From Lachnospiraceae bacterium (GTDB taxonomy: Bacteria; Bacillota; Clostridia; Lachnospirales; Lachnospiraceae): a stretch of 64,000 nucleotides of DNA. Below, one piece after another: positions 1-64,000 of this stretch. Positions within the stretch are counted from its first letter, which is position 1. The number at the start of each line of letters is the position of its first letter. The notes under the pieces are model-generated. The model saw nothing but the letters and a program-made list of their open reading frames with translations. It searched no databases and was not told where the DNA came from. The stretch spans positions 24,757 through 88,756 of the forward strand of contig JAAWEL010000089.1 of NCBI GenBank assembly GCA_022794255.1, written 5' to 3'. Position numbers and translations under genes: made by a program.

Positions 1-117
1 CCTCAAGTACTGAAGAGCTCCGTCAAAAACCAAAAAAAAAGAACAGATTCCGTTACTGTTCAGATACACATCTAATACTTTATAGTTTTCTCCTGGTTTT
101 AAAATCGTTTGATCCAT
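1..117 (-). CDS. partial hypothetical protein, N-terminal 39 residues only
   Basis: An open frame starts at ATG (position 117) behind a GAGAGGT ribosome site and runs off the left edge without a stop. The visible N-terminus begins MDQTILKPGENYKVLDVYL. It lies 8 bases downstream of the phosphoenolpyruvate mutase gene on the same strand, so it belongs to operon 1. I do not recognise the family. Phosphonopyruvate decarboxylase would be expected next to pepM, but this N-terminus does not look like one. It is not in the ORF track. Confidence 0.6.
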   Translation of the reverse strand, partial: MDQTILKPGENYKVLDVYLNSNGICSFFLVFDGALQYLR

Positions 118-125
118 AATACCTC

Positions 126-2135
126 TCAAATTTTCTCTGGAATAAGCCTTATTATCTCAGAAAATGGCATTAACATATTATCACATTCCATTGCCCTGTG
201 ATTTTCCAATATTGTCTCCGCCGCTTTCCTTATTGCTGGTACTGTGGCGCGCATAAGCTGATTTGCATAAATAACCACATTGATCCCGCGCTTTTTAAAT
301 TCCTCTTCTGTTACTGAATTAAAGCTGGTAGGAACCACTACTATGGGTGTGTGTTTATCACTTTTCCTGAATTTCTCAACAAAATCAAAAATTTCATCCG
401 GTTCCTTTCTGCGGCTGTGAATCATAATGGCATCTGCCCCGGCTTTTACGTAAGCATCCGCTCTTTCTAAAGCATCCTCCACACCTTGTTCCAGAATCAA
501 ACTTTCAATTCTTGCACAAATCATAAATTCTCTCGTCTTCTGTGCCTGTTTTCCAGCTGATATTTTTTCGCAAAAATTTTCAATACTATCCTGTAGCTGT
601 ACTACATCGGTTCCAAAAAGGCTGTTTTTCTTCAGTCCTGTCTTATCCTCAATGATAATCATAGATACACCCATACGTTCTAAGGATCGAACTGTATAGA
701 TAAAATGTTCTGTTTTCCCACCCGTATCGCCATCAAAAATAATCGGCTTGGTAGTCACCTCCATCAAATCTTCAATCGTTCTAAAACGTGATGTCATATC
801 AACCAATTCAATGTCCGGCTTTCCCCTCTCTGTGGAATCACACAGGCTTGATACCCATATAGCATCAAATTGGTGTCCTCCCCCGTTTTGATGCACCACC
901 GTGTTCTCAACAATTAATCCTGACAAGCCATCATGTGCCTCCATTGCTGTAATAAGTCCTTTAATCCCTATTTCTCTTCTCAGTCTTTTTCTCCTCATAT
1001 CTGGCATTGAAAGTTCCGATTTGGCTCTTGCCTCAAGCTCTCTATATTTTTGATCCCCGGCATATGGATATTCAACCAGTGTTCCTCCATATGAAGCCAG
1101 AATAGATGTGACTTCATCCCTGATAGGTTTTTGAAATCCAATTTTCCAGTCATCGCCATGCACCACATAATCTGGTCTGAATTTTCCCAGATTTTCTTTA
1201 TAGCTAAGGGTTTTCTGTTGTACTACCTTATATACACCAGCAATACTTTCAAACATAGCTTTACGATCTTCATATGGAAGCAAGGGATATCGCTTATAAG
1301 AAGCAATTGCCTCGTCAGATAGCACACCGATAATTAGTTTGCCCAGTTTCTGCGCTTTCTGTATGATAGCAATATGACCTCCATGCAATATATCTGTACT
1401 AAAGCTCATATAAACCATCTTATTTTCTATTTCATGAAGTCTGTTTGATACAATAGCCAGATCTTTCGTATTATCAATTTCATTGCATAAACGATTTTTA
1501 ACATCCAATGGATATATATGACATTGTTTGGATACTTCATTAAAAGCATTCTCTGCATAACATTTCCGATTGCCAGACTGACAGAATAAAACTATACGGT
1601 CTAGCCATACTTTCCAGTCTTTTTCCAAAAGCTTATAAAATGGTTGAGCTGATACCGCCTCACTAAAAAACTCAATACCGATTGAGCAAATCCTTCCATT
1701 ATTTAAAACTGCCTTGAAATCCTTTTCTGGTAAACAAGATGTGGAGCTTACTGTCATACAGGAATGTTCCATATTCATCACATCTTCCAATACGCTATTC
1801 TCTATTACCATATCACCATGTATGAGAAGAATATCCCCTTCCAGATACTCCCGGGCACAGTAAATCGAATAAATATAATTCGTTTCTGAAAAATCCGGAT
1901 TTTTTACAAATGTTATATTAAGTGGAAGTTCCAGACTCTGGCAATAATTCACCAATACATTATCATAATAGCCTGTTGTTATCACTACATCTTCAATCCC
2001 TGCTTTTAACAGCATATTCAGTTGCCTTGAAAGAATTGTTTCTTTGTATGATATTTCTGTCATACATTTCGGCTGTTCTGAGGTAAGAACTCCCATACGT
2101 GTTCCCATTCCTGAATTAAGTATTACTGCTTTCAT
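126..2135 (-). CDS. pepM: three-domain protein: nucleotidyltransferase, cytidylyltransferase and phosphoenolpyruvate mutase
   Basis: This 669-residue protein converts PEP to phosphonopyruvate, the first step of phosphonate synthesis, and carries NTP-transferase modules. Residues about 1-230 start MKAVILNSGMGTRMG, a LicC/RfbA-type nucleotidyltransferase signature. Residues about 240-365 contain STDILHGGHI, the TagD-type cytidylyltransferase motif. Residues about 385-669 hold EDKTGLKKNS, the PEP mutase active-site signature. The start has an AAAGGA ribosome site. It sits at the downstream part of operon 1 after the Wzx gene, suggesting a CMP-activated phosphonate such as 2-aminoethylphosphonate is attached to the glycan. 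The decarboxylase and transaminase would have to lie beyond the left edge or elsewhere. Confidence 0.88.
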   Translation of the reverse strand: MKAVILNSGMGTRMGVLTSEQPKCMTEISYKETILSRQLNMLLKAGIEDVVITTGYYDNVLVNYCQSLELPLNITFVKNPDFSETNYIYSIYCAREYLEGDILLIHGDMVIENSVLEDVMNMEHSCMTVSSTSCLPEKDFKAVLNNGRICSIGIEFFSEAVSAQPFYKLLEKDWKVWLDRIVLFCQSGNRKCYAENAFNEVSKQCHIYPLDVKNRLCNEIDNTKDLAIVSNRLHEIENKMVYMSFSTDILHGGHIAIIQKAQKLGKLIIGVLSDEAIASYKRYPLLPYEDRKAMFESIAGVYKVVQQKTLSYKENLGKFRPDYVVHGDDWKIGFQKPIRDEVTSILASYGGTLVEYPYAGDQKYRELEARAKSELSMPDMRRKRLRREIGIKGLITAMEAHDGLSGLIVENTVVHQNGGGHQFDAIWVSSLCDSTERGKPDIELVDMTSRFRTIEDLMEVTTKPIIFDGDTGGKTEHFIYTVRSLERMGVSMIIIEDKTGLKKNSLFGTDVVQLQDSIENFCEKISAGKQAQKTREFMICARIESLILEQGVEDALERADAYVKAGADAIMIHSRRKEPDEIFDFVEKFRKSDKHTPIVVVPTSFNSVTEEEFKKRGINVVIYANQLMRATVPAIRKAAETILENHRAMECDNMLMPFSEIIRLIPEKI

Positions 2136-2148
2136 TCATAATTCCTTT

Positions 2149-3660
2149 CTACGTTTTACGTCTCAGCAATAAAAAAATTTGTTTCCACCTGGTTCCCTGA
2201 AATATTAAATTAAATACGAAAGCAACGATAAATGCTATAATCGTCACTTTAATGCCCATAATTATCCAGCCATAATAAGTAATTTGTATCATACTAATAG
2301 ACAATTTATTGCAAATAAAAATCACTACAACTAAAATAGCGATATCAACCAAAAAAGTCTTTATTAAACTTTTCAACTCCAGATATACAATATGCCTATG
2401 CAAATAGAAAACACAATATAGTAAACTAAAAACTGCAGATGCCAAGGTCCCCATTGCGGTTCCTGCAAGGCCATAATTTATCACTAACACAACCGAAAAG
2501 ATAATGTTAATAATTGCAGAAATAAAAATTCCAACCTGTGTTTCCCTAAAATGTCCTGCTGCTTTAATTAGCAAAAAGTATGGGATTCTTATACATTCAA
2601 TCGCATATGCCATGCTAAGAATAAACCCAAAAATGGGTATAATATATTCAGTATCCGTGAATCCATATGTATACACTTCAACAAATGGAACTATCATGAT
2701 TAAAGTGATGGTAAAAATAACGGTAACAATCCCATGAATGAATACCTGAATGCAAGAAAAACTTTCTTTTAAAAAATCATTTTCATCTCTGGCTATTACA
2801 CTACCAAAAAAAGCTTCAAAGCCGATTAGCGTAGCATTTATCATACCATTAATTCCATTTACAACTGCATAATAAATAGAATAAACAGATAGATTGCTTA
2901 GTGTAGAAAATAGGGTGAGTACAGCAGCATCCACATTCAAATTAATAACCGATGCAAAATGTTGAGAAAAGCCATTCCATTTTTGCTTCAGTGGCTCAAC
3001 CTTATATTCCACATTTCTTTTCAACCCATAGTGGTGTGTAACAAAAAAACATAAAAGTAAAGCACGGATTATAAAAACCAAGGAGGAACACAATTTAACA
3101 ATCTGTATCGGCAAACCACGCTTCATCAAAATAACAGCAATCAATGTATTTAAAATCAAGGTTGCAACATTTAGCAGTTGATTTACATATACCTTTTGAT
3201 CTGCATCCAAGATCAACTGATATGTGATTCCCAAAAAATATTGTGCTAAAGTGCTCAATGATATAACCAAAATCAGACTGCGTGAAAAAAATGGTTCAAA
3301 CTCTGAATTGATATATTTCGGAAAAATAAAAATCAATACACATATATACACCAAAAATACAATACCAATCCTCTTAAAAAAACGACTGGCTGCTTTGGCT
3401 ATCATACTAATCTGTTCTTCATCCCGTCCAGCTAAAGGCTTATACAAATTTGCCCGAACTACAGAGCCTACTCCCATTTCCAAAAATGAGATAAATCCAA
3501 GAAAATGTGTAACAGATGACACAAGTCCATTGGTAGCAGAACCATAATAGGTAATCATAAACCGAGGTATGATAAATCCACAGCTTAAAGTTACGATTTG
3601 TGATAGCAGACCAATGATTGAATTAATTAATAAATTTTTCTTTCTACTCATTTTTAACAT
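2149..3660 (-). CDS. wzx: polysaccharide flippase, MATE/Wzx-like
   Basis: A very hydrophobic 503-residue protein with roughly 12-14 predicted membrane segments and the N-terminal pattern typical of O-antigen/teichoic acid flippases (NSIIGLLSQIVTLSCGFIIP). It would flip lipid-linked repeat units of the operon 1 glycan across the membrane. It lies between pepM and the sulfotransferase gene, 13 bases from pepM. An alternative start at the fourth residue (MSRKKNLL) is possible. Operon 1 has this one flippase and one Wzy-like protein, a complete Wzx/Wzy export pair. Confidence 0.85.
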   Translation of the reverse strand: MLKMSRKKNLLINSIIGLLSQIVTLSCGFIIPRFMITYYGSATNGLVSSVTHFLGFISFLEMGVGSVVRANLYKPLAGRDEEQISMIAKAASRFFKRIGIVFLVYICVLIFIFPKYINSEFEPFFSRSLILVISLSTLAQYFLGITYQLILDADQKVYVNQLLNVATLILNTLIAVILMKRGLPIQIVKLCSSLVFIIRALLLCFFVTHHYGLKRNVEYKVEPLKQKWNGFSQHFASVINLNVDAAVLTLFSTLSNLSVYSIYYAVVNGINGMINATLIGFEAFFGSVIARDENDFLKESFSCIQVFIHGIVTVIFTITLIMIVPFVEVYTYGFTDTEYIIPIFGFILSMAYAIECIRIPYFLLIKAAGHFRETQVGIFISAIINIIFSVVLVINYGLAGTAMGTLASAVFSLLYCVFYLHRHIVYLELKSLIKTFLVDIAILVVVIFICNKLSISMIQITYYGWIIMGIKVTIIAFIVAFVFNLIFQGTRWKQIFLLLRRKT

Positions 3661-3689
3661 AATACGCCAGTAATCCTTATAAAATTATT

Positions 3690-4706
3690 TTAAAAAACCT
3701 CATTCGTCCTTTGTAAAACATCCGGTTCTTTAAAAGGGTATAACCACTGGCTTAGACTGCTCTCAATCTTTTCAATGTTTTTCCTTTCATTATCATATAA
3801 TCGGAATAGTTGGGTATTCTTTACGGATATATGAGGATCAAATCCCTTGGACGGAAAACCTGTCGTTCCAGCAAAATCTTCTATTTTTTTCACAGTAGTG
3901 CTATAGTTATATATTAAATCCTCAAATCGAATTTTCAATATACGATTGTCCTCTATTTCATTACTTCGCATTTGAGAATAATACCTAATAAAGTGTTCTG
4001 CCGTATCAACAGGAATCCAGTTTGCTATATTGGGATAATAATATTTTGCTGTAATATAAACATCCCTCGGATCCCTATCTACTATAATCGCATATGGGTC
4101 TTCAAAATATTTAAAGCATTGAATTGGGTTATCTGCTGGAAACGGTTGATTAATCGCTATAATTTCATTATTCTCACAGGTCATTTCTAATAAATCCATT
4201 ATATATCTTTTTGTAATTTCTTCAAAATTTTCTGTATTATAAGAAAAAAACAAATCTGTATATGGAATAAAATGAATTTTCTTATGTAAATGACGATTAA
4301 CGATTCCTTCTGCAAGTCCGAAGATTTTAAAATATAATAATCCGGCAATCCCTTTATTGCGGAAACTAAAGGGTCGGCTTCCACGCCATTTTACTTGTGT
4401 TATGTCTTCAATGTATCTCATGGAACGTTTTCTGAAATCCGTTCTCAAATTGCTTTTTGACAATTTATTAATTTTTAATCCGTCAAATTGAATAATATCA
4501 AAATATCTTCGTATTGAGATATCTGAACTCATAAATCGTCTCGGACATATCATCAAATCATATTCCAGGTCTAATATCCCATCCGGCGTGTACACATATA
4601 TAAACTCCTGTCCATCCCATGCAACACTTACATTGCTATATCCATTAATTAGATCCATAACTGCTCCGGATCCAGAATAACCATATCCGCATATTCCTAA
4701 TACCAT
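3690..4706 (-). CDS. sulfotransferase family protein
   Basis: This 338-residue protein begins with GICGYGYSGSGAVMDLI, a P-loop-like phosphosulfate-binding motif at the extreme N-terminus, as in PAPS-dependent sulfotransferases. The segment IIVDRDPRDVYITAKYY matches the 3'-phosphate-binding region of that fold. It overlaps the Wzy gene by 10 bases, so the two are translationally linked. By context it would sulfate a sugar or another component of the operon 1 glycan. Whether the acceptor is a sugar or a lipid-linked intermediate cannot be seen. No PAPS synthesis gene is in the window. Confidence 0.72.
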   Translation of the reverse strand: MVLGICGYGYSGSGAVMDLINGYSNVSVAWDGQEFIYVYTPDGILDLEYDLMICPRRFMSSDISIRRYFDIIQFDGLKINKLSKSNLRTDFRKRSMRYIEDITQVKWRGSRPFSFRNKGIAGLLYFKIFGLAEGIVNRHLHKKIHFIPYTDLFFSYNTENFEEITKRYIMDLLEMTCENNEIIAINQPFPADNPIQCFKYFEDPYAIIVDRDPRDVYITAKYYYPNIANWIPVDTAEHFIRYYSQMRSNEIEDNRILKIRFEDLIYNYSTTVKKIEDFAGTTGFPSKGFDPHISVKNTQLFRLYDNERKNIEKIESSLSQWLYPFKEPDVLQRTNEVF

Positions 4707-6001
4707 TCATTGTACCTCATCGTATGTATAATTTGTTTTTGCTTTTTTACAATCTTATGGACTATAAATATAAGCAGCAAATCAAAAACCGCCATATAAC
4801 TCACACTTCCGATATGGCAGAACAACAGACAGCTTATACAGGCAAATGCAAGACTGTTCAAAGCGTTTTTCTTCTTTTTTAATTTTATTAAAGAAACAAA
4901 ATTACCTATCGGATAAACATAATACAAAATAAATCCCACAAATCCGAGGCCGGATAAAATCTCAATATATGAATTATGAGAATACATCCCATCAAAGGAT
5001 GCTATTTTACTAAAACAAGCTGCCCCCCATCCGAATATTGGCCGTGCGATCCATAACTTTAATCCTTCTATGATCATTCCTGCCCTGTCGCTTGTACTGA
5101 TGTCAATATATCCTTCTCTTTTGAATAAATAATTAAATAAACTAGCAAAAGACTTATAGAATAAGACATTCAGCATTTCCACTTTATGAACTGCATAAAA
5201 TAACCCTATTACAGCAATGGGAACGAGCATTATATAAAAAACTCTCATTTTTATTTTTGAATACGTAAACATAAATAATGTGGTTCCCATTATAGTCAAG
5301 ATCACTCCCATCTTGGAGCCACAGCGAACAACTATATATAAAAATACAGACCCTATTACAACATGTAGCAGCCAGTTCCTTCTTTTCTCCCTTAATCGGA
5401 CTAAATAGTATAAATTCAGCAGAAATCCAAATGCAGACTGAACAGCCAAAAGAGTTATTATATTTCCAAATTTCTCACTAGCGCCAAGTCTTGCTATCCC
5501 TTCTGTTTTTGGAGTGGCATAAACTACATATAAACCGCTCATTAAACATGCGATAATAATCGCATAAACTATACTGTCTATATCCTTCGTTGTTTCCATG
5601 CGGCTTTGTACCATAAATACTATATAAAAATTGAGTACATAAGTAAAAACAGAATACAAGGTTGTATTTATATTAAATGACCAAAAGGCAGACGCAAAAA
5701 AAAGCATTATAAACAAAATAGACATTATTAGCTGCATATCTACTTCTACTTTATAATTTTTCTTTTTTAATATTTGTATAAAATAATAACTTGATGAATA
5801 CAGCAAAAATGACAATGTTATTCCATGCCTCATTTTTGTATATGCTACATTCCATCCAAGTGCCACATGTGAGAAAAGATAAAAGATAAGAAGTGTATCA
5901 AAAAACAACTTTGACCACTCCTTTTTGTTAGTAATTCCCTCATTAGGCAATTTTATTTTCAATACTTTTGTTTTCATCATAAAATAAGTACTTTCTCCCA
6001 C
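4697..6001 (-). CDS. wzy: O-antigen polymerase/ligase family membrane protein (Wzy-like)
   Basis: A 434-residue multi-spanning protein with about ten hydrophobic segments and a large loop carrying GWGAACFSK and YSHNSYIEILSGLGFVG, typical of Wzy/WaaL (RfaL) proteins, where the conserved H-N-x-Y/F-E region lies in the periplasmic-side loop. It probably polymerises the repeat units exported by the operon 1 Wzx. The tracked start is GTG with an AAAGGA site ten bases upstream. An ATG at 5980 is the alternative. It overlaps both neighbours slightly. Confidence 0.82.
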   Translation of the reverse strand: MGESTYFMMKTKVLKIKLPNEGITNKKEWSKLFFDTLLIFYLFSHVALGWNVAYTKMRHGITLSFLLYSSSYYFIQILKKKNYKVEVDMQLIMSILFIMLFFASAFWSFNINTTLYSVFTYVLNFYIVFMVQSRMETTKDIDSIVYAIIIACLMSGLYVVYATPKTEGIARLGASEKFGNIITLLAVQSAFGFLLNLYYLVRLREKRRNWLLHVVIGSVFLYIVVRCGSKMGVILTIMGTTLFMFTYSKIKMRVFYIMLVPIAVIGLFYAVHKVEMLNVLFYKSFASLFNYLFKREGYIDISTSDRAGMIIEGLKLWIARPIFGWGAACFSKIASFDGMYSHNSYIEILSGLGFVGFILYYVYPIGNFVSLIKLKKKKNALNSLAFACISCLLFCHIGSVSYMAVFDLLLIFIVHKIVKKQKQIIHTMRYNEWY

Positions 6002-7086
6002 TGATTCAATATCCTTTTGTAATCGAATTTACTTCGAACATAGGTTGCATTCTTACCCAGTCTTTTTTTCAATTCATCATTCTCTACAATACTTTTTAAT
6101 GCCTGATACATTTGGTAATAATCACCCACCGGAACCAGGATGCCATTCTCATGATCTTTTATCAGATACCTTGCTCCCCCTACTGGGGCATCGGTACAAA
6201 CGCACGGCAATCCAAGTCCCATTGCCTCTAATATTGAATTGGATATTCCATCATATCTGGAGCTGGATATAAAAACAGATGCATTTTTTATCTTCTCATG
6301 CACATCCGAAACAAATCCCGGTAAAGAAACCCTGTCTTTAAGGTCGGAACAATTCTCTATATATTCTTCAAGTTTATCCCTTTCTATACCATCTCCATAG
6401 ATCACAAGTCTATAATCTTTATTTTCCTTTGCCAATAATTCAAATGCTTTTATACCTGTCATCCAATCCTTTTGATCCGATAGAGATCCCACTCCAACAA
6501 TTACCTTTTCGCAAACCCCATAATATGGTTCTGGCAATGTCGGCGTCAATGCATTTGGAATAATCATTCCTTTGTTTCTGATTGTCTCTGGAAAATAATC
6601 TCTTGCTTCCTCTGTTTGAAATACAATTCTTTTTGGTAAATGGTATAAAATATTTCTCAATATAACTGCCAATCTGTTGTCCGGATGCTTTGATGGATCG
6701 GTTCTTTCTGACACAACAATATCGATTTTATGCATTCCCCTTGCTATGATTGTCATCATGTTCGGAATTGCTGATAAAGTGAGAATATAATCTGGTCTAA
6801 AATCAATAATATTTTTCCGTATCTCTTTTATTCTGTACAGAACTCTTTCAACCGTATGTTTTTGCCCTGCTATAATCGGATAATACTCTACCCCATCTTT
6901 CAATTTATACTCATTATCACTGGGAGCTGATGTTACAACTCTGACATCATACCCCTTATCAAAAAATCCATTGACCAGCATTGCTGTTACTCTTTGCGCA
7001 CCACCATCGCCAATTCCATGTGACACAATCAAAATTTTTTTATTCTCTGTTTTTGCGTTCATAGAGTGATTCATTTGCTTTCTCAT
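5977..7086 (-). CDS. glycosyltransferase family 4 (GT-B)
   Basis: A 369-residue retaining-type GT-B enzyme. The N-terminal domain shows HGIGDGGAQRVTAML, the usual GT4 donor-side opening. The C-terminal domain has VGVGSLSDQKDWMTGI and the E-x7-E-like region ISNSILEAMGLGLPCVCTDAPVGG. It adds one sugar to the lipid-linked repeat unit on the cytoplasmic side. ATG at 7086 is preceded by AAGGG at good spacing and overlaps the upstream GT2 by 47 bases. ATG at 7062 is a second candidate. Donor and acceptor are unknown. Confidence 0.87.
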   Translation of the reverse strand: MRKQMNHSMNAKTENKKILIVSHGIGDGGAQRVTAMLVNGFFDKGYDVRVVTSAPSDNEYKLKDGVEYYPIIAGQKHTVERVLYRIKEIRKNIIDFRPDYILTLSAIPNMMTIIARGMHKIDIVVSERTDPSKHPDNRLAVILRNILYHLPKRIVFQTEEARDYFPETIRNKGMIIPNALTPTLPEPYYGVCEKVIVGVGSLSDQKDWMTGIKAFELLAKENKDYRLVIYGDGIERDKLEEYIENCSDLKDRVSLPGFVSDVHEKIKNASVFISSSRYDGISNSILEAMGLGLPCVCTDAPVGGARYLIKDHENGILVPVGDYYQMYQALKSIVENDELKKRLGKNATYVRSKFDYKRILNQWEKVLIL

Positions 7087-8008
7087 AATTTCCCTTATAT
7101 ATATACTTATATATTCTTTTCAGTCTTTGAAAGTATTGTTTTGCTTCTTTTTCTTTTAGTGAATAAAAGTAGAACCAGCCAATATTCATCAAATAAATTA
7201 CTATTTTTTGCAATATTGTTATTCGTACATATTTGCATAAAAGAAGGTATTCACTTATGCGATAATAATAGTAGATAAAAGGCATTCCCCGTTTCTTCGT
7301 TGTTACAGAATGATTATGGAAAACCATTGCCTTTGGTACAATCATACATTTCTTATTGATTTGTTTCATTTTATATGCAAGCACATCTTCTTCATTATAT
7401 AAAAAGAAGTCTTCATCAAATAATCCAATTGTCTGAAAATCTTTTGTACGCACTATAAAAAAACAGCCTGCAACGGTCCCTTCAAAAATAAAATCACCTT
7501 TTCCCTCCCACTCAATATCCCGCATGTATTTTTGCGGCCAAAAATGAAAAAACCGAAATGGTGCTTTTGATATAATTGATTTTTGAAAAGTATAATACGT
7601 TCTTGCAAACTGTCCCACTCCATTTGGCTGATCAAGTGCGGGTCCTGCAATACCTACCTCTGGATTTTGATCAAGTGCATCTGTCAAAATGGATATTGCT
7701 TCATTTTCTAAATAAATATCTGGATTTGCGATCACCACATAATCCATTTTATCCTGAATGGCCTGTTTAATACCAATATTATTTCCGTATGAATAACCCC
7801 CATTTTTTTTAGATTCCAACAGTGTTACTTTATCAAAGCAATTATACGTTTTCTGCAAATTACAGAATGAATCATCATTTGACGCGTTATCCACAATATA
7901 TATTTTGTAATTATCATTTTTTTCATTTTTAAGAATGGATTGTACACATCTTAAAGTGCATTCAAAAGAATTATAGTTTAAAATAATAATTCCTGTCATT
8001 TTTTTCAT
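7040..8008 (-). CDS. glycosyltransferase family 2 (GT-A)
   Basis: An inverting GT-A enzyme: IIILNYNSFECTLRCVQSI at the N-terminus, IVDNASNDDS and VIANPDIYLE (the DxD-type metal site replaced by NPD, as in rhamnosyl-type GT2 proteins), then LFDEDFFLYNEEDVLAYKM. I chose ATG 8008 (322 aa) because GAGGTG precedes it by ten bases and the GT fold begins right after it. The tracked start at 8044 adds a non-homologous lead and overlaps the upstream epimerase. It belongs to the GT cassette of operon 1. Confidence 0.85.
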   Translation of the reverse strand: MKKMTGIIILNYNSFECTLRCVQSILKNEKNDNYKIYIVDNASNDDSFCNLQKTYNCFDKVTLLESKKNGGYSYGNNIGIKQAIQDKMDYVVIANPDIYLENEAISILTDALDQNPEVGIAGPALDQPNGVGQFARTYYTFQKSIISKAPFRFFHFWPQKYMRDIEWEGKGDFIFEGTVAGCFFIVRTKDFQTIGLFDEDFFLYNEEDVLAYKMKQINKKCMIVPKAMVFHNHSVTTKKRGMPFIYYYYRISEYLLLCKYVRITILQKIVIYLMNIGWFYFYSLKEKEAKQYFQRLKRIYKYIYKGNYEKANESLYERKNRE

Positions 8009-8024
8009 CTTTGCAATACACCTC

Positions 8025-8921
8025 TTATTTACACAAATACTCAATATAATCTTTAATGCCTTCCTGAACTCCTCTAATTCTCCCCTGATATATAGAACGT
8101 ATCCGGCTGTTATCCAGAATAATATCTTTAACGTCTATATCCCGCTCTTTAAAATAAGAAATTTTTAATTTCGGGATATATTCTGAAACAATATTTATGA
8201 TATCATTTTGGCTTGTCCCAAAATTAGATGATACATTAAAGGTTCTAAACTTTCCATTGTACTTCAAAAGTTCCACCAGCATCTCACATGCATCTTCAAT
8301 GTAAATATAATCTCGAACGATATTCCCCTCTCCAAATATTTCTATCGTTTTTCCTGCAAGCCCTCTTTTAATCACCGCGTCTATAAACCCCACACCCTTT
8401 GCGTAATCCTGACCTGGCCCATAAACATTTGATATTCTGGCTATTATAATATCTGTTCCCTGCTGTTTAAAAAATGTTCTATATGTATTCTCTGTACAAA
8501 GCTTTAAATTTCCATAATGATTAATTGGGTAAGGCAAGGTTTCTTCTGCAATGGGCATATGGGTTTGTATTCCATAAACCGTCCCACCAGAAGAAATAAA
8601 TAATAATCTCTTTTTATATCGCGTACACAGTTCACATAATTCAATGGATTGCAGCAAATCATTATGATATGCATACATGTACTTTTCATTAGAAGTTCCT
8701 GGATTTATTGTACATATTGCATGAATCAGAATATCGTTCTGTTCAACCAATGATTCAAGCATTTTAAGATCAAAAAAATCTCCTTCAACCCAGGTTATAT
8801 TCTCTTTGGTATATTTTTCAAGAGAACGGTCAAATGCTGTAACATGAAAAGATTTCTTTAATAAAGCATGAACCAGGTTTCTTCCTATAAATCCATTTGC
8901 ACCAAGCACTACAACATTCAA
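8025..8921 (-). CDS. NAD-dependent sugar epimerase/dehydratase (extended SDR)
   Basis: A 298-residue extended SDR. The Rossmann motif is GANGFIGRNLV, the catalytic-type triad region is SSGGTVYG followed by NHYGNLKLCTE (YxxxK), and GPGQDYAKGVG and RDYIYIEDACE are typical of NDP-sugar 4-epimerases such as GalE-like proteins. It would supply an epimerised nucleotide sugar to neighbouring transferases. It lies 11 bases after the GT4 gene. The exact substrate cannot be assigned from sequence alone. Confidence 0.85.
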   Translation of the reverse strand: MNVVVLGANGFIGRNLVHALLKKSFHVTAFDRSLEKYTKENITWVEGDFFDLKMLESLVEQNDILIHAICTINPGTSNEKYMYAYHNDLLQSIELCELCTRYKKRLLFISSGGTVYGIQTHMPIAEETLPYPINHYGNLKLCTENTYRTFFKQQGTDIIIARISNVYGPGQDYAKGVGFIDAVIKRGLAGKTIEIFGEGNIVRDYIYIEDACEMLVELLKYNGKFRTFNVSSNFGTSQNDIINIVSEYIPKLKISYFKERDIDVKDIILDNSRIRSIYQGRIRGVQEGIKDYIEYLCK

Positions 8922-8932
8922 TTTTTAATCCT

Positions 8933-9967
8933 CTATCTGATTTTTAAGTTTTGCAAATCATTTAACAATAGGTCAACGGCTGAAATTATATTATATTTCT
9001 CTGCTTCCATCCGGCAGTTTTTTCTAAAGGACAAAATATCTGTATCATCATCTGCAATTCTATTCAGTATATCAATCAGCTCTTTTTCTTCATGATATAG
9101 AAATCCTGTCTTACCATTTGTAACGATATAAGGTAAATACGCTATATCAGAACATATAACCGGAACACCTGCCTCGTAGGAATCTACAATTGCACCTGGT
9201 ACTCCTTCCAGCTTATGTCTGCTGGGAAAAACCATAAATAAGTACTGACTTAAAACGTGAACGGTTTCTTCCCTTTTTATCGTCCCTTTAAAGCATATAT
9301 AATCTTTTCCATCGCATAATGTTTGCAGCTCTCTCTTTTCTGTCTCCGCAAAAAAACCATATACATCTAACTGGTATTTTTTGCTTTCTTTATTCACTTT
9401 ATCTAAAGCAGCAACAATCGTATCAAAGCCTTTTCGATAGGAAATCTCTGAATAATAACAAATATGTTTTATTGTCTGCGCTTGATAATCTATATCCGTT
9501 TCCTGAATTTTTTTGCAATTCGACAGAAAACCAGCTTTTATATCTTTACCAATCCGGTTTTTCATTTCGTCCACTTCAAAATAATAACAATCCACATTCC
9601 TTAATTTAGAAGATGAAAATCCCGAAAGATAATCAACCTGATTTCCTACTATAAGAAAAACAACTTTCCTTTTTAATATTTTTTTCAAGAATGATACTGC
9701 TTCGATCATAAACCTGGTTCCACGGTTTGATGTGATAACCACAATAGAATCATTTTTAAAATAGTGAAAAACAAAATGCATAATCATCTTTATGCCAGTA
9801 CCAAGCTCAAACATATTGCAAAATGTCAAGTCAACATTTCTCGTTCTCAACTCATTATAGACATTTTTCGTTTTTTCAAGTTGTCCACCGATTGTGTTTC
9901 CGCTTAAGTCTGCAGTTCCAACCAAAAGTATTTTCATCTCTTTTTTTTCGATAACATTTTCTTTCAT
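8933..9967 (-). CDS. glycosyltransferase family 4 (GT-B)
   Basis: A 344-residue GT-B protein opening MKILLVGTADLSGNTIGGQ after a short lead, with a C-terminal nucleotide-sugar domain (ICYYSEISYRKGFDTIVAAL, then FPSRHKLEGVPGAIVDSYEAG with the E-x7-E region). It overlaps the PHP gene by 4 bases (ATGA), indicating translational coupling. The most conserved start may be the internal methionine MKILLVG. It adds a sugar to the operon 1 repeat unit; donor unknown. Confidence 0.84.
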   Translation of the reverse strand: MKENVIEKKEMKILLVGTADLSGNTIGGQLEKTKNVYNELRTRNVDLTFCNMFELGTGIKMIMHFVFHYFKNDSIVVITSNRGTRFMIEAVSFLKKILKRKVVFLIVGNQVDYLSGFSSSKLRNVDCYYFEVDEMKNRIGKDIKAGFLSNCKKIQETDIDYQAQTIKHICYYSEISYRKGFDTIVAALDKVNKESKKYQLDVYGFFAETEKRELQTLCDGKDYICFKGTIKREETVHVLSQYLFMVFPSRHKLEGVPGAIVDSYEAGVPVICSDIAYLPYIVTNGKTGFLYHEEKELIDILNRIADDDTDILSFRKNCRMEAEKYNIISAVDLLLNDLQNLKIR

Positions 9968-10698
9968 TTATTGATTATCCTATTTTTAATGTAACGTCTG
10001 AAGCTTACTGGAAATAATTTTAAAAAGAACTGATAAATCTTTGTTGTTTTGATTCTTTTGATTTTCCAATATACCCAGTTGTGTTCTTTTCTTTTCAATT
10101 TTCTAAAATTTTTCACTTTTTCTATTTGAAGCGATTCTTCATCAGTGTCTATCTCATTATAAAAAGCGCCTATATTCTTTGCTGAATGTGCATCACTTCC
10201 AACCATTGTAACTAAATGATTATATTTTTTTAATATATCATCCATTTCCTTTGTATTGCCATATTTATAGTTTGCCTGTTCAATAAAACTTGCGTTTAAT
10301 AAAACATATTTGGCATCTATTTCTTTTATATTGGTATTGCCGATTACTCCAGTAGAGTGATTTGGATGGGGTACAATAATCACAGCATTTTCTTCTGACA
10401 AACGATCCACAAGCCTTCTTGCAGAATAACTTCCTCTTTCTTTCTCCAACTTCTTTATTTCATCCGATACTCCGATTATGTGGACGCCTTCAGAAGTTGT
10501 AAACTCAATTCCTTTCATTAATTGAATCTTATTCGATTCAAACATCCTTTCATCTTCTCTTGTTAAACCATAGACATCATGATCACATATAACAATTCCG
10601 TTAATTCCCTGCTTTTTACATTGATTAACAATTTTTCTTATTGGAAGTGATGAATCGATCGAATAGCATGTATGGCAATGTGACTCAACTCGTATCAT
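9964..10698 (-). CDS. PHP-domain metal-dependent phosphoesterase
   Basis: A 244-residue protein with N-terminal ESHCHTCYSIDSSLP (H-x-H motif) and GIVICDHDVYG, both metal-binding signatures of the PHP domain. VTMVGSDAHSAKNIG supplies the later D-A-H motif. PHP proteins hydrolyse phosphoesters, and in polysaccharide clusters some act as tyrosine phosphatases (CpsB/Wzb type) or sugar-phosphate phosphatases. It overlaps both neighbours by 4 bases. No Wzc-type tyrosine kinase is seen here, so a regulatory phosphatase role is uncertain. Confidence 0.78.
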   Translation of the reverse strand: MIRVESHCHTCYSIDSSLPIRKIVNQCKKQGINGIVICDHDVYGLTREDERMFESNKIQLMKGIEFTTSEGVHIIGVSDEIKKLEKERGSYSARRLVDRLSEENAVIIVPHPNHSTGVIGNTNIKEIDAKYVLLNASFIEQANYKYGNTKEMDDILKKYNHLVTMVGSDAHSAKNIGAFYNEIDTDEESLQIEKVKNFRKLKRKEHNWVYWKIKRIKTTKIYQFFLKLFPVSFRRYIKNRIINK

Positions 10699-11990
10699 TT
10701 TTCACACCTTACAAACGCAAGCTTTTTTCCTTCTCCGCTTCTTATAGCTTCTTTTCCATTGCTTATAAAAAACTCTATGTTTTTTGGCAATCGAGATACA
10801 AATTCCTCTTGCAGCTTGAATTTTATTTCATCATTGACTCGTCTTTCAATGATTAGTTCCACCCGGTCCATTCCATGTTGAACAATCTGCCAGGAGAACA
10901 CGGTTGGATAATGTTCCATTATTGTATAAAAATTAGTTAAAGGAATATTTCTGTCTTTTAATTTGATTGCCATATTGTTTCTTCCAATAACATTTTTTAT
11001 CGTCCTGAAAGAATGGCCGCAAGATATCTCATTACTTGCAATCTCTGCCAAATCATTGGTCTCATACCTTAACAGGGGCATCGCATAATTGTTCAAGTTG
11101 GTTCCCACAATTTTTTTTTGACTGGCATCACCGGTTTCTAAAAACTCCATATAACCATATTCTTCAAACACATGAAGCCCTTGATGCTTTCCACAATCTC
11201 CGGCAGCCACAATGCATTCAGCCATTCCATAATAATTTGAAATCTTTGCCTCAAAGGCACCCTCTATTTTCCGCCTTGTATCATCGCTTAACACCTCAGA
11301 AGCTGTAAATATGCCTTTGAGCTTTGGTATCTTATGACCACTTTTTGTGACATAATCAGCCAATAGTTCCAATGATGAAGGATATCCTCTGAGAAACTTA
11401 ACCTTATTTTTTATCATATGATTAAGATATTTTTCCATATTACTGTCCGTCATATCGTATGGACTATAATAGATAAAGTTTCTTATCTTATCATATTTAA
11501 TTATTTTTTTTGCCCGTTCGTTTTTAGGCGCATAGGAACGAACGATTGCCATTCTATCCCGAAAACGATAGCCAGCCCATTTCCATTGTCTCCAGACGGT
11601 GGCTTGCTCCATAATCCATTGTTGTTTTGATACCAATACCTCCAAAGGATTACCTGTAGAGCCGGATGTTTGTTGAATCAGCGCCTTTGTCTTATATTTA
11701 GGATTTATAAACTGGCTGTGATATTTTCTTACATCCTCTTTTCTTGTTAATGGAATTTTCTCAATATCTTTTAATTCTTTAAAATCCCGGTCCACGTCAA
11801 AATTTATTTTATGAAATAATTGTCTATAGTAGGGAATCTGGTTTTGACAAATTTTCAGCAATTTTTTTAATTTTCTTTTTTGATAATCCTCTATTTTTCC
11901 TCTTGAAAATTTGCATGATCTCATCAAAAAAAACTTACAATAAAAAATCCCTTCTGCTGACAGCATTAAATCTTTTATTTTATCAAACAC
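10695..11990 (-). CDS. PaaK/CapK-like adenylate-forming enzyme
   Basis: A 431-residue protein of the phenylacetate-CoA ligase-like family often called CapK in capsule loci. The ATP-binding motif is QQTSGSTGNPLE and the later ISNYYGMAEC corresponds to the adenylate-binding YG-x-x-E region. It may activate an organic acid for transfer to the glycan. The start is GTG at 11990, with GGAGG nine bases upstream. That ribosome site lies inside the 3' end of the full-length reading of the preceding acetyltransferase, so translation of this gene may depend on the acetyltransferase frame. Confidence 0.8.
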   Translation of the reverse strand: MFDKIKDLMLSAEGIFYCKFFLMRSCKFSRGKIEDYQKRKLKKLLKICQNQIPYYRQLFHKINFDVDRDFKELKDIEKIPLTRKEDVRKYHSQFINPKYKTKALIQQTSGSTGNPLEVLVSKQQWIMEQATVWRQWKWAGYRFRDRMAIVRSYAPKNERAKKIIKYDKIRNFIYYSPYDMTDSNMEKYLNHMIKNKVKFLRGYPSSLELLADYVTKSGHKIPKLKGIFTASEVLSDDTRRKIEGAFEAKISNYYGMAECIVAAGDCGKHQGLHVFEEYGYMEFLETGDASQKKIVGTNLNNYAMPLLRYETNDLAEIASNEISCGHSFRTIKNVIGRNNMAIKLKDRNIPLTNFYTIMEHYPTVFSWQIVQHGMDRVELIIERRVNDEIKFKLQEEFVSRLPKNIEFFISNGKEAIRSGEGKKLAFVRCEK

Positions 11991-11995
11991 CGTAT

Positions 11996-12485
11996 TTAGC
12001 CTCCATTTATCTCTGCTTCTGTTCTCATCCGTAATATCTTAGCTGGCACCCCCCCCCACGACTGCCCGGGCTGGTACATCCTTTATGACTACAGCATTTG
12101 CTCCTACAATTACATCATCACCAATTACGATCGGACCAAGAATTTTTGCTCCTGTTCCTACATGAACCCGGTCTCCAATAACTGGCACAATACTGCGAAT
12201 ACTGTCATATTCCGGAATTGCTTTATTGCTTTTTCCTGCCCCTCCTCCAATCGTAACATTGGTTCCAATCATACAGTCATTTCCAATTTTTGCTTCGCTG
12301 TGAATCACCAGACCAATCCCTTTATATCCGAATTCTGTTCCTCTTCCAATTGTACAAGTATATGGAACATACGAATTGTGAATGAAATAAATCCAGCTTC
12401 TGATAATCCAGGCAACCGGTTTCAAATGATGAAGATAGCACCATCGCTCTAATCTATATTTATTGATTGCACTCATTTTACTCAT
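11996..12485 (-). pseudogene. serine-acetyltransferase-like hexapeptide O-acetyltransferase, out of frame at a poly-G9 tract
   Basis: Left-handed beta-helix acetyltransferase of the CysE/WcaB type: IGNDCMIGTNVTIGGGAG, then IGDRVHVGTGAKILGPIVIGDDVIVGANAVV. The tracked ORF stops at 12039 with an abnormal end (VVGGGAS). Reading the nine G as eight restores the family ending VVGGVPAKILRMR and a stop at 11996, six bases before the next gene's start, with that gene's ribosome site overlapping the restored end. It would O-acetylate a sugar of the operon 1 glycan. It is either a slipped-strand ON/OFF gene, a fixed frameshift or an assembly error. Confidence 0.8.
12049..12057 (-). repeat. poly-G9 homopolymer in acetyltransferase gene
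   Basis: Nine consecutive C on the plus strand (G9 on the coding strand) in AT-rich surroundings. It sits at the 3' end of an acetyltransferase gene, and changing its length by one base (to G8) restores the conserved C-terminus. This is the classic arrangement of a slipped-strand contingency tract. Confidence 0.9.
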
Positions 12486-12502
12486 AAATATTCACCATCC
12501 AA

Positions 12503-13720
12503 TTATAAGCGATAACATGAGCCATTATAAATGCAGCGAGTGTCCAACACGATTTTATCATTCAATTCTTTTAGATTTCTCTTTATTTCATCATGGCCAA
12601 CCATAATCACTACGAAATCTATATTTTCTAAAAAATCATTTAGATCATGATATTGATTTTCTACCACATCATCCGTGATATATGGATCGTAAACGTTCAG
12701 TGGAGTGCCTAAATGTTTCTTTTGTGATTCCAGCAGCTGCAGCGTAGGTGATTCCCGCATATCGTCCACATTTTCCTTATATGTCAGCCCATACAATCCA
12801 ACACGGCTGATATCTTTAAGTCCCTCTTTCCTCATGATCTCATAAATCCGGTTTAAAACAAAATCTGGCATCCCGTCATTCGTTTTCATCGACTCATCAA
12901 TAACCTTTGCCAGGCTGGGATAGTCTCCCACCAAAAACCAGGGATCCACTGATATGCAGTGTCCTCCCACTCCCGGTCCCGGCTGAAGGATGTTGACCCT
13001 GGGATGCATATTACAGATCTGGATAATCTCATACACGTCCATGTTGTCATGTCTGCATATCTTGGCCAGCTCGTTGGCAAAAGCTATATTTACTGCACGG
13101 TAAGTGTTTTCCACAACCTTTGTCATCTCAGCCGTGCGAATATCCGTAATTACAATTTCTCCCTGACAGAAGGACCCATAGAAGCCTTTCACCCGCTCTC
13201 CCACTGCCCTGTCATCGGCTCCGATTGTACGATTATTATGGATCAGCTCATAAATCATATTTCCTGGTATGATCCGCTCCGGGGCATGTACAAGATGCAC
13301 ATCGGTTCCGATTGTAAAACCTGTATCTTCAATTACGGGCCTTACAAATTTGTCAATGGTTCCTGGTGAAACCGTAGATTCTATGACAATCACAGCTCCT
13401 TTTGGAGCCACTTTTAATACATTCCTAACTGCCTCCACCACATAACAGGCATCAACCTTTTTACTAAATTTGTCATAAGGGGTTGGGACAGAGACAATAT
13501 ATGTGTCTGTAACCTGATACTTCGTTGTAAAGGTAATGCCCTCCGCCACTGCTTCTTGAAACAATTCATCCAGTCCACTTTCTTTAAATGTTGTATGCCC
13601 TTCGTTCAACATACATACCAGCTGTTCATTATAATCCGTGCCAACCACCTCTACTCCATGGGAGGCCATCATCAAAGCCGTGGGAAGTCCAATATATCCT
13701 AATCCTATTACATTAACCAT
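12503..13720 (-). CDS. UDP-N-acetyl-D-mannosamine dehydrogenase-like nucleotide-sugar dehydrogenase
   Basis: A 405-residue NAD-dependent UDP-sugar 6-dehydrogenase of the WecC/CapL type. It opens MVNVIGLGYIGLPTALMMAS (Rossmann), has VIVIESTVSPGT and PERIIPG in the middle, and the catalytic-cysteine loop GPGVGGHCISVDPWF. It oxidises a UDP-HexNAc to the uronic acid, giving the operon 1 glycan a negatively charged sugar. I chose ATG 13720 because the Rossmann fold starts there, an AGGAGA site lies upstream, and the tracked start at 13762 would overlap the lyase gene. Confidence 0.88.
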   Translation of the reverse strand: MVNVIGLGYIGLPTALMMASHGVEVVGTDYNEQLVCMLNEGHTTFKESGLDELFQEAVAEGITFTTKYQVTDTYIVSVPTPYDKFSKKVDACYVVEAVRNVLKVAPKGAVIVIESTVSPGTIDKFVRPVIEDTGFTIGTDVHLVHAPERIIPGNMIYELIHNNRTIGADDRAVGERVKGFYGSFCQGEIVITDIRTAEMTKVVENTYRAVNIAFANELAKICRHDNMDVYEIIQICNMHPRVNILQPGPGVGGHCISVDPWFLVGDYPSLAKVIDESMKTNDGMPDFVLNRIYEIMRKEGLKDISRVGLYGLTYKENVDDMRESPTLQLLESQKKHLGTPLNVYDPYITDDVVENQYHDLNDFLENIDFVVIMVGHDEIKRNLKELNDKIVLDTRCIYNGSCYRL

Positions 13721-13754
13721 TTGCTGCTTTTCTCCTGTTTTACTCAGTTTGTGT

Positions 13755-15530
13755 TTACTCAAAATCCCCAGTCATTATCTCAATTTCTATATGTACCTGG
13801 CCTTTATTTTTAAACGGTGTTCGGATCTCTAACACCTGTTTCTTTTCATACTTTCCAAATTCTTCGGCATAAGTTGTAATCACTCCATCTTTATGAATCA
13901 GACAATCACTTTTATCGGGAAGAAAAATCAAGGCTGCTAACCGTTGTTTTTCTTTTATGCTGATCTTCCCCCCATCTCTGCCATATTCATAACCAGGAGC
14001 CAGATGCAGAAGCTCTTTTGCCATGTGTATGCCTTGATCATGAGCTGTAAAATCATCAATTATAACCAGTCTGTTCTTATCTTTCCATTTCAGAATCCTT
14101 CGGAATGTGTCCCCTAAATAACTTCTGAAGCTTCCCTCAATCTCATTTTCTCTTTCAGTGCCACAAATCTTTGTCAGCCGCCGTGCTGCTCTGTGCTCTC
14201 CCCACAGCTCGGATTGCTCTCGGTCATCAATCATTAAAGTATTATGGGCCGCCGTACTCCGGAAGAAGGCGCGAAGCCCTCCCTGGTACTGTCCTGTTCC
14301 GGAATTTACAAACATCATTTTTCCTTGTACACTCAATTCAAAGCTTAGGCAGTCACAATGTCCATGTCCCCCCATATAAGAAGGGCCGATCTCTCCGCAA
14401 TCAAAAAGGAGCTCTATATCCTTAGTGGAAAGCTTATAATAACCAGACTTTCTGATCCTTCTCTTTAAAGCTGCCTCATCTTCAAGCCTGCAAATCCCCG
14501 CTGCTGCTTTATACAGCTCCCTTTTTCCCTTTGCCACATTATTTCCCGCATCATTAAAAAGGGGGATTCTACCATCGAACCCCTTTTCCAGCTCCATCAT
14601 TCTGGATGCCATTTTCTTGATTGCCGAAACCAGCTTCTCTCCATCGCCTGTATACTCTAAACTATTTAAAGCTTTATGCACCCGCAATATATCTTCTAAA
14701 ATAATTCTATGGTACATAAAGCTCAACTCAAAATGAAAACCATCGGAAAGAATCTGTTCATGAATCTGTCTCAGAAACAACTTAAAATATTTCTCATACA
14801 CTTCCCGTTCCTGAAAAAAGAGACTGGCTATTACAATCGCTTTTAAATTTTCAAAATAATGGTTAGCTAAAAGCGACAGCTCCTGGGTATAAATCAAATA
14901 CCGGTATTGCTGATACAGAGAGGTAAGAAGCCTTTTTTCCAAGGCAGTAGCATGAAGCTCCTCCTGAAGCAATTCCATACAAATCAGCATATTGGGAATC
15001 CTTAAGGATATGGTATATGGCTCTAAGCTATCTCTGGAAACTTGTCTTAGCCAACTTTCCATCAGCTCTTTCCATTTAAAGAAATATGGTTTCTCTGATG
15101 TTCTGCGATACTCCACAGCCAGTGGAATCAAAAACTCCAGATAATGCAGATTATAGTTCCATAGATGTGAAGCCTCAGGAATCTTCCAGGTATCCGCTAT
15201 GACATAAACCTCATGAAGAAGTTCTACCTGGTTATTCAAAAGATTATTCACATGAAATCTCTGTAAATAAGCATCTTCACAGTCCAGTTCAGGAATCAAG
15301 AGCTTTAATTTTCCTGCATCTACAGTCTCCGGAGCAGACAATTGCTTAACACTTTTTAATAACTTCCTTTCTGCTCCTTTTGCTGTTCTCTTTTTTATCT
15401 GATGTTTAATCTGTATCCATTTAAGACTTTTGACCGTATTCCAGTAAAGCCATATCTTCTCTGCTTTTTTCACAAATCTTACCTCTGCCGATTCCGTCAA
15501 TCCTATCCTCTGCTGATCTTCTTTAATCAA
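13755..15530 (-). CDS. heparinase II/III-family protein (putative polysaccharide lyase)
   Basis: A 591-residue protein with an alpha-toroid region (SHLWNYNLHYLEFLIPLA) and a C-terminal heparinase II/III-like beta domain (YMGGHGHCDCLSFEL, then FFRSTAAHNTLMIDDREQSE). No signal peptide is visible, so it probably acts inside the cell. Such genes occur within uronic-acid polysaccharide clusters, where they may trim or edit the product. The neighbouring UDP-sugar dehydrogenase supplies uronic acids that a lyase could cleave. It overlaps the GT4 gene upstream by 8 bases. Confidence 0.8.
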   Translation of the reverse strand: MIKEDQQRIGLTESAEVRFVKKAEKIWLYWNTVKSLKWIQIKHQIKKRTAKGAERKLLKSVKQLSAPETVDAGKLKLLIPELDCEDAYLQRFHVNNLLNNQVELLHEVYVIADTWKIPEASHLWNYNLHYLEFLIPLAVEYRRTSEKPYFFKWKELMESWLRQVSRDSLEPYTISLRIPNMLICMELLQEELHATALEKRLLTSLYQQYRYLIYTQELSLLANHYFENLKAIVIASLFFQEREVYEKYFKLFLRQIHEQILSDGFHFELSFMYHRIILEDILRVHKALNSLEYTGDGEKLVSAIKKMASRMMELEKGFDGRIPLFNDAGNNVAKGKRELYKAAAGICRLEDEAALKRRIRKSGYYKLSTKDIELLFDCGEIGPSYMGGHGHCDCLSFELSVQGKMMFVNSGTGQYQGGLRAFFRSTAAHNTLMIDDREQSELWGEHRAARRLTKICGTERENEIEGSFRSYLGDTFRRILKWKDKNRLVIIDDFTAHDQGIHMAKELLHLAPGYEYGRDGGKISIKEKQRLAALIFLPDKSDCLIHKDGVITTYAEEFGKYEKKQVLEIRTPFKNKGQVHIEIEIMTGDFE

Positions 15531-16773
15531 AAAGTACCTTCAGCATCTGATCTGCCAAGACCTCCACCCGCCGATTGTTCCTAATATATTTTCTCCCGTT
15601 CCACCCATATTGCTTCCGCTCATCCTTCGGCATATGGTAAACGCTTTCTATTTTCTCAGCCAGGTCAAAGGCATTATAGGGTTCAAACACCATGCCGCCC
15701 CCGCTTGTTGCCACTTCATCATCCTTATAGAGAAAGCCATACAGAGTACAGGAGCCTGAATACAGATATTCATTCACCTTATTCTTGGAAACACCATATT
15801 TATAAACCTCTTTATGCCCCTTCACTTCCAAGTGAGCCATGCAGATATCACTCTGGCTTATTAATGCTGGTACTGCTTCTTTTAGAATGCGGTCACAGAC
15901 AAGAGCATTTTTAAGTTTATTTGAGCGGATAAACTCCAGCATCCCCTCTTTTTCCTGCCCACTTCCCACAAATACCATTTTGATTGGCATCCCCTTTTGC
16001 TCCAATATTTTCAAAGCCTCCAGCATGACATAAACGCCCTCATATGTCATGTAATATCCTGCAAAAGAACAAATAAATCCATCGGAAATAAATTCCTGGA
16101 TTCTTTCCGGAAGAAGCTCTTTCTTTTTTGCATTTTCATCAAACCGTTCACAATCCATGGGCTGTCCAATCAGCGCTGTTTTGCTCCTCGGTATGCCTAA
16201 TTCTCCACAAATATATTTATCTCCGTGAGCCATTGAATAGATGACCTTATCTGCCTTTTGAAATGCCCATCGCTGGATCCATCCAAAAAACAACACCATA
16301 GGATCATAAGGCTTTTTTTCACCACTAACCACCCAGATGCGCGGCCAAAAATCTCTGACCTCCGCACAAAAACGGATTTTGTATTTCTTTGCCACCTTAT
16401 ATGCGGCAACCCATGCCAATGGATGAACCGAACAACCGGTAACAACATCCGGCTTTCCGTATTTTTTTGCAATAGCTGCTTCACAACGAAGAACCTTGTG
16501 CATAAAATCAAGCATATTTTGGGCCCGAGCCAAACCGTTGTTTGTTTCATAGCTGCTGGTTTTCAGATAAATATAGAAAATGTTATCTGCTGGTCTGTTT
16601 ACAAAAATATTCTTTTCTGATATATATTTATGGGTAAAATGAGAAAAACCAGATGCCACAACAACAACCCTATATCCTCTTTTTCCCAGCTCCTTTGCAA
16701 AATCAAACTGTCTTGATATCCCACCATATTGAGGTTCTGATGAATAATGGTCTATAATCCAGATTGTTTTCAT
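15523..16773 (-). CDS. WbuB-like glycosyltransferase family 4
   Basis: A 416-residue GT-B enzyme opening MKTIWIIDHYSSEPQYGGIS, close to the WbuB/PglA-type transferases that add the second sugar after the initiating HexNAc. Its C-terminal domain holds CSFAGYYMTYEGVYVMLEAL and NKVNEYLYSGSCTLYGF. I chose ATG 16773 because GGAAAGGA precedes it and the fold begins there; the tracked start adds 20 unlike residues. It follows the fused sugar transferase/SDR gene, consistent with acting early in repeat-unit assembly. Confidence 0.84.
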   Translation of the reverse strand: MKTIWIIDHYSSEPQYGGISRQFDFAKELGKRGYRVVVVASGFSHFTHKYISEKNIFVNRPADNIFYIYLKTSSYETNNGLARAQNMLDFMHKVLRCEAAIAKKYGKPDVVTGCSVHPLAWVAAYKVAKKYKIRFCAEVRDFWPRIWVVSGEKKPYDPMVLFFGWIQRWAFQKADKVIYSMAHGDKYICGELGIPRSKTALIGQPMDCERFDENAKKKELLPERIQEFISDGFICSFAGYYMTYEGVYVMLEALKILEQKGMPIKMVFVGSGQEKEGMLEFIRSNKLKNALVCDRILKEAVPALISQSDICMAHLEVKGHKEVYKYGVSKNKVNEYLYSGSCTLYGFLYKDDEVATSGGGMVFEPYNAFDLAEKIESVYHMPKDERKQYGWNGRKYIRNNRRVEVLADQMLKVLFD

Positions 16774-16847
16774 CCTTTTCGTCCTTTCCTGGTTCCTTAC
16801 AGTTTTGATACCTTCTCTTTGGCCCTGGTACATCGTTTCCCAAATAA

Positions 16848-18494
16848 CTATCCCAAATCGCTCCTGCTATCCGCACCATCTGCACTAGTGATTTTTCCTT
16901 CCGAGAGAACAATGGACTCGTTTAAGTCAACCACCTGGTAATGAAGCCCATGATGCTGTGAAAGCCTCTGATCGTATAGGAGATTCCCAAAAGCCTTATC
17001 TGCCAAGTCTCCAATCTTCCCAGGAATGTGGGAAGCAAATGCCACAACACCATTAAGCATTTTTGTCGTATGTACTTTCCTTCCCCCGGCTGACGCAATG
17101 ATTCTGACTAACTCAGATGTATCCGAGTATTGTGCATTCTGAGGAAAATACACGCCACCCTCCCCCGATAATACCAGCAAGCACAAAAACTCGCACAAAT
17201 TATCAATATAAAGCATCGATCGCTGATTATTCACATCAGGAAAAAACGGAAGCTTTTTGGCCAGCTTTGAAAGCGCCGGATAATTTCCCTTACTCCCTCT
17301 CCCATATATCATAGGCGGGCGAAGCACCGCCACATGGAACCTGTCATCTCCCAACTTTCTCACGCCCTGATCTGCTTTCCATTTACTATCCCCATAAAAA
17401 TTAGCTGGCGATGGAATTGTGGTTTCATCAATCACTTTTTTCTTTCCATAGGGCGCCGAATCCCCATACACAATGATAGAACTCATAAGAATAAACTGTT
17501 TTACTCCACTTTCCTTCGCTATTTTTGCTGTTTCAATTGCAAGCTCTGTATTGACAGCATAATACCTGGCTTTCTCCTCATTCCCTACAGCTCCTATATC
17601 TGCATGGGCAATACCCGCCACATGAAAAACCACATCATAAGAAGAAAAATCAAACGCTCTCCATGAATGTTTCATCATATCGATTGTATCTATTTTAAGT
17701 TTAGGATAGTGAACATTTGCATAAGACTTAAAGCTTTCACCAATATAGCTATTTGCCCCTGTGATTAAAACATTTTTGTGACTTGTTTTATCAATAGAAA
17801 ATCTTTTCTTATATCCATAATCCTCAAATCCAGCGTCTGAATCCTTTAAAGATCTTTTATGCTTTCTTTTTATTGGCATTGTTTTAATCAAATTTCTCCC
17901 TTTGTACCGCTCCTCCCCTAAAAGCACTACTCCGATTGTACGGATCAGAATCCTGATATCCAATAGCAAAGAAAAATGTTCCACATAATATACATCCAGG
18001 CGATATCGATCCTGAAGTTCTAGATAGATATTCCCGCTCACCTGTGCAAGCCCTGTCATCCCTGGTTTCATATCCAACCGTTTTGCAATAAAAGGTGTAT
18101 AATCTTCCAGAGAAGCAACTCTTTCCGGCCGGGGTCCAACCAAACTCATTTCCCCTTTTAGAACATTAAGAAGCTGAGGCGTTTCATCTAATTTCGTTCG
18201 TCTTAAAAATCCGCCGATTTTCGTGATTCTTCCATCATTCTTTAATACCTCAACCCCTTTTTCCATCTTTTCACTTCCCTGATGCATGGTTCGAAACTTA
18301 TAAATCTTAAATATCCTTTTTTTATATCCAGGCCTGTCCTGTAGGAAAAATATGGGGCCTAGTGAAGTCATTTTAATCAATAATGCAATCAACAGCCAAA
18401 TCGGTAATAAAAACACAATCCCTGTGATCGATACGATTATGTCAAACTCTCTTTTTAATCTTAATTCTCTTTGTTTCTTTCTGCTATATCCCAT
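16848..18494 (-). CDS. fusion of an initiating sugar transferase with an NAD-dependent epimerase/reductase
   Basis: A 548-residue fusion. Residues about 1-200 are a bacterial sugar transferase (polyprenyl-phosphate phosphoglycosyl transferase) with one membrane hairpin, KIYKFRTM, LDETPQLLNVLKGEMSLVGPRP and MKPGMTGLAQVSG. Residues about 235-520 are an extended SDR (NVLITGANSYIGES, MSSIIVYGDS, NFYGDSKWKAD). Such fusions reduce the 4-keto product of a PglF-type dehydratase and load the resulting sugar phosphate onto undecaprenyl phosphate. ATG 18494 overlaps the formyltransferase end and follows AGGA. The operon's PglF-like enzyme fits as substrate supplier. Confidence 0.85.
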   Translation of the reverse strand: MGYSRKKQRELRLKREFDIIVSITGIVFLLPIWLLIALLIKMTSLGPIFFLQDRPGYKKRIFKIYKFRTMHQGSEKMEKGVEVLKNDGRITKIGGFLRRTKLDETPQLLNVLKGEMSLVGPRPERVASLEDYTPFIAKRLDMKPGMTGLAQVSGNIYLELQDRYRLDVYYVEHFSLLLDIRILIRTIGVVLLGEERYKGRNLIKTMPIKRKHKRSLKDSDAGFEDYGYKKRFSIDKTSHKNVLITGANSYIGESFKSYANVHYPKLKIDTIDMMKHSWRAFDFSSYDVVFHVAGIAHADIGAVGNEEKARYYAVNTELAIETAKIAKESGVKQFILMSSIIVYGDSAPYGKKKVIDETTIPSPANFYGDSKWKADQGVRKLGDDRFHVAVLRPPMIYGRGSKGNYPALSKLAKKLPFFPDVNNQRSMLYIDNLCEFLCLLVLSGEGGVYFPQNAQYSDTSELVRIIASAGGRKVHTTKMLNGVVAFASHIPGKIGDLADKAFGNLLYDQRLSQHHGLHYQVVDLNESIVLSEGKITSADGADSRSDLG

Positions 18495-19329
18495 TGTCGC
18501 TCTCTTTTTCCTGAATAATCTCATATTCAATTGGCCGAATATATCCATCTGCTACCTTGATCCCATCAAAATCCCCTTTTTCGGCAGACCAGATTCTCCA
18601 AAGCTCCCTTCCTCGTCTGAAAAATGCCCCCGGATAAGGATGCGTCACCGCACGAATCAATCTCAGGGACTCTTCAACAGACATATGCCCAAATATCTCC
18701 CCGTCCTCCGGCTTACGTTCTGGCCATTCCGTTGCCTCTCGCTCATCCTGTTTGATAAAATCAACCTGCCCTCTTAACAGCCGTTCCCAATTATTTTGTA
18801 TCAATAAGATATGAGCTTCGTTTACTCTCTGATATAATTCCGTTGCGGTTATGGCAGGTTCTAAAGGAATCACTACCTGGTCTATAATATCTCCTGTATC
18901 CACTCCCTCGTCTAAACGGAACAATGTCACTCCTGTCTCGCTTACATTCTTTAAAATCGCCCATGGAATCGATGCACGTCCCCTTCCCTTAGGGAGTAAG
19001 GTCGGATGCATTCCAATACATCCTATCTTTGGCATCTCTAAGACTTCCTTTCCTGCAATCTGAGACCAACCAATGATAAAAAGCCAATCAAGCTCCAGTT
19101 TCCTGCCTATCTGCTCAACAGTTCCGTCATTGATATGTCTGATTTTCACAAGAGGGATTCTATATAAATCAGCAAAACCATCCAGATAGATTCTTCCTGA
19201 CTTATTCCGTGCATACCGATCCTCCAAAGTAAAAATAACCTTCAGCTCACCCCCAAGACGATAAATCTCTTCTATACAACTCATTCCCAACTGGACACAT
19301 GTGACAAAACCAATCCTTTTCATAGCCAC
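18484..19329 (-). CDS. methionyl-tRNA formyltransferase-like sugar N-formyltransferase
   Basis: A 281-residue protein with the formyltransferase catalytic elements: IGCIGMHPTLLPKGRGRAS carries the His of the H-x-x-L-L-P motif, and DEGVDTGDIIDQ carries the Asp. This is the N10-formyl-THF formyltransferase fold found in Fmt, ArnA and sugar formyltransferases. The size and cluster position argue for an amino-sugar target and against initiator tRNA. The neighbouring PIG-L deacetylase could expose the amine that is formylated. It overlaps both neighbours (10-11 bases). Confidence 0.82.
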   Translation of the reverse strand: MAMKRIGFVTCVQLGMSCIEEIYRLGGELKVIFTLEDRYARNKSGRIYLDGFADLYRIPLVKIRHINDGTVEQIGRKLELDWLFIIGWSQIAGKEVLEMPKIGCIGMHPTLLPKGRGRASIPWAILKNVSETGVTLFRLDEGVDTGDIIDQVVIPLEPAITATELYQRVNEAHILLIQNNWERLLRGQVDFIKQDEREATEWPERKPEDGEIFGHMSVEESLRLIRAVTHPYPGAFFRRGRELWRIWSAEKGDFDGIKVADGYIRPIEYEIIQEKESDNGI

Positions 19330-20012
19330 TCCTTATCAATTCTGCGAAACACACTTTCAAATGCCTCTGCATATTCCAAGCCACATTGGGCTCCCCGAAA
19401 AGCAGCCAGCCCTCTTAAAGCTTCCTGGCTTCTGGGATGAGGGTAATCTCTCATTACTCCTTTATATCTGGACAGTGCCTCAATCTTTTTTACAAGGCAC
19501 TTCTCTCCAATCCCTATAAATGTGTTTGGTCTAAATAGGTTTTCGCTGCTGTTTAAAGCCCACTCAGTAGCTGACGGGACCTCCATAAACAAAAAATCTC
19601 TCAAAGGACGAATGTCCTTGCGCCTTTGAAACATTCTAACTGCCGCCTGACAGGCTAGGGATGTTTGGACATGATCATTATTTAAATCAGATGGGTGATG
19701 GGTAAATATAACATCTGCTTTTGTCTGAACAATCGCCTTCTCTATGAACTGCACCAATTCCAAATGAGGAATGGTATTAAACTGAATATTGGGAAAATCG
19801 CCATAGATTACTTCCTGAATCCCCAAAAGACCCGCGCTTTCCTCTGTATCTCTTTGCAGTTCCATCACACTGGGACGAAAATTTCTGGCCTCTGCTTGTG
19901 AACACATAATACATACATGAACCCTGTTTTTCTCTTGTGCAAGCTTACAAATGGTTCCGCCTGCTCCCAATACCTCATCATCCGGATGGGCTACCACAAT
20001 TAAATATGACAT
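19320..20012 (-). CDS. PIG-L family N-acetylglucosamine deacetylase
   Basis: A 230-residue zinc-dependent deacetylase of the PIG-L/MshB family: VVAHPDDEVLGAGG (the AHPDDE metal motif) near the N-terminus and THHPSDLNNDH (the HPxDxxxDH motif) about 110 residues in. It removes an acetyl group from an N-acetylated sugar, nucleotide sugar or lipid-linked sugar. Placed directly before the formyltransferase with a 10-base overlap, the pair could replace N-acetyl with N-formyl. That pairing is inference. Confidence 0.85.
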   Translation of the reverse strand: MSYLIVVAHPDDEVLGAGGTICKLAQEKNRVHVCIMCSQAEARNFRPSVMELQRDTEESAGLLGIQEVIYGDFPNIQFNTIPHLELVQFIEKAIVQTKADVIFTHHPSDLNNDHVQTSLACQAAVRMFQRRKDIRPLRDFLFMEVPSATEWALNSSENLFRPNTFIGIGEKCLVKKIEALSRYKGVMRDYPHPRSQEALRGLAAFRGAQCGLEYAEAFESVFRRIDKEWL

Positions 20013-20059
20013 ATTCCTCTCCTATGTCTGATTTTAATTTTTCATCTCTTTAAATATTT

Positions 20060-22126
20060 TTAGTTTTTGTTTGGCTGATAGGTGGGAATAATGGATTTGA
20101 CCAGCTCTCGGATATCCCCAGTCTCCCCATAACTGACATTCATCAGTTCTTTCATCTGCAGCAAAAACCAATCGGTATCAAAGGGAATGGGAGCCCCTAT
20201 ATGGATCAAATGGTTGGGAGTGGTTTTCATCCCTTCCTCCTCCATTAGCTTTTCCTCATACAGTTTCTCTCCTGGCCTTAGCCCTACATACTCAATCTTT
20301 ATATCCACATCCGGCTTGAATCCTGAAAGCTTAATCAGATTCTTTGCCAATGCATCAATCTTCACCGGCTCTCCCATATCCAACACAAAGATCTCTCCAC
20401 CTTTGGCATAGGTTCCTGCCTGTAAAACAAGACTTACTGCCTCCGAAATAGTCATAAAGTAACGGACAATATCCGGATGGGTCACAGTCACTGGCCCGCC
20501 GGCAGCAATCTGCTTCTTAAAAAACGGAATTACCGATCCATTGCTTCCCAGCACATTTCCGAACCGCACGGCCACAAATTCCGTTTTTGCGGGTATGTTT
20601 TTTTTAATTATATTTCTCATACTGCCGTCTTCGTCATTGCTATGGGCATAAAGAACCGGTAGCTCCCCTGCCTTACCTGCCTTGATCTTCTCGTCAAAAG
20701 TCTGAATCACCATCTCACACAAACGCTTACTGGCACCCATAATATTAGTCGGGTTCACCGCCTTGTCCGTGCTGATAAGTACAAATCTCTCACACCCATT
20801 CATCATTGCTGCATAAGCAGTTTTATAAGTACCAATTGCATTATTCTTAATAGCCTCCCTTGGGCTATCCTCCATCAAAGGCACGTGCTTATGCGCCGCT
20901 GCATGATACACTACCTCTGGTCTATATGTGGCAAAGACGCTGTTAATTCTCCGGCTGTCCCGTACAGAGCCAATCAATACTTCTAAGTTTAGGTCCGGAT
21001 GCTTAGCCCGCAGCTCCTGCTGAATCTCATAGGCGTTATTTTCATACACATCAAAAATAATTAATTGTCTGGGATTATGTCTGGCAATCTGACGACACAA
21101 TTCACTCCCAATAGAACCTCCTCCGCCTGTCACCAAAGTGGTTTTTCCGTTTAAATACTGAAAAACATCTTCCAGGTTCGCCTTGATTGGCTCTCTCCCT
21201 AAAAGATCCTCGATGGCAACCTTTTTCATATCACTGATGGTGATCTCCCCATTGGCCAGCTGATAAATGCCAGGCAAAATCTTCAACTCACATCCCGTCT
21301 CCTTACAGATGTCCAAAATATCCCTTTTTTGTTCTGCACTGGCACTAGGAATGGCAATCAGTATTTTCTCAATATGGTATTTCTCCACGCTCTTAAGAAT
21401 ATCCTCACGTCCGCCTACAATAGGCACCCCATCAATGAAACGATTCCACTTGTCCAAATTGTCATCAATAATACAATATACATGTTCAATACTCTCTTTT
21501 GCCTCATGCAGATCCCGGAGAATCATTTGTCCCGCTGCTCCGGCGCCAATCAACAATACTCGTTTGGCATATGCCAGATCATTCTCTCTCCTTTTCAATC
21601 CCCACATAAGAATAATAAAACGGTAAGAAAAACGAACAGACAGCAGCAAAACCGCCTGCAGCATCACACCAAAAGCATAATAAAACAGAGGCATCCGGTA
21701 AATGCCTCCTTGTAGAACAACTTGGCAGGTAATGGTAACACCAACTATGTGGAAAATCGAAACAATCACAACAGAAGCCAGTATCCTAGCCAATTCATTA
21801 TAGCTTGCAAACCGCCAAATACTTTTGTACAGCCGAAAATAGGAAAATACCGCCACGCAAAACAACGAATAAAAAGGTGCAAATTTAAAAAACGGTTCCA
21901 AATAAGTATTTGGTATCATACTGTACTGACAATCAAACCGGAACCACAAAGCAAGAAAAAATGACACATTCACCGCCCCTATATCATATAAAAGCAGCAC
22001 AAAATCCATCACCTGTAAATTTCCTTTTAGGAATCCCTTTTTTTCATAATTATTTATCCCTGATTTATTAAAATCAAAGTTCTCCAAATCATCGGTTCCC
22101 CGCTCATTCATTTCCGAATTATTCAT
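20060..22126 (-). CDS. PglF/CapD-like UDP-sugar 4,6-dehydratase, membrane form
   Basis: A 688-residue protein with four N-terminal membrane segments (about residues 25-170), a first Rossmann domain (VLLIGAGAAGQMI) and a C-terminal SDR domain (TTLVTGGGGSIGSELCRQI, later STDKAVNPTNIMGASKRLCE). It would convert UDP-GlcNAc to the 4-keto-6-deoxy sugar that starts many surface glycans. It is closely similar over most of its length to the protein at 48610-50619 at the head of operon 2, so the two heads are paralogous. The gene starts 45 bases after the second NusG-like gene. Confidence 0.9.
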   Translation of the reverse strand: MNNSEMNERGTDDLENFDFNKSGINNYEKKGFLKGNLQVMDFVLLLYDIGAVNVSFFLALWFRFDCQYSMIPNTYLEPFFKFAPFYSLFCVAVFSYFRLYKSIWRFASYNELARILASVVIVSIFHIVGVTITCQVVLQGGIYRMPLFYYAFGVMLQAVLLLSVRFSYRFIILMWGLKRRENDLAYAKRVLLIGAGAAGQMILRDLHEAKESIEHVYCIIDDNLDKWNRFIDGVPIVGGREDILKSVEKYHIEKILIAIPSASAEQKRDILDICKETGCELKILPGIYQLANGEITISDMKKVAIEDLLGREPIKANLEDVFQYLNGKTTLVTGGGGSIGSELCRQIARHNPRQLIIFDVYENNAYEIQQELRAKHPDLNLEVLIGSVRDSRRINSVFATYRPEVVYHAAAHKHVPLMEDSPREAIKNNAIGTYKTAYAAMMNGCERFVLISTDKAVNPTNIMGASKRLCEMVIQTFDEKIKAGKAGELPVLYAHSNDEDGSMRNIIKKNIPAKTEFVAVRFGNVLGSNGSVIPFFKKQIAAGGPVTVTHPDIVRYFMTISEAVSLVLQAGTYAKGGEIFVLDMGEPVKIDALAKNLIKLSGFKPDVDIKIEYVGLRPGEKLYEEKLMEEEGMKTTPNHLIHIGAPIPFDTDWFLLQMKELMNVSYGETGDIRELVKSIIPTYQPNKN

Positions 22127-22171
22127 CTTATCCTCATCATTCTAATACAACATTACACAAACATCTTAAGA

Positions 22172-22750
22172 TTAATGCAACGCTATACCAGACATTTCCA
22201 CGGAAATCTCTGTATTTTCATACAGAAGCTTCCGCTCAGCATCCTCCTTCAGCATAATTCCTAACACAATCGCCTGATCCTCCCCCCATAATCTGTGGCG
22301 GATCATGGCATATCTCTTTTTAAATTGGTATTTTTCAATTTGTTCCCTGCAAATCCCCAAAGGCTCTGAAATCCTGCAAACCTGCCCCTGCTCATTCTTC
22401 AAAACATAGGAAAGTTTGACCATATGATCTTCCCCGGATATTTTTTTCAAAAATTCCCCGTCTTCTTTCATCATAGGAAGGATTGTCAGATTTTTGCAGG
22501 CAAGCAGATTTGCAATAGCTGGAATCTGTTCAAAACGTTTAATAAGAAAGCCCTGCTCTTCACAGGTAAGAAACACACATCCAGGAAACAAGGGTTCCAC
22601 ATGAACAACACTTCTCTGTTGTTTTCTCCATATCCGCTCCTGATAAATCACAAAACATTCATTATATAGAAAGGAAGGAACAGTTCTGGTAATCTCATTT
22701 ACCAGTTCTTTTTCTTTTCCCACCCATGTTTTTAACAAATACCACCGCAT
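22172..22750 (-). CDS. NusG-family antiterminator paralogue, NGN-KOW form (LoaP/UpxY type), operon 1
   Basis: A 192-residue protein with an NGN domain (MRWYLLKTWVGKEKELVNEI, VEPLFPGCVFLT, FEQIPAIANLL) and a KOW-like domain in the last third (ISEPLGICREQIEKYQFKK). This matches specialised NusG paralogues that ride with RNA polymerase through one long operon. It is the shorter of two paralogues at the head of operon 1 and pairs with the 188-residue protein at 50653-51219. Two NusG paralogues per operon is unusual. One might antiterminate and the other modulate it, but no evidence decides this. Confidence 0.82.
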   Translation of the reverse strand: MRWYLLKTWVGKEKELVNEITRTVPSFLYNECFVIYQERIWRKQQRSVVHVEPLFPGCVFLTCEEQGFLIKRFEQIPAIANLLACKNLTILPMMKEDGEFLKKISGEDHMVKLSYVLKNEQGQVCRISEPLGICREQIEKYQFKKRYAMIRHRLWGEDQAIVLGIMLKEDAERKLLYENTEISVEMSGIALH

Positions 22751-22835
22751 TGGATATTCCCTCCTCTCTTGTCTGCTGACTGTTCATCGATTATAGTCGG
22801 CACACGGATCCTTCCCTGCAGAAATAAGGAGGAAG

Positions 22836-23612
22836 TCAGCACCCACGTTTGCGCAAAATTTCCGCTGGTATCTCAATCGTCATATTTTGCCCCAAAAGGT
22901 ATACGCCGACTTTTACCATATGATTCTTCACCTCATAAACCACTCCGGGCATTCCTTCAAAGGCTCCGCTAATTACCACAACGGAATTTCCCGGAAAGAA
23001 TACGGGCAATCCTTTTTTTGCCTCCGGCTCCTCATGGATTCTATATTGCTCCGGCACCTGAATTGGTGCCTCCACCTTCCCGTAGCGCAGCTCCTGCCGA
23101 ATATCTTCATCCAGAACAATCCCCAGCAAAACAGTTTTCTCTTCTCCCAAAATCCTCAATCGTACAATCACGTGTCTTTTTCCAAATCGGCAACGGACAA
23201 TCCCGGTAACACAAGCCTTCAATGGTCCTGTTACCTGGCGAATATTTCCCTTTTCATCAGTTGACAAATAAGAAAGGCGGATCACATGATCATCACTCAT
23301 GATTCTTTTCAAAAATGCTTCTTCTTCCTTCTCAACAGTAAGGAAAAAAGATTCGTCATCTGCCATCATTTTTGACATGGCCGGAATCTGCTTCAAACAA
23401 AAAAACAGAGCCTCCGGCTCTTTGGATGTAATAAATACATATCCTGGAAATGCCCGCTTTACATGAACAAAATTTTTCTGCTGTCTTCGCCAAAGTTGCT
23501 CATGATAAACTACGAAACATTCTTCATACAAATAGGAGGGCACGATTTTTTGTATCAGACCTATCACCTTTTCTTCTTCACCAGTTCTTGTCTGAAGTAC
23601 ATACCATCGCAT
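22836..23612 (-). CDS. LoaP-like NusG paralogue with two KOW-like domains, operon 1 leader gene
   Basis: A 258-residue protein: NGN domain at about 1-110 (MRWYVLQTRTGEEEKVIGLI, VKRAFPGYVFITS), a first KOW-like domain at about 125-180 (VTGPLKACVTGIVRCRFGKR) and a second at about 205-255 (GNSVVVISGAFEGMPGVVYEV). NusG proper has only one KOW, so the extra one is notable. It is the first gene after the invertible cassette and the conserved leader, which is the position of UpxY in Bacteroides and LoaP in Firmicutes. It probably lets polymerase read the more than 23 kb of operon 1. Confidence 0.85.
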   Translation of the reverse strand: MRWYVLQTRTGEEEKVIGLIQKIVPSYLYEECFVVYHEQLWRRQQKNFVHVKRAFPGYVFITSKEPEALFFCLKQIPAMSKMMADDESFFLTVEKEEEAFLKRIMSDDHVIRLSYLSTDEKGNIRQVTGPLKACVTGIVRCRFGKRHVIVRLRILGEEKTVLLGIVLDEDIRQELRYGKVEAPIQVPEQYRIHEEPEAKKGLPVFFPGNSVVVISGAFEGMPGVVYEVKNHMVKVGVYLLGQNMTIEIPAEILRKRGC

Positions 23613-23685
23613 AACCTATATCTCCTTCCTCTCATCCACAAATCCGATCACGTTTCTGGAGCGAATCCATCGATAGTTAAAATGA

Positions 23686-23826
23686 GCAAGCTTCGCCATT
23701 TCCCGATTATTGAAATCAATAACCCAGACCATCAATACTATGGCAGACCATAGTCAATATAACCCCTTTCCGGAAAATGCAGTCTCCAGGCTCACTATTT
23801 TCCTTCCCGGTTTTGTCCAAAATAAA
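23686..23826 (-). promoter_or_regulatory. conserved operon 1 leader (candidate structured antiterminator RNA)
   Basis: The untranslated region between the cassette and the first loaP-like gene shares several blocks with the operon 2 leader. One block, at about 23758-23826, begins on the RNA with AACCGGGAAGG and ends GGAAAGGGGUUAUA. Next comes a hairpin (23737-23754) with stem ACUAUGG/CCAUAGU, then UCUGGGUUA (23720-23728), then UAAUCGGGAAAUGGCGAAGC (within 23686-23709). The hairpin position is conserved while its stem sequence is entirely different in operon 2, a covariation sign of selected RNA structure. It is probably recognised by the LoaP-like protein or polymerase. Confidence 0.65.
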
Positions 23827-23895
23827 TAGCCATATGATTTTCATTCTCTTTTCAGATATAAAGCAAAGAAAACCCACGGCCCTGATCTTGTTCAA

Positions 23896-23935
23896 TGCAA
23901 CACAATTGGAAATTGTGTTGCACTGAGAGTTACTT
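23896..23935 (+). repeat. cassette 1 left inverted repeat
   Basis: A 40-bp repeat identical to the reverse complement of 24730-24769. Its core is palindromic, with arms CAACACAAT and ATTGTGTTG flanking the 5-bp spacer TGGAA. This is the expected build of a tyrosine-recombinase crossover site: two recombinase-binding arms and a strand-exchange spacer. Confidence 0.9.
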
Positions 23936-24015
23936 AAAATATTAGTAAATATCAGGAAATAATCTTGACAAGGTAGATACAGTCAAATAGCAAAAGAATA
24001 GGAAGATACCTCAAT

Positions 24016-24594
24016 ATGCAAAAAACACATCCTATCAAAGATGCAAAAGACATTCAAAAACTAAAGCAATATTATTTAGACAGACAGCAAATACGGAATT
24101 ATACTCTTATCACTCTTGGGATAAATACTTCACTGCGAATTGGAGATCTACTGCTTTTAAAATGGGAAAATGTTTATGATTTTTGTAATCGATGTTACTA
24201 CAAACATTTGAAAGTCTGTGAACAGAAAACAGGGAAGAATACCCTGATTGCCTTGAACAGAGAATCTTTGTTAGCTCTGAAAAGTTTGAAAGAATCTATA
24301 TCCCCTGTATTAGAAAAAGATTATTTATTTAAGAGCAGAGAAGGAATAAACCGCCCTATCTGCCGTACACAGGCATTCCGCATTATCAAAAAAGCGGCTG
24401 ATTCGCTTCATATCGAAGGAACCATCAGTTGCCATTCTCTCCGGAAAACCTTTGGCTATCATGCCTGGCGAAAGGGGGTTCCACCTGCTGTTATCATGAC
24501 TATTTACAATCATTCCTCTATGGAAGTCACGAAGCGTTACCTGTCCATCGACCAAGATGACAAAGATCAGGTCTTTTTGGAATTAAATCTGTAA
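24016..24594 (+). CDS. Fim-type tyrosine recombinase (DNA invertase) of cassette 1
   Basis: A 192-residue site-specific recombinase made of the catalytic domain only, the size of FimB/FimE/MrpI. All catalytic residues are visible: Arg41 (TSLRIGD), Lys71 (EQKTGK), His140 and Arg143 (CHSLRKTFGYHAW), His166 (YNHSS) and the nucleophile Tyr175 (KRYLSID). The gene lies inside the inverted repeats, so it flips with the cassette. A TTGACA at 23965-23970 may belong to its own promoter. It is similar along its whole length to the enzyme at 52293-52871. It should catalyse inversion between the 40-bp repeats. Confidence 0.92.
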   Translation: MQKTHPIKDAKDIQKLKQYYLDRQQIRNYTLITLGINTSLRIGDLLLLKWENVYDFCNRCYYKHLKVCEQKTGKNTLIALNRESLLALKSLKESISPVLEKDYLFKSREGINRPICRTQAFRIIKKAADSLHIEGTISCHSLRKTFGYHAWRKGVPPAVIMTIYNHSSMEVTKRYLSIDQDDKDQVFLELNL

Positions 24595-24653
24595 AGCAGC
24601 TGTCTGGCCTGAATGAACCATTACTCAGTAAAAAAATTCTTAAGAAAATTCCT

Positions 24654-24681
24654 CCTGTTTTTCCAGAAAATCTTAACCCTT
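24654..24681 (+). promoter_or_regulatory. 28-bp box upstream of the invertible promoter, identical in both cassettes
   Basis: This box reads CCTGTTTTTCCAGAAAATCT followed by TAACCCTT and is identical base for base to 52895-52922. It lies about 15 bases before the -35 element. The recombinase genes on one side have diverged, so perfect conservation here suggests a binding site for a shared activator, repressor or accessory factor. Confidence 0.6.
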
Positions 24682-24696
24682 TCACCAGAAAAGAAC

Positions 24697-24725
24697 TTGC
24701 ATTAAGAAGGAAAGAGTGCTATGAT
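24697..24725 (+). promoter_or_regulatory. outward sigma-A-type promoter of cassette 1
   Basis: The -35 TTGCAT (24697-24702) and -10 TATGAT (24720-24725) are separated by exactly 17 bases. Transcription would start about 7 bases later, at the edge of the right repeat. The same layout occurs in cassette 2. In this orientation it transcribes rightward, antisense to the 3' end of operon 2. Confidence 0.78.
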
Positions 24726-24729
24726 TACG

Positions 24730-24769
24730 AAGTAACTCTCAGTGCAACACAATTTCCAATTGTGTTGCA
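24730..24769 (-). repeat. cassette 1 right inverted repeat
   Basis: A perfect 40-bp inverted copy of 23896-23935, with spacer TTCCA on the plus strand (the complement of TGGAA). It lies 19 bases from the stop of the last operon 2 gene. Confidence 0.9.
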
Positions 24770-24788
24770 CTGAGCTAAGAATGAGTAA

Positions 24789-25940
24789 TCAAGGGTGATA
24801 CTTAAAACTCAGTGCTTTTCTCAGCCCCTGTACCACCATCTTAATTTCTCTCTCTTCCAAGTATGGATGGATTGGAAGGCAAAGCACCCTTTCACAAAGC
24901 TCCTCCGTTACAGGACAATCAGCAACCTCTGATTCTGTATCTGCAAACGCCCCCTGCCTGTGCATAGGCTTTCTATAGTAAACCATAGTAGGAATCCCAT
25001 CTGCTTTCATGCATTGCTGCACAGCATCCCTGTCAACCCAATCCGGGAGCTGCACGGTATACTGGGCCCATGAGCTATAAAATCCCTCTGCAACAGTCGG
25101 CAATATTACCCCATCAAGCTCGGTCAATAGGTCTGTATATTGATTGGCCCCCCTGTTCACCGCTTCCAGTTCATACTCTTTAAAAGCATCAAATTTGGGC
25201 AGCAATATTGCTGCCTGCAATGTATCAAGCCTGCTGTTCATTCCCAGACGTACATTATCATACTTATCATCTGCATTTTTCCCATGGACTGCTATGGATC
25301 GGCACAAGTCAGCAATCTCATCATCGTTGGTAAAGATAGCACCTCCATCTCCATAACACCCTAAAGGCTTGGCAGGAAAAAAGGATGTGGTAGAAATATC
25401 ACCAAAACTACAGCATTTTCTCGTCCCGATTTTCCCCCCAAATCCCTGAGCCCCATCTTCCAAAAGCAGCAATCCATACCTGTTACACACGGTTCGGATA
25501 GCATCATAATCTGCAGGCAAGCCAAACAAATCCACAGACACAACCGCTCGTGGTTGCAGCTTTCCCTCTGATTTCACACGTTCTATAGCCCTCTCTAATG
25601 ACCTAGGATCCATATTATAGGTGTCACGCCGTACATCCACGAAAACAGGAGTTGCCCCAACTGTTGCTGGACATTCTCCGGAAGAAAAAAATGTAAAGTC
25701 CGGGACAAATACTGCATCACCTATTCCTACTCCATAGGCCATCAATGCGATAGTGATCGCATCTGTGCCATTGCCACAAGAAATACAATGTTTGGCGCCA
25801 ACATAGACGGCTAGATCTTGCTCTAGGACTGTCACAGCCTCCCCGGAAATAAAATGAGCAGAGGTCATGACCTCTGCGATTTTTTCGTTGATAGGTATAT
25901 GAAGTCTATTATATTGACGCTTTAGATCTCTGAATTCCAT
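24789..25940 (-). CDS. wbpE: WbpE-like DegT-family sugar 3-aminotransferase, last gene of operon 2
   Basis: A 383-residue PLP enzyme of the DegT/DnrJ/EryC1/StrS family opening MEFRDLKRQYNRL, with CISCGNGTDAITIALMA, VVSVDLFGLPADYD and the PLP-lysine segment TSFFPAKPLGCYGDGGAI. It matches WbpE/WlbC, which aminate the 3-keto UDP-GlcNAcA made by WbpA/WbpB. Those two partners are in the same operon (40162-42598). No clear WbpD acetyltransferase is present, and a formyltransferase may act instead. An AAAGGA site precedes the start. Confidence 0.85.
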   Translation of the reverse strand: MEFRDLKRQYNRLHIPINEKIAEVMTSAHFISGEAVTVLEQDLAVYVGAKHCISCGNGTDAITIALMAYGVGIGDAVFVPDFTFFSSGECPATVGATPVFVDVRRDTYNMDPRSLERAIERVKSEGKLQPRAVVSVDLFGLPADYDAIRTVCNRYGLLLLEDGAQGFGGKIGTRKCCSFGDISTTSFFPAKPLGCYGDGGAIFTNDDEIADLCRSIAVHGKNADDKYDNVRLGMNSRLDTLQAAILLPKFDAFKEYELEAVNRGANQYTDLLTELDGVILPTVAEGFYSSWAQYTVQLPDWVDRDAVQQCMKADGIPTMVYYRKPMHRQGAFADTESEVADCPVTEELCERVLCLPIHPYLEEREIKMVVQGLRKALSFKYHP

Positions 25941-26003
25941 TTTTGTTCCAATCCTTTCAAAAATATCATAGCAACTTGTAATAACCTTTCTGGTTCAATC
26001 TCT

Positions 26004-26870
26004 TCATTTATGATAGAGCATAAATCCAAGAACAATGAAAAATCCAATACAGAGTATGGTAAATAGTTTGTCTCCCAAAATAATATATATGGGATCTCCG
26101 TCATTATCGCCGCTTCTCAATAAAAGTAAATACCTAAAGGCTAAAAACACCCCCCCTGGCACACTCCAAAGCAGATCCACACCACTGGCTTTAACAACTG
26201 AATTTGTGTCAGCACAGGTCAAAGCATAGAATACAATTGTTAATGAACAGGAAATCGTCATTGCCTGATTTAGAAACTCTTCGGTATATACAAGCAAACT
26301 TTTTCTGGTGATTCTTTCATATTCTTTTAATTCTCCATATCTTTTACCAAGACTCAAAAAAAGAGCCCCTGACATCATTGTCAAGAACATCCATGTAGAC
26401 ACACCACTTCCCGTCAATATACCACCATAGATCAGCCTAAGTAAATAACACATCATTAAAATAAAAACATCCACTAATGCGTAATTTTTCATCCCAAAAC
26501 TATATAGAAGGTTAATCAAAAAATATATTACAGGAATCGAAATAAGTTTAACAAAGCTACCAGAGGCCATACCCATCGCCATACATATTATAGATAAAAC
26601 AATCATAGTAAAATATGCATTCCTAGCTAAAATCTGATTAGATGCAATAGGCCTTTTACATTTAATTGGATGATTTCTGTCTGCTTCCGCATCCCGAATA
26701 TCATTTATGATATAAATAATAGATGCTGTAAAGCTGAAAATAATCATTCCCATTAAATTAATTACTAAAATCTTAGGTTCTGTAATTTTTTTCACTAAAA
26801 ATGCTGGTAATAGAATCAATAAATTTTTAATATAATGATTTACTCTCAATAATCTGATATATTTATTCAT
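26004..26870 (-). CDS. UbiA-family prenyltransferase, decaprenyl-phosphate phosphoribosyltransferase-like
   Basis: A 288-residue membrane protein with about eight hydrophobic segments. The aspartate-rich UbiA motif is YIINDIRDAEADRNHPIKCK, the form seen in polyprenyl-phosphate phosphoribosyltransferases rather than quinone enzymes. It would put a pentose phosphate on a polyprenyl carrier, making a donor for a GT-C enzyme such as the neighbouring DUF2079 protein. A poly-G7 tract lies inside the gene, in frame as sequenced. Confidence 0.75.
   Translation of the reverse strand: MNKYIRLLRVNHYIKNLLILLPAFLVKKITEPKILVINLMGMIIFSFTASIIYIINDIRDAEADRNHPIKCKRPIASNQILARNAYFTMIVLSIICMAMGMASGSFVKLISIPVIYFLINLLYSFGMKNYALVDVFILMMCYLLRLIYGGILTGSGVSTWMFLTMMSGALFLSLGKRYGELKEYERITRKSLLVYTEEFLNQAMTISCSLTIVFYALTCADTNSVVKASGVDLLWSVPGGVFLAFRYLLLLRSGDNDGDPIYIILGDKLFTILCIGFFIVLGFMLYHK
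26150..26156 (-). repeat. poly-G7 homopolymer in the UbiA-like gene
   Basis: Seven consecutive G on the coding strand, inside VPGGVFLAFRYL. The gene reads through in frame. Length change would truncate the last membrane segments. It is shorter than the two G9 tracts, so slippage is less certain. Confidence 0.75.
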
Positions 26871-26882
26871 AAAAGTATCGTC

Positions 26883-28334
26883 TTAATTTTTTAATAGTTT
26901 CATTCCATAATGAATATAGTTTTTAATAACCTTAGGATTGGTAATGCTTCCTCCAATTTTTTTAATAATATACATTGGCCTCAAATAATATTTCAACAAA
27001 GTTCTTTTTCTTATCCTGATTAAATCATCTTTTGAAACATATTTTGTACCAGTTGTATTAGAATGAAAATAATCATTGCCAATCGTTGAACCACTCAAAG
27101 TATTTGACTGCTTGCACAGATCATATAATTTTGTCCCATAATATGGAAGAGCAATATGTATCTCAATAAAATCAGCATTAATTTCAAATATATGTTTTAT
27201 GGTCTTATCAATATCCGATCTGGTTTCCCATGGAAATCCTATCATAAAAAACCCATACAATGGAATATGGGCTCTTTTTGCCCATTTTGCCGCTCTCAAA
27301 TTTTCTTCGACTGAGGTTCCCTTTTTTATTTTATCCAAAGTATTCTGACTTCCGCTTTCAAATCCAAATGCAATTGTGAAACAACCAGCTTTTTTCATCA
27401 ATACCAAAGTTTCCTGTTTGAGTGGTCGTACCCTTGAGTTAGCAGTAAACTGTATATTTTTATATAAAGATGAATGTATAATAAGTTCACAAAGTTCTTT
27501 CACCCATTTATCATTTATTGTAAATGTATCCGCTTTAAAAAAGAAATTTTTTATATTATATACTTCATAACATTCTTTTAGTTCCTCAAATACATTCTGT
27601 GGACTCCTAAATCGCACTTTTTTTCCGGAAATATCAGGAGACAAACAATAAATGCATTTTGAAGGACATCCTCTGGAAGTCTGAATGGTTGCCATAGGAT
27701 CATTAGTGTCAGGTCTGACATACAAACTATTGTTCATCATATGTCTCGCAGGAAATGGCACTTCATCCAGGTTTTCATTCCACACATGAAATTTGGTCGG
27801 TTTCATTACTCCGTCATTGTCTTTGTAATAAATATTATTAATATCCTTTATTGAAACCCCATCTTTATATATATATTCAACCAATTCACCGATTACAGAA
27901 TCAATTTCTCCTCCAATCAAAAAATCAACAGAGTCAAGATCTAATAATTCAAGCATCTGAACTTCTGCATTGTAGAAAATAGATCCTTTTAATATAAGCG
28001 TACATCCATACTTTTCTTTGATTAAATTAGCAAGCGCTATATCCTCAAATATAGTAGCATTCGTAACACTGATCACTACTACTCCAATATTATTTTGAGC
28101 AATATCATGAAACAAATCTTTCTGTGACAGCCTTTCTGTCTGATAATCTTTTAGGTAAACACAGTACCCCAATTTTAATAGTATAGCAGCTGCATAACCC
28201 AGATCATTGCACGCACGCATTGATGTAGCAGAAGAATCTTCAATATTTCCTTGACTTCTGTCTTCTCCTCTTTGATACAGTTTTCCTGGCGGATAGCATA
28301 GCATTATTGTTTTATAAGTATTGTTATCGTCCAT
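26883..28334 (-). CDS. B12-binding-domain radical SAM protein
   Basis: A 483-residue protein with an N-terminal B12-binding-like domain (about 5-150) and a radical SAM domain with the CxxxCxxC cluster motif in TSRGCPSKCIYCLSP, followed by FFFKADTFTIND and GFESGSQNTLDKIKKGTS. Members often perform C-methylation or skeletal rearrangements. It lies between a UbiA-like and a DUF2079 gene, so a lipid-linked pentose or carrier may be its target. This is inference; no substrate can be read from the sequence. ATG 28334 follows GAGGTTG at proper spacing. Confidence 0.8.
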   Translation of the reverse strand: MDDNNTYKTIMLCYPPGKLYQRGEDRSQGNIEDSSATSMRACNDLGYAAAILLKLGYCVYLKDYQTERLSQKDLFHDIAQNNIGVVVISVTNATIFEDIALANLIKEKYGCTLILKGSIFYNAEVQMLELLDLDSVDFLIGGEIDSVIGELVEYIYKDGVSIKDINNIYYKDNDGVMKPTKFHVWNENLDEVPFPARHMMNNSLYVRPDTNDPMATIQTSRGCPSKCIYCLSPDISGKKVRFRSPQNVFEELKECYEVYNIKNFFFKADTFTINDKWVKELCELIIHSSLYKNIQFTANSRVRPLKQETLVLMKKAGCFTIAFGFESGSQNTLDKIKKGTSVEENLRAAKWAKRAHIPLYGFFMIGFPWETRSDIDKTIKHIFEINADFIEIHIALPYYGTKLYDLCKQSNTLSGSTIGNDYFHSNTTGTKYVSKDDLIRIRKRTLLKYYLRPMYIIKKIGGSITNPKVIKNYIHYGMKLLKN

Positions 28335-30195
28335 ATATTTCAACCTCATCTGTATAACGGTCTATAAGATAGTATCCATTTTCTTGTAACTGATGTATAA
28401 AATACTGATAAGCAGTAGCTTCATCTTCAAATTGTTTGAATTTTTTTTGGAATATATGTTTGTCAGATGGATTAATAACTATAAAATCAGAAGCATATAT
28501 ATCATCCTCATCTGCTATAGAAATATCAATTAATTCATTATGGTTTGATAGCTGTGTTGTATACCGGTAATATACAGCAACCGATGATTCTTTAGGTATC
28601 CTATTTAGCACTTCCCGCATTTCTTCATATTTACTATGGTTAAGTACATAATCATTATAATATCTTTCAAATCTGGGGATTATTTTCTTATAAAATGACC
28701 AGACCGAAATTATGCACATTACTACTATGATAGCCCGTGAAAAAACAGCATGATTATGCTTTTTTAAAGAAACAGCCACATCGTCATAATTTATAATTGC
28801 TAAATACATAATTAATATTGCTGTTCCAAAATTATACTGATAATACAGACTATGCTGAGAAGGATTATAGGTCATTAAATTGATTGCAATACAGGGAAAA
28901 AAGAGAATAAATCTTTCAAATCGTCTGGTCAACACGGGCATACACGCTACCGGTCCTATTAAATAAAAGATATAGTTTATCCTGTCCTTACAGCTGCATT
29001 CATATATTAATTTCATTGGTAAAAGCATTATGGTTTTGATTATTTTTGCTATAGAAGCTTTTTCTCCATATGCTAAATTAGCATAGCGGAATGACATAGC
29101 CCCCTCTCCGAACAAAGACAAATAACATAGTGCTCCTCCAAAATAGATACATGCCATAAGCAGCAGGTATAGGTTCTTCTTTAACATTAACCAAGAGTCA
29201 TGATAAATGATACTTGAAAACATCATCCATATGGAAATACAGATAACATAGATTGGGGCATCTTCTTTAACCATACATACCAAGAACCCAAAAATGAATA
29301 TTCCTGTAGTATTTTGTTCTTCAATACAATACAACATCCAGCATATAAACAAAGCCAGAAAACAATTCTCATGAAAGTCAAATCCAATTCCACCTATCAA
29401 GAGAGGATTAATACAAAATGCCAAGCATAAAAAAAATGCTTCCACCTTTGTGGCCACATGACGGATTATAATTAAATACAAAGGAACCATGGAAGATGCA
29501 ACTATTACACTCTGCAATATTTGTAATGTTATCGGTGACGGAAACAAATGATAAACTGGCAAAAGCAAATAGTAAACTGGTGATATATGAATGCTGAAAT
29601 GCGATGTCAGCTCATTTCTCGCAAGCGTAGTTGCCATCTTTCCAGTTTTGTCTGCCCAATGGTACATCTGAGAAAACCAGCCAAGGTCTAGAGTATGTGT
29701 ATTATAGGTCAACACCCGCAAAACAGACCACATCGAAAGAAACACTGAAAGTGAAATGCATAGGAAAATTGGTATTAAAAAATCCTTCCGGATTATTTTT
29801 AAAGTACCTTTTCTTAATATATTAGAAACATCTTCATTCTGCCCGATTATAGCATACATTAATATATATCCAAAAACAATCAAACATGTAACCGTAAAAT
29901 ATGTACTTTTTGTATAAAAGGCAGATAATCCTCCCAAAAAAATAAAAAGAACTGTAAATAACAGCTTTTCTGCTTTGTAAAATGTTGGTATCCTCTTTTC
30001 GATATATAATAGCGCCATATATGCTGCTATTATATATATTACTCCCACAAGGTTAATATCCGATATTATATTTGTACCTTCTAAGCCTCTATTTTTAACT
30101 GGAATCATGCAATATATAACGACAGCTCCAAACATCCAGGCAACTAAGAATCTTAATATTAACCCTATTCTATTTTTTTGAATATAATTAATCAT
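28324..30195 (-). CDS. DUF2079 family membrane protein (GT-C-like)
   Basis: A 623-residue polytopic protein with about 12 membrane segments. The signature DLGWFSQMYHWA and GIGFDFHENCFLALFICWML matches the DUF2079 family, distant relatives of polyprenyl-phosphate-using GT-C glycosyltransferases. It may transfer a sugar from the lipid donor built by the UbiA-like enzyme onto the glycan on the outer face. It overlaps the radical SAM gene by 11 bases, so the two are probably coupled. Confidence 0.75.
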   Translation of the reverse strand: MINYIQKNRIGLILRFLVAWMFGAVVIYCMIPVKNRGLEGTNIISDINLVGVIYIIAAYMALLYIEKRIPTFYKAEKLLFTVLFIFLGGLSAFYTKSTYFTVTCLIVFGYILMYAIIGQNEDVSNILRKGTLKIIRKDFLIPIFLCISLSVFLSMWSVLRVLTYNTHTLDLGWFSQMYHWADKTGKMATTLARNELTSHFSIHISPVYYLLLPVYHLFPSPITLQILQSVIVASSMVPLYLIIIRHVATKVEAFFLCLAFCINPLLIGGIGFDFHENCFLALFICWMLYCIEEQNTTGIFIFGFLVCMVKEDAPIYVICISIWMMFSSIIYHDSWLMLKKNLYLLLMACIYFGGALCYLSLFGEGAMSFRYANLAYGEKASIAKIIKTIMLLPMKLIYECSCKDRINYIFYLIGPVACMPVLTRRFERFILFFPCIAINLMTYNPSQHSLYYQYNFGTAILIMYLAIINYDDVAVSLKKHNHAVFSRAIIVVMCIISVWSFYKKIIPRFERYYNDYVLNHSKYEEMREVLNRIPKESSVAVYYRYTTQLSNHNELIDISIADEDDIYASDFIVINPSDKHIFQKKFKQFEDEATAYQYFIHQLQENGYYLIDRYTDEVEIYGR

Positions 30196-30274
30196 ATATG
30201 GAATATCTCTTCATTTAAGAATATAGTCATCACTTTTTATTTGAATCCCTAATCTGATGTTGTACAAGCTCCTC

Positions 30275-31993
30275 TTATAAATATAATTTATATATAGCTA
30301 AAAGATTTACTACCTCCAGCTTGCCAAATGCATTTCCCTCTTGAAATAATTGCATTAAATCGTCTTTCATTTTATTGTCCATTACTCTATTTATATTATC
30401 AGCATAATAATTGTCGAGATAACTTCTCAGACTTTCACTATTACGATACCATGTATTTACAGGATTCATCTCCTGTTTTCTATATAACTGATAATTAATT
30501 TTTGCTATTCTCAACACCTTATTTAAAAATCTCTTTGCATAATCTTCAGCATTAAATACCCCTCGCCCTATCTTTTGGGCTAGTTTTACGTCATCATTTA
30601 CTGGAGATCCTGTATGCTGCCAGATATATTGTGTTGATTTTGGATATTTTACAGTCATCCATTTTTTTACATAACCATAATTTGCTCTCCACCTCAATGG
30701 AACTTTGTATATAAAATCCAGGTAGTCAACATCTATAAATGGTGAGGATACCTCTACTTCCTGCTGTCTTACCAATGCACTGAGAAGATACATATTTGCA
30801 CTATGCTCATATAAATTCATCTGTTCATAATTCTCATATTGTTCCATGTTCTGCTCAGATATATTTAATTTGAATAGGTGTGTTCTCAGATCCCTATCAT
30901 AATACCCGGGAGCAGTATGATAATCAGCACTCTCTATCCAATATGCATTCTGCAATTCTCCCAATAATCCGGTACACATACATCCAAGATTTTTGTTTCT
31001 TGCAGCATCTAGTGCTTTTAGTGCCCCAGTACAGACAATATAGTCTACCTGTCCGCCAAATAGCTCAACTTTACGTTCCCCATCCTCAAAAACACTTCCA
31101 TCCATCGGAATAAACAGATAGCTATTTCCCAAATCCTCAGCAATTTGTTTCGACACAGTATGATCCAAATTTCCCTCAACACAATAACAGATGTTCAAAA
31201 CATCTTTATATCCAAGGTCATGTGCTACCCATGTAGCCATACGACTGTCGAGCCCCCCTGACAAATCACATTCACACTGGTATCCATATTCCACGTTTTT
31301 TCTGAAAATTCGATCCACTGCCTGACGAAATAGCCGGTCGCCTTCATTAATACATTCTTCTAAAGAAAAGGAATGTTCTGGTATATTCCTAAACATATGA
31401 TAAAACTCATTGCGAAGTATCTTGTTTGCATAAACCAATCTTTGTCCCGCAGCCAGCCGATATACACCATTAAAGGGGGTTTTCCCAAATAATATTGACC
31501 CTGTAATCAACAACTCATAATGGGCCTCTCTACATGGTTCTAATTTTTTTCCTATATTCTTATAATAATTACGGAGGAAGCTGCAATGGCTTGTTATTAT
31601 AATTCTTCTATCCATCTCTGTATAATAAACTGTCCGCTCTCCAGAATGGTTGGTAAATGCAATTATCTTATCATTCTTTTTATACAGAACAACTCCGCAG
31701 AAACTGCCCCGGAGCGAATCCATAAAATAATCTTCGTTTTTTTTCAAAAGATTTTCAAATGTATGTTTCCAATCTTTATCGAAACGGGAACAAAGTTCTT
31801 GCTTATTGAATACAACACCATCTAATAATACAATCTTTTCATTATCTTCAAAAAACAATTTATCATCTTTAAACTTATTCATCGGATTATATAAGAAAAT
31901 ATATTCTTTATATATAATTGATTTACAATTTCCCATCCATCCAATGTCATTATTATCATTTATCGTATTTTTAATAACAATCCATCCAAACAT
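30275..31993 (-). CDS. asparagine-synthase-like amidotransferase lacking the N-terminal Cys
   Basis: A 572-residue AsnB-like protein. The C-terminal synthetase domain carries the PP-loop CDLSGGLDSRMATWVA. The N-terminus is MFGW rather than the MCG of glutaminase-active AsnB, so the Cys2 nucleophile is absent and glutamine hydrolysis is unlikely. Related proteins in O-antigen clusters (WbpS type) amidate uronic acids, which fits the WbpA/B/E genes in this operon. It would then need free ammonia or a separate glutaminase. A beta-lactam-synthetase-like reaction is the alternative. Confidence 0.75.
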   Translation of the reverse strand: MFGWIVIKNTINDNNDIGWMGNCKSIIYKEYIFLYNPMNKFKDDKLFFEDNEKIVLLDGVVFNKQELCSRFDKDWKHTFENLLKKNEDYFMDSLRGSFCGVVLYKKNDKIIAFTNHSGERTVYYTEMDRRIIITSHCSFLRNYYKNIGKKLEPCREAHYELLITGSILFGKTPFNGVYRLAAGQRLVYANKILRNEFYHMFRNIPEHSFSLEECINEGDRLFRQAVDRIFRKNVEYGYQCECDLSGGLDSRMATWVAHDLGYKDVLNICYCVEGNLDHTVSKQIAEDLGNSYLFIPMDGSVFEDGERKVELFGGQVDYIVCTGALKALDAARNKNLGCMCTGLLGELQNAYWIESADYHTAPGYYDRDLRTHLFKLNISEQNMEQYENYEQMNLYEHSANMYLLSALVRQQEVEVSSPFIDVDYLDFIYKVPLRWRANYGYVKKWMTVKYPKSTQYIWQHTGSPVNDDVKLAQKIGRGVFNAEDYAKRFLNKVLRIAKINYQLYRKQEMNPVNTWYRNSESLRSYLDNYYADNINRVMDNKMKDDLMQLFQEGNAFGKLEVVNLLAIYKLYL

Positions 31994-32013
31994 TATAAAA
32001 CAATCTCCTTTTA

Positions 32014-32705
32014 TTATTCGTCAATATATTTTTCTATCCCTTCAATCCAGACTGCATACCCATTCCCATTTAAATGAACACCATCTGTTGAATATAATTC
32101 TGTTATTATTGCACCATCTTCCTCAAATAAGTCATGTAAATCAATATATGTAACTGCCTCATATTCATTACAGATTTTCTGATAGCTTGCATTTAGCACT
32201 TCTACCTTTTCATCTGGAACATTTGCTGCCGGAAAAACACTTATTATATATATTTTGCAGTCCTTTCTACTTCCTGAAAGTATAGCGTCAATCGTTTTTT
32301 TCAGATATAACATTGTATCATCACCTGGTACATTCCGGCCCAGATCATTAATTCCTATATTAATAAATATTTTACCTGGATGATGGCTTAAGACTTCATT
32401 GATCCTGTGATAAATACCCTCTGCTGTATCTGATCCGATTCCACGGTTAATAACGGTTCCTTTATCCGGAAAAAATTCTTCAAATCTCCCGCCTAATGTA
32501 ATACTGTCGCCGACAAATGCTATTTCCGCATCTCCTATTTTACTGTTACTAAACATACTAACGTATGCATCATACTGGGGATTCATTGAATAATTATATT
32601 CCCCCCCCCACCCACTTCAACAATTTCTTTATTTTTATGGTGATCTAATAGCGAAAAAATTAAAAACAATAAGCTGATTTTAATAATCCAAGCACTCTTT
32701 TTCAA
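32014..32705 (-). pseudogene. SGNH/GDSL esterase whose N-terminal membrane anchor is out of frame at a poly-G9 tract
   Basis: The SGNH domain has block I FVGDSITLGG, block III INIGINDLG and block V DGVHLNGNGY. The tracked ORF starts at ATG 32586. Upstream, a frame beginning at TTG 32705 encodes a signal-anchor-like lead (KKSAWIIKISLLFLIFSLLD), runs into the G9 tract and, as sequenced, is one base out of frame with the esterase. G7 or G10 would fuse them into a 230-residue exported esterase. The domain itself is intact, so a cytoplasmic form may still be made. The TTG lies inside the end of the upstream gene. Confidence 0.65.
32601..32609 (-). repeat. poly-G9 homopolymer upstream of the SGNH domain
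   Basis: Nine consecutive C on the plus strand (G9 on the coding strand) between the anchor-like lead and the SGNH domain. Adding one G or removing two joins the two frames. It is the second G9 tract in the window and the same kind of arrangement as 12049-12057. Confidence 0.88.
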
Positions 32706-33285
32706 TCATCTCACCATCCAATCGTTTTATTAATTTCGCAGGATTTCCTGCAATAATACAATTTCCATCCGGATAACTATGGGTCACTACAGCTCCAGCG
32801 CCAACAATCGTATGATCCCCCAGTATAACTCCTGGTAATATTACAGAGTTCATTCCGATCCAACAGGATTGTCCCAAAACCACAGCCTTCCCTTCCTGAT
32901 GTTTATCCAAATTGTAAATATTATGGTTTGTAGTAATAATCCCTACATTTCTTGCTATCCTGGTTCCTTTTCCAATAACAATATGAGCATTCAAGGTCTG
33001 AAAATAATTGCCAGTTCCCATAAAATTATTCAAATCATCTACATCAAACAGGATATTATTCCCGTATGAACTATATGGCGAAACAGGCCATTTTACTGAT
33101 TTATTCGTCTGAAACAACATACGGTGCAGAATATCATTAGCTGCCCACTTCCATCCTTCACTGTTTATCTTTTTAAACCAATGTCCTTTTAAATACTGGC
33201 TGTCATAATATAACCAACGAAACATTTGTACAAAAGTCCATGTGAATAAGATAGATGGGATTTTTCTTAATTTTTTCATAATCAA
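32680..33285 (-). CDS. hexapeptide-repeat O-acyltransferase
   Basis: A 201-residue left-handed beta-helix acyltransferase of the WcaF/maltose-acetyltransferase type: IGKGTRIARNVGIITTNHN, then LGQSCWIGMNSVILPGVILG and GAGAVVTHSYPDGNCIIAGNPAKLI. The catalytic-type His is in TTNHN. It would acetylate a sugar of the operon 2 glycan. It lies next to an SGNH esterase, giving a possible add/remove acetyl pair. It is not a good WbpD match because of its long N-terminal lead. Confidence 0.82.
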   Translation of the reverse strand: MIMKKLRKIPSILFTWTFVQMFRWLYYDSQYLKGHWFKKINSEGWKWAANDILHRMLFQTNKSVKWPVSPYSSYGNNILFDVDDLNNFMGTGNYFQTLNAHIVIGKGTRIARNVGIITTNHNIYNLDKHQEGKAVVLGQSCWIGMNSVILPGVILGDHTIVGAGAVVTHSYPDGNCIIAGNPAKLIKRLDGEMIEKECLDY

Positions 33286-33323
33286 CTTTTTTCATAAATA
33301 ATGAATTTAATTCGTTTATAGAT

Positions 33324-34649
33324 TCAAGGTTCAGCAAAAGATGTATCCTGCATTTTTGTTATACTTAAATGCAGATAAAAAGTAGCCATAGCTGCTGCTA
33401 TTATTTCAACCAATACAGTCGCATAGGCGGCTCCATACATGCCAAATTTGATAATCAACAAATAATTGAATACCACCTCTGAGACAATCTGTATCGCACT
33501 AATAAACAGATTGTAATGTACTTTCTTTAGCCCGGCAAGAATGTTGACACTCAGATCCCGGAAAGTTCCTGTCAAAAAAAATCCAACCAGATGAATTCTG
33601 AATAAACCTACTGCCTCTATATACTGATCTCCAGAAATCAGAAGAATAATCACTTTAGAAAAAATAAATAGTATGAAAGCAATCGAAAAATTAACCATAC
33701 CTGAAAAAAAATAGAGCTTTTTTACATTGGATTTAAGCCATCTCTTTTCTCTGTTATGGCCCACAATATCTGGCAAAAAGCACATAATAATGCTACTGGG
33801 GATAAACATCAGCGCATGTGGTATCATAGTGGATACCTTGTATATTGCTATTTCTTCTGTATTACGTATCAACTGGGCAATCATTGTCACATCAATTAGG
33901 TATAAAGATCTGTTGAATGCGGAACTGACTCCTGTAAAAATCGTATAATTCCATAATTCCGTAATTTGTTTAAGCTCTAACATACTTGCTGTCAGAAGAT
34001 TCTTTAGGTCCTGTCGCATAACACAAATGATACTTGCCAATGATAAAACTCTTGCACAATATTTTCCGCCGATCACTCCCGGAACCCCCCAGCAGGCTCC
34101 TACACAAGTGGCAACTGCTATCAGGACTGTATTTATATTAGTGATTTTTGCGTAGGTTTTTATCCGATTACTGCATCTCAGCATAATAGAAAAAATATTA
34201 ATCAAATATTCAATAATCAGGACAGGCAAATATATTTTTATATATAAGCCAGAATTTTCTATTACCAGCTCTGTAATATGGATATAAAAATAGAAAACAG
34301 CAATAATAACAATGTTAATAATTAATCCTATATTGAGACAATATTTATAATATCTATATGCCTCTCCTTTTCCCTTATTTTCCGCCCCAAACTGAAAAGC
34401 TCCTGAATCCAATCCAAGTCCGGCAATCAATGATGCATAAGAATATATATTTAGAATATATCCCCACATTCCAAAATCAGATCGGGTTAAAATACGAGTT
34501 ATAACCATATTGCTGATCATAACCACGATTTTGTTAATCACATTCGCACTTAACAACTGCAAAAGCCCCTGTCTTGTTTTTTTCCATGCTTGGGTTAAAA
34601 CAATCTTAAATTTTTTCTTTTTTGATTTAAATGTTTCTATCGTTTTAAT
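33324..34649 (-). CDS. wzx: polysaccharide flippase (Wzx-like), operon 2, probable ATT start
   Basis: A multi-spanning MATE/PST-type flippase with NKIVVMISNMVITRILTRSDFG near the N-terminus. The tracked start is a TTG at 34562 with poor ribosome-site spacing. The frame stays open 29 codons further up and encodes a basic, plausible lead (KKFKIVLTQAWKKTRQG). The only start-like triplet with a suitable AGGA site is ATT at 34649, giving 441 residues. An alternative is an ATG at 34587 followed by an A7 tract that would need one base fewer. The start remains uncertain; the family is clear. Confidence 0.7.
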   Translation of the reverse strand: MKTIETFKSKKKKFKIVLTQAWKKTRQGLLQLLSANVINKIVVMISNMVITRILTRSDFGMWGYILNIYSYASLIAGLGLDSGAFQFGAENKGKGEAYRYYKYCLNIGLIINIVIIAVFYFYIHITELVIENSGLYIKIYLPVLIIEYLINIFSIMLRCSNRIKTYAKITNINTVLIAVATCVGACWGVPGVIGGKYCARVLSLASIICVMRQDLKNLLTASMLELKQITELWNYTIFTGVSSAFNRSLYLIDVTMIAQLIRNTEEIAIYKVSTMIPHALMFIPSSIIMCFLPDIVGHNREKRWLKSNVKKLYFFSGMVNFSIAFILFIFSKVIILLISGDQYIEAVGLFRIHLVGFFLTGTFRDLSVNILAGLKKVHYNLFISAIQIVSEVVFNYLLIIKFGMYGAAYATVLVEIIAAAMATFYLHLSITKMQDTSFAEP

Positions 34650-34689
34650 ATTCCTTTCCTGTCTGTAATCTATATAGTTGCATAGTCTT

Positions 34690-35841
34690 TTAATTACTTA
34701 AAATTCTCTCAAATTCAGTTTTTATATTTTCCTCCAAAAACAGACACATGACCTTTTCATAGCCCATTTTTAAACAAATGCGTTCTTCAACCGACATTTC
34801 CAAAGCTTTTCTAACTCCTAATGAAAAATCCTCTTTCGTTTCCACCGTATTAAATCCATCAATCGATAGATAATTGGAACTGCAATTCGCAACAATGGGA
34901 AGCAAGTATTTCATATAACGGATTATCTTTCTTGTATATCCATAACGGATATTATTCTTTTTATTAAATTCTTTCTGGGTCATTGGAGCAAGTGCTACAG
35001 AAGCCTTGCATAGAATCTTCTCAAATTCTATTTCTGTCATACTTCCACAATAAATCACATTATCATGTGATTTATTGTGGAATGGCCCTATAACAAAAAA
35101 ATCTGTTTCCGGATTGTTCCTTGCAGCATATTCAATATATTCAAAATTAACAAATGAAACTCCAAGATAAACAGCAGCTTTTCTCATTCCGATTGGTATC
35201 ATCTCAGGAGTGAAATTTTTCATGAAATCAATCTCCTCTTTTTTGCAAAAAGGATTTCTCAAAATGCTTAATTTTTCCGGAGAAATACCATTTTTTAGAT
35301 AGTATTCTATCATGCACTCATCAACACACAGCACATGATCCGAAATATCAATCATTTTCTTTTCATACTCAATGGTATTACTTAAGGTGGAAAAAGTTCC
35401 CATTATATCAGATATCCGAAAAATGATTTTTGCATTTGGATAATCTTCACGAATATTCTCTGCATACTGGCAATTATTTCCTTCTACAAGAATTACCTGG
35501 TATTGATCCTGTAACTTTTTTCTAAGCCATTTCCAGGAGGGCCAATATTTATTTCCTAATTTCATGTGAAAAAGCTTCGCTATTCTTGCCGGAATAAGAA
35601 CTGGCACAGCAAAATTTCTAATCGTGATATCATTCTTTCTCTCTTCAATTTCTTTACACAGATCAAAAAAATTGCGCGGGTTTTCACGGTCATTTCTATT
35701 TACAAGCCAGCTGATGCTTATAGGGTTTGTCAGCCAGTCCACATCATAGGATAATTCGCTTAAAAATCTGATAAAATAATGGAAACCGCCAACTCTTTTA
35801 CAATTCTTTACATGGTATGTCATTACCAGTGCTTTTTTCAT
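34690..35841 (-). CDS. putative glycosyltransferase (GT-B)
   Basis: A 383-residue protein opening MKKALVMTYHVKNCKRVGGFHYFI, with IFRISDIMGTFSTLSNTIEY in the middle and a C-terminal part (VALAPMTQKEFNKK, IRYMKYLLPIVA) like GT4-type transferases. The typical E-x7-E motif is not obvious, so the family call is moderate. The tracked GTG at 35853 and this ATG both sit within the end of the Wzy-like gene. It adds a sugar to the operon 2 repeat unit. Confidence 0.65.
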   Translation of the reverse strand: MKKALVMTYHVKNCKRVGGFHYFIRFLSELSYDVDWLTNPISISWLVNRNDRENPRNFFDLCKEIEERKNDITIRNFAVPVLIPARIAKLFHMKLGNKYWPSWKWLRKKLQDQYQVILVEGNNCQYAENIREDYPNAKIIFRISDIMGTFSTLSNTIEYEKKMIDISDHVLCVDECMIEYYLKNGISPEKLSILRNPFCKKEEIDFMKNFTPEMIPIGMRKAAVYLGVSFVNFEYIEYAARNNPETDFFVIGPFHNKSHDNVIYCGSMTEIEFEKILCKASVALAPMTQKEFNKKNNIRYGYTRKIIRYMKYLLPIVANCSSNYLSIDGFNTVETKEDFSLGVRKALEMSVEERICLKMGYEKVMCLFLEENIKTEFERILSN

Positions 35842-37276
35842 CAATGCCTGCACCTGCCTTTATCTTAAATCTCTCTGTATCGGTATTTCCTGCTGCCGAC
35901 CGGGCTGTTATAATCTTATACCAGTTATCAAAATATATTAAAGCATTATATAACCCGCCAAAAGTAAGCATATAATAATATAAATGTTCCATCTGATACG
36001 CAATAATATATACTGACATTGATAATGTCAAATAATTATATATCATCCGTTTTACTGTCGACTGTGTTCTTCTTGACCGAAAATCCATCGCAACAAAATA
36101 CTTTATTACAGGAATGTAAAGCAATGGTCCCAATATACCAAAATACTGGATAGAACCAATCATCGGTGGGGTCCATACGGATGCTCCTGGAATTATTTTT
36201 CCTAAGTAATTTACGATTTCTAGCGGATGATACAGCCCTGTCAACAGAAAGCTGTTGTTAAAAAGACGTTTGATAAAAACCATAGGGCCCTGCTGATAAT
36301 TATCAGCTATATATGCTCCTATGGCTGTAAGCGCAGGTCCTGCAAAATATATCTGAAATTTCCGTGCAATTCTTATGCCTGTATTTTCTCCATAAAAACA
36401 GTAAACTACAGTCATAATCGTCAAAATCATGAGAATCAAATATATGATTCGTTTTTCCAGCTTTGTTCTTAAACTATATAATATTTCTAGCATACACACT
36501 CCACCTGCCAGAATTGATAGGATTCTGCGATCTGATACTATAAGAATATTAAGAATACTAATCAGAATTGCTAAACCATATCGGATCTTTGTTTTTCTTT
36601 TAAGAGCAATGCTGACAAGCGTAATTACCACTATAGGTTTAGCAAATACCTCAAGCATAATAAACAGATAATAAGCTGGTCCTCCAAATGATATGCTTTG
36701 TTTTACAACTGCCTTGTTTTTTAATAAAAACCTAAATCTCAAAGCAATCGTTGGGTTTTTCAATAAAATAAAAATACTGATTATTACCGCAATGATCGCA
36801 AATACTAAGATAACAGAATTATTTTCTTGATATTTTTGCGTTATCGTATATGCTTTCCTTGCTTTCCTGGTATAATATGAAAAAATCCCAAACACATACA
36901 AATTCTCAAAGCACATCAGCAATATGGCTTCAGGATAATAATTGATATATAGATTTTCTGGAACACCGCTATAAAAATTTCCACACGCACAAATAACAGG
37001 CAGCAAACACATTCGAAATCCATAAGCCAATACAAATAAGGTACTGCCTATACCTTTTAAATTATATTTCCGGATAAAGAGAGTCACTGCCATCATGTAT
37101 ACCATTGGAAGAATTGCTGTAATTCGATATTTTGAGTCATAAGCTGCCCCAATTAAAAAAACAAACGAAAAACATCCCATAGCATACATAGCTATACGGA
37201 TAGTATTTTCTTTTATGTACCGATTCCGTTCAACGATCCATTCTTCCCTAATATTTCTTCCATTTGTGTTATTCAT
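35798..37276 (-). CDS. wzy: oligosaccharide repeat-unit polymerase (Wzy-like), operon 2
   Basis: A 492-residue membrane protein with about 11-12 hydrophobic segments and a large polar loop near the middle (GPALTAIGAYIADNYQQGPMV), as in Wzy polymerases. It lies between two glycosyltransferase genes and close to the Wzx gene. It would polymerise the operon 2 repeat units outside the membrane. Wzy proteins are poorly conserved, so the call rests on topology and context. Confidence 0.75.
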   Translation of the reverse strand: MNNTNGRNIREEWIVERNRYIKENTIRIAMYAMGCFSFVFLIGAAYDSKYRITAILPMVYMMAVTLFIRKYNLKGIGSTLFVLAYGFRMCLLPVICACGNFYSGVPENLYINYYPEAILLMCFENLYVFGIFSYYTRKARKAYTITQKYQENNSVILVFAIIAVIISIFILLKNPTIALRFRFLLKNKAVVKQSISFGGPAYYLFIMLEVFAKPIVVITLVSIALKRKTKIRYGLAILISILNILIVSDRRILSILAGGVCMLEILYSLRTKLEKRIIYLILMILTIMTVVYCFYGENTGIRIARKFQIYFAGPALTAIGAYIADNYQQGPMVFIKRLFNNSFLLTGLYHPLEIVNYLGKIIPGASVWTPPMIGSIQYFGILGPLLYIPVIKYFVAMDFRSRRTQSTVKRMIYNYLTLSMSVYIIAYQMEHLYYYMLTFGGLYNALIYFDNWYKIITARSAAGNTDTERFKIKAGAGIDEKSTGNDIPCKEL

Positions 37277-37283
37277 GTATCAT

Positions 37284-38342
37284 CTATTCCCAACTTTTAA
37301 TATATTGGATCATGTCCTGACGCAAATCTTCTTTACTATATGCTTTATTAAATGTATCCACTGCACCTTGCTGGTACTTTTTCTTCCTATTGCTGCTGAA
37401 TGCAAGTTTTACAAGGGCCTTTCCCATCTTGTGATAGTTTTTGTTATCAATTAAGAATCCATTATACTTATTTTTAACACTATAAGGAATCGCACTGTTA
37501 TTGAAACATATTACAGGTACACCCCTTCCCATCGCCTCCATAATGACAAGCCCATATCCTTCTAAAAGAGATGGGTACAAAAATATTTCCGCATGTGAAT
37601 AATAATCATCCAATCGTTCATCATCTACACGTCCCAAAAAAGAGACTGCATTTTCCAAATGCAGCTTTTTAATTATCCTATTTAATTTTTTATAGTACCT
37701 GTCACTTTCTTTATAGTTTCCTATAATTAAGTATTTATATTCTTTATCTTTTTCATATAAATAGCGAAACGCTTTTATTCCATAATCCAACCCTTTCCTG
37801 TATTGAATATTTCCAACAAACAATACTTGCTTACTGTCAAGGGAACTGACTTTATACTTTTTCTTTTCTAACGCTGTCCTTAAAAAGATAATGTTAAATA
37901 TTTTGTGATGTATTCTTAGCTGTTCAGCCACATACTGATTCGGTATCACTAATTCATCCGCTAAATGCAGCATTTTCAGTTCTAAATATTTATGTATCTG
38001 AAATTGTAATCCAGAATGATTCATATAATTATTATGATGATGCATCATAATAATGCGAAGATTTGGGTATCGTCTTTTAATCTCTTGATTATTTATAAAA
38101 AGGAATCGAGTATACAACCGTGAATTTAAAATAAGAATATCAGCGTTAAAAATTCTGTCCAAATTATCTCTGTAAATTTTTGAAAAGGAAAGAAATGATT
38201 TGCTCTTCCCATGTAATAATGTCTGATCATCAATTAAAGTAATATTATTATGGATCTCTTTTATCATTCCGTAAAAAGATTCATCATATGCAGCTCCCCC
38301 TGTCTTATCATTGAGGGATGTTGTTAAATAATTTATTTTCAT
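37284..38342 (-). CDS. glycosyltransferase family 4 (GT-B)
   Basis: A 352-residue GT-B enzyme. The start MKINYLTTSLNDKTGGA at 38342 is preceded by AAGGA seven bases upstream, which beats the tracked start. The C-terminal domain shows LFVGNIQYRKGLDYGIKAF and FLYPSLLEGYGLVIMEAMGRGVPVI, the E-x7-E signature of GT4. It adds one sugar to the operon 2 repeat unit. Donor unknown. Confidence 0.87.
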   Translation of the reverse strand: MKINYLTTSLNDKTGGAAYDESFYGMIKEIHNNITLIDDQTLLHGKSKSFLSFSKIYRDNLDRIFNADILILNSRLYTRFLFINNQEIKRRYPNLRIIMMHHHNNYMNHSGLQFQIHKYLELKMLHLADELVIPNQYVAEQLRIHHKIFNIIFLRTALEKKKYKVSSLDSKQVLFVGNIQYRKGLDYGIKAFRYLYEKDKEYKYLIIGNYKESDRYYKKLNRIIKKLHLENAVSFLGRVDDERLDDYYSHAEIFLYPSLLEGYGLVIMEAMGRGVPVICFNNSAIPYSVKNKYNGFLIDNKNYHKMGKALVKLAFSSNRKKKYQQGAVDTFNKAYSKEDLRQDMIQYIKSWE

Positions 38343-38371
38343 TTCATGTTCCTTTTTCATTCAGGCTTTTA

Positions 38372-39346
38372 TTATTTAGTCATTTCCAGGTTTTTTATCT
38401 GAAGTTCTTGTTCTCTTTTAAGAATCTCCGGTTCAAAGACCTTTCGGATCCGATAATATGTTCTAGGTACTCCACCAAATTCCTTATATGTATGGTAAAT
38501 TCTTTTTATTACGCTTCCTTCAAAATCAAATCTTAAACCCTTTTCACCAGCCATCTTAATTCCCTCATCCATTAATGCTGAATAAGTTTCCAAAGACGAA
38601 AATTCTGGAATATTGCCTCCAAGAAGAAAATATACACATTGTTCATCAAATACCAAAAAGATGAGACTCATAATTCTTTTTTTCTCATCCTCTGACGCTA
38701 TTATTTTGCAGGCATTATGTTTTGTACATGCCTCATGTAAACGATCCCATAATTCATAGGAGAACGGGCACGATAATCCCTGCTTTTCGAAAATTTTTTT
38801 ATGTTCATTATAAAATATCTTTTTATCAACATCCACAAGTCTGTGAATGCTCTCTCTTCCCTTTCGGACCTTTCGTCTTCTATTTACAGTATAATTGTTA
38901 TAGACGGTATCATAATTTTTTGTATCCTCTATAATAAAAGAAATTCTCGGAATCACAGAATATCCATGCCACATGAATGGAATCCAGTTATGAAAGGTTG
39001 TCTGATATTGCTGCTCATATACGCCTAATCCCAAGGTATTTATATATCTGCATGCTTCATCAATTACCTTTTCTTCAAATCCTAACTGAGTCGCTTTTTT
39101 TCTGTCTTTGCCTTCTATAAATATTATGCCATTATTTTGCGTCAAGGGTGCTTTTGTAATATATTTATATCCATTTCTTTCCTCAAGGTAATATGGCATA
39201 GCTGCTAATATTTCGTTTCCACTATAATAAAGCCAGACATCCCAATTATCTCTGCCACAGACAGCATCCATCCACCATGGTTTTGAATATATTGGGATAT
39301 ATGTACTATGCCCCCATTCTATATACTTTTCCTTATTATCTGCCAT
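38372..39346 (-). CDS. FemAB/GNAT-fold acyl- or aminoacyl-transferase-like protein
   Basis: A 324-residue protein with the FemAB-like double GNAT layout: MPYYLEERNGYKYITKAPLT in the first half and SLIFLVFDEQCVYFLLGG, then LRFDFEGSVIKRIYHTYKEFGG in the second. The ending GxxxxR/FGG is typical of FemAB-related proteins in polysaccharide loci. It may add an acyl or amino-acid group to an amino sugar. I chose ATG 39346 because the tracked lead is unlike the family and GAGG lies ten bases upstream. Confidence 0.7.
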   Translation of the reverse strand: MADNKEKYIEWGHSTYIPIYSKPWWMDAVCGRDNWDVWLYYSGNEILAAMPYYLEERNGYKYITKAPLTQNNGIIFIEGKDRKKATQLGFEEKVIDEACRYINTLGLGVYEQQYQTTFHNWIPFMWHGYSVIPRISFIIEDTKNYDTVYNNYTVNRRRKVRKGRESIHRLVDVDKKIFYNEHKKIFEKQGLSCPFSYELWDRLHEACTKHNACKIIASEDEKKRIMSLIFLVFDEQCVYFLLGGNIPEFSSLETYSALMDEGIKMAGEKGLRFDFEGSVIKRIYHTYKEFGGVPRTYYRIRKVFEPEILKREQELQIKNLEMTK

Positions 39347-39424
39347 TCCTTTCCATCCTCTATTGCTGCCAGATCTACCCTCAGCGGATAAAGAGACACA
39401 CTTGTCCACTGAGGACAGACTCTC

Positions 39425-40165
39425 TTAATTAAAAAATCCCTCTGCCTTGATAGGAAACTTATATCCGTCCTTGATGAAATAAGCCCCTTCATATCCCGGA
39501 CAATAGCATGCCCTTATTCTTCGGATTATTTCTTCACACGAATAATTCATTTCTATCCTTTTTAATTCTTCAAAATCATTGCGGCTAAAATAATGCCCAT
39601 TACCTGTTTGAGATATTCCAACAGGCATATTGCTATCAGAAAATTTTGATATCATCTCAAAAGTTAATTCATATGCCTTTTTTTGACTCATATCTTCCAG
39701 TTTTGCAACCGTAATTGTCTTTGGATCAATTGAAAACTCCTCCGTGCCTATGATTGCTCCGTCATCAAAAAATTCATTTACATAATGTGCCGTTACTCTC
39801 CATTTGTTTTCCTGATAATAAATTCCCCAATTATACATAAACATACCTTTATATTCGGGGAGCGGCGCGCAATGAATATTAAATATTCGTCCTTTTAATT
39901 GTTGAATCGCTTCCTTTTTTATCCTTTTTCCAAATGTATTTGAAATGCCAAGATCATATTTATTTCTTTCAAAAAATCCATCACAATATATTTCTTCATG
40001 AAAATATTGTCGAATACCATTTTGTCTGCATATTTCTGACATTTCTGAATCTTTTCCTGATTCTGGTGACTTAAATACCACGTCCACTTGATGGCCATCT
40101 TTCATCATTTTTTCTAATGCTTGAATGGTATATTTTTTACTTTTTGTGAAATAAAGTATCCTCAT
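39425..40165 (-). CDS. sugar N-formyltransferase-like protein
   Basis: A 246-residue formyltransferase-fold protein: FNIHCAPLPEYKG carries the catalytic His, and VNEFFDDGAIIGTEEF the partner Asp. It overlaps the WbpB gene by 4 bases (ATGA), so the products are probably made together. The amino sugar made by the WbpA/B/E route is a natural target, and N-formylation would replace the WbpD acetylation step that is missing here. That pathway assignment is inference. Confidence 0.78.
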   Translation of the reverse strand: MRILYFTKSKKYTIQALEKMMKDGHQVDVVFKSPESGKDSEMSEICRQNGIRQYFHEEIYCDGFFERNKYDLGISNTFGKRIKKEAIQQLKGRIFNIHCAPLPEYKGMFMYNWGIYYQENKWRVTAHYVNEFFDDGAIIGTEEFSIDPKTITVAKLEDMSQKKAYELTFEMISKFSDSNMPVGISQTGNGHYFSRNDFEELKRIEMNYSCEEIIRRIRACYCPGYEGAYFIKDGYKFPIKAEGFFN

Positions 40166-41244
40166 CCTCTTTCCTCTTCAAATCGTCCTTTAAAATCTGT
40201 TGTAGAACAATTTTTTAATGGCAATTTTATCGCCCTAGCTTCTGCTGCTGACTTGTATATTGCAAGCACTAACTCCAAAGCTCTTTTTCCTGCTTCTGCA
40301 TTCACATAAGGCTCCCGGTTATTATTTATAGCCTCAATCATATCTGCATAAAGAGGATTATGGCCAAAACCATAAACATTCGGTGGGTTTTCAGAAAATT
40401 CAGAAATTACTGTTTCTGGTTCATCTAAAGCATCGGAAAAATTCCATTCCTCAATCCTGTTAACACTTTGTCCGCCAGCTTTAATCGTACCTTTTTCACC
40501 GAATAAATAGAGTGTTTCCTCTAAATTTTTAGGATATATATCAGTAGTTCCTTCTATAATTCCATAAGAACCATTTTTAAACCTCACAAGTGCCATTCCC
40601 AAATCTTCTGCTTCTATATAATCATGATTTAATCGATCCGTCATTCCTACTACTTCATCAACCTCATCTCCCATCATCCAACGTAAAAGATCGATATTAT
40701 GGATACACTGATTCATTAATGCCCCACCATCTTGCTCCCATGTTCCTCTCCATTTCGCTCTGGAATAATATTCCCAGTCCCGGCACCATCGAATGTGTGC
40801 AGTTCCATAAAGCATTTGGCCAAAACGATTTTGTTCTAATGCTTGTCGGATTTTTTGTATTGACTTATTAAAACGGTTTTGATGACTTGCACAGACTTTC
40901 ACCCCTTTATTTTTAGCACAAGTAATGATTTTATCTGCATCAGCAATTGATAAAGCAATAGGCTTTTCAATAATAAGATTGCACCCATAGTCAATACAAT
41001 CTAATGCAATTGAAGCATGCTTTCCACTTTCTGTAGCAATTGCCACAAGCTCTGGTTTTTCTTTTCTTAACATTTCATGGTAATCTTTATATTGATGAAC
41101 CATGCCAAGATCAAATTTCAATACTTTCTCTTTTAGCATCTTTTCATCAATGTCACAAAGACCTGCAAACTCTAAATTATTATTTTTTGCGGCCACAATA
41201 TGATTGGGTGATATCCTTCCACAACCGATTAGCGCATATTTCAT
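40162..41244 (-). CDS. wbpB: Gfo/Idh/MocA oxidoreductase, WbpB/WlbA-like
   Basis: A 360-residue NAD-dependent oxidoreductase opening MKYALIGCGRISPNHIVAA. It has IEKPIALSIADADKII (the conserved EKP motif), then GGALMNQCIHNIDLLRWMMG, the G-G-x3-D-x-G-x-H-like region. WbpB oxidises C3 of UDP-GlcNAcA to a 3-keto sugar, which WbpE aminates. WbpA lies immediately upstream (35 bases) and the WbpE-like gene ends the operon. Confidence 0.85.
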   Translation of the reverse strand: MKYALIGCGRISPNHIVAAKNNNLEFAGLCDIDEKMLKEKVLKFDLGMVHQYKDYHEMLRKEKPELVAIATESGKHASIALDCIDYGCNLIIEKPIALSIADADKIITCAKNKGVKVCASHQNRFNKSIQKIRQALEQNRFGQMLYGTAHIRWCRDWEYYSRAKWRGTWEQDGGALMNQCIHNIDLLRWMMGDEVDEVVGMTDRLNHDYIEAEDLGMALVRFKNGSYGIIEGTTDIYPKNLEETLYLFGEKGTIKAGGQSVNRIEEWNFSDALDEPETVISEFSENPPNVYGFGHNPLYADMIEAINNNREPYVNAEAGKRALELVLAIYKSAAEARAIKLPLKNCSTTDFKGRFEEERG

Positions 41245-41278
41245 TTATTTTCTCCCATTTCATTCCAATATCGCTTCT

Positions 41279-42598
41279 TTATAGCACCTCAATATTGTCG
41301 CGATTTTTTATATTTGCCATAGCATTTTTTGTGTCAAATATCATACTTGCATTTTTCTGCACCATTTCATAATCCACATTCTGATGCGCTGTTGTAATCA
41401 TTACTAAATCAGCTGCTGCAACTACCTCTGATGTAAGGCTCTTGATACTCTTCGCGCTTTGTCCGTACATGTTTATAAATTCTGGTACCCAAGGATCATA
41501 GTACTGAACATCTGCTCCGACTTTGCGCAATTCTTTCATTACCCGTATTGCTGGTGATTCGCGATAGTCATTAATATCTTGTTTATAGGAAACTCCAAGC
41601 ATCAGTATTTTTGCTCCATTAATTGCCTTTTTGCGGCGATTTAAAATATGAATTGCCCTGTTCACACAGTATTGAGGTTGGGAATCATTAATTACCATTG
41701 AATTTTCAATCAATGTTGTATGAAAACCATATTCCCGTGCTTTCCAAGTAAGATAATATGGATCTAAAGGAATACAATGTCCACCAAGGCCGGGGCCTGG
41801 ATAAAAAGGCTGAAATCCGTAAGGTTTGGTCTTCGCTGCATCTATAACCTCCCAAACAGAAATCCCCATCTCATTGCAAAGACGACCGATCTCATTAATT
41901 AAGCCGATATTTACATTACGATATGTATTTTCAAGTATCTTTTCCATTTCTGCCACTGCAGGAGAGGATACAGTGAACACTTCTCCGTCAAGAACAGCCC
42001 TATACATTGCACTTATAACCTCTGCACCATCAGAACTACATGCACCTACAACTTTTGGAGTGTTCTTCGTCTTATATAATAAATTCCCTGGATCGACTCG
42101 TTCTGGGCTAAAACCCAAATAAAAGTCCTGACCACATATAAGACCAGAACCTTCTTCCAAAATTGGTTTTATTAATTCTTCTGTTGTGCCAGGATATGTC
42201 GTTGATTCTAATACAACCATTGACCCCGTTTTTAGGTATTTGGCCACGGATGTCACAGAATCTCTGACATAGCTGATATCAGGTTCTTGATGTGCATCAA
42301 GAGGAGTAGGCACACATATTGCAATGAAATCAACGTCTTTTATAAAAGAAAAGTTTGTAGTAGCACTTAGTCTCCCTACTTTTACTAATCGCTCCAAATC
42401 AGCATCTACTACATCGCCAATATAATTGTGTCCCTCATTTACCATATTCACCTTTAAAGACTGAATATCAAAACCAATTGTCTTAAATCCGGCTTTTGCT
42501 TTCTCTACAGCAAGCGGTAGTCCCACATACCCTAACCCCACCACACCTGCAATAATGGTCCGATTTTCAATTTTTCTTAATAAGTTTTCTTTTATCAT
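41279..42598 (-). CDS. wbpA: UDP-GlcNAc 6-dehydrogenase, WbpA-like
   Basis: A 439-residue nucleotide-sugar dehydrogenase: VVGLGYVGLPLAVEKAKAG (Rossmann), VVLESTTYPGTTEEL, SPERVDPGN and the catalytic-cysteine loop PGPGLGGHCIPLDPYYL. Pairing with the WbpB-like oxidoreductase and a WbpE-like aminotransferase supports UDP-GlcNAc as substrate and a 2,3-diamino-uronic acid as product. ATG 42598 follows AGGTGA by eight bases; the tracked start is an upstream GTG. Confidence 0.88.
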   Translation of the reverse strand: MIKENLLRKIENRTIIAGVVGLGYVGLPLAVEKAKAGFKTIGFDIQSLKVNMVNEGHNYIGDVVDADLERLVKVGRLSATTNFSFIKDVDFIAICVPTPLDAHQEPDISYVRDSVTSVAKYLKTGSMVVLESTTYPGTTEELIKPILEEGSGLICGQDFYLGFSPERVDPGNLLYKTKNTPKVVGACSSDGAEVISAMYRAVLDGEVFTVSSPAVAEMEKILENTYRNVNIGLINEIGRLCNEMGISVWEVIDAAKTKPYGFQPFYPGPGLGGHCIPLDPYYLTWKAREYGFHTTLIENSMVINDSQPQYCVNRAIHILNRRKKAINGAKILMLGVSYKQDINDYRESPAIRVMKELRKVGADVQYYDPWVPEFINMYGQSAKSIKSLTSEVVAAADLVMITTAHQNVDYEMVQKNASMIFDTKNAMANIKNRDNIEVL

Positions 42599-42615
42599 GT
42601 TGATCACCTTTACTT

Positions 42616-43236
42616 TTACTCATTATTAACAATCTCTATTTCAACATTTTCCCTTTTTAATAAAAATAATAGTTGATTTATTTTTTTTTGCTCATACTCT
42701 ATCCTGGTATGCAGATTTGATGTTTTTAATATTTGAGTAAATTCATTTCTGCTTAATAATCTTCTTTCTATAGTGTCTGCACTCGCATACAAAACCTTCA
42801 CCTTATTGGGCAAACCAAAAATTCGTTTTATATTTAAAATATCCTGCATATTCATTTCCTGCTTGCTTCTCAAATATATTGCCCATAAGTATTGCAATGC
42901 GCCTTCATCAAAGAGATATATGTCATCAGGATTCTTATTAAATGACAACATTTTTTTCAGGAAAATGCCATTAAATAAAAGCGTATATGTATCCTTTTTA
43001 TTTGGAATATGTGCATCTAAAAAATCTCTATATTCTATAACCCACTTTAAATGATTAACAGAATACAACAGAACATGTCCTGCCTTTATAATATTCCGTA
43101 TTAGCCATCCCCTATTTTTATATAAATCTTTTGAATACCAATATACACATTTTCCACCTTGTAACAACTTAGTATAGTCTTTCTCCGCCAAAGTTGTTTT
43201 TCCAACCCCGGAGATACCTAAATATTCAATGACCAT
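42616..43236 (-). CDS. P-loop kinase-like protein
   Basis: A 206-residue protein with Walker A GISGVGKTTLAE at the N-terminus and a Walker B-like hydrophobic strand ending IYLFDEGALQYLW. Its layout resembles small nucleotide or sugar kinases. It overlaps the GT4 gene by 11 bases, so it is translated with it. The function is unknown; it may phosphorylate a sugar or regulate assembly. Confidence 0.6.
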   Translation of the reverse strand: MVIEYLGISGVGKTTLAEKDYTKLLQGGKCVYWYSKDLYKNRGWLIRNIIKAGHVLLYSVNHLKWVIEYRDFLDAHIPNKKDTYTLLFNGIFLKKMLSFNKNPDDIYLFDEGALQYLWAIYLRSKQEMNMQDILNIKRIFGLPNKVKVLYASADTIERRLLSRNEFTQILKTSNLHTRIEYEQKKINQLLFLLKRENVEIEIVNNE

Positions 43237-44302
43237 TTTTCACCGCATGCTCGATCGCCTGAATATACAAGCTTATATTCTCATCAAAATTATAATGTTC
43301 TTTCACGTGTTCAACCCCTGCTTTTCCCATTGCAATACGATCTTTTGGCGAAAGCAAATACATCCTTTCCATAGCATTTGCTAATTCACCAATATCTCCT
43401 TTAGGAACAATCAATCCGGTTTTTTCTCTTTCAACAACTTCCATGAAACCATCTGCATCAGAAACAATTACAGGCACTCCACAAGCCATCGCTTCCACCG
43501 CTGCCACACCGAAGCTTTCGGAATAACTTGGAAAGCAGGCCACATCTATATTGGCTAAAATAGTTGGCACCAATTCATTTTGAACAAATCCTTTGAATTC
43601 CACTATTTCAGAAACGCCTAAATTCTCTGCCAATTTACGATACTCATCCAAAGCTTTTCCTCTTCCAAATATATATAAGCGCACATTACCGTAGATAGCA
43701 GATAATTTTGCAAATGCTTTAATCAAGACATCTATCCCATATCCATGCTCTATCTTTTTAATAATACCAAAGCAGAAAAAATCTTTCTCTACCTTTTCTC
43801 TTGGATAAAACAGATTCAAATCAACTCCGAAGGGAGTAACATAGATTTTTTTGTCCTTTTTATAAAATTCTTCTATTTTACTTTTCATAACATGGCTTGT
43901 TGATGTCAATATATCCGCTGCATCAAAATTTTTAATAATTCTGTACATATTTCTTTTTGATTTAAACGGATAAATAAAAACATCTGTCCCTAAAACCGCC
44001 AAAACAAAAGGGTGTACATGGATGATACGTGCTAATGTGCCGTAGCCACTTGCATAGTGACTATTTATCAAATTGTATTTACCCTCTATAATCTTTTTCT
44101 TTAACCATATACAATTTAGAAAATAGCCCTTTTTCCCGCTTATTGGCATATTAACAATAACGATTCTTTTGTCAAAATCATCAATCAATTTATTATGATC
44201 AGGCAAAGTGAATAAAGTGATATCATATCCTTTATTTACTAATGCATTTGCAATTTTTTTGACGTGTATTGAATTTCCTGATGATATAAAAGCGATTTTC
44301 AT
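43226..44302 (-). CDS. glycosyltransferase family 4 (GT-B)
   Basis: A 358-residue GT-B enzyme opening MKIAFISSGNSIHVKKIANAL. The C-terminal domain has CFGIIKKIEHGYGIDVLIKAF, and ACFPSYSESFGVAAVEAMACGVPVIV supplies E-x7-E. I chose ATG 44302 because the fold begins there and the tracked upstream lead lies inside the previous gene. It adds a sugar to the operon 2 repeat unit. Confidence 0.87.
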   Translation of the reverse strand: MKIAFISSGNSIHVKKIANALVNKGYDITLFTLPDHNKLIDDFDKRIVIVNMPISGKKGYFLNCIWLKKKIIEGKYNLINSHYASGYGTLARIIHVHPFVLAVLGTDVFIYPFKSKRNMYRIIKNFDAADILTSTSHVMKSKIEEFYKKDKKIYVTPFGVDLNLFYPREKVEKDFFCFGIIKKIEHGYGIDVLIKAFAKLSAIYGNVRLYIFGRGKALDEYRKLAENLGVSEIVEFKGFVQNELVPTILANIDVACFPSYSESFGVAAVEAMACGVPVIVSDADGFMEVVEREKTGLIVPKGDIGELANAMERMYLLSPKDRIAMGKAGVEHVKEHYNFDENISLYIQAIEHAVKNGH

Positions 44303-44310
44303 ATAATTTC

Positions 44311-45804
44311 TTAAATAGCCTCCCAAATAGCTCTTTTTATATTTAGCCATACAGTTTCTTGAGACTGTCCGGAATCTATCTCTGTACAGCAAGTCCTGTC
44401 TGAGAATTTAATATGTTTCACTCTTTCCGTTAAATTCCTGCTGGTTTCAATATCAATTTCTCCTGGTTTTCGAGCGACTGCTATTTCTGGCGGAACAATC
44501 ATTTTTATCGCCAGGTCCGGAGGACACATTTCTGCAATCCGAAAACATTTCTCCTCCATCTTTTCAGAAATCCCTCCTTGTTTACGCAATCGTCTGCCGT
44601 CACACAGTCCATCATATTCATTCTGCGGATACCGATCTGTCAAAACTATAAATCCTCTCATCCTGCATCTGCTTGCTGCTTTAAGCTTTCTTATTCTCTC
44701 TTTAGACAATGTATAGACCCAAAGTTTTCGCATTCCCACTAATTTTTTATTTTCAACTGCAGCCAATTTTTCATTATTAAAATTATTTGACTTTTTTACA
44801 AATCCTTTTTTTTGAGCAATTTTCAAAAGAAATTTGAGAGGTTTTCTTAAAACAGAGCTTCTCCCATCTCCACTTCCCAAATAAAAAAATCTGACATCCA
44901 TGAACTGGAATAACCAATTATAAATTTCCTTAATTGCGGTACTTTTTCCTGCCCCATCACTTCCTAAAAATGCAATGATTACTCCACCTGTTGCCGGTCT
45001 TCTTCTTGTTAATATATTTTTTGCTTTTAAATATCTTTTTTCAATTTCAAGTATTATTCTCAATAATTCTCGATAATTTCTTCTTAATGTGTTATAGCTC
45101 TTATTCCCTTGGGAATAAGGTGCTAAATCCTTATATAAAAGACATTTAAGCCTATTTGCATCGTTCCATGTGGCAATTTCTGTGATATATATTTTTTCTA
45201 TTCTATTAGCCAGTCTTTCCGTTAACCAGGTCTGTTCTTTTAATGAACTGCCAAACTCTACGCATTTATCTTTTAACCATAGAAACTCATCTTTTGTTGT
45301 TCCTGATAATAAATTATTTTTAATAATATCTCTTTTTCTTGTTTTCATTCCTGTTCGGATTATAAGAAGAAGTAATTCATCAAAATAGGATGATAAATAT
45401 GCTCCATATTTATCATCCCATCTGCGATTTTTTAATATTCTCTGTTCAATCGGTAATAAAAATCCTTTTAAATGTTTTTCCCCAATAACCAATTGACTAT
45501 GTAAATGTAAATGAACTAATTTCCCTGTTTCATAGTCAAAGCCCAGATAATCTTCAATGCCAATATAACTTCTTGCATTTGGTACATAAAATCTTTTAAA
45601 CTTCAGCTTTTGCAAAATGTTGACTAGTTGTCCATATTGTGACCGATTTATCAATATATCTAAATCATCTTTTCCTGTCAGCGCATCTTTAAAATGTTCA
45701 TTGCTTTTCCAATGACAATATAAAATATTGTTATTTAACTCATTCAATAAATTTCGAACGATTTTTAATTCTTTCATTTCCATCTTGTTCCTGTCCACCA
45801 TCAT
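44311..45804 (-). CDS. nucleotidyltransferase-fold plus thymidylate-kinase-like P-loop protein
   Basis: A 497-residue two-part protein. Residues about 15-230 resemble a nucleotidyltransferase fold (YCHWKSNEHFKDALTGKDDLDIL, with a D-x-D pair). Residues about 270-497 form a P-loop kinase-like domain (IIAFLGSDGAGKSTAIKEIY, later VLTDRYPQNEYDG). Similar fusions occur in surface-glycan loci without a firm function. The start is uncertain: ATG at 45783 has a nearby AGGA site. No substrate is proposed. Confidence 0.65.
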   Translation of the reverse strand: MMVDRNKMEMKELKIVRNLLNELNNNILYCHWKSNEHFKDALTGKDDLDILINRSQYGQLVNILQKLKFKRFYVPNARSYIGIEDYLGFDYETGKLVHLHLHSQLVIGEKHLKGFLLPIEQRILKNRRWDDKYGAYLSSYFDELLLLIIRTGMKTRKRDIIKNNLLSGTTKDEFLWLKDKCVEFGSSLKEQTWLTERLANRIEKIYITEIATWNDANRLKCLLYKDLAPYSQGNKSYNTLRRNYRELLRIILEIEKRYLKAKNILTRRRPATGGVIIAFLGSDGAGKSTAIKEIYNWLFQFMDVRFFYLGSGDGRSSVLRKPLKFLLKIAQKKGFVKKSNNFNNEKLAAVENKKLVGMRKLWVYTLSKERIRKLKAASRCRMRGFIVLTDRYPQNEYDGLCDGRRLRKQGGISEKMEEKCFRIAEMCPPDLAIKMIVPPEIAVARKPGEIDIETSRNLTERVKHIKFSDRTCCTEIDSGQSQETVWLNIKRAIWEAI

Positions 45805-45847
45805 AACTTATTGTAAGTCCTTGGCATAGTCGTGTTATGTAAAAATT

Positions 45848-46612
45848 CTATATTGTTTTTTCATAAACTGTTTTTTTCAATACTCCATAAACCAGGTTCT
45901 GACACGCATACCAAAATGCAATAAAAGCATTTTTTTCATCGCACATATGAAATAAGTCATAATGACTCCTTAACTTCTTACTTAATTTATCATGTGAAAT
46001 AGATTTCTTTCTGACTCTATATTTTGCTAAATTTTCTTTTAATAAATAGCAGTTTGCCTTTTTACATAATTGTAATAAAATCGCATAATCATTATTTTTC
46101 TTAATGTCTTTTATTTGAATCAAACCCATTACATTAGCATTATACATAAAGGTTAAGCATCCTGGATAACCGTAATTATACATTTTTCTTTTTGTAACAA
46201 TCTTTGGCCCCGAAACATAAACATTTAATGATTCTGAATTTTCGTTTATCTTTTCGTATTCATGATATGAAAATACATACCTATTTTTTTTCATGAATCG
46301 GATCTGTTTTTCTAGTTTTTCTGGATCCCAGACATCATCCGAATCCAAAAAGGCGATCCATTCCCCCTTCGCCTCACGCAAGGCTTTATTTCTAGTCAAT
46401 GCTGCTCCGCAATTCTTCTTGTTTTTAAAATATCGAATTCTGTTATCATGAAAAGCTGCTACAATATCATCGGTATTATCCATGGAACAATCATCAACAA
46501 TAAGAAGCTCCCAGTTTTTGTAGGTTTGGTTAATAACTGATTGAATCGATTCCGCTATAAATTTGTCTGTATTCCATGACGGCATAATAATTGACACCAT
46601 CTCATCTGTCAT
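45848..46612 (-). CDS. glycosyltransferase family 2 (GT-A)
   Basis: A 254-residue inverting GT-A enzyme: VSIIMPSWNTDKFIAESIQSV at the N-terminus, LLIVDDCSMDNT, and WIAFLDSDDVWDPEKL with the DxD metal motif (DSD). It lies directly downstream of the initiating sugar transferase gene, so it probably adds the second or third sugar of the operon 2 repeat unit. Six bases separate it from that gene. Confidence 0.87.
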   Translation of the reverse strand: MTDEMVSIIMPSWNTDKFIAESIQSVINQTYKNWELLIVDDCSMDNTDDIVAAFHDNRIRYFKNKKNCGAALTRNKALREAKGEWIAFLDSDDVWDPEKLEKQIRFMKKNRYVFSYHEYEKINENSESLNVYVSGPKIVTKRKMYNYGYPGCLTFMYNANVMGLIQIKDIKKNNDYAILLQLCKKANCYLLKENLAKYRVRKKSISHDKLSKKLRSHYDLFHMCDEKNAFIAFWYACQNLVYGVLKKTVYEKTI

Positions 46613-46618
46613 AATTTT

Positions 46619-47302
46619 TCACCTTATTACTGCCAAAATAGTTCTTATCATAATCCCAATTTCTTTTATAAAGCTATAATTCTTAAGACTTTCAAGATTA
46701 TATTTCATCTTTTCCGGCAATATTTTATTTATATAAACATCTTTTACGTTTCTCGTTGATTTCAGTAGTCGTTCCTCATCCTTATACTGTATGCTTGCCT
46801 CACTCGTCACGCCAGCGGGCAGCAATAAAGTTGCCATCATTTCCTGCGAATATGCCTGTACAAAACATGGAATTTCTGGACGAGTTCCACAAAAACTCAT
46901 ATCTCCAAGAATGATATTAATAAGTTGAGGCAGTTCGTCTAAACGATATTTTCGCAATATCTTCCCGATTTTCGTTATCCGAAGATCACCTTGCACTGTA
47001 ACAGGATTCCCTTTTTTCTCATTATTGGCGATCATTGTCCGGAACTTTAATATTTTAAATCGTCTCCCATACTGTGTAACTCTCTCTTGTAAAAAAAACA
47101 CCCCACCCTTTGAATCTATCCCAATACCAATAGCGATGCCAATCATAGCTGGCATCAAAATTATCATCATTAATACTGCAACCGAAAAATCGAACCATCG
47201 TTTCAATATAAGACCAATGGTTTTCTTTTTCAATCCATCATAATATGGACGCACTGCATCTGTCCTCATATACTCTGGCAGGTTATCCCATCTTTTCAAC
47301 AT
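46619..47302 (-). CDS. initiating sugar transferase, PglC/WcaJ-like
   Basis: A 227-residue polyprenyl-phosphate phosphoglycosyl transferase with one N-terminal membrane hairpin (FDFSVAVLMMIILMPAMIGI), FKILKFRTM, YRLDELPQLINIILGDMSFCG and TRPEIP. It transfers a sugar phosphate from UDP-sugar to undecaprenyl phosphate, starting the operon 2 repeat unit. Upstream PglF- and PglE-like genes probably make its 4-amino trideoxy sugar. ATG 47302 has GGAG nine bases upstream; the tracked start is a TTG. Confidence 0.86.
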   Translation of the reverse strand: MLKRWDNLPEYMRTDAVRPYYDGLKKKTIGLILKRWFDFSVAVLMMIILMPAMIGIAIGIGIDSKGGVFFLQERVTQYGRRFKILKFRTMIANNEKKGNPVTVQGDLRITKIGKILRKYRLDELPQLINIILGDMSFCGTRPEIPCFVQAYSQEMMATLLLPAGVTSEASIQYKDEERLLKSTRNVKDVYINKILPEKMKYNLESLKNYSFIKEIGIMIRTILAVIR

Positions 47303-47343
47303 ATCGTTTCGCTCCATAACAAACAAAATCTACGCCGGTTTTC

Positions 47344-48561
47344 CTAAACTGCCTGTGTCATAGATACCTCAATCAACATTTTTAATGTTGCTGCCACATA
47401 CTCGGCCTGCTCGTCTGTCAGGCAAGTATGCAATGGTAATGTGATTTCATTTTCATATTGGTGGTAAGCATTTGGATAATCCTTTATATTAAACCCCATA
47501 TTTTGATAAGCTGTATGCATTGGCAATGGCTTATAGTGGACATTCGTTGTGATTCCAAGTTCTGCCATCTGGCTGATTAATTTATTGCGCTCTTTATAAT
47601 GATATCCTTGTATCCTTACCAGGTACAAATGTCCACTGGAACAGTAATCTTCTGTGAAATGCTTCAAATATTGGGCAGCTATCATTTCATCACAGGCTTT
47701 ATCATAAATCTTTATAATCTGCTTCCTGCGTTCTAGCAGCTTTGGATATCGCTCCAGCTGTGCCAGTCCTATTGCCGCCGCCAAATCTGTCATATTACAT
47801 TTGTAATTGGGAGCCAGAATATCATACTCCCATGCCCCTTTTTGTGTCTTTGCCAGTGCATCTTTTGACTGACCATGTAGGGAAAAAAGCATATATTGAG
47901 AGTATATCCATTCATCCTCTATCCCTGGAACAGTATTCCATACCACAGCTCCGCCTTCAGCTGTAGTCAGATTTTTTACTGCATGAAAAGAAAAGCTGGT
48001 AAAATCTGCCGCTTCTCCACACATCTTCCCATTTCTTGAAGCACCAAATCCATGGGCAGCATCTGCCAATACAACAATTCGACCAAATGCATTCTGAATT
48101 TCATTCTTTGCATGAAACAAATGTTTTTTCTTTTTAACTATCTCGAAAATTTGGTCGTAATCGCACATAACTCCAGCTAAATCCACAGGAATAATTACTT
48201 TCGTGCGTTCTGTAACAGCCTTTTCCAGCTTCTGGTAATCCATCTCATAGGAATCAGGAGCCGTATCTACAAGAACAAGTTTTGCGCCTACATGACATAC
48301 AACACTGGCACTGGCAGTATACGTATACGCGGAAGTAATCACTTCATCTCCCTCACCTACTCCCAGCAATCGCAATGTCAGCTCCATACACGCAGTCGCC
48401 GAATTTAAGCATACAGCCTTTGGCCTATGTACAAACTGGGCAAGCCGTTGTTCAAATTCCTTCGTCCGGGGACCTGTAGTAATCCAGCCAGACTGCATTA
48501 CTGCTATTACTTCCTGAATTTCCCTCTCCGTAATGTCCGGAGGAGAAAATGGTATCTTCAT
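47344..48561 (-). CDS. PglE-like DegT-family aminotransferase
   Basis: A 405-residue PLP enzyme opening MKIPFSPPDITEREIQEVI. The PLP region is SFHAVKNLTTAEGGAVVWN with the Schiff-base lysine, and CLNSATACMELTLRLLG is the phosphate-binding part. PglE/PseC-type enzymes aminate the 4-keto-6-deoxy sugar made by a PglF-type dehydratase, and the PglF-like gene is directly upstream. ATG 48561 follows GGAG by six bases, better than the tracked start. Confidence 0.84.
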   Translation of the reverse strand: MKIPFSPPDITEREIQEVIAVMQSGWITTGPRTKEFEQRLAQFVHRPKAVCLNSATACMELTLRLLGVGEGDEVITSAYTYTASASVVCHVGAKLVLVDTAPDSYEMDYQKLEKAVTERTKVIIPVDLAGVMCDYDQIFEIVKKKKHLFHAKNEIQNAFGRIVVLADAAHGFGASRNGKMCGEAADFTSFSFHAVKNLTTAEGGAVVWNTVPGIEDEWIYSQYMLFSLHGQSKDALAKTQKGAWEYDILAPNYKCNMTDLAAAIGLAQLERYPKLLERRKQIIKIYDKACDEMIAAQYLKHFTEDYCSSGHLYLVRIQGYHYKERNKLISQMAELGITTNVHYKPLPMHTAYQNMGFNIKDYPNAYHQYENEITLPLHTCLTDEQAEYVAATLKMLIEVSMTQAV

Positions 48562-48609
48562 AACAATCTCCATTCTGCCACTGAAGGCTCATAAAATATT
48601 CTTTGGGAC

Positions 48610-50619
48610 CTATTCTCTTTTAAACACTTGATAGGTTCCCACCACCTCTGCAACCAACTCGCGGATATCCTTCGTGTCCCCGTAACTAACATCCATCAGC
48701 TCTTTCAGCCGCACCAAAAACTGGTCTGTATCAAAGGGAATCGGAGCCCCAATATGGATCAAATGATTGGGAGTTGTTTTCATCCCTTCTTCCTCCATCA
48801 GCTTTTCCTCATACAGCTTCTCCCCTGGTCTTAAGCCTACATACTCAATCTTAATATCCACATCTGGTTTATACCCGGACAGCTTAATCAGATTTTTAGC
48901 AAGCGCATCAATTTTTACCGGCTCTCCCATATCCAGCACAAAAATCTCTCCGCCCTTTGCAAACGTCCCCGCCTGCAGTACTAAACTTACAGCCTCCGAA
49001 ATCGTCATAAAATATCGGACAATATCCGGATGGGTCACAGTCACAGGTCCTCCGGCAGCTATCTGTTTTTTAAAAAATGGAATGACCGATCCATTGCTCC
49101 CCAAAACATTTCCAAACCGAACTGACACAAACTCGGTTCTCGCCGGAATTGTCATCTTTTGCATATTCTGCATACTTCCATCTTCATCCCAAGAATGAGC
49201 ATGAAGAACTGGGAGCTCACCTTCTCTCCCTGACTTGATTTTCTCATCAAAGGTCTGAATCACCATTTCACACAGTCTCTTGCTCGCTCCCATAATATTA
49301 GTCGGGTTCACAGCCTTATCTGTGCTGATGAGTACAAACCTTTTACAGCCATTCATCATAGCTGCATAAGCAGTTTTGTAAGTACCGATTGTATTATTTT
49401 TAATCGCTTCCCTTGGGCTGTCCTCCATTAATGGAACATGCTTATGGGCAGCTGCGTGATACACCACATCCGGATGGTATTTTGCAAACACATAGTTGAT
49501 CCTTCTACTATCTCTTACAGAACCAATGAGCACTTCCAAATCCAGCTGTGGATACTCTGCCCGCAGCTCCTGCTGAATATCATAGGCGTTATTTTCATAT
49601 ACATCAAAGATGATTAATTGCTTCGGGTTATGTCTGGCTATCTGCCTGCATAACTCGCTTCCAATGGAGCCACCGCCCCCTGTAACCAGAATAGTCTTTT
49701 CATTTAAATACTGAAATACTTCTTCCAGATTGACTTTGATCGGATTCCGGCCCAAGAGATCTTCGATTGCAACCTCTTTCATATCACTGATTGTGACTTC
49801 TCCATTTGCCAGCTGATACATCCCTGGCAAAATCTTCAATTCACATCCAGTCTCTTTACAGATGTCCAGAATATCTCGTTTCTGCTCAGCATTGGCACTG
49901 GGTATGGCAATTAAAATTTTCTCAATATGGTATTTCTCCACATTCTGCAGAATATCATCTCTGCCCCCCACAACCGGAACTCCGTCAATAAAACGATTCC
50001 ACTTATCAGGATTATCATCGATAATACAGCAAACCTGTTCTGCGCTCTCTTTTGCCTCATGAAGATCCCTCAAAATCATCTGCCCGGCTACTCCAGCTCC
50101 GATCATCATTACCCTTTGGATAGGTTTTGGATTCTTCGCTTTCTTATTCAGCCCATATAAAAGAAAAATAAAGCGATAGGAAAAGCGGGAAGCCAACAAA
50201 AGAACCGCCTGCAGCATCATCCCAAAAGCATAGTAAAACAGCGGCATCCGATGAACCAAAACCCTTGGAAGCAACTGACAGGTGATCGTAATTCCAACTA
50301 AATGAAAGACTGAAACAATCGTCACTGAAACCAGCACCCGGGCCAACTCATTATAGCTGGCAAACCTCCAAATACTATTATATAGCCGAAAATAAGAAAA
50401 CACGGCTATACAAAATATGGAATAGATTGGAGCAAATCGGAAAAAAGGTTCCAGATAAGAACCCGGTATCATATGATACTGGCATTCAAATCGAAACCAT
50501 AGGGCAAGAAAAAACGAAATATTCACAGTCCCTATATCATACAAAAGCAGACCAATATCCATGGCCTGCCAACTTCTTTTTGGTAATATTTTAAATTGCC
50601 TCTTCTCTGAACCTTGCAT
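48610..50619 (-). CDS. PglF/CapD-like UDP-sugar 4,6-dehydratase, membrane form, operon 2
   Basis: A 669-residue paralogue of 20060-22126, with four N-terminal membrane segments, the Rossmann motif MMIGAGVAGQMI and the SDR motif TILVTGGGGSIGSELCRQI. Only the extreme N- and C-termini differ clearly between the two. It forms the 4-keto-6-deoxy UDP-sugar for the PglE-like enzyme. Near-identical stretches in the two copies make direct repeats about 28 kb apart. Confidence 0.9.
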   Translation of the reverse strand: MQGSEKRQFKILPKRSWQAMDIGLLLYDIGTVNISFFLALWFRFECQYHMIPGSYLEPFFRFAPIYSIFCIAVFSYFRLYNSIWRFASYNELARVLVSVTIVSVFHLVGITITCQLLPRVLVHRMPLFYYAFGMMLQAVLLLASRFSYRFIFLLYGLNKKAKNPKPIQRVMMIGAGVAGQMILRDLHEAKESAEQVCCIIDDNPDKWNRFIDGVPVVGGRDDILQNVEKYHIEKILIAIPSANAEQKRDILDICKETGCELKILPGMYQLANGEVTISDMKEVAIEDLLGRNPIKVNLEEVFQYLNEKTILVTGGGGSIGSELCRQIARHNPKQLIIFDVYENNAYDIQQELRAEYPQLDLEVLIGSVRDSRRINYVFAKYHPDVVYHAAAHKHVPLMEDSPREAIKNNTIGTYKTAYAAMMNGCKRFVLISTDKAVNPTNIMGASKRLCEMVIQTFDEKIKSGREGELPVLHAHSWDEDGSMQNMQKMTIPARTEFVSVRFGNVLGSNGSVIPFFKKQIAAGGPVTVTHPDIVRYFMTISEAVSLVLQAGTFAKGGEIFVLDMGEPVKIDALAKNLIKLSGYKPDVDIKIEYVGLRPGEKLYEEKLMEEEGMKTTPNHLIHIGAPIPFDTDQFLVRLKELMDVSYGDTKDIRELVAEVVGTYQVFKRE

Positions 50620-50652
50620 TTTATCTTTGCATTCTGCCTCTGTCCGCCCGTT

Positions 50653-51219
50653 CTATCTGGGCACCTCCACCGAAACTTCCATATTCTCATACAAAAGTTT
50701 CTTCTCGGCATCCTCCTTTAGTATAATTCCCATTGCGATTGCCCTGTCTTCTCCCCACAGCCGGTGGCGAACCATAGCATATCTCTTTTTAAATTGATAA
50801 CGCTCAATCTGGCCCTCACAAGATCGCAGTGGGTCTGTCATTTTACAGATTTGACCCTGCTCATCTTTTAATACATAAGAAAGTCTTACCACATGATCTT
50901 CCCCAGATATCTTTTCCAGAAAATCCGCATCCTCCTTTATCATGGGAAGAATCGTCACATTTTTGCAATTTACCAGCCGGGACACAGCCGGGACTTGGCT
51001 AAGCCGTGTATACACAGATTCCGGATCTTTACAGGTAAGGAATGCACAGCCGGGAAATAATGATTCCATATGCACAATACTCCTTTGCTGCCTTCTCCAA
51101 ATCCGCTCCTGGTATATGACAAAACACTCTTCATACATATGAAGAGGAACGGTTCTGCGAATTTCCTCTACCAGGCCCTCTTCTTTTCCCACCCATGTTT
51201 TTATCAAACACCATAACAT
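50653..51219 (-). CDS. NusG-family antiterminator paralogue, NGN-KOW form, operon 2
   Basis: A 188-residue protein with an NGN domain (MLWCLIKTWVGKEEGLVEEI, MESLFPGCAFLTC) and a KOW-like C-terminal region (MTDPLRSCEGQIERYQFKK). It is the counterpart of the 192-residue protein of operon 1 and overlaps the upstream loaP-like gene by 16 bases. It probably helps RNA polymerase traverse the 27-kb operon 2, or modulates its partner. Confidence 0.82.
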   Translation of the reverse strand: MLWCLIKTWVGKEEGLVEEIRRTVPLHMYEECFVIYQERIWRRQQRSIVHMESLFPGCAFLTCKDPESVYTRLSQVPAVSRLVNCKNVTILPMIKEDADFLEKISGEDHVVRLSYVLKDEQGQICKMTDPLRSCEGQIERYQFKKRYAMVRHRLWGEDRAIAMGIILKEDAEKKLLYENMEVSVEVPR

Positions 51220-51947
51220 AGGCGTTTCTCCTTCCTTTCCGATATAGCATCAAGGCACTTTTCTTCTTTCCCCTGTATTGCATTCTGAATCTCTGATCCT
51301 TTATTTATTGGCCTTTGCCCTTTAGGCACGAGAATGGGCACACCAGATGGCTGTACATCCAGAGCCTTCCCTGGCTTATATTGCCCCGAAGCCAGAAACG
51401 GTGCTTCCACCTTTTCGTATTTCAATTCTTCACAAATATCTTCATGAAGCACAATCCCCAAAAGAACCGTCTTTTCCTCCTGATGCAGTTTAAATCTTAC
51501 CAGTACATACCGCTTTTTAAACCGACACTGCACAATCTGAGATACACATGCTTCCAATGGGCCCGAAACCTGGCGAATATTTCCTTTCCCGTCTGTTTCC
51601 ATATAAGAAAGGCGAATCACATAATCTTCATTCATGATCCTTCTCAAAAATTCCGCCTCTTCCGATTCCAGGGAAAGAAAAAAGAAATCCTCATCTGCTA
51701 TCATCCGAGACATAACCGGAACCTGTTTCAGGCAAAAGAACAGGGATTTGGGCTCCCTAGAAGTAATAAACACGTACCCAGGAAATGCCCGTCTTACATG
51801 AACAAAATTCTGCTGTTGCCTTCTCCATAGCAATTCCTGGTAGACTACAAAGCATTCCTCGTATAAATCATTTGAAACCATCTGGTGGATCAGATCTACC
51901 AGTTTCTCTTCTTCGCCGGTTCTCGTCTGCAGTACATACCATAGCAT
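51204..51947 (-). CDS. LoaP-like NusG paralogue with degenerate second KOW, operon 2 leader gene
   Basis: A 247-residue counterpart of 22836-23612. The NGN domain (MLWYVLQTRTGEEEKLVDLI, VRRAFPGYVFITS) and first KOW-like domain (VSGPLEACVSQIVQCRFKK) are kept. The region matching the second KOW is replaced by a lysine-rich, unlike tail. I moved the start from 52013 to ATG 51947: it matches the operon 1 protein start, has a GGAAGG site, and the longer version would translate the conserved leader block. Confidence 0.83.
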   Translation of the reverse strand: MLWYVLQTRTGEEEKLVDLIHQMVSNDLYEECFVVYQELLWRRQQQNFVHVRRAFPGYVFITSREPKSLFFCLKQVPVMSRMIADEDFFFLSLESEEAEFLRRIMNEDYVIRLSYMETDGKGNIRQVSGPLEACVSQIVQCRFKKRYVLVRFKLHQEEKTVLLGIVLHEDICEELKYEKVEAPFLASGQYKPGKALDVQPSGVPILVPKGQRPINKGSEIQNAIQGKEEKCLDAISERKEKRLCYGV

Positions 51948-51985
51948 ATCGAATCTTCCTTCCTCTGCTTCCAGGACAAAAAAGG

Positions 51986-52170
51986 GTAAGCTTCGCCATT
52001 TCCCGATTACCACGAAGCATCCAAAAAACGCTGCTCTGACACGTCTTTAAGATTAAACATAGTAACCCAGATAATTAAATGCGATGCAGCATCGCAGCTG
52101 GTATAACCCCTTTCCAGGAACCGCAGCCTCTAGACTCACGATTTCCCTTCCCGGTTTTTTACAAAATAAA
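51986..52170 (-). promoter_or_regulatory. conserved operon 2 leader (candidate structured antiterminator RNA)
   Basis: It carries the same blocks in the same order as the operon 1 leader: AACCGGGAAGGGAAA to GGAAAGGGGUUAUA (52103-52170), a hairpin with stem UGCGAUG/CAUCGCA (52080-52096), UCUGGGUUA (52063-52071) and UAAUCGGGAAAUGGCGAAGC (within 51986-52009). The hairpin stem shares no sequence with its operon 1 counterpart yet sits at the same place with a 3-4 base CUG-containing loop. Confidence 0.65.
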
Positions 52171-52175
52171 GGATC

Positions 52176-52216
52176 GAGTACAACACAATATGTAATTGTG
52201 TTGTACTTAAAATTAC
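52176..52216 (+). repeat. cassette 2 left inverted repeat
   Basis: A 41-bp repeat matching the reverse complement of 52973-53013 at 35 positions. Arms CAACACAAT and ATTGTGTTG surround the spacer ATGTA. The arms equal those of cassette 1, while the spacer differs. Confidence 0.82.
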
Positions 52217-52292
52217 ATATAAATTGAGTAAAATGCTGGTAATATAAGGATATGGCAGAGAATGCCAAATACGGGCACGGAGGTGCGTAAAT

Positions 52293-52871
52293 ATGCAAAA
52301 GACACAGCCAATCAGAAACACCAGGGATATTCTCAGACTGAAGCAATATTATCTGGACAGAAACCAGATACGCAATTATGCCCTGCTCACCTTGGGCATG
52401 AATACTTCCTTAAGAATCGGAGATCTGTTGCTCTTAAGGTGGGAAAATGTTTATGACTTTCACAGGAATTGCTATCACAAGCACTTAGAGGTTCTTGAAC
52501 AGAAAACAAGAAAGAATACCCGGATTGCCTTGAATAAAGAAGCGGTCTTATCTCTTCAGAATTTAAAAAATTCATTGGCTGTTGTATCTGGTGAGGATTA
52601 CCTTTTCCGGAGTCGTCAAGGCCAAAACCGTCCCATCAGCCGTTCACAGGCATTTCGCATCATAAAAAATGCTGCCAACAGTCTCCACATTACGGGAACC
52701 ATCAGCTGCCATTCCTTAAGAAAAACCTTCGGCTACCATGCGTGGAAAAATGGGATTCCTCCGGCCGTAATTATGGCAATTTACAATCACTCCTCTTTGG
52801 ATGTGACCAAACGCTACTTATCTATTGACCAGGATGACAAGGATAAAGTGTTTTTGGAGTTGAATCTATAA
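52293..52871 (+). CDS. Fim-type tyrosine recombinase (DNA invertase) of cassette 2
   Basis: A 192-residue catalytic-domain-only tyrosine recombinase, the same length as and aligning without gaps to the cassette 1 enzyme. Catalytic residues are all present: Arg41 (TSLRIGD), Lys71 (EQKTRK), His140/Arg143 (CHSLRKTFGYHAW), His166 (YNHSS), Tyr175 (KRYLSID). A GGAGGTG ribosome site precedes the ATG. The strongest differences from the paralogue lie in the middle (about residues 56-110), which may reflect site preference. Confidence 0.92.
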   Translation: MQKTQPIRNTRDILRLKQYYLDRNQIRNYALLTLGMNTSLRIGDLLLLRWENVYDFHRNCYHKHLEVLEQKTRKNTRIALNKEAVLSLQNLKNSLAVVSGEDYLFRSRQGQNRPISRSQAFRIIKNAANSLHITGTISCHSLRKTFGYHAWKNGIPPAVIMAIYNHSSLDVTKRYLSIDQDDKDKVFLELNL

Positions 52872-52894
52872 AATAATTTCTTAAGAATTTTAAA

Positions 52895-52922
52895 CCTGTT
52901 TTTCCAGAAAATCTTAACCCTT
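52895..52922 (+). promoter_or_regulatory. 28-bp conserved box upstream of cassette 2 promoter
   Basis: Identical over 28 bases to 24654-24681 and in the same place relative to the -35 element. It contains the imperfect palindrome TTTTTCCAGAAAA. Confidence 0.6.
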
Positions 52923-52937
52923 CCATCAGAAAAAAAC

Positions 52938-52966
52938 TTGCAATATAAATAAAAGAGTGCTATGAT
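52938..52966 (+). promoter_or_regulatory. outward sigma-A-type promoter of cassette 2
   Basis: The -35 TTGCAA (52938-52943), 17-base spacer and -10 TATGAT (52961-52966) are followed by TACGAAGTAACT, as in cassette 1. It would start transcription at the edge of the right repeat. Here it fires rightward, antisense to the DUF805 gene. Confidence 0.78.
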
Positions 52967-52972
52967 TACGAA

Positions 52973-53013
52973 GTAACTTTGAGTGCAACATAATTACATA
53001 TTGTGTTACACTC
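52973..53013 (-). repeat. cassette 2 right inverted repeat
   Basis: It pairs with 52176-52216 with six mismatches. Its arms are themselves altered (CAACATAAT and ATTGTGTTA), so the recombinase-binding palindrome is imperfect. The spacer TACAT is the exact complement of the left spacer. Confidence 0.8.
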
Positions 53014-53078
53014 ATTTTTATCTTTCTTTTAAATTATTACATATTTTTAATAAAATACTAGTGTATTGCAGATGCCAA

Positions 53079-53106
53079 AAGCATCCGTCAACTGAAACGG
53101 ATGCTT
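53079..53106 (-). terminator. hairpin downstream of the DUF805 gene
   Basis: A perfect 10-bp stem AAGCATCCGT/ACGGATGCTT with an 8-base loop, followed on the minus strand by TTTTGG. It would end DUF805 transcription and also block the cassette 2 promoter when it points right. Confidence 0.65.
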
Positions 53107-53151
53107 AAATCTGGTACTTATTGATGTATTCGTTTATCCATTAAACATGTC

Positions 53152-53655
53152 TTATCTTTTTCCATTCTGCGGTTTTCCATAGGCGTTTTCGTTTGGATCC
53201 GACCGGCGTAAAAGCAACACCATATTTATGGTGCAGAAAATTCCACTCACTACGCAGCTTGTCATTCCACCATATAACAATGGCATAACATTTTCTTCTG
53301 GCGCTCCCAGACCAAAAAGAAAGAAAATAAAAAGAAACCAGGCAAAGCTGACTGTAGCCAAAAGCCTCCCAAAGCCGTCCAAAATCAATGCCAGATAGCC
53401 GGACTTGCCAGAATCATGATACCTCCTTATGGCAGCAAAAAGAAACACAAGGAAAAAGGCTGCTCTATATAGCAAGTAGATGTAAAAAAAGAAAGAGAAC
53501 GCTAATGTGGAGAATATGGCAACCAACCGTCCCATAATACAATCCGTTAAAAACCCAAAAAACCGGGCATACCAATACTCTGCCCGTGACATACGTCCAC
53601 GCCACCGGAACAAATTTTTGAAAATATTCTGCATTGACAATCGCATTTCTTTCAT
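53152..53655 (-). CDS. DUF805 family membrane protein
   Basis: A 167-residue protein with about four membrane segments, the DUF805 signatures RGRMSRAEYWYARF, AAIRRYHDSGKSGY and the C-terminal NAYGKP. The function of the family is unknown. The tracked start at 53691 would place the coding region across the copA terminator hairpin. ATG 53655 has a GAGGTG site nine bases upstream and is preferred. It is probably an independent or weakly linked unit after copA. Confidence 0.8.
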   Translation of the reverse strand: MKEMRLSMQNIFKNLFRWRGRMSRAEYWYARFFGFLTDCIMGRLVAIFSTLAFSFFFYIYLLYRAAFFLVFLFAAIRRYHDSGKSGYLALILDGFGRLLATVSFAWFLFIFFLFGLGAPEENVMPLLYGGMTSCVVSGIFCTINMVLLLRRSDPNENAYGKPQNGKR

Positions 53656-53675
53656 TTCTGATTCCACCTCGAAAA

Positions 53676-53704
53676 CAGCGCCTAACTCCAAAAGTCAGGC
53701 GCTG
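53676..53704 (-). terminator. Rho-independent terminator after copA
   Basis: Stem CAGCGCCT/AGGCGCTG (8 bp) with a 13-base loop, followed by TTTT on the minus strand, between copA and the DUF805 start. Confidence 0.75.
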
Positions 53705-53768
53705 CCAGCCACAGTACTTATGCTGTTACAGTTTCCCTTGGGAAAAGTTTTTTCAATGGTTTCCGGCC

Positions 53769-53978
53769 TTACTGAATAGAAACCACCTTGTAGTCCTGAT
53801 CCTCCACCACTTTTTTCAGCATTTCATCACTAACCGTTCCACCCAAGGTCACTACTGCAGTTCCTGTCTCATGGCTTACTACTGCTGCGCTTACTCCCTC
53901 AAGAGCCTCTAAACATTTCTTCACCCGGGCCTCGCAGTGTCCACACATCATTCCTTCAATTTTCATGGTTCTCTCCAT
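53769..53978 (-). CDS. probable internally initiated CopZ-like copper chaperone
   Basis: Inside the 3' end of copA and in the same frame, an ATG at 53978 is preceded by AGAAGGAGG at eight bases, a near-ideal ribosome site. The 69-residue product ([19 protein letters not shown] to the copA stop) is a complete CopZ-like domain with the CxxC copper site. The linker just before it is lysine-rich and low in structure. This suggests either a recent copA-copZ fusion or deliberate dual production of pump and chaperone. Confidence 0.55.
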
Positions 53979-56330
53979 CACAGATTCCTCCTTCTTACTC
54001 TTTTTGATTTTTTTGTCTCTTTTTGTATCATGCATATTAAACCAGTTCAACCGCAGTGCATTGGTCACTACACAGAAGCTGGACAGGCTCATTGCCGCTG
54101 CTCCAAACATAGGGTTTAATTTCCATCCAAATATAGGATACCATATTCCTGCTGCCAGGGGAATCCCCACCGCATTATAAAAAAATGCCCAAAACAGGTT
54201 TTCATGAATGTTTTTAAGCGTTGCCCGGCTTAAGCGGATAGCTGCCGGAACATCACTGAGGCGGCTCTTCATCAGCACTACGTCTGCCGCATCAATGGCA
54301 ATATCCGTTCCTGCCCCAATGGCTATCCCAATATCGGCTCTGGTAAGGGCTGGTGCATCATTAATACCATCGCCCACCATAGCCACCTTTCCTCTTTGCT
54401 TCAGGGAACGGATCACGCTCTCCTTTCCGTCTGGAAGCACACCGGCAATCACCTCATCTACTCCGGCCTGAGCGCCAATGGCCTTTGCTGTCCGCTCATT
54501 ATCCCCTGTCAGCATGACAACATGGATTCCCATGTTCTGAAGCTCTCTTACTGCCTGAGGACTGTCCTCCTTTATCACGTCTGCCACTGCAATGATCCCT
54601 TTTAAAACACCTCCCTGGCTGAAAAACAGAGGGGTTTTCCCTTCCCCTGCCAGTCTCTCGGCCTGGTTTTTCATATTTTCCGACACCTTTGCCTGGGTGC
54701 TGATGAATGTAAGATTTCCGCCGCTTACAACTTCTCCGTCCAAGGTTCCCGACAACCCGTTTCCCGGCAAGGCCTGGAATCCGAAAACCTCTCTTGCTTC
54801 AATCTTTCTCTTTTTAGCCTCCTCCAGCACTGCTCTGGCCAGAGGGTGTTCACTTTTTCTCTCCAGCGCATAGGCTGTGGTCAAAAGTTCCTCCTCTCTG
54901 GTCCCTTCAACCGGAATCAGATCTGTCACCCGCGGCTCTCCGCTGGTAATCGTCCCGGTCTTATCCAGAGCCACCACCTCCATCTTGCCTGCTTCCTCCA
55001 GGGAAACTGCAGTTTTGAACATAATGCCGTTCTTAGCCCCCATGCCATTGCCCACCATAATGGCCACCGGTGTGGCAAGGCCCAGAGCGCAGGGGCAGCT
55101 GATAACCAACACCGAGATCCCCCTGGCAAGAGCAAAACCAGCGCTCTCTCCAACCAAAAGCCATCCCAGAATCGTCACCACTGCAATGGCAATCACTGCA
55201 GGGACAAAGACTCCTGATACTTTATCAGCTACCTTGGCAATTGGTGCTTTAGTGGCTGCCGCATCGCTAACCATCTGAATAATCTGGGACAGGGTAGTAT
55301 CTTCTCCTACCCGGGTAGCCCGGCACCGGATAAAACCTGACTGATTCACCGTAGCTGCAGAAACCGAATCTCCCACCTCCTTGTCTACCGGGATACTCTC
55401 CCCGGTCAGTGCAGACTCGTTCACTGCACTGCTTCCTTCAATCACCACTCCATCCACTGGAATATTTTCCCCTGGACGGACCACAAAAATGTCATCCTTT
55501 TGTACCTGATCTATGGATACTACCATCTCCTCTTCATCTCGCACCACAGTAGCAGTCTTAGGAGCCAGCTTCATCAGGCTTTTAAGGGCATCTGTGGTTC
55601 GACCCTTGGAGCGGGCCTCCAGCATCTTTCCCACCGTGATTAATGTCAGGATCATCGCTGCTGACTCAAAGTAAAACTCGTGCATATATGCCATGGCTCC
55701 TGCCATGTCCCCTCTCATCTGAGCGTCCGACATGGCAAACAAAGCATAACTGCTGTACACCAGAGATGCCCCGGAACCCAGTGCCACAAGAGTGTCCATG
55801 TTAGGCGCCCGGTGCCAAAGGCTTTTAAAACCGCTGATAAAAAACTTTTGATTGATAATCATCACAATCGCAGTGAGATGTAGCTGTAAAAGTCCCATGG
55901 CCATATGATTTTCTGCAAAAAATTCCGGAACTGGCCATCCCCACATCATGTGGCCCATAGAAAAATACATCAATACTGTCAAAAATCCCAGGGATGCATA
56001 TAAGCGCTGCCGTAAAAGAGGAGTTTCTCTGTCCTTTAACATATCCTCTGCCGCTGCCATTCCTCCGGCTCCTACTGCTGCTTTGCCCACTCCTGTCCCG
56101 TTCTGTCCGGCAGCTCCTCCAGTGCCTCCCCGTTCTCTCTTTGACGCCCCATAGCCGGCTTGCTCCACTGCCGCAATCACTGCCTCCGGTGAAACTGTCC
56201 CTTCCACTCCCATGGAGTTCGTCAGCAGACTAACGGAACAAGAACTGACTCCATCCAGCTTGGAAACCGCTTTCTCCACCCGGGCACTGCACGCTGCACA
56301 ACTCATTCCTGTAACTGTATATTGATCCAT
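53769..56330 (-). CDS. copA: copper-exporting P1B-type ATPase with a C-terminal CopZ-like domain
   Basis: An 853-residue P-type ATPase. The N-terminal heavy-metal domain has [15 protein letters not shown]. The core shows the TGES motif (LTGESIPVD), the metal-binding [12 protein letters not shown], the phosphorylation site [14 protein letters not shown] and GDGINDAP, with eight membrane segments. A second CxxC metal-binding domain ([14 protein letters not shown]) is fused at the C-terminus, which is unusual in position. ATG 56330 has a GAGGGG site. It forms an operon with csoR, 47 bases downstream, and exports Cu(I) from the cytoplasm. Confidence 0.95.
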
Positions 56331-56377
56331 TACCACAATCCCCTCTTTCTATAAAATATGTTTCTGATCATTTCCAC

Positions 56378-56692
56378 CTATTTCATTAATTTCTGCAAAG
56401 TTGCCACCAACTCGTCAATCGTCTCCTCTTTCCCATCCCGAATATCCTGTGCCACACATGTCCGAATATGATTGGCCAATAACACCTTATTAAAGCTGTT
56501 CAGTGCTGCATTCACAGCTGCCACCTGGACCAGAATATCTGTACAATACGCATCCTTTTCCACCATCCCTCGTATTCCCCGGACCTGGCCCTCAATCCTG
56601 CTTAGCCGATGTAAAAGATCCTTGTATTCTTTATCTGACCGCTCTTTGGTCTTATGACAACATTCACCCTCATCCTTTATTTTTTCCTCCAC
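56378..56692 (-). CDS. csoR: CsoR-family copper-sensing repressor
   Basis: A 104-residue all-alpha repressor with HRLSRIEGQVRGIRGM and the Cu(I) ligand set Cys (DAYCTDIL), His (LLANHIRTC) and Cys (TCVAQDI). An N-terminal Cys/His-rich lead (GECCHK) is extra. The start is GTG with an upstream GAGGAGG. It should repress its own operon with copA in the absence of copper, through the operator just upstream. Confidence 0.93.
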   Translation of the reverse strand: MEEKIKDEGECCHKTKERSDKEYKDLLHRLSRIEGQVRGIRGMVEKDAYCTDILVQVAAVNAALNSFNKVLLANHIRTCVAQDIRDGKEETIDELVATLQKLMK

Positions 56693-56728
56693 TCAACCAC
56701 TTCCTCCTCAATTGGTATCTTATCTCAC

Positions 56729-56757
56729 ATTATATACCCCCGTAGGGTATATTGCAA
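56729..56757 (-). promoter_or_regulatory. csoR-copA promoter with embedded CsoR operator
   Basis: On the minus strand, -35 TTGCAA (56752-56757), a 17-base spacer and -10 TATAAT (56729-56734). The pseudo-palindrome TATACCCTACGGGGGTATA fills the spacer and matches the known CsoR operator pattern of G/C-run half-sites flanked by TAT. Bound CsoR would block RNA polymerase. Confidence 0.85.
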
Positions 56758-56893
56758 GCCTTTTATTGCTACTTTTTTCTCTATTTATTTTCTATCTCAA
56801 TCATATCTCAATTATTTTTCACAAAACTCTTCCCGTTTTTTATATATCATGATAAAATGAAACCGTACTTATACAATGAGGAGGACCTATAAA

Positions 56894-58555
56894 TTGAAGC
56901 AAAAGATAAGGCATCTGCTCTGTTGTATTCTTATTGCCAGCTGCCTGATTACCATCACTGCCTTTGCTGACCCGCCTCCATGGCCTTCTGACACAGGAAT
57001 TGCCGCTGAATCCGGCGTGGTCATTGATGCGGATTCCGGCGCACTTCTTTTTGGTCAGAACAGTGTCGATGCTGCTTATCCTCCTGCCAGTATTACTAAA
57101 ATACTGACAGCTCTTGTGGTATTAGAACACTGCCAATTAGATGAAATAGTCACCTTTTCTGAAACTGCCATGAACAGTGTGGAAGCCGACAGCGGCAACA
57201 AATTATCTCTGACTGCAGGAGATCAGCTGTCTGTAGAGGACTGTCTGTACAGCCTGCTCCTGTTCTCTGTCAACCAGTCTGCCAACGCACTGGCTGAGCA
57301 TGTGGCTGGAAGCATGCCTGCCTTTGTAGATATGATGAATGAGAAAGCCTCCCAGCTTGGGTGTTCTGACAAGACTCATTTTGAAAATCCCTCTGGCCTT
57401 AATGGCGATACTCAAAATGTTACAGCCTACGATATGGCTCTCATTGCTCAGGCCGCCTATAACAATGAAGAGCTGTTAAAGATCAGTTCTTCCCTGAATC
57501 ACAAAATCAATTCAACAATCAACAATCCAGATGGTATTTCTTTTCGCCATGAACATCGTCTGGTTTATACCACGGATCCTGGAAGCGAGTTTTATTATCC
57601 CCCGGCAATAGCGGGAAAGACAGGCTATCTGCAGAAGGCGGGCAACACCTTAGTTACCTATGCCGAAAATGACGGGCGGCGCCTGATTTCTGTTGTCCTC
57701 AAGGGATCACGTCCTCAATATTTTATTGATGGAAAGACTCTCCTGGAATTCGGATTCAGCCGTTTTAAGAATGTAACCATTGCTGATAGTGAGACCCGAT
57801 ATGTGACAGGAAATGACAAGATTCAACTCAACGGGATTTCCTACAACCCCTCCGATCTAATGATTGAGCCAGACCGGGTTATCACGCTGCCTGGCAATGC
57901 CAGAATTGAAGATGCTGTCATAGCATTGGAAGAGCTTCCCGCTGAACATCCGGCGGAAGCTCTGGCTGTGCTTCGCTATTCCTACAATGACCGTTTTATC
58001 GGAAAAGCTTTCCTCATGGTCAGGAATCCGTCCGTGGAAATCCCTTCTTCCAGCATCTCTGACAATGGAGCACCTGATTCGGAATATGGACAGCCAACCA
58101 CACCGGACGAAGCAGAGCAGCCAGATAATAACAAATCCTTTTCCTTTCACCTGCCTAAAGCCGGTATCCTGGCAGTTTCTTTGGGATTATCTATAGGAGT
58201 CCTGCTTATTTTTACCACTGCCTGGATGTTCTATTCCCAGAGAAAAGAAGCCCAAGAGCTGGCTGCACGGCGGGAGTTACGAAGAAGACGCCTGCAGGCT
58301 CATGGAGAAGAGGCTGAATTTGAGCGTTTGATGGCAATGAGGAAAAACAGGGAAACCATTCAGCGGCCAAGTAGGACAGAATATTCAGTAAAAACAAAAA
58401 AGTCAGAAAAACCAGAGAGCACAAGATCGCTAGATAGAATTAAAAGGTCAGAAAAAAATGGAAAACCGAAAAAGACTATGGAGGATGCAAAAATAACCGA
58501 TAATTTTTCTGATGATTTTGATGGTTTTGACGATTTCGATGATTTTTCCGGATAA
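56894..58555 (+). CDS. D-alanyl-D-alanine carboxypeptidase (PBP5 family) with membrane anchor and charged tail
   Basis: A serine D,D-peptidase with a signal peptide, the active-site SxxK motif (PPASITKIL), SxN (LFSVNQSANAL) and KTG (AGKTGYLQK). It trims peptidoglycan pentapeptides outside the cell. A late membrane segment (ILAVSLGLSIGVLLIFTTAW) is followed by an unusually long basic then acidic tail ending DDFDGFDDFDDF. The tracked ATG at 56876 is part of the AGGAGG ribosome site, so the likely start is TTG at 56894 (553 aa). It is divergent from csoR. Confidence 0.92.
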   Translation: MKQKIRHLLCCILIASCLITITAFADPPPWPSDTGIAAESGVVIDADSGALLFGQNSVDAAYPPASITKILTALVVLEHCQLDEIVTFSETAMNSVEADSGNKLSLTAGDQLSVEDCLYSLLLFSVNQSANALAEHVAGSMPAFVDMMNEKASQLGCSDKTHFENPSGLNGDTQNVTAYDMALIAQAAYNNEELLKISSSLNHKINSTINNPDGISFRHEHRLVYTTDPGSEFYYPPAIAGKTGYLQKAGNTLVTYAENDGRRLISVVLKGSRPQYFIDGKTLLEFGFSRFKNVTIADSETRYVTGNDKIQLNGISYNPSDLMIEPDRVITLPGNARIEDAVIALEELPAEHPAEALAVLRYSYNDRFIGKAFLMVRNPSVEIPSSSISDNGAPDSEYGQPTTPDEAEQPDNNKSFSFHLPKAGILAVSLGLSIGVLLIFTTAWMFYSQRKEAQELAARRELRRRRLQAHGEEAEFERLMAMRKNRETIQRPSRTEYSVKTKKSEKPESTRSLDRIKRSEKNGKPKKTMEDAKITDNFSDDFDGFDDFDDFSG

Positions 58556-58569
58556 ATCATTTTTCAGAA

Positions 58570-58621
58570 GCAAATAAGGATTCCCGCCCCACTTTTCACA
58601 GGGTCGGGAATCCTTATTTGC
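58570..58621. terminator. bidirectional terminator hairpin between convergent genes
   Basis: A perfect 17-bp inverted repeat GCAAATAAGGATTCCCG/CGGGAATCCTTATTTGC with an 18-base loop between the plus-strand carboxypeptidase and the minus-strand subtilase. Long T-runs are absent on both sides. Confidence 0.75.
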
Positions 58622-58635
58622 ATTATATCATATGC

Positions 58636-59913
58636 CTACTCCTTTTTGTAAGTCAAGGCAGCATAGGCATCTATCATACCGCCAGATATCACCTTTTCCT
58701 TCAACCCTTCCAGCGGTCTTGATGAATTCATCAATATAATCTTTACATCCTGCAAGCCAATGTCTGTCCGATAAGAATACAAGAAAGCTGCCACTCCAGT
58801 CACCATAGGGGCTGCCATGGAAGTTCCTGTCATAAATCCATAGGTATCTCCCGTAGTTGTACTGACAATATAAGTTCCTGGTGCTGCAATATCTATAATA
58901 TTAGCGCTGTAATTGGAGCTTTTTGCCAAATTTCCATCAAACATTAGATTTGCCACAGAAATGCTGTTGTCCAATTTAAAGGATGCCGGATAGTCCGGAT
59001 TGGTATCAGCATTGAGGCCATTGCCATTCCTATCTCCATTGCCAGCCGCACTGATAAACAGCATCTTCGACTCCCGCATCACCTGCTCCAAACGAGGATA
59101 GTAAATCTCCGTCCCAAAGCTCAGGTTGCAAATGGATGCCCCATTAGCCTCTGCATATTGAATAGCAGCAATCACTGCTGCTTCTTCCCCGATGCCAAAC
59201 TCTGTTCCCAATGCTTTAAGCGGCATAATCTTTACGTACTTATTGTCCGCAATGCCCGCTACTCCCATAGATTTTCGAGCAGCGGCAATTGTTCCGGCCG
59301 CATGAGTTCCATGGTCATCCTCCTCACCTACATACACCTGATTGCTATTATTGAAAAAATTCCAGCCATTTACATCATCAATATATCCATTGCCATCATT
59401 GTCAATCCCATCTCCGGGAATCTCATCCTCATTGACCCAAATGGCATCCTTCAGCTCTGGATGATTAATGTCAACACCTGTATCAATCACCGCGACAATT
59501 ACCGGGCGGTGTTCTTTTGTGCTGGCATCGTATAACTCCCACGCAGGCTGTATATTAATGTCAATTCCCTCTACAGAATCCGTAGTCTCTATCTCATAAG
59601 CACTAGGACCAGCCACTGGCGCTGGAATCCCCAGGGAATTTGCCAGATCAATGCTCTCCGCAAGAAGAGGGTTGCTGTCCTTAAAACGGTTCACTACCTC
59701 CAGATATTGCAGCTCCCCATCATTTCTAAGTCCCCACTGATATCTGGCATATGGGTCTCCCACAGACAAATTATTAACTCCTGGCCCATAAACCCGTGTA
59801 GAGAAACCATATTCCTTTATCCCAGATGCTTCTATTCCTGTAGAGTTTGACAAAGTTCCCACAACCAAAATTCCACTTAGCACCAGCATCGCACTCTTTT
59901 TATAATAATTCAT
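58636..59913 (-). CDS. secreted subtilisin-like serine protease (S8 family)
   Basis: A 425-residue protease with a signal peptide (about 1-30), a pro-region and a catalytic domain. The triad is Asp144 (VIDTGVD), His201 (DHGTHAAG) and Ser365 (TGTSMAAP), with the oxyanion Asn292 (SAAGN). DNDGNGYIDD is a calcium-binding-like insert. It would act outside the cell. GAGGAG precedes the start. A TATAAT with a TGG extension at 59982-59987 (minus strand) may be its -10 element. Confidence 0.93.
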   Translation of the reverse strand: MNYYKKSAMLVLSGILVVGTLSNSTGIEASGIKEYGFSTRVYGPGVNNLSVGDPYARYQWGLRNDGELQYLEVVNRFKDSNPLLAESIDLANSLGIPAPVAGPSAYEIETTDSVEGIDINIQPAWELYDASTKEHRPVIVAVIDTGVDINHPELKDAIWVNEDEIPGDGIDNDGNGYIDDVNGWNFFNNSNQVYVGEEDDHGTHAAGTIAAARKSMGVAGIADNKYVKIMPLKALGTEFGIGEEAAVIAAIQYAEANGASICNLSFGTEIYYPRLEQVMRESKMLFISAAGNGDRNGNGLNADTNPDYPASFKLDNSISVANLMFDGNLAKSSNYSANIIDIAAPGTYIVSTTTGDTYGFMTGTSMAAPMVTGVAAFLYSYRTDIGLQDVKIILMNSSRPLEGLKEKVISGGMIDAYAALTYKKE

Positions 59914-60059
59914 TCCTGAAAACTCCTCATTGTATAGAAACTCTTTTGTCCATTCACTATAAATCTTTCCATATATTTTTTATTATACCACATACCTATT
60001 GCTATGGTCTGAAAATTCTGTGAATTTTAACTTACGATTTCTTGAGTGACTAAATGGCT

Positions 60060-60422
60060 TTATTCTAACAGGCTGAGCTTTACCATCATGTATAACGTTT
60101 TCCAGTTTCCTGTATCTTTTCCCACTGACTGAGGATTGTTTCCCAATGTCCTGCTTCTTTCTACAGTTGTCACGACAAGCTCGCCTCCCAAATCATCAAC
60201 TACAATAAACGGATTCTTTATCCAGGTATATTTTCCGTTTTCTTCTTTTAATAAAGCCCGAAAAGCTCCCAAAATTGGGTAAATAAATCCGGTAGGTGAA
60301 AAATGTTCCATTTCCTTTTTATAAAATTTAGAAAGGTAACACTCATTTTTTTTAGCCACAGCAACCCCTTTTGTTAATCCATACTTTCCGCCTGGATACT
60401 TTTCTTTATAATATCTTCCCAT
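60060..60422 (-). CDS. hypothetical protein, 120 aa
   Basis: I do not recognise this protein. It starts MGRYYKEKYPGGKYGLTKG behind AAAGGA, has no membrane segment and is rich in aromatic and charged residues. It begins 8 bases after the last stop of the caspase-like pseudogene, so it may be its partner or another remnant of the same island. It may also be a fragment of a longer protein. Confidence 0.5.
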   Translation of the reverse strand: MGRYYKEKYPGGKYGLTKGVAVAKKNECYLSKFYKKEMEHFSPTGFIYPILGAFRALLKEENGKYTWIKNPFIVVDDLGGELVVTTVERSRTLGNNPQSVGKDTGNWKTLYMMVKLSLLE

Positions 60423-60429
60423 GTTCCTT

Positions 60430-61100
60430 TCAATATACTTGAATTGTCCTTAGCGGTAAAAACTGAAAGATATTTGTCTTAAAAACTGGTCGCTGTTACC
60501 ATGCTCCCAATAACTGATCAACAAATGAATATAAACTACCAGGCGTAATATTTCCACCAATATCTGTTGTACCACCTTTTAGCTCTTATATCAGTAATTC
60601 TGTAAAAACACCATGCTGTATTGCTCCATTTTCAGCAGATGTTTGCCAAAGCTGACTTGCTGCTGTTACCGTTACACCATCTCCTAAAACAGAATTATTA
60701 TTTAACAGTATTGATTCTCCCATTTTTGCAGCAAAACAACAGTCTAAAATAGTCACCTTATTTTTTCATTTAGAGTTATTCTCCTATGCTAAAACATTGG
60801 TCATTCTTACTCCATAATCACTTTCCGAAAAGTCTGTTGTGCAAAGATAACCTCTATCAGTATCTGCTCCATGCCCCGAAAAATACAAAAAACAATATCA
60901 TTGTTGTCCATAAACAACTGTTCTATAGCTGCTCTCAACTGTTCTTTTGTACAACTATCAATAATCGGCATCACATCAAAATCACGTGGACCATCTCCAT
61001 TTGATTCGAGTAACTCTTTCATAGCAATCACAGCATTGTCGCGCCAATTCAGTTCGCAATCGGGATAATTATTTAACCCCATTACTAATGCTTTTCACAT
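60430..61100 (-). pseudogene. caspase-like (peptidase C14) protease, multiply disrupted
   Basis: Read across frames, the region encodes a caspase/metacaspase-type protein: the start region KALVMGLNNYPDCEL, then the catalytic His in FSGHGADTD, and the catalytic Cys in ILDCCFAAK, followed by PGSLYSFVDQ. Damage includes a TGA as the second codon, a frameshift just before the SGHG motif and at least four more in-frame stops. The 91-residue ORF at 60807-61082 is only its broken 5' part. A GGAGG site precedes the original ATG at 61100. Such proteases are often signalling or defence effectors, but here the gene is dead. Confidence 0.8.
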
Positions 61101-61211
61101 TTTACACACCTCCTTATTTATTTAAGTATAAGTTTATCTGAACTATCCTCCATACCTACCTCAGTCTTAAAAATCTATCTCCATTTAAATATATCATATA
61201 CTCCGACATCT

Positions 61212-62045
61212 CTACTTGCCTGTTAATTGCTTAAACAGAACATTGCCTAACATACTAAGAGATGTCTGCGCAATATCAAGCATAATATTTATCATATCAT
61301 TGTTTTTCCAATGACTTCCATCACCTTGCGTATAAATTGAAGCTGCTTGCAACATTATTGTCCGACTATTACAAAGAACAAACTTGTTTTTACACAGATT
61401 GGTATTTACTTTCATGCCATAATTTGCGGCAGTAAGTCGATCAAGCCTGTTCAGAGTACCATTATCATAATGCAATGTATAATCGCTACCATCAGGTCTT
61501 TGTATCGTAATATCATGCGTCAAAAAGTTGGAACCTTCTAAAAACAGAATATATGGGAAATAAGGTTCTGACAACATATAGTTAGCAATTTCACAAACAT
61601 TCTTGTGTGCACGTTCAATGGCATTTCCCGCTGCCATTAAATCTTGATTGTTATTTTTCCCGACTTTGATACCAGCCTTTAGATTATCAATATCCTTGCC
61701 CTGAAACTTTGCTTCTGAAACAAGTACAACGTGCCATTTTCCGTTGTCGTCCTTAACTTCAATAATTCCGCCATCTGGAATAATGCTTGCACTTTGTAAG
61801 AATAAAGTCTGTCCAAGCTCATCATCAATTTCATGCAACGCCTCGTTTATCTCTTTCTTTGAAATGCTTTTCCTATATCTAAAGGTCAATGTTTGAAATT
61901 TCTCTTGCAACTTATGTACTACGATTTTGGAATTATCAGAAACTTTCCTGTCATGTACCTGCGCTTCTTCATCAAAAATTCCAATGACACCATCTGCCGC
62001 CTTTTGCTGTGTCGTCAGCCTGTCAGATTGCTGTTTCCCTTTCAT
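61212..62045 (-). CDS. EcoRI/RsrI-type type II restriction endonuclease (predicted GAATTC)
   Basis: A 277-residue protein, the same length as EcoRI and similar throughout. The catalytic residues align at identical positions: Asp91 (PDGG), Glu111 and Lys113 (SEAK). Base-contact residues are kept as well: Asn141 and Arg145 in GNAIERAHKN, and Arg200 and Arg203 in LNRLDRLTAANYGM. It should cut GAATTC unless methylated. It overlaps the methyltransferase gene by 23 bases with its own GGAG site, so methylase is made first. Confidence 0.93.
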   Translation of the reverse strand: MKGKQQSDRLTTQQKAADGVIGIFDEEAQVHDRKVSDNSKIVVHKLQEKFQTLTFRYRKSISKKEINEALHEIDDELGQTLFLQSASIIPDGGIIEVKDDNGKWHVVLVSEAKFQGKDIDNLKAGIKVGKNNNQDLMAAGNAIERAHKNVCEIANYMLSEPYFPYILFLEGSNFLTHDITIQRPDGSDYTLHYDNGTLNRLDRLTAANYGMKVNTNLCKNKFVLCNSRTIMLQAASIYTQGDGSHWKNNDMINIMLDIAQTSLSMLGNVLFKQLTGK

Positions 62046-62988
62046 CTTGTTGTTCTCCTTTTAAATTTGTAAAAAATTCTTCCACATTGTCTATCTGAAT
62101 ATAGTCCGTATTTTGTCCCAGTTCCCTCATAAGTTCAAGGTGCTTGTTAAAAAAATCAATAGAGGAATCATTACTATCACACATCAAGCAATGCCGTCCC
62201 CCTGAAACACAAACACGTCCGACTGTTCCGCTTCCTGCAAAAAAATCAAGCACAACTGAACCCGGATATGAAAGTGCTTGAACAAAACGATCAATAATTG
62301 CAACAGGTTTTTGTGTTGGGTGTCCAACACGTTCCTTGCTATTACCATTAAGCCTATTGATTTCCCATACATTTGTTGGGTTTTTTCCCTTTATTGTATT
62401 TTGGGGATTTAGGCGTTTATCTTTCAATGCCGCTTCAAGGTCTTTTTCTGAATAAGGTTCTCTTACTGAATCTAAATCAAAATAATAGTCATTTGTTTTT
62501 GTCAACCAAATAACTTCTTCATGCCTGTTCGCAAAATACCTATGAGCAGACATACCGTTTTTATAACGCCAAATAATCGTATTTATCAACTTGAATTTCG
62601 TATTATGTCTAATGTGATGAATTATATCAATCAAGTCACCCGATTTAACATCTCTAAATTGTATCCCACCAAAAATGACCATACTGCCATTTTTTGAAAG
62701 AACTCTGTATGCCTCATCAAGCCATTTTGCAGCCCATTCAATATAATTATCATAAATATCCCACCCAGCAAGTTCAAGATTATAGGGCGGATCAATGCAA
62801 ATTAACTGTACTGATTCATCAGGGATTACTTTCAAAAAATCTAAACAATCCATAATGTTCAAGCAAAGCATAGTTTTATCAGGTGCTGTAAAATCTGCTG
62901 CTGTCTTATGCTTTAACGTATTATCCTTACGCATTTTGTTCAAAGACATAAGCGCGTGATTATTATGCGATTTATTATGAATAGCCAT
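62023..62988 (-). CDS. beta-class adenine-N6 DNA methyltransferase, M.RsrI-like
   Basis: A 321-residue amino-methyltransferase. Motif IV is CIDPPYNLELAGWD near the N-terminus and motif I is LDFFAGSGTVGR near the C-terminus, the order of the beta class. LNGNSKERVGHPTQKP is shared with M.RsrI, as is NRHEEVIW. It should methylate the inner A of GAATTC and protect the host from the neighbouring nuclease. M.EcoRI is of a different type, so this pair resembles the RsrI system. GAGGTG precedes the start. Confidence 0.92.
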   Translation of the reverse strand: MAIHNKSHNNHALMSLNKMRKDNTLKHKTAADFTAPDKTMLCLNIMDCLDFLKVIPDESVQLICIDPPYNLELAGWDIYDNYIEWAAKWLDEAYRVLSKNGSMVIFGGIQFRDVKSGDLIDIIHHIRHNTKFKLINTIIWRYKNGMSAHRYFANRHEEVIWLTKTNDYYFDLDSVREPYSEKDLEAALKDKRLNPQNTIKGKNPTNVWEINRLNGNSKERVGHPTQKPVAIIDRFVQALSYPGSVVLDFFAGSGTVGRVCVSGGRHCLMCDSNDSSIDFFNKHLELMRELGQNTDYIQIDNVEEFFTNLKGEQQDERETAI

Positions 62989-63002
62989 GTTTACACCTCA
63001 TA

Positions 63003-63176
63003 TTATTTTACATTTATTTCTACAATATCGCCAAGATCGCATTGCATAGCTGCTACATTTCATTTTTCCCATTTTAGCAAAACGGTTGTACTAATACCTG
63101 CCCTTTTTCACATTTCCGTTTTCGTAATGCCTTTATTAATTAACACTTTCCACAATCTGTTATAATTAACCACCAT
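63003..63176 (-). pseudogene. degenerate Cro/CI-type HTH regulator upstream of the R-M genes
   Basis: A start at 63176 behind AGGAGG reads MVVNYNRLWKVLINKGITKTEM, then TGA, then KRAGISTTVLLKWEK, then TGA, and ends CDLGDIVEINVK. This is the skeleton of a small XRE-family regulator with two in-frame stops and an internal deletion between the recognition helix and the C-terminal helix. It may once have been the control protein of the restriction-modification system. It is not in the ORF track. Confidence 0.7.
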
Positions 63177-63214
63177 TGCGTAACCTCCTGCATAATCATA
63201 AAAGCATAGAATGA

Positions 63215-63243
63215 ACTATAGCACAATGGAGATCAAAATTCAA
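63215..63243 (-). promoter_or_regulatory. promoter for the HTH remnant and R-M genes
   Basis: On the minus strand: -35 TTGAAT (63238-63243), 17-base spacer, -10 TATAGT (63215-63220) with a TGC extension. It lies about 40 bases before the HTH remnant start. The broken regulator no longer separates it functionally from the methyltransferase gene. Confidence 0.55.
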
Positions 63244-63391
63244 TATATTATCCATAAATGCAGACATTATATTCGGCATTTTTATCATTTTCGCCTTATC
63301 AATGACTCAGACAATATTCAGAATCTTATTATTTAATAGTCTGTTATCCACATGGTACTAGCACCATGTCAAAAAATATCACTAACGAAAA

Positions 63392-63412
63392 GGCAGGTTA
63401 TTCTCGCCTGCC
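63392..63412 (-). terminator. hairpin after a small remnant ORF
   Basis: Stem GGCAGG/CCTGCC with a 9-base loop, followed by TTTTCG on the minus strand, just past the stop of the 63420-63596 frame. Confidence 0.55.
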
Positions 63413-63419
63413 CTTGCTC

Positions 63420-63596
63420 TCATATCCTTATTATCTCACAAGACTCTTCTCCCTCTGTCCCATTTAACTCATTCTTTTTTTCATACAAACTATTACACTC
63501 CTCACACAATTTTTTCATGTATTCTAACTTTTCTCTGATACCCTCCCTACATTCCGCCTCTATTTGTTTGTATTCCCCTGTCAGACTACAACAGAA
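63420..63596 (-). pseudogene. remnant open frame without a normal start
   Basis: A minus-strand open frame of 58 codons encoding a charged, coiled-coil-like peptide (EYKQIEAECREGIREKLEYM, then KKLCEECNSLYEKKNELN). There is no usable ATG near its upstream end, and a stop lies just before it. It looks like the 3' end of a truncated gene. Family unknown. Confidence 0.35.
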
Positions 63597-63622
63597 TTTT
63601 TAGCTATTTCACAACATAAAAA

Positions 63623-63648
63623 GGCTTTCGGAGAAATCCCCGAAAGCC
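63623..63648 (-). terminator. Rho-independent terminator downstream of tuf
   Basis: Stem GGCTTTCGG/CCGAAAGCC (9 bp) with an 8-base loop, followed by TTTTT on the minus strand, 25 bases past the tuf stop. Confidence 0.88.
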
Positions 63649-63672
63649 TCAATTTTACTGAATAAATTATAA

Positions 63673-64000
63673 TTACTCAACGATAGAAACAACTCTGCCA
63701 GAACCAACGGTTCTGCCGCCCTCACGGATAGCGAAACGGAGACCCTGCTCCATAGCTACCGGATGGATCAGCTCAACGCTCATCTCTACATTGTCGCCAG
63801 GCATACACATCTCAGTGCCAGCCGGCAGCTCGCAAACACCAGTAACATCGGTTGTTCTGAAGTAGAACTGCGGACGATAGTTGTTGAAGAACGGAGTATG
63901 ACGGCCACCCTCGTCCTTGGTCAGAACGTACACCTGAGCGGTGAACTTGTGATGGCACTTTACGGAACCGGGCTTTACGATAACCTGGCCACGCTCGATC
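63673..64000 (-). CDS. tuf: elongation factor Tu, C-terminal part (gene continues beyond the window)
   Basis: The frame is open to the right edge and encodes about the last 108 residues of EF-Tu: [23 protein letters not shown], then [24 protein letters not shown] and the ending [17 protein letters not shown]. This is domain III of the GTPase that delivers aminoacyl-tRNA to the ribosome. The tracked start at 63933 is only an internal methionine. GC content and codon use are higher than in the adjacent restriction island, marking the return to core genome. Confidence 0.97.

Follow-up and report, generated by a model that had tools for sequence, protein, structure and literature searches.

The window analysed here is a stretch of 64,000 nucleotides of contig C63 (JAAWEL010000089.1, positions 24,757 to 88,756), from the assembly GCA_022794255.1 of a Lachnospiraceae bacterium (genome G000; 3.42 Mb, 87% complete). 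It carries two capsule operons, both on the minus strand: operon 1 occupies positions 126-22126 of the window and extends left to about C63:1093, and operon 2 lies at 24789-50619. The order of elements at both is the same, namely a cassette bounded by inverted repeats, a conserved leader, the genes of two LoaP-like NusG paralogues and then the capsule operon.

Cassette 1 (23892-24773) has arms of 44 bp (23892-23935 and 24730-24773) that are 98% identical, and it contains on the plus strand the gene of a tyrosine recombinase of 192 aa (24016-24594) and a promoter-like TTGCAT-N17-TATGAT (24697-24725) that is kept in relatives. Cassette 2 (52176-53013) has arms of 41 bp (52176-52216 and 52973-53013) that are 85% identical, with a recombinase gene of 192 aa (52293-52871) and a promoter-like TTGCAA-N17-TATGAT (52938-52966), again on the plus strand; as assembled, both promoter-like elements face away from their operon. 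The initial annotation had placed two inversion switches in the window, and both were found as inverted-repeat cassettes, each enclosing a recombinase gene. The motif TTGCAW-N17-TATGAT, a promoter by its consensus, occurs in all three cassettes of this genome (the third is described below) and stands beside the right arm in cassettes 1 and 2. The arms are each palindromic, including the left arm of cassette 1, and a palindromic arm is the usual form of a tyrosine-recombinase site. The cassette recombinases match PF00589, and all seven sequences compared keep R, HxxR, H and Y; with these catalytic residues intact, the enzymes presumably invert the cassettes.

The genes opening the operons, on the minus strand like the operons themselves, encode in each case a LoaP-like NusG paralogue (22836-23612 for operon 1, 51204-52013 for operon 2) followed by a second one. 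LoaP is known beside polysaccharide operons and is associated with a hairpin in the leader RNA, of the UNCG type in B. velezensis (PMC12691694). Against the LoaP family NF033641, which has a curated cut-off of 125 bits, the copy on contig C52 scores 127.2, the first genes of the window 122.3 (operon 1) and 105.3, and the second genes 77-80; NF033641 is the best family for all LoaP-like proteins tested, though the window copies score under the cut-off. The leader RNA between cassette and LoaP gene (23613-23891 and 52014-52175, both on the minus strand, and L082:96-410) is conserved and has a predicted covarying hairpin, in which 8 of 29 predicted pairs are altered on both sides in some sequence; it contains an invariant AAAGGGGTT, predicted to pair with AACCCTTTT. 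The Rfam search of the window, leaders included, gave no family match. The loci resemble LoaP systems in the family that their first genes match best, in the adjoining polysaccharide operon and in a predicted leader hairpin, and differ from them in the scores under the cut-off, in a hairpin loop that is not predicted as UNCG in the alignment and in having two LoaP-like genes in tandem. Such a pair opens every cassette operon, its second member (22172-22750 and 50653-51219 in the window; C52:1293-2000) being the more divergent, and by analogy this second gene could be a counterpart of the Bacteroides UpxZ inhibitors.

A third cassette lies outside the window, at the contig start (C63:1-1051). 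Its recombinase shares 82% identity with the cassette 1 enzyme, and the cassette belongs to contig C52, on which there are five G9 tracts and a polysaccharide gene cluster headed by LoaP. Reverse-complementing bases 942-1051 of C63, at the opposite flank, gives bases 1-110 exactly, and C52 starts with the same cassette 3 end joined to its own flank. The assembly therefore contains junctions of both orientations of cassette 3; these are possibly an assembly artefact, but such an artefact would have to reach over 100 bases past a 27-bp repeat. Heterogeneity in the population had been set beforehand as the check on the proposed variation and, applied to cassette 3 only, it was answered by these junctions of both orientations, cassettes 1 and 2 each being seen in a single orientation in the assembly. 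Among relatives, recombinase and promoter read toward LoaP at loci L109 and L110 and are reversed, reading away from LoaP, at L114, L117 and L118. The stretches read around the nearest recombinase relatives (L105-L107, L119) and around several rabbit-gut copies (L108, L111-L113, L115, L116) gave no LoaP match, so that the recombinase family is not limited to capsule cassettes.

Within operon 1, a G tract had been claimed in an acetylation gene, and this tract is present, its length deciding the reading frame. The hexapeptide (CysE/EpsC-like) acetyltransferase ORF, of 148 aa as assembled (12039-12485, minus strand), contains a run of nine G at 12049-12057 (C9 on the plus strand). Translated at G9, the protein has the C-terminus ...ARAVVGGGAS and a stop after 148 aa; at G8 it has 162 aa, regains the conserved GVPAKIL end and finishes in ...ARAVVGGVPAKILRMRTEAEINGG; at G11 it is the G8 protein plus one glycine, and G10 is out of phase like G9. 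We take G8/G11 to be the phase that encodes the enzyme, and regard G9 as assembled to be out of phase, because solved serine acetyltransferases (...ataagvparivsq, E = 8e-13) can be aligned with the G8 form over the tract without a gap. Among named families, serine O-acetyltransferase EpsC comes closest, with a score under its cut-off. Lacking its last 14-20 residues, the enzyme may perhaps merely be weakened. The following gene, on the same strand, encodes an AMP-binding (PaaK/CapK-like) protein (10695-11990), and its GTG start and ribosome site are found where the in-phase acetyltransferase reading ends, the ribosome site overlapping that end, so that the tract phase may also affect its translation. 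No homologue of the acetyltransferase at E <= 1e-40 was found in 150 family genomes, and its own tract therefore cannot be compared across species. The positions first singled out (11101-12485) take in these two genes, the AMP-binding one and the acetyltransferase. A run of nine T at 11111-11119, within that range, was considered as a variable tract and rejected, since A/T runs of 9 occur six times per 210 kb and are ordinary here.

The second G9 of the window (32601-32609, minus strand) had been described as a tract in the esterase of operon 2. The tract exists, but it is located between an acetyltransferase gene and the SGNH/GDSL esterase gene (32014-32586, minus strand), 14 nt 5' of the esterase ATG, and only at G10 does it join a short hydrophobic upstream frame (TTG at 32705) to the esterase, which also has its own ATG. 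Its consequence for the esterase is uncertain.

The C runs of the window number nine of length 6, one of length 7, none of length 8 and two of length 9. Over 210 kb of polysaccharide and neighbouring contigs of the same genome, the G/C runs include one of length 7, two of length 8 and 13 of length 9, and the 13 runs of at least 9 compare with 0.3-1.2 expected under Markov models of orders 1-4. As this stretch was picked partly for containing tracts, a count over the entire genome is fairer, and it gives 16 G9 runs, none longer, and five runs of exactly G8. Eleven of the 16 fall on three polysaccharide contigs that together amount to 5% of the genome (p = 3e-11). Beyond the two tracts of the window, seven more G9 tracts belong to the set of three operons, about nine in total, and operon 1 has such tracts also at C63:17210 and C63:18290. 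Pooling the polysaccharide contigs of this genome with those of three related ones gives 44 tracts, in 40 of which the coding strand carries the G.

The effect of run length on reading frame was assessed at runs flanked on both sides by open frames of at least 60 codons. Across G4-G6 the frame is kept in 454 of 485 cases in this genome and 414 of 457 in relatives (pooled 868/942), whereas across runs of at least 8 it is kept in 1 of 7 and 1 of 11 respectively (pooled 2/18, p = 1e-15). For 12 of the 16 G9 tracts, one nearby length unites two open frames; three of these are united already at G9, as expected under random phase. The other nine are out of frame as assembled, which is what would be seen if the broken genes were decaying pseudogenes and the G tracts accidental by-products, a reading that we regard as very improbable: both halves are open over long stretches with their domains retained, it is almost always at the G tract that the frame breaks, the tracts are concentrated in glycan genes, and one tract position is shared by two species. 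Pfam profile matches continue straight through several tracts (GtrII glucosyltransferase, acyltransferase-3, asparagine synthase), so that these look like single genes interrupted solely by tract length.

The tract-bearing genes are mostly concerned with glycan modification or transfer. A regulator rather than a glycan gene is affected at L014:1501-1509 (G000:C64:112846), where a G9 separates the receiver domain of a LytTR-type response regulator from its LytTR domain and G10 would reconnect them. Other G9 tracts lie 5' of a flagellin gene, a predicted secreted protein and a transporter gene (L015:1501-1509, that is G000:C64:129588, L016 and L002), where they could change expression instead of frame.

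All 16 tracts of this genome read exactly G9, and eight of the nine that are out of phase need G10 (p = 0.02), so that the assembly may under-call tract length. This uniformity would suit an explanation in which the inversion layer alone is real and the out-of-frame tracts are homopolymer errors of assembly or sequencing, the genes being intact in the cell. We consider this unlikely, as the isolate genomes Bacterium D16-56 (G003) and Clostridiaceae bacterium 1XD21-29 (G005) have such tracts at lengths of 8-12 G, mostly out of frame. Errors, moreover, cannot explain why long G runs are confined to certain genes while the G4-G6 runs retain frame, and even with miscalled lengths, G9-G10 tracts in coding genes would still be prone to slippage.

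At least one G9 run was present in all 24 genus genomes examined, with many in some, and the tracts studied in detail are mostly 8-12 long; among 120 family genomes the G9 counts are mostly 0-3 and a few are high, tracts longer than 9 being counted repeatedly. In one homologous pair of deacetylase-like genes two species have the tract in the same place, with G11 (out of frame) in D16-56 and G9 (in frame) in 1XD21-29, these off and on states being read from the frame phases. This pair bears on the possibility that each tract is a fixed slippery site at which transcription or translation shifts frame, which would set the ratio of two products and not a heritable on/off state. A G9 in otherwise open genes could indeed let polymerase or ribosome slip, and a uniform G9 suits a fixed tract, but the tracts of relatives span 8-12 and differ at a homologous site, as slippage on DNA predicts, and the in-phase share (3/12) is about that of random phase; we therefore give this explanation very little credence. 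As in poly-G contingency loci, the tracts are longer than expected by chance, switch frame and differ in length between species at one site.

A further feature is the dinucleotide TA, which stands directly after 39 of 70 tracts compared with 6.8% of G4-G6 runs (p = 3e-27), the count covering the tracts of contigs C35, C52, C63 and C64 of this genome and those of relatives (L051-L079, L090-L098, L141-L148). Immediate stop codons account for part only of this border, TAA or TAG being present in 17. It is conceivable, though we think it improbable, that the border reflects a sequence-directed process making or maintaining G tracts in the genus, beside promoter inversion in the same operons.

The two layers also occur together in relatives. 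In genome G021, contig C10 carries an inverton, a LoaP pair and then, downstream on the same strand, four G8 tracts, three of them out of frame; in D16-56, contig C202 has a site and a LoaP pair at its end, with G8 and G10 tracts 23 kb on in the same direction. The presence of both layers on one contig in these two genomes indicates that the pairing is not peculiar to the window assembly. D16-56 also has several segments of 270-290 bp with the same type of flanking site, no recombinase inside and a recombinase elsewhere. Its candidate invertible promoter segments lie at G003:C150:23147-23434, C6:1716-2015, C164:10088-10377 and C190:108476-108764 and at the ends of C202 and C135; on C150 a recombinase of the same family is 15 kb from the segment, a trans arrangement as against the self-contained cassettes of the window genome.

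We consider it likely that surface polysaccharides undergo phase variation in two layers at this locus. In the first layer, each capsule operon would be preceded by a self-contained invertible cassette whose sites are palindromic and which encloses a tyrosine recombinase gene and a single outward promoter; with this promoter facing the operon, the leader and the LoaP-like antiterminator would be transcribed and the long operon switched on, and when the segment is inverted the operon would be off. Inversion by the embedded recombinases and the activity of the promoter are the steps that we infer here. The inverted repeats around a consensus promoter, the two orientations (cassette 3 and relatives) and the intact recombinase residues all point to invertible promoters. 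In the second layer, poly-G tracts in acetyltransferase, acyltransferase, glycosyltransferase and other modification genes would change by replication slippage, so that each tract gene would be in frame about one time in three; tract length would presumably vary within a clone and the glycan would change with it. The anatomy, the frame effects, the tract lengths beyond chance, the junctions of both orientations at cassette 3 and the recurrence in related species are direct observations. The initial annotation had proposed layered inversion and slipped-strand variation, and this proposal is well supported by anatomy and comparison, through the domain families broken and restored, the cassette 3 orientations and the relatives, except that the esterase effect is uncertain; judged from sequence, the system would also be larger than first described, with three switches and about nine tracts.

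Each mechanism is already known singly. In Bacteroides fragilis, according to passages of PMC11892184 and PMC12691694 that cite Krinos 2001, Coyne 2003 and Chatzidaki-Livanis 2009, capsule promoters are invertible, with the Mpi recombinase and UpxY antiterminators. The likeness lies in a set of several capsule operons that each have an invertible promoter in front and a gene for a NusG-type antiterminator first, and in the mixed orientations of B. fragilis populations, to which the mixed orientation of cassette 3 in the assembly corresponds. Mpi, however, is a serine recombinase, whereas the window genome has a tyrosine recombinase inside the inverted segment; the arrangement is not one in which a serine recombinase serves many promoters in trans, and the resemblance is only in the way of working. 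The antiterminators also differ, being LoaP-like and not UpxY, and the poly-G tracts are an added second layer; the trans arrangement of D16-56 is nearer to Bacteroides than the window cassettes are. In the Hin/fljBA system of Salmonella, Hin is a serine recombinase that controls flagellin. As there, the recombinase gene and an outward promoter both lie within the inverted segment, but here the recombinase is of the tyrosine type and the proposed control is of a capsule operon, by way of a LoaP-like antiterminator.

The poly-G contingency loci of Campylobacter and Neisseria have about 8-12 G in surface-glycan genes, many of them out of frame and clustered in glycan loci (PMC11868660), and the present tracts resemble them in length, in the genes concerned, in the frequent out-of-frame state and in clustering; they differ in their host, a member of the Lachnospiraceae (Clostridia), in belonging to operons that are also under putative invertible promoters, and in the TA after most tracts. 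Among the invertons of Clostridia, group 139 is described in PMC11892184 as having linked tyrosine invertases and orientations that shift in culture and in mice. The cassettes are likewise candidate invertible elements of gut Clostridia with a nearby tyrosine-type recombinase, a likeness by description and not an assignment to the group, and the searched text of PMC11892184 makes no mention of NusG or LoaP in connection with group 139. In the open-access literature our searches brought up no account of poly-G contingency loci in Lachnospiraceae, of both layers in one capsule operon or of their combination in Clostridia; within that literature, what is new is this combination in one capsule locus.

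The sequenced isolates D16-56 and 1XD21-29 make layered variation directly testable. If the reading proposed here is true, a group of gut Lachnospiraceae unites the two best-known routes of surface variation in single operons, and the choice of capsule and its decoration would switch independently. Three cassettes and about nine tracts would allow a large number of possible surface types, and such variation would be relevant to phage escape, antibody recognition and the coexistence of strains in the gut.

Follow-up and report, generated by a model that had tools for sequence, protein, structure and literature searches.

The acetyltransferase gene and its poly-G tract

The 64-kb stretch of DNA analysed here, referred to as the window, corresponds to C63:24757-88756 of an assembly of 3.42 Mb in 90 contigs that is 87% complete, and includes two capsule operons. 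Within operon 1, a minus-strand gene (12039-12485) is read as an ORF of 148 amino acids with the hexapeptide repeats of a left-handed beta-helix (LbH) acetyltransferase (Pfam Hexapep, PF00132, 7.1e-15). Its coding strand carries a run of nine G residues (G9) at 12049-12057, in codons 144-146. The minus-strand letters at the end of the gene, ...GCA GTC GTG GGG GGG GGT GCC AGC TAA, give the C-terminus ...RAVVGGGAS and a TAA stop at 12041-12039. A sequence-only reading of the window had the acetyltransferase end after VVGGG at this tract, and all of its coordinates proved right. The tract is in frame when its length n equals 2 mod 3, which gives VVGGVPAKILRMRTEAEINGG with a TAA stop at 11998-11996; at G8 or G11 the reading frame accordingly runs on as VVGGVPAKILRMR and ends 5 nt ahead of the next gene. 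At G9 the segment at 11996-12048 (minus strand), encoding VPAKILRMRTEAEINGG up to the stop at 11998-11996, is out of frame. Homologues of the protein end V-x-G-x-PA(K/R), which identifies the in-frame tail as the normal C-terminal tail of the acetyltransferase. The homologues have one glycine in this motif, whereas the in-frame protein has two, and the tract therefore appears to have grown from fewer G residues. Downstream of the tract lie only 16 codons of the gene, too few for their intactness to say much. All hexapeptide repeats are kept in the 148-amino-acid product, which may have some enzyme activity left.

The solved chains closest to the protein are serine acetyltransferases. As an equivalog of the serine acetyltransferases CysE or EpsC it scores below the NCBIfam cut-offs (89 bits against 150 for EpsC and 79 against 211 for cysE). 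The label "O-acetyltransferase" given in the sequence-only reading is a family-level attribution, and a role in acetylating the polysaccharide is predicted from the family and the operon context.

The next gene (10695-11990, minus strand) encodes an AMP-binding CapK/PaaK-like protein of 431 amino acids with a GTG start at 11990. Its GGAGG ribosome site (12000-12004, minus strand) overlaps the last in-frame codons of the acetyltransferase, and G8 does restore the frame up to a stop at 11996 beside this GTG, as had been proposed. As read, the distance from the end of acetyltransferase translation to the CapK/PaaK-like start is 48 nt, against the 5 nt of the in-frame gene. A polar effect of the out-of-frame state on the CapK-like gene is possible but unsupported; RNA folding of the junction is weak, with no stable structure and no sign of a blocked start.

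Both capsule operons are headed by a pair of LoaP-like antiterminator genes on the minus strand, at 22172-23612 for operon 1 and at 50653-52013 for operon 2. Ahead of operon 1 lies a probable invertible segment (23892-24773) bounded by 44-bp inverted repeats of 98% identity (23892-23935 and 24730-24773), with a plus-strand tyrosine recombinase gene inside it (24016-24594). In a second probable invertible segment (52176-53013), inverted repeats of 41 bp (85%) enclose another tyrosine recombinase gene, at 52293-52871. From this arrangement, inversion of the segments ahead of both operons is probable. At 61212-62988 of the window, an EcoRI endonuclease-like protein was noted by eye beside an adenine methyltransferase-like gene.

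Excess, clustering and gene context of G9 tracts

Within the window alone the tract does not exceed chance: four overlapping G8 matches were found against 1.47 expected, and 13 of 100 shuffles reach that count. Window-only shuffles being unconvincing, genome-wide tests were required. The whole assembly contains 16 tracts of exactly G9 and five of exactly G8, and 11 of the 16 G9 tracts lie on three surface-glycan contigs (C35, C52 and C63) that make up 5% of the assembly (p about 3e-11). In the read parts of these contigs, runs of G or C number 408 of length 4, 73 of 5, 20 of 6, 1 of 7, 2 of 8 and 11 of 9; they drop at about 0.2 per base to length 6, are nearly absent at 7 and return at 9, so that 11 runs of nine or more are seen where 0.18 are expected. 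By both run spectrum and clustering, poly-G in this genome is longer than chance allows.

The window holds a second G9 tract (32601-32609, minus strand), which is out of frame as read and lies at the 5' end of a gene for a GDSL/SGNH hydrolase; the hydrolase behind it, a possible esterase, occupies 32014-32586 on the same strand. Across C35, C52 and C63 there are 13 such tracts (11 G9 and two G8), and 13 of 13 have the G residues on the coding strand inside genes of glycan loci. The genes comprise three LbH acetyltransferases, two members of acyltransferase family 3, one AlgX-like esterase, one GDSL esterase, one family-2 glycosyltransferase, a GtrII-like gene, a DUF6056 gene, a FemA-like gene (read by eye, with no Pfam match) and two membrane proteins, likewise with no Pfam match. 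The neighbourhood on C35 is capsule-type, with a sugar transferase, LicD, Wzy and an aminotransferase. The tracts are thus biased to genes for surface structures. As recorded, four of the 13 are in frame and nine are out of frame, and the nine out-of-frame glycan genes keep open downstream frames of up to 447 codons. General homopolymer sequencing error was rejected as their source, since 34 of the 39 A/T runs of 8-9 on these contigs lie in unbroken ORFs (Fisher p = 2.5e-4 against the G tracts). Nor are the tracts tied to one gene family: of nine loci with DUF6056 homologues, only two, those of this genome and of relative G005, clearly have the tract within the gene.

Elsewhere in this genome, a fourteenth intragenic tract, a G9 that is out of frame as read, lies between the receiver and LytTR domains of a response regulator (C64:112846; L013), and another G9 occupies the ribosome-site position 11 nt before the ATG of a DctM-type transporter gene (C5:10549; L001). 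At C35:3144-4220 (G000; L040) a glycosyltransferase-2 copy without its N-terminus is followed by a copy without its C-terminus that holds a G9, an arrangement that looks recombined.

Poly-G tracts in related genomes

Runs of G9 or more were found in 24 of 24 genomes of the genus (this one and 23 relatives), and several relatives have clustered tracts of up to G14 (G8-G14 in the relatives). The 56 coding-strand intragenic tracts sampled from these relatives again fall in glycan-type families, including hexapeptide transferases, glycosyltransferases, acyltransferases, methyltransferases and capsule synthesis genes. Twelve of the 31 strictly called tracts of the relatives are in frame, and 16 of 44 when this genome is added, matching the one third predicted for lengths that are independent of frame. 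In one relative (G009), two copies of an IS200-like transposase gene each carry an out-of-frame G9 (L051, L053). The G29-G30 runs on C21 of G010 adjoin Ns and were excluded as an assembly gap.

The acetyltransferase gene itself has only two homologues in the genus (E below 1e-15). One carries a G9 in its N-terminal third, in frame, and the other a G10 near codon 12, out of frame. No ortholog of the acetyltransferase tract position was found among the genomes compared, and the closest homologue from another genus has no G run of eight or more. Homologue searches of the contig database gave distant relatives only, those of plasmids no match and those of viruses one weak locus. A tract at three different positions of one gene in three species suggests repeated gain.

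A change of length in an orthologous tract is seen in a flagellin leader, where the flanks of the tract are conserved (CCGGACC-Gn-TAGAACAAG) and n is 9, 9, 6, 11 and 7 in five copies from four species (L125, this genome, C64:129579-129603; L123, L124, L126, L127). In this genome (L016:1450-1520; C90:23893) and in three relatives (L078, L081, L122), an HlyD-like exporter gene is preceded by a G9-G10 tract that separates TTGACA from TAAAAT (spacer 14-15); with a -35-like hexamer on one side and a -10-like hexamer on the other, this resembles phase variation of a promoter spacer. The tracts lie where one base alters either a reading frame or a promoter spacing.

Recorded tract length and alternative explanations

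The call that the acetyltransferase is presently OFF is a provisional one: the long tracts of this genome are without exception recorded as G9, and the assembly may have dropped or shortened any of 10 or more. The contingency nature of the gene does not depend on this call. The tracts could be true contingency tracts whose recorded length is wrong, the assembly having shortened or misjudged G runs, with the acetyltransferase in frame (G8 or G11) in most cells. In favour of this, not one of the 16 long tracts departs from G9, in contrast to those of the relatives (P = 1.5e-7 from the genus spectrum), and nine of the ten out-of-frame intragenic tracts (nine on the glycan contigs and one in the LytTR gene) are one G short, where the relatives divide nine against ten. 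Runs of A10 or more and T10 or more are also absent from this genome. Against this, A10+ runs are likewise absent from several relatives, A/T runs here are undamaged, the G8 tracts of C35 are recorded as such, which makes it probable that a genuine G8 would have shown up too, and in Campylobacter tracts are kept mainly at G9-G10 through mutational bias (PMC8355987). The uniform length may thus reflect either biology or an assembly limit, and a misrecorded length at the acetyltransferase is judged unlikely, though it deserves serious consideration.

Far less credible is slippage at the G run during transcription or on the ribosome, by which DNA of a single, fixed length would yield the short and the full-length protein side by side. 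A long G run could slip in transcription as well, as an addition, but the length of the orthologous flagellin-leader tract differs between species, some tracts are extragenic (including the one that separates a -35-like from a -10-like hexamer) and would gain nothing from a shift of frame, and the in-frame fraction of about one third is that of random DNA lengths. A plain recent frameshift, in which a G run that arose by chance where Gly-Gly is encoded took on one more G in a gene turning pseudogene, would suit a site encoding Gly-Gly-Val, convertible to G8 by GGG codons, in a window by itself within chance, but is scarcely tenable given the genome-wide excess, the clustering, the gene classes of the tracts and the undamaged downstream halves of nine out-of-frame genes.

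Slipped-strand phase variation of the acetyltransferase is very probable on these comparisons, the gene being one of a set that this group of bacteria very likely switches on and off by single-G changes. The earlier suggestion that it is a contingency gene is strongly supported by the genome and genus data, namely the excess and clustering of G9, the placement on the coding strand, the near-random frame, the intact downstream halves, the different sites in homologues and the length difference between species.

A candidate mechanism for glycan diversification

In the proposed mechanism, the G tract would gain or lose single G residues in replication by slipped-strand mispairing, and its length n would set the frame, such that at n = 2 mod 3 the ribosome would reach the VPAK tail and at other lengths the tail would be lost, presumably with impaired enzyme function. 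With 13 tracts in acyltransferase, esterase, glycosyltransferase and related genes, switching in individual cells could give each its own combination of glycan decorations, among which O-acetylation of the polysaccharide would be the predicted contribution of the acetyltransferase. Two layers of control may be superimposed, the invertible segments and LoaP-like antiterminators choosing whole operons and poly-G adjusting fine decoration. MutS was found in this genome and in 22 of the 23 relatives, and lost mismatch repair was accordingly rejected as a cause; switching would not depend on it. The mutational bias described in Campylobacter, where opposite tendencies at short and long lengths hold tracts near G9-G10 (PMC8355987), fits the peak at nine seen here.

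The broader interpretation, favoured with some reserve, is that a genus still encoding MutS, probably of the Lachnospiraceae to judge by gene content, has a poly-G phasome on the scale of Campylobacter. Homologous surface-decoration genes would have acquired their tracts independently and at different places, with further tracts arising in promoter spacers and in a flagellin leader, and the phasome may form a two-layer capsule randomiser together with the invertible segments and LoaP antiterminators. If poly-G slippage does switch capsule decorations in Clostridia as well, a single clone would be a mixture of surface types, which would matter for strain typing, for resistance to phages and for recognition by the immune system, and the genes carrying tracts would be called broken by automatic annotation.

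Relation to known phase-variable systems

The poly-G phasome of Campylobacter (PMC6321876, PMC8355987) resembles the present one in its many intragenic and some intergenic tracts, its modal length of G9-G10 and its surface glycan and flagella genes. It differs in belonging to a Gram-negative of another phylum, whereas MutS, probable invertible segments and LoaP-like antiterminators are present here. In Neisseria, pilin O-glycosylation involves glycosyltransferase and acetylase genes with G tracts (described in PMC9187656). There, as is proposed here, an intragenic G tract switches a gene for acetylation and thereby alters a surface glycan, although the glycan in Neisseria is a protein glycan and the locus here is capsule-type. 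The Neisseria acetylase gene probably belongs to a gene family other than that of the acetyltransferase in the window. Among Gram-positive gut commensals, Bifidobacterium breve has an intragenic G tract in its pilus genes, at which replication slippage has been measured and mixed lengths occur within one culture (PMC9187656); those tracts lie in sortase-dependent pilins at operon starts in two loci, whereas the ones described here are mostly in glycan genes and at many loci. Promoter inversion in Clostridioides difficile and Bacteroides (PMC2784873, PMC9286219, PMC8375218) likewise places invertible DNA, here probable, before surface or capsule operons, but acts by site-specific inversion with no slippage, whereas both processes appear to act on the same operon here.

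Contingency genes with G tracts are well known in Campylobacter and Neisseria. A search of the open full-text literature (subscription papers lying outside its scope) turned up no description of poly-G switching for Lachnospiraceae or Clostridia, and the published phase variation that it did find in Clostridia is by DNA inversion. The mechanism is already known, the host group appears new within the literature searched, and the breadth is unusual. Among 200 genomes of the family, the typical number of tracts of G9 or more is about one, against 16 in this genome, and a few other genera have more; poly-G phasomes may have several independent origins in the family. Genomes G045, G072, G113, G187 and G167, all of other genera, have 20-33 tracts of G9 or more each.
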